Origin: an archaeon
GTDB taxonomy: Archaea; Aenigmatarchaeota; Aenigmatarchaeia; GW2011-AR5; GCA-2688965
DNA length: 7,616 bases
Direction of reading: 5' to 3'
NCBI GenBank assembly: GCA_002688965.1
Contig: NZEE01000032.1
Location: forward strand, 4,219 to 11,834
The notes beneath the pieces were generated by a model. That model was not told the DNA's origin. It did no database searches and saw only the letters and a list, made by a program, of their open reading frames with translations. The position numbers were made by a program, and so were the translations under genes. This document shows, piece after piece, positions 1-7,616 of the stretch (the first letter of the stretch is position 1; each line of letters begins with the position of its first letter).

Positions 1-15
1 AAGGAAAAGAAGTAA
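1..15 (+). CDS. 3' end of an upstream gene (partial)
   Basis: Frame 1 reads Lys-Glu-Lys-Lys then TAA at 13-15. The stop overlaps the ATG of the next gene (TAATG), a typical translationally coupled phage junction. Too little is present to say what the protein is. The same purine-rich bases (AAGGA at 1-5) probably serve as the ribosome binding site of the next gene. Confidence 0.4.
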   Translation, partial: KEKK

Positions 16-1019
16 TGCCGGCACAAAGTAAATCTCAGCAACGTTTTATGGGCATGGTTCACGCCGTGCAGACGGGAGAGTTGAACTCATCTGATGCTTC
101 TAAATCTGTTGTAGATGCGGCTAAAAATATGAAGAAAGACGACGTTACGGATTTTGCTGAAACGAAACATAAAGGTCTTCCTGAAGAAAAAAAGAAAACA
201 AAGTATCCATCTCCACCTGAAGGAGACTCTAGAGGACAAAAAATTGCAGGGCTATTAGATCCTGTTAAAGATACATTAGCAAATGATATATGATTTGAGA
301 CTGCAAGTGGTTACAGATTACGGCCGCCTATTAAAAATTATATATTATTTACTTTACGTAAAATTTTACCCCTAGAATTAGTGGATAAAATATTTATTAT
401 TGGTTCTATTACAGGCCATAAGTATAAAGATACATCAGATGTTGATATCAACGTCTATTTAAAGAAGGAGATAGGACCAGAAGATGTTAAACATTATCAC
501 ACAAAAGCTAGAGCATTTAATGAGAAAAATGCACCTGGTACACGTCATCCAGTGAATTTCTACATTAGTGATTTCAAGGAGACTGAACCTTTTAAATGAG
601 CTAAGTTTGGTGTATATAGTGTACTGGATGATTTATGGATAAATCAACCTACACCTAAAGAAGAGTTACTCGATCCAAAAATTGAGTTTCATAAGGAATT
701 AAACACTGCTAAAATATTTGCAAGAAATTTCACACGAATGGTTCATGAATATGCACAGGATCTAGTAGACTATAAAGAGTTATCTAATGATCCAGATGCT
801 GAACGTCGCTTAATTTCGAAACGAAATGAATTAAATTCAGATTTAATGCGTTTAGTGGAAGAAGAGAAGAGATTACATGAAGATCGTGAGTTTGTGTACC
901 GCAAAGGATGAGGAGTTCCTAGAAAGTCATTTCGAAACTTGTTATATAAATTAATCGAGCATAATCAGTATGGCAGCGTACTAAATCAGCTCAAATCATA
1001 CCGACACCGTGAAGAATAA
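15..1019 (+). CDS. DUF3008-type domain fused to nucleotidyltransferase-fold protein, TGA read as Trp
   Basis: A 334-residue protein if TGA is Trp at 291, 597 and 909 (residues 93, 195, 299); it ends at TAA 1017-1019. Residues 1-65 match the small phage/bacterial DUF3008 family: a MPAQSKSQQRFMGMV start and the phrase FAETKHKGLPEEK. After Trp93 comes a second domain with GS at 130-131 and the DVD pair Asp142/Asp144 in the TSDVDINV segment, the metal-binding signature of the pol-beta-like nucleotidyltransferase fold. The usual third carboxylate is not obvious: the candidate strand HPVNFYI has Asn181, so activity is uncertain. Residues from about 210 are charged and helical, ending in a basic segment (GVPRKSFRNLLYKLIEH). 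The second domain has no plausible start of its own after the TGA, which favours one fused protein. TGG is used once as well. The substrate is unknown. Confidence 0.75.
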
Positions 1020-1254
1020 AAAACGATGAGTACCACGCAAAAAACATAAAAGAGTAAAGGATCCTGCAAAAGGAGTTGCCGTAACCGTTTTTAATAATAA
1101 TATTGAAGAAGCTTTACGCCGATTTAAAAAGAAAGTTGAAGAAGCTCAAATTCTTGAAACCTTTCGAAATAATCAGTTTTTTGAAAAGCCTTCTGTTGTT
1201 AAACGTAGAAAGAAAAAGGCGCGCATCGCTCTAAATAAACGAACGGGGAAATAA
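1009..1254 (+). CDS. rpsU: Phage-encoded ribosomal protein S21 (bS21)
   Basis: The frame encodes a small, very basic protein with the bS21 pattern: VAVTVFNNNIEEALRRFKKK (residues 23-42), then FFEKPSVVKRRKKKA (57-71), corresponding to the ALRRFKR and FYEKP-x-x-x-RKR signatures of bacterial S21. S21 sits on the 30S platform near the 16S rRNA 3' end and helps initiation; phage copies are thought to tune ribosomes toward phage mRNAs. The TAA at 1252-1254 abuts the terminase ATG. The start is uncertain. A GTG at 1009 gives 81 residues with TGA 1027 read as Trp7, overlapping the previous gene by 11 bases, but without a clear ribosome binding site. Alternatively the ATG at 1026 would reach this frame only through a +1 shift or a one-base error in the A6 run at 1039-1044. 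Confidence 0.82.
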
Positions 1255-2820
1255 ATGGCAAAAATTGTTGATTTAAAAGCAAGTGAGTTTGCTGAAGCTT
1301 TTCTTTATCTCAATGGGCATCAATTTTCATTGAATGATTACCCACATATGCGTGCGGTATATAATTGTAATAAAGATAAAGTAGTTTTAAAGTTTAGTAG
1401 ACAGACTGCTAAATCTACTACTTTAGCTAATATTATGGTAACTAATAGTGTTACACGACCTCATTTTAAATCTCTATTTATATCTCCGTCTGTAGATCAG
1501 ACTAAAGTATTTTCTCATGATAGAGTAAATCCTGTGATTGAGGGTAGTCCATTTATTAAAAAGAATTATTTAAATTCTCAGCTAATTCAGAATGTTTTTA
1601 TGAAGCAATTATTAAATGGCTCACGAATGTACTTACGTTATGCTAATTTAAATGCTGATAGAGTACGTGGATACTCTGCTGATATGTGTCTCTTTGACGA
1701 GATTCAGGATCAATTTGAAGATAATATTCCCGTTATTGAGGAGACAATGAGTCGGTCTATGTATAAACGGAGTTGGTTTTCTGGCACACCAAAATTAACT
1801 ATTGGACCATTAGAGGACCGATGGGAGCTTTCAAATAAGTGTGAATGAATTCCTAAGTGTGAGCATTGTAATCGTTATAACATTCTAGGTGAGGATAATA
1901 TTGGTAAAGAAGGACTGATCTGTGAAGAGTGTGGAAGATCCTTAAATGCGAGAGCTGGACAATGAATTCAGACTGGAGATAAAGATGCATATTTTACGGG
2001 ATTTCGTGTTTGCCTATTACACTTTCATAAGGCCCCTTGGGTTGATTGAAATAGAGATGTGATTCAGAAAATGGAAACACAATCTAAAAATATTTTTTTT
2101 AATGAGACTTTAGCATTACCTTATGATTCAGGTTCGGTTCCTATTACTAGAGGTGAGTTAGAAAAATGTATGATAGGTCGTGAATGGTCACCGGAGTTAC
2201 ATGACTCATCTGAGGCCGGAACTACTGGAACAGCAATTAATATTATGGGTATTGATTATGGCCCTGTAAATTCAGACCAATCTTACACGTGTATTTCTAT
2301 TGTTCGGGTGATCGATAATGATAAGTTTGAAGTTATGTGGGGTAAACGGTATGTTGGAAAAGAGGCTGAGTTTAGTTTTATTCATGAAGAGATCCCTAAA
2401 TTAATGGCGAAGTGAAAATGTGCACATTTATGTGCTGATTACGGAATGGGCGAAGCTTCTAATTCAGTACTGCGTAAGGAGTTAGGTATACAGAAAGTTA
2501 TTTCTTATCAGCATTTACCATCCCAACATGAGCTGGTTAGATGAAATAGTAAAATGCCAGCATATACATTAAATAGGACACAAGTAATGGCAAATGTTTT
2601 TGAAAAATTTAGACGACAAAAAATAATTTTACCTAAACCCCATCATCAATTAGATGAGTTAATACAAGATATTTTAAACATTCAAATTGATTATAGCTTA
2701 GAAACTAATAAAGTACGCTATATTAATAAAGGTCCGGATGATTTTTTCCATGCAACTCTATTCGCTTTGCTTGGTGCCGAGCTTATGACAGGACTAAATA
2801 CATTTAAATCTATTGGATAA
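1255..2820 (+). CDS. terL: Terminase large subunit (TerL), TGA read as Trp five times
   Basis: A 521-residue DNA-packaging motor, usual length for the family. ATPase motifs: Walker A-like SRQTAKST (residues 48-55, with Ala52 where Gly is usual), Walker B CLFDE with Asp148/Glu149, and SGTP (176-179), the motif III position. A zinc-ribbon-like insert follows, with CEHC (202-205) and CEEC (223-226) pairs. The RNase H-fold nuclease shows GIDYG (Asp334), CADYG (Asp395) and PDDFFHA (Asp495/496). In-frame TGA codons lie at 1846, 1963, 2047, 2413 and 2542 (Trp198, 237, 265, 387, 430), beside five TGG Trp codons. Both ATPase and nuclease halves stay intact only if all five TGA are read through. The ATG follows GGGG at 1245-1248 and directly abuts the S21 stop. 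TAA ends the gene. No small terminase subunit is recognised here. Confidence 0.95.
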
Positions 2821-2827
2821 ATAATCC

Positions 2828-2856
2828 TTGACAAGATCCCAACTAAATACTATATT
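2828..2856 (+). promoter_or_regulatory. Sigma70-type promoter, TTGACA-N17-TATATT
   Basis: A perfect -35 hexamer TTGACA at 2828-2833 is followed after exactly 17 bases by TATATT at 2851-2856, one mismatch from the -10 consensus. It lies in the 44-base gap between terminase and the next gene. The predicted start point, about 7 bases past the -10, falls at 2863-2864, only a base or two before the ATG at 2865. It would drive the head gene block separately from the terminase unit. Confidence 0.7.
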
Positions 2857-2864
2857 GAAACACG

Positions 2865-3866
2865 ATGAATAATCCTTATGATCTAGAACAGCTAGGCAAA
2901 GAAGCTGCTTTAAGCTATATTAGCGATAATGTAACGCTAAATGACTCTATCCTAAAGACAGCTCAAAACCATAATTTGAACCGTCAACAGGTAAATAGAG
3001 TTGTTGAGTCTGCTAATGTTGACGCTTATTTACATTTAATTAAAAAAGCTGAAGATAACTATGTTGACTTTCCCCTTGCAGATTCCGCTACCATATATAG
3101 TAACCTAAGTTATCAAGAATCCTTACCTAAATCCTCTAACGATTACGAAGCTCCCCCTACTAAAACTGCAACCTTTAATTTATTTAACATAGAAGATGCT
3201 GAATTTGAAAAAACAGCGTCTGCTAAAATAAGATATGGCCAGTTACGGAAAGAGGCTAGTGAAGTTGAAGGAAAATGTAATTATATATATGACCAAGCTG
3301 AACTTACTCGTGGAGAGTTTATTGAGAATTATAATAATTTATGGAACTTTACGAAACAAGCCGTTTTACAAGAAGAGAATTTAAATAATGTATTTAGTAT
3401 TATAAAAGAGGCCGCTCCTTCATATAGTCAATATATTAAAGATGATTTTTCAGATTATATGAAAGAAACAATGCGTCATATTGATATTACTAAAGAAGCT
3501 GCTTATACTGGAATTATTAATCCAAAATCAAATATTTATAATACCGCAAAAGAATTAGAGTATTTAGGCGATCGCTATGTAAAAATTGCAAGCGCTTTTA
3601 AACATTACATTGATCAATATAATGTTCTTCGTAAGGAAGCAGGAGCATTAGGTGGACTTAAAAAATTAATAGTTGGTGCAGGCCAAACTATCACAGGAAC
3701 AACCACTGCAATTTTAAAAGGAATGGCTAAAAATAAAGGCCTAGTTCTGGCTGGTATTGGTGGAGCAGCAGCCTATCAAGTTGGCAAGTCAAAAGGTAGA
3801 CGAAGTCAAGGCGAAATTTTACAGGCTAAAATGCTACCTGCCAAATATAGGAATATACAATATTAA
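2865..3866 (+). CDS. Uncharacterised head-region protein with repeated K-x-A motifs and hydrophobic C-terminus
   Basis: 333 residues, no recognised family. Residues 1-260 are largely helical and charged, and carry eleven Lys-x-Ala triplets (Lys12, 31, 60, 100, 116, 129, 164, 181, 210, 240, 257), mostly with a hydrophobic residue two places before the Lys, as in LRKEA, IIKEA and FEKTA. Residues 262-306 are Gly/Ala-rich and hydrophobic with two membrane-like stretches (LIVGAGQTITGTTTAIL and GLVLAGIGGAAAYQVG), followed by a basic tail (KSKGRRSQ). The one Trp is TGG. There is no Shine-Dalgarno sequence before the ATG; the promoter just upstream implies a leaderless message. The gene ends TAA, immediately followed by the next ATG. 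Position between terminase and protease suggests a virion or assembly protein; an internal or ejected head protein is possible. It does not look like a typical portal, being too short and lacking recognisable features. Confidence 0.85.
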   Translation: MNNPYDLEQLGKEAALSYISDNVTLNDSILKTAQNHNLNRQQVNRVVESANVDAYLHLIKKAEDNYVDFPLADSATIYSNLSYQESLPKSSNDYEAPPTKTATFNLFNIEDAEFEKTASAKIRYGQLRKEASEVEGKCNYIYDQAELTRGEFIENYNNLWNFTKQAVLQEENLNNVFSIIKEAAPSYSQYIKDDFSDYMKETMRHIDITKEAAYTGIINPKSNIYNTAKELEYLGDRYVKIASAFKHYIDQYNVLRKEAGALGGLKKLIVGAGQTITGTTTAILKGMAKNKGLVLAGIGGAAAYQVGKSKGRRSQGEILQAKMLPAKYRNIQY

Positions 3867-4361
3867 ATGAATAAATCTTTTACAGATGAGATTAAGAAAC
3901 ATGCGTTCCGTTTTGGAGCTAAACCTTCATGGCATAAAAATATTGGTGGATTTGCCGCTAAAGGTGCTTTAATTGCTGCAGGAGCTCTTGGTACAGAAAT
4001 GATTGCTGAAGGTACCATTGACTGGTGGCGTGAGCGTAGGAAAAATAGAGAACGCGGACCATTATTTGAGAAGATTATTGAACAGCATAAAGAATTAAAA
4101 GAATACCCATATGCAAAGGTACTACAGTATTTTGATACACTATTTGCCTTTTCACCAAGTTTAGCTAGGGATCCATTAGCTGCTGGCGCATTTATACGTC
4201 AAGCTATTAGAATGGATGAGTTTGGAGGCCCTGGACATGAAACAATTAAAAATTTAGCAACTATAGAAAAATCACAAACAGAAATTGACGAAAAAGGCAA
4301 GCCCAGATATAAATCAGTTGGAGCGTTTGGTAGCGTCGCTAAAGATATCTGGCCATCTTAG
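3867..4361 (+). CDS. Uncharacterised head-region protein with one hydrophobic segment
   Basis: 164 residues starting directly after the previous TAA and ending in TAG. The N-terminus has IKKHAFRFGAKP, with one Lys-x-Ala motif at Lys11. Residues 26-49 form a Gly/Ala-rich hydrophobic stretch (GGFAAKGALIAAGALG) that could cross a membrane. It is followed by a WWRERRKNRER basic patch (53-63). The C-terminal half (PLFEKIIEQHKELKEY, then FAFSPSLARDPLAAGAFIRQ) looks like a compact helical domain. All four Trp codons are TGG. I do not recognise the family. The hydrophobic-then-basic layout resembles the end of the preceding protein, and immediate stop-start adjacency suggests coupled translation. Confidence 0.85.
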   Translation: MNKSFTDEIKKHAFRFGAKPSWHKNIGGFAAKGALIAAGALGTEMIAEGTIDWWRERRKNRERGPLFEKIIEQHKELKEYPYAKVLQYFDTLFAFSPSLARDPLAAGAFIRQAIRMDEFGGPGHETIKNLATIEKSQTEIDEKGKPRYKSVGAFGSVAKDIWPS

Positions 4362-4375
4362 TCATTTTTTAATAA

Positions 4376-4381
4376 AAGGGG
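4376..4381 (+). promoter_or_regulatory. Ribosome binding site AAGGGG that fixes a TTG start
   Basis: AAGGGG lies six bases before the TTG at 4388. No ATG or GTG start is available in frame before the conserved protease region, and TTG followed by Asp-Lys-Ile-Leu gives a natural N-terminus. Confidence 0.65.
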
Positions 4382-4387
4382 AATTTT

Positions 4388-6187
4388 TTGGATAAAATTT
4401 TAGAATATGAGTATGGAGATCATAGCTCTGAAGTTTTTACGTTAATCCATCCTGGGTTTTTGTCCAAGGTGGCTTCTTCGTATTCGGACGAGTTAAAGGA
4501 CTTTATATCGGTGTTGACTAAAAGGCCCGGTTTTACTTACGCCCTTGTCAATGCTATGTCTGCTGGAGAACACTATGGCTCAAATAGAAACGGCGACTAT
4601 TTCCCCGTTAAAGCTCTAAAAGAGTATCATAAAACATTTGAGACCAACGGCCATGTATACAAACATCACATCAATAAAGACCCACGCAAAGCTATGGGTC
4701 GTGTGGCGTTTTCTCATTATAACCCGTCCATGAATCGTGTAGAGCTCATCCTAGAGCTCAGCGATGAGAAGGCCGAACCTGTAGTAGCCCGATTAAATAA
4801 GGGTGAACTACCAGCAGTGTCTATGGGATGTAAAGTTCCATATGACGTTTGTTCTATATGTGGCAACCGGGCCAAAACTTTAGCATTTTATTGTAAGCAT
4901 CTTAAGGATGAGATGAATAAAGTGTACGATGATGGACGTAGAGTTTGCGCCATCAACACAATGCCTAAGTTCTTTGATCTTAGTATTGTAACCATACCTG
5001 CTGATACTACAGCAGGATTTTTATCAAAAGTAGCGAGTGCTCAACCTCAATTGAGTGCTGCATTAGGTGTAGAGTTTAATAAAGCTGGAGATTTAATATC
5101 TGAAAGCGATATTAAAAAGAAAATTACTGCCCCTGCTGATGTTACTTTCAGTAAAGATCCAGATAATTTAGTATCGAGTAGTCAAAGAAAGCTTCCTGAT
5201 TCAGTGATGAAGGAGCTATCTAAGCATGCTTTTGCAGACGTACTGTCAAGCATGTTAGTCATGAAAATGATGCCCTCCAGGTCTGATTTTCAAAAATTAG
5301 CTTTATATTGCTCAGGTCATAAGGATATTGCCGATAAGCTAGATAAAGCTGGAATTATTTTTGATGCAGATTTGGATGCTACTGCTGACGTGACGGATCT
5401 TAGTGCCTCTAATTTTAATATTAAAGTCGCTAATATTTTAAAGACCTCAGTAGCAGACCTAAGTTTAAGTAAACCGTTGATAATATCTAGAGCACTTGAG
5501 AAAGTAGCGTATCCGTTTGGTAACAGTGGAAAAGAAACTAACACTAAACAACGTGAAAAAAATGCTCCAGATTTAGAAGCTCTACGAGCCTTACTGGAAG
5601 AATATGGATTAATGCCAAAAGGTAAGGAAATTAGTGAGCAAGAATGGGATAATTGGAATAAGCAATTAGGTAACGAACCTCCTTCTTGGAGAAAATTTAT
5701 CTTTGGAAGTTCTGAAGATCCAACATTTAAACCTCATAAAAGTCCTTTAGGGGCCTTAACAGGAATAGGAGCTGGCTATGCTGGCTATGCTAGACTTGTA
5801 AGTGGTCCTGAATCAGTTGGTGTAAAAGCTATTTTAGCTCGAAATCCGTGAATCATGCCCCTCATTGTAGGAGCTGGTACGCTGAGTTCATTGGCAATGC
5901 AAAATACGTATTTTCGTAAATCCGCTAGTCGGTCCGTTATGGTACCGAGTTTGTTTGTAACGGTTCCACTAAGTTATTTAATGGCCGGAAAAGCTGAAGC
6001 AGATGTACGCCGTGATAAAGCGATATCGCGAACGGATAATTTCGTAAGAAAGCATCCGTTCTTAACAGCAATAGGAATGAGTGGTGGGTTATCAACTGGA
6101 TTAAGGCTTATAAAACGGGCGGAAGTGTTATCACAAATGGATTCTGGTTCTCTCGATAAGATGTATAACCAGTTAATCATTAACTAA
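4388..6187 (+). CDS. Prohead (capsid maturation) protease with zinc-finger-like insert and long C-terminal extension
   Basis: 599 residues from a TTG start, with TGA 5849-5851 read as Trp488; TAA ends it. Residues 1-215 carry the HK97-type/herpes assemblin-like protease signatures: YKHHINKDP with candidate catalytic His93 or His94, LPAVSMG with candidate nucleophile Ser145 about 51 residues later, and FFDLSIVTIPADTTA (195-209), matching the conserved SLVTxPA strand. Between these, CSIC (155-158) and CKH (169-171) could bind zinc. The remaining 380 residues are unusual: a helical region with several K-x-A motifs (eight in the whole protein, including FLSKVAS at both 24-30 and 211-217), then Gly/Ala-rich hydrophobic stretches near 455-470, 490-503 and 518-533. 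No ribosome binding site precedes the ATG at 5855, so a separate second gene is unlikely. It would cleave scaffold and head proteins, perhaps itself. Confidence 0.88.
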
Positions 6188-6196
6188 AAAAAGAAT

Positions 6197-6202
6197 AAGG
6201 AG
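6197..6202 (+). promoter_or_regulatory. Ribosome binding site AAGGAG
   Basis: AAGGAG sits ten bases before the ATG at 6213, a slightly long spacing. It lies in the only gap (6188-6212) between the protease and the acidic protein gene. Confidence 0.6.
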
Positions 6203-6212
6203 ATTAGTAATT

Positions 6213-6863
6213 ATGGCTAAAGGACTTAACATAGACGAAATTCTTGCTTCTTTAGAGCAGGAAAAAACTGCTGAAGAAACATTCGCAGAAGGCGTAAGTT
6301 CCGAAGAAAAAGTAGTAGAAACAGCTGACTCCAATGCTGAAGTTGTTGAAACTCCAGCTCCTAAAGCCGATGCTGAAGAAACTACTAAATCTGAAGAAAA
6401 AACTGCTGAGTCTACTGATGAGACGCACGATGATGCTGAGCTTGAAAAAGCTGCAGCTGAAATGGACGCTCAAGGTAGAATTATGGCTAAAGCGTTCATG
6501 GATGAACTTCAGAAGATTGCTGTTGGTGACAGTGGATATATTCCACACGCTGACGATGCAAAAAAAGGCGTTAATGAACTTGTTAAAGGCGATGTACCTG
6601 AAGGTGGAAAAGTGGATGCTGTTGTAGCAAAACTTCAAGAACTAGAAGGCGCGTCTAGAGCAGGATCATACGTACAACATGGTGATCAACCAGTTCCAGC
6701 TGCACCGAAAGCTGTAGATGAAACTTTTGGATCAACTGCCTCCGACATGGGTAAAGCTGCAGAAGCAACTGCTTCTGAAGAAGAAACTCCTGAAGGAAGA
6801 ATAGTTGGTGCCTTATATGACTCATATTTTGGCACTCCAGAGGAGGGTTCAGAAAATGAGTAA
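6213..6863 (+). CDS. Acidic scaffold-like protein
   Basis: 216 residues, strongly acidic, low in hydrophobic residues and without Trp or Cys. Residues 18-85 are Glu/Ala/Thr-rich and probably disordered. A helical module GRIMAKAFMDELQKIA lies at 88-103; its GxIMAxxFxxEL core recurs in the next protein. K-x-A motifs occur at Lys18, 63, 79, 101 and 181. A 14-base direct repeat (6261-6274 and 6396-6409) encodes the same EKTAE peptide. The tail GRIVGALYDSYFGTPEEG is another short ordered piece. Charge, low complexity and position between a prohead protease and a probable capsid gene suggest a scaffold or core protein that is cleaved, but no family is recognised. ATG has AAGGAG upstream; the TAA overlaps the start region of the next gene. 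Confidence 0.85.
   Translation: MAKGLNIDEILASLEQEKTAEETFAEGVSSEEKVVETADSNAEVVETPAPKADAEETTKSEEKTAESTDETHDDAELEKAAAEMDAQGRIMAKAFMDELQKIAVGDSGYIPHADDAKKGVNELVKGDVPEGGKVDAVVAKLQELEGASRAGSYVQHGDQPVPAAPKAVDETFGSTASDMGKAAEATASEEETPEGRIVGALYDSYFGTPEEGSENE
6261..6409 (+). repeat. Two copies of a 14-base direct repeat encoding EKTAE
   Basis: GAAAAAACTGCTGA occurs at 6261-6274 and 6396-6409 inside the acidic protein gene. The identical bases keep the same frame and repeat the Lys-Thr-Ala motif, so the repeat may reflect duplication of a short peptide element in a low-complexity coding region. Confidence 0.6.
6841..6846 (+). promoter_or_regulatory. Ribosome binding site AGGAGG choosing the ATG at 6856
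   Basis: AGGAGG lies nine bases before ATG 6856, inside the end of the preceding gene. It makes this start much more likely than the in-frame ATG at 6805, which would overlap the upstream gene by nearly 60 bases. Confidence 0.7.
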
Positions 6864-7188
6864 TTTAATGGACACTTATCAAAAAATGCAGAAGTCAGCT
6901 ACGGAGGTAGCTGCTGCAGAGTCTTTAGAAAAAGAAGCTCAAGAAATAACAAATGCTAGAGTTGAAGTTCTTGCTAAATATGCAGAAGCTGCAAACGGTG
7001 TTCTTACTGAAGAATATGGTGAAGATTACACAGAAGAAGATGTTGCTAAGTTAGCAGCATATCTGATTGATCGCGACATTGATGAAGAAGAGAATGTTGA
7101 AAAAGTAGCTGAGTATGTAGAAGCAGGACAAATAATGGCTCGTTCTTTTGTAGAAGAGCTTTCTGGTGCTGAAGAGGAAGCTGAGTAG
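6856..7188 (+). CDS. Small acidic head-assembly protein sharing a module with its upstream neighbour
   Basis: 110 residues from ATG 6856, overlapping the previous stop by eight bases; it ends in TAG. It is helical and acidic, with K-x-A motifs at Lys13, 26, 41, 65 and 83, all with a hydrophobic residue two places upstream (MQKSA, LEKEA, LAKYA, VAKLA, VEKVA). Residues 91-105, GQIMARSFVEELSGA, resemble GRIMAKAFMDELQKIA of the upstream acidic protein. There is no Trp or Cys. A scaffold or minor inner-head role fits composition and place; the family is not recognised. Confidence 0.82.
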   Translation: MSNLMDTYQKMQKSATEVAAAESLEKEAQEITNARVEVLAKYAEAANGVLTEEYGEDYTEEDVAKLAAYLIDRDIDEEENVEKVAEYVEAGQIMARSFVEELSGAEEEAE

Positions 7189-7195
7189 GTAAACT

Positions 7196-7531
7196 ATGGC
7201 TTCAAACCAGAAATTGATAAAAACTGCAGCCGCAGCGATTAAACAGCTTAAAGCAGAAACTGATGAACTACGTTCAAAGGTTGCTGTTTATGGGCGTGTT
7301 CAATCTATTGTTTCTGGATTACATGAGTCTGGAAGTATTGCGTCAGAAGATATTTTTGCTATTACAGAAAAATTAGCTTCTAAGACGCCGGAGGAACTCG
7401 ACGTTGTTGAGAAGGCGATTGAACTCCAAGGGCCTGGAAATTCGGATTTCACCTTTGGGAAATTAAGCGAACGCCCTCAAGATGATGGGAGTATAGATCC
7501 TCTTACAAAAATGCTTCTAGAAGATTATTAA
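7196..7531 (+). CDS. Small uncharacterised protein with N-terminal coiled-coil-like helix
   Basis: 111 residues, ATG seven bases after the previous TAG, ending in TAA. Residues 4-33 (for example LIKTAAAAIKQLKAETDEL) look like a long amphipathic helix or coiled coil. K-x-A motifs are at Lys9, 28 and 59. Residues 34-75 (VQSIVSGLHESGSIASEDIF, then EKLASKTPEELDVVEKAIEL) look like a small helical domain, and the acidic tail ends LTKMLLEDY. There is no strong ribosome binding site, so translation may be coupled to the preceding gene. By position immediately before a probable capsid gene it may be a scaffold or chaperone-like protein; this is inference. Confidence 0.82.
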   Translation: MASNQKLIKTAAAAIKQLKAETDELRSKVAVYGRVQSIVSGLHESGSIASEDIFAITEKLASKTPEELDVVEKAIELQGPGNSDFTFGKLSERPQDDGSIDPLTKMLLEDY

Positions 7532-7541
7532 AAAAATAACG

Positions 7542-7564
7542 TAACCAGGAATTAATCTTGGTTA
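7542..7564 (+). other. Imperfect palindrome / hairpin before the last gene
   Basis: TAACCAGGA at 7542-7550 pairs with TCTTGGTTA at 7556-7564 (nine pairs, one of them G-T) around a five-base loop ATTAA. No T-run follows on the + strand, so it is not a standard terminator there. On the - strand an A-run at 7530-7538 would supply a T-rich tail. It lies just upstream of the GGAGGA ribosome binding site, so it could protect or process the mRNA of the next gene. Confidence 0.5.
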
Positions 7565-7569
7565 TTAAT

Positions 7570-7575
7570 GGAGGA
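7570..7575 (+). promoter_or_regulatory. Strong ribosome binding site GGAGGA
   Basis: GGAGGA is seven bases before the ATG at 7583. It is one of the best Shine-Dalgarno matches in the window, consistent with a highly translated gene. Confidence 0.7.
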
Positions 7576-7582
7576 ATAAAAT

Positions 7583-7616
7583 ATGCTAGCTTTATTAAGT
7601 GATATTAATAAAATAA
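7583..7616 (+). CDS. Start of a gene running off the window, possibly major capsid protein
   Basis: ATG begins MLALLSDINKI and stays open to the end of the window. The strong ribosome binding site, preceding hairpin and place directly after protease and scaffold-like genes fit a major capsid protein, whose usual order is protease, scaffold, capsid. The eleven visible residues do not identify it. Confidence 0.6.
   Translation, partial: MLALLSDINKI

What the first reader, a model, noticed from the sequence alone, without database searches (positions are those of the whole stretch)
291..5851. Phage head region that needs TGA read as tryptophan
Seen directly: terminase (5), the first gene (3), the protease (1) and possibly S21 (1) contain in-frame TGA, with no TAA or TAG interruptions, and no gene ends in TGA. 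Random decay would not choose one stop codon and spare every motif. Known: TGA=Trp (code 4) is used by Mollicutes and some reduced bacteria, and some phages recode stops independently of the host. Arg codons here include CGA, CGC and CGG, which is unlike a very AT-biased mycoplasma. Which case applies here is open.
Basis: partly seen in the sequence, partly recalled or inferred. Interest (0 to 1): 0.85.

Follow-up and report, generated by a model that had tools for sequence, protein, structure and literature searches.

The report
Phage genes reading TGA as tryptophan
This piece of a bacterial virus writes tryptophan with a codon that normally means stop, and large relatives carry an odd transfer RNA with two anticodon loops that probably makes this possible.

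Summary
In detail: ten in-frame TGA codons, no in-frame TAA or TAG, nine genes all ending in TAA or TAG. Seven TGAs fall on columns where Trp dominates in homologues, one on a Tyr/Trp/Phe column, two on columns without Trp. TGA reads as Trp in this large-phage packaging/head region; that is a known kind (code 4 phages).

The window holds no tRNA, so I looked at relatives. Recoded ones of 205-210 kb carry, just before an amidase gene, a 97-99 nt UCA tRNA whose "variable arm" is a second anticodon stem-loop with the Trp anticodon CCA. Ten of 10 testable recoded lysis loci have it, 0 of 9 unrecoded. An IMG/VR pattern scan gave 77 hits, 73 tRNA-like, 48 after dereplication. In a scan not asking for CCA, 33 of 34 long UCA tRNAs held TCCAA.

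Best reading: the UCA loop decodes UGA; the CCA loop keeps the identity that host TrpRS needs. The architecture is well supported by sequence; its function is inferred, and its presence in the window's own phage is inferred from kin. Paper listings I searched showed no description of it.

The parts
15..1019 (+). Gene 1: DUF3008 domain plus nucleotidyltransferase-like domain; in-frame TGA at 291-293, 597-599, 909-911
   Evidence: ORF in code 4; PF11450, and PF18765 below its cut-off; codons; TGA columns aa93 W 39 of 45, aa195 D 28 of 45 and no W, aa299 W 37 of 45 loci
1009..1254 (+). bS21 ribosomal protein gene; in-frame TGA at 1027-1029, near the start, upstream of the domain
   Evidence: PF01165 E 1.9e-17, residues 25-72; TGA column has no W in 8 loci
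1255..2820 (+). Terminase large subunit; in-frame TGA at 1846-1848, 1963-1965, 2047-2049, 2413-2415, 2542-2544
   Evidence: PF05876 and phrog_675; 120 listed homologues of 296: W 40 (Y 61, F 19), 120, 120, 108, 101 of 120
2865..3866 (+). Conserved gene, function not assigned; no TGA
   Evidence: no Pfam or PHROG hit; found in 61 of 80 TerL loci
3867..4361 (+). Conserved gene, function not assigned; no TGA, 4 TGG, ends TAG
   Evidence: 61 of 80 loci
4388..6187 (+). Head maturation protease-like gene; in-frame TGA at 5849-5851
   Evidence: phrog_18299 head maturation protease E 1.8e-6; best hit phrog_2774 of unknown function; no Pfam hit; TGA column W 57 of 58 loci
6213..6863 (+). Conserved gene, no Trp codon
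   Evidence: 52 of 80 loci
6856..7188 (+). Conserved gene, ends TAG
   Evidence: 59 of 80 loci
7196..7531 (+). Conserved gene
   Evidence: 43 of 80 loci

Best explanation
The window is the packaging and head region of a large, uncultured tailed phage that reads UGA as tryptophan. Shown here: the Trp assignment, and its patchy spread in the TerL family. Inferred for this phage from kin: it supplies its own UGA reader, a tRNA of about 97 nt with two anticodon stem-loops in tandem, encoded beside the lysis genes. Loop 1 (CUUCAAA, anticodon UCA) sits right after the D arm and reads UGA on the ribosome. Loop 2 (xUCCAAy, anticodon CCA) sits before the T arm, where a class II tRNA has its variable arm. 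Inferred function: loop 2 presents C34 C35 A36, which with G73 and A1-U72 are identity elements for bacterial TrpRS, so the host's own TrpRS charges the tRNA, while loop 1 decodes. The two jobs of an anticodon, identity and decoding, would be split over two arms.
For: TGA = Trp; coding density rises with TGA as sense in recoded relatives (G001 .660 to .918, G004 .787 to .872, G005 .777 to .893, G006 .775 to .892), not in unrecoded G017 (.902 to .892). Double-loop tRNA: 10 of 10 testable recoded lysis loci (5 lineages), 0 of 9 unrecoded. Of 77 pattern hits 73 are tRNA-like by acceptor, T stem and first anticodon stem alone, 48 after dereplication; the stem around the CCA loop pairs in 215 of 240 cells against 0.494 in shuffles (maximum 0.617), 39 different 5' stems; centring on xTCCAAy gives 4.48 of 5 pairs, shifted centres 1.2-2.2. 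Scan without CCA asked: 33 of 34 long UCA tRNAs (23 of 24 representatives) hold TCCAA. G73 in 48 of 48, A1-U72 in 39 of 48, as listed for bacterial tRNATrp in PMC9976931 (passages). BLAST aligns one such tRNA (L222) to an annotated phage tRNA-Trp(cca) in two pieces offset by 23 bases, about one anticodon arm. One lineage with an ordinary UCA tRNA encodes its own TrpRS; 0 of 57 double-loop records searched do.
Against: No tRNA lies in the window nor in the 26 kb of its nearest relative, so the tRNA of this phage is not seen. E. coli TrpRS is recalled to charge UCA tRNATrp, so loop 2 may not be needed. The TrpRS contrast rests on one ordinary-UCA lineage of five. Only 26 of 48 keep G2-C71, 19 have C2-G71. 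The UCA tRNA of G006 and G008 passes the Rfam tRNA-Sec cut-off (48.5 against 47 bits; G004 32.5, G005 31.1; a Ser tRNA of G006 scores 50.3). One long UCA tRNA (L320) lacks TCCAA, and L206 pairs only 1 of 5 around it. Loops of 9 nt pair almost as well as 7 (4.44 against 4.48). Folding z-scores of five examples are ordinary (-0.7 to -2.2) and one (L186) folds otherwise at its energy minimum. How TrpRS would reach loop 2 is not modelled.
Confidence: 0.6

Rival explanations
1. Recoding by an ordinary route: the phage or host supplies a normal tRNA-Trp(UCA), or a tRNA-Trp(CCA) that misreads UGA, and the double-loop tRNA of relatives is not what this phage uses.
For: Class I UCA tRNAs exist in other recoded phage records (L315/L316, L318/L321, L322, L328, L330). 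Recoded G004, G005 and G006 also carry tRNA-Trp(CCA), and tRNATrpCCA with a 4-bp anticodon stem reads UGA in some organisms (PMC13092985, passages); in G005 one anticodon-stem pair of that tRNA is an A-C mismatch.
Against: 10 of 10 testable recoded lysis loci have the double-loop tRNA; unrecoded G018 also has tRNA-Trp(CCA), so that tRNA does not track recoding.
Confidence: 0.2
2. The host itself uses TGA = Trp (Mollicutes or a reduced bacterium) and the phage merely follows.
For: Not excluded for the window: host unknown.
Against: Close relatives are unrecoded (L027 is sister to window plus L001; at least 8 switches); long recoded relatives bring their own UCA tRNA; GC 0.37 and use of all CGN codons; a double-loop tRNA sits in a Bacteroides strain record.
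Confidence: 0.07
3. Loop 2 is a decoy for anticodon nucleases or a second decoding loop for UGG, not an identity element for TrpRS.
For: Loop 2 keeps U33 and A37 next to CCA; the search pattern itself fixed these letters, but 33 of 34 long tRNAs from the free scan have them too. Host anticodon nucleases are a known phage defence (recalled).
Against: G at position 32 in 29 of 48 loop 2 sequences, unusual for a decoding loop (recalled); G004, G005 and G006 already carry tRNA-Trp(CCA) for UGG; a decoy need not be tied to recoding, yet the 9 unrecoded lysis loci lack it.
Confidence: 0.25
4. Pseudogenisation or sequencing errors: the TGA codons are decay.
For: Two of ten TGAs are not at Trp columns.
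Against: Only one of three stops appears, mostly at Trp columns, and independent relatives do the same, such as L001 with 9 TGA and no TGG in the matched TerL.
Confidence: 0.01

Closest known systems
Code 4 (TGA = Trp) phages, e.g. Zeta crAss-like phage Lera (PMC12386605, passages) and crAss-like phages of PMC7886860 (passages)
   Same: TGA read as Trp in TerL and structural genes, phage-encoded UCA tRNA, also an apparently idle CUA tRNA (Lera; here in G005 and G006)
   Different: Best listed TerL match of the window in the phage collection is 29.3% identity (25 of 207 records listed); the UCA tRNA of relatives has two anticodon loops; the passages I saw give no tRNA structure, and the Lera record is not held
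Bacterial tRNA-Sec (Rfam RF01852)
   Same: UCA anticodon, long arm before the T arm; ARAGORN with the bacterial code of 48 representatives SeC; G006 and G008 pass the Rfam cut-off
   Different: 7-bp acceptor, Trp acceptor identity, CCA in a loop in register; in 14 Sec-like genome hits that hold TCCAA the same register pairs 1 of 5 in 10, and 3, 3, 4 and 5 in the others
tRNATrpCCA with 4-bp anticodon stem (Blastocrithidia type; PMC13092985, passages)
   Same: A Trp tRNA altered so that UGA is read as Trp
   Different: There the CCA loop itself reads UGA; here a separate UCA loop is added
Amber suppressor tRNAs with theta ribozymes in gut phages (PMC10879173, passages)
   Same: Phage suppressor tRNA as code switch
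   Different: Mostly UAG/CUA, ribozyme beside the tRNA; the passages do not describe a second anticodon arm

Membership tests
Code 4 recoded phage | In-frame TGA at Trp-conserved columns | tested here: met
   7 of 10 TGA at W-dominated columns, 1 aromatic, 2 not W
Code 4 recoded phage | TGA not used as stop | tested here: met
   0 of 9 genes in the window end in TGA
Code 4 recoded phage | Phage-encoded UGA suppressor tRNA | tested here: inconclusive
   none in the 7.6 kb window; present in recoded relatives G004, G005, G006
Code 4 recoded phage | Host uses the standard code | not testable with these tools
   host of the window unknown; a double-loop tRNA lies in a Bacteroides strain record elsewhere
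tRNA-Trp (bacterial identity set of PMC9976931) | G73 and A1-U72 | tested here: met
   48 of 48 and 39 of 48 (9 are G1-U72), tRNAs of other phages
tRNA-Trp (bacterial identity set of PMC9976931) | CCA anticodon in the anticodon arm | tested here: not met
   the arm in anticodon position has UCA; CCA sits in a second arm. So it is filed as Trp-like, not as a canonical member
tRNA-Sec | 8-bp acceptor stem (recalled) and Sec insertion | tested here: not met
   7-bp acceptor pairs 334 of 336 (an eighth pair was not tested); TGA columns are Trp
tRNA-Sec | Match to Rfam RF01852 above its gathering score | tested here: inconclusive
   met for G006 and G008 (48.5 of 47 bits), not for G004 (32.5) and G005 (31.1); a tRNA-Ser of G006 also passes (50.3)
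Mollicute-type host code | Whole lineage recoded with the host | tested here: not met
   20 of 81 TerL rows have in-frame TGA, at least 8 changes on the tree

The most novel reading that the evidence does not exclude
A natural class of tRNA with two working anticodon arms exists in many phages: one arm decodes (UCA for UGA), the other is read by the synthetase (CCA for TrpRS). By splitting identity from decoding, a phage can take over a stop codon while relying on an unchanged host synthetase. The molecule may switch between two L-shapes, one fitting TrpRS and one the ribosome. It may have been overlooked because tRNA finders call it SeC or a class II tRNA or miss it, and it may include suppressor tRNAs that other studies could not detect in recoded phages.
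Probability: 0.45. Interest if true: 0.96.

Novelty: new variant of a known kind. Interest (0 to 1): 0.88.

Why it matters
Stop-codon recoding by phages is known, but why no suppressor tRNA is found in some recoded genomes is open (PMC7886860 and PMC12386605, passages). A tRNA with separate identity and decoding arms would be a new answer to a basic limit: changing an anticodon can spoil recognition by synthetases that read it. It is directly testable with purified parts and would offer a natural model for suppressor tRNAs that work with a host synthetase.

Tried and rejected
Search for tRNAs in the TerL-flanking stretches of 41 of 80 loci: none. TAG recoding, suggested by the CUA tRNA in G005 and G006: not supported, since tblastn of 190 proteins of unrecoded G017 (49-51 of them match G004, G005, G006) shows 0 in-frame TAG and 0 TAA against 13, 27 and 29 TGA, of them 6, 12 and 11 opposite W. 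tRNA-Sec or Ser as the identity of the UCA tRNA: rejected on columns (no Ser opposite TGA) and on structure, in spite of the Rfam tRNA-Sec match of G006. Chance CCA in the extra arm: rejected. Release factors PF00472: 0 of 38 records. A cultured phage with such a tRNA by BLAST of three of them: none seen among the listed rows (25 of 138, 9 of 9, 25 of 317 records); three hits looked at closer are two ordinary tRNA-Trp(cca) and a stretch without the double loop in a Salmonella phage. TerL of the window in 39 double-loop records: 0 of 39, many are fragments, and the tool warns that an empty answer shows nothing without a positive record. Coding-density gain of at least .05 over 38 double-loop loci of 5 kb or more (of 48 representatives): TGA as sense 33, TAG as sense 14, TAA as sense 27; the last two show that fused ORFs inflate this measure, so I compare with unrecoded TerL loci, 3 of 31 (31 of 61, picked by me). 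Ordinary-UCA scan: 9 hits, of which L327 and L329 are not UCA tRNAs by ARAGORN.
Full report
1. What is in the window. Reading with TGA as a sense codon gives nine co-directed genes: a DUF3008/nucleotidyltransferase-like protein, bS21, the large terminase, two unassigned conserved genes, a head-protease-like gene and three small conserved genes. Ten TGA codons lie in frame in four of them, no TAA or TAG does, and all nine end in TAA (7) or TAG (2). The finding is confirmed.

2. What TGA means. In an alignment of TerL with the 120 listed homologues (of 296 found), the five TGA columns hold W in 40 (with Y 61, F 19), 120, 120, 108 and 101 rows; 8 of 521 columns have W as commonest residue. The database proteins may already have been called with a suitable code, so I also read codons in 80 TerL loci fetched from IMG/VR (some are near copies): gene 1 aa93 W in 39 of 45 loci, 26 of them TGG; aa299 W in 37 of 45, 24 TGG; protease aa488 W in 57 of 58, 47 TGG. 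Two TGAs do not sit on Trp columns: gene 1 aa195 (Asp in 28 of 45, no W) and S21 aa7 (no W in 8 loci). With 190 proteins of the unrecoded relative G017 as queries, of which 49 to 51 match, in-frame TGA appears 13, 27 and 29 times in G004, G005 and G006 with W the commonest residue opposite (6, 12, 11), and in-frame TAG and TAA not once.

3. How the trait is spread. Of 81 TerL rows (80 loci and the window), 20 have in-frame TGA; on a quick tree at least 8 changes are needed, the window pairs with recoded L001 (SH-aLRT 99) and the next row, L027, is unrecoded. The code therefore switches at short distances, which speaks for a phage-borne switch.

4. The suppressor. Neither the window nor the 26 kb contig of L001 holds a tRNA. 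The long recoded relatives do: ARAGORN tRNAs in G004, G005 and G006, tRNA-Trp(CCA) among them, and in G004 and G006 one is a lone UCA tRNA of 97-98 nt far from the tRNA cluster. G005 has a 99-nt counterpart that ARAGORN misses. In G006 the order is GTA_holin_3TM holin, one small ORF, tRNA, Amidase_2; in G005 holin, two small ORFs, tRNA, amidase (the G005 amidase placed by alignment, 50% identity to that of G004). In G004 the amidase follows the tRNA as well, but I did not identify a holin before it. Unrecoded G017 shows no UCA tRNA in 189 kb by ARAGORN.

5. Two anticodon arms. Folding of five lineages gives acceptor, D arm, anticodon arm with loop CUUCAAA, a further arm with a 7-nt loop, and T arm. 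The further loop is GUCCAAA in L181, L182 and L196 and UUCCAAC in L183; in L186 it is GUCCAAG by register, while its lowest-energy fold pairs that stretch otherwise. In the five-sequence consensus 15 of 25 pairs have a change on both sides. The extra loop looks like an anticodon loop with the Trp anticodon CCA. Among 21 amidase loci, 10 recoded ones with enough upstream DNA all have the tRNA (5 lineages; two loci by nhmmer and loop motif, not by ARAGORN), 9 unrecoded ones show none in the stretch fetched, and 2 (L189, L190) are cut too short to tell.

6. How common and how sure. A pattern with both loops found 77 stretches in IMG/VR, some in the same contigs as above. Judged by acceptor, T stem and first anticodon stem only, 73 are tRNA-like (rejected L203, L243, L251, L258) and 48 remain after dereplication. 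The stem around the CCA loop, which the pattern did not ask for, pairs in 215 of 240 cells against a shuffle mean of 0.494 and maximum of 0.617, with 39 different 5' stems; all five pairs form in 28 of 48. Shifting the centre by 1 to 3 bases drops the mean from 4.48 to 1.2-2.2 pairs; loops of 3, 5 and 9 nt score 3.73, 3.69 and 4.44, so loop size is less sharply fixed than the centre. The shuffles ignore kinship. A second pattern that asks for UCA and a Trp-like acceptor end but not for CCA gave 45 stretches; 39 are tRNA-like, 5 of ordinary length and 34 long, and 33 of the 34 long ones (23 of 24 representatives) hold TCCAA between loop 1 and the T arm. In GTDB genomes the first pattern gave 35 hits: 16 are not tRNA-like, 14 look like tRNA-Sec (by eye, from acceptor and end), where the register pairs 1 of 5 in 10 and 3, 3, 4 and 5 in four, and 5 are double-loop tRNAs, in records titled Bacteroides neonati MS4 (strain), Coriobacteriia, Bacillota, Candidatus Scybalousia and Methanobrevibacter (MAGs). 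The Bacteroides tRNA is identical to that of an IMG/VR record (L271) with a phage terminase and, as I read the sequences without a family search, an integrase and a transposase gene; that terminase has one TGA, opposite W in 53 of 83 ungapped homologues, 37 of 120 having a gap there.

7. Mechanism. Shown: UCA in the arm next to the D arm, CCA in the next arm, Trp acceptor features (G73 48 of 48; A1-U72 39 and G1-U72 9; G3-C70 39; G2-C71 only 26). PMC9976931 lists G73, A1-U72, G2-C71, G3-C70, G4-C69, G5-C68, A9 and C34 C35 A36 for bacterial tRNATrp (passages). The tRNA of L222 aligns to an annotated tRNA-Trp(cca) of a Bacillus phage in two pieces offset by 23 bases, as if one anticodon arm had been added. 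Inferred: loop 2 satisfies TrpRS, loop 1 decodes. In support, 29 of 48 loop 2 sequences have G at position 32, which is unusual for decoding (recalled). The TrpRS-type gene PF00579 is found in 2 of 7 records with ordinary UCA tRNAs, both of one lineage of five; one of the two was tested and is called trpS. It is found in 0 of 57 double-loop records (28, 29). Many records are fragments and the contrast rests on one lineage, so it is a hint. A reason it may have been overlooked: ARAGORN with the bacterial code of 48 representatives SeC and misses 4.

8. Known and new. TGA = Trp phages are known, so the window itself is a new member of that kind. Papers seen as passages: PMC12386605 reports UCA and CUA suppressors in phage Lera and recoded genomes without a detected suppressor; PMC7886860 proposes a divergent suppressor that escapes detection; PMC13037316 mentions tRNA introns in recoded jumbo phages that could encode another tRNA, citing earlier work, which might be a view of the same objects. 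An earlier study (Borges and others 2022, recalled) was not found under the DOI I tried. The listings of searches (titles and abstract starts of 20 of 954, 40 of 61, 20 of 122, 20 of 55, 5 of 5 and 12 of 13 papers) showed no description of a natural tRNA with two anticodon arms; subscription papers and preprints are largely outside that library, so priority is not settled.

9. Limits. The tRNA is not seen in this phage. Function of loop 2 is untested. The host of the window is unknown. Most records are uncultured and partial.

Noticed in passing
window 15-7531: TGA against TGG is 9 to 6 in genes 1-3 and 1 to 8 in genes 4-9 (Fisher p 0.033); G001 looks alike (10:0 in the TerL frame, few TGA in the next head genes). 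TGA may be avoided in highly expressed virion genes.
   Followed up: partly
G005 115365-115439, G006 105393-105469 (complement): A CUA (UAG-reading) tRNA is present although no in-frame TAG was found in matched genes; PMC12386605 reports the same riddle in phage Lera (passages).
   Followed up: partly
L183 3841-3939 (G005): This double-loop tRNA lacks the usual GG of the D loop and the TTC of the T loop together, perhaps a swapped elbow contact.
   Followed up: no
L320 2905-3002: A long UCA tRNA with Trp-like acceptor whose extra segment holds no TCCAA.
   Followed up: no
L325 1402-2487: A tryptophan--tRNA ligase gene (TIGR00233) in a recoded phage with an ordinary UCA tRNA; it could be a UCA-tolerant enzyme.
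   Followed up: partly
L271 3449-4738: What reads like a transposase gene lies just beside the terminase frame of the Bacteroides neonati phage region, so that phage may be inactive (no family search).
   Followed up: no
window 1009-1254: A phage bS21 gene whose start overlaps gene 1 and whose frame holds one early TGA.
   Followed up: no
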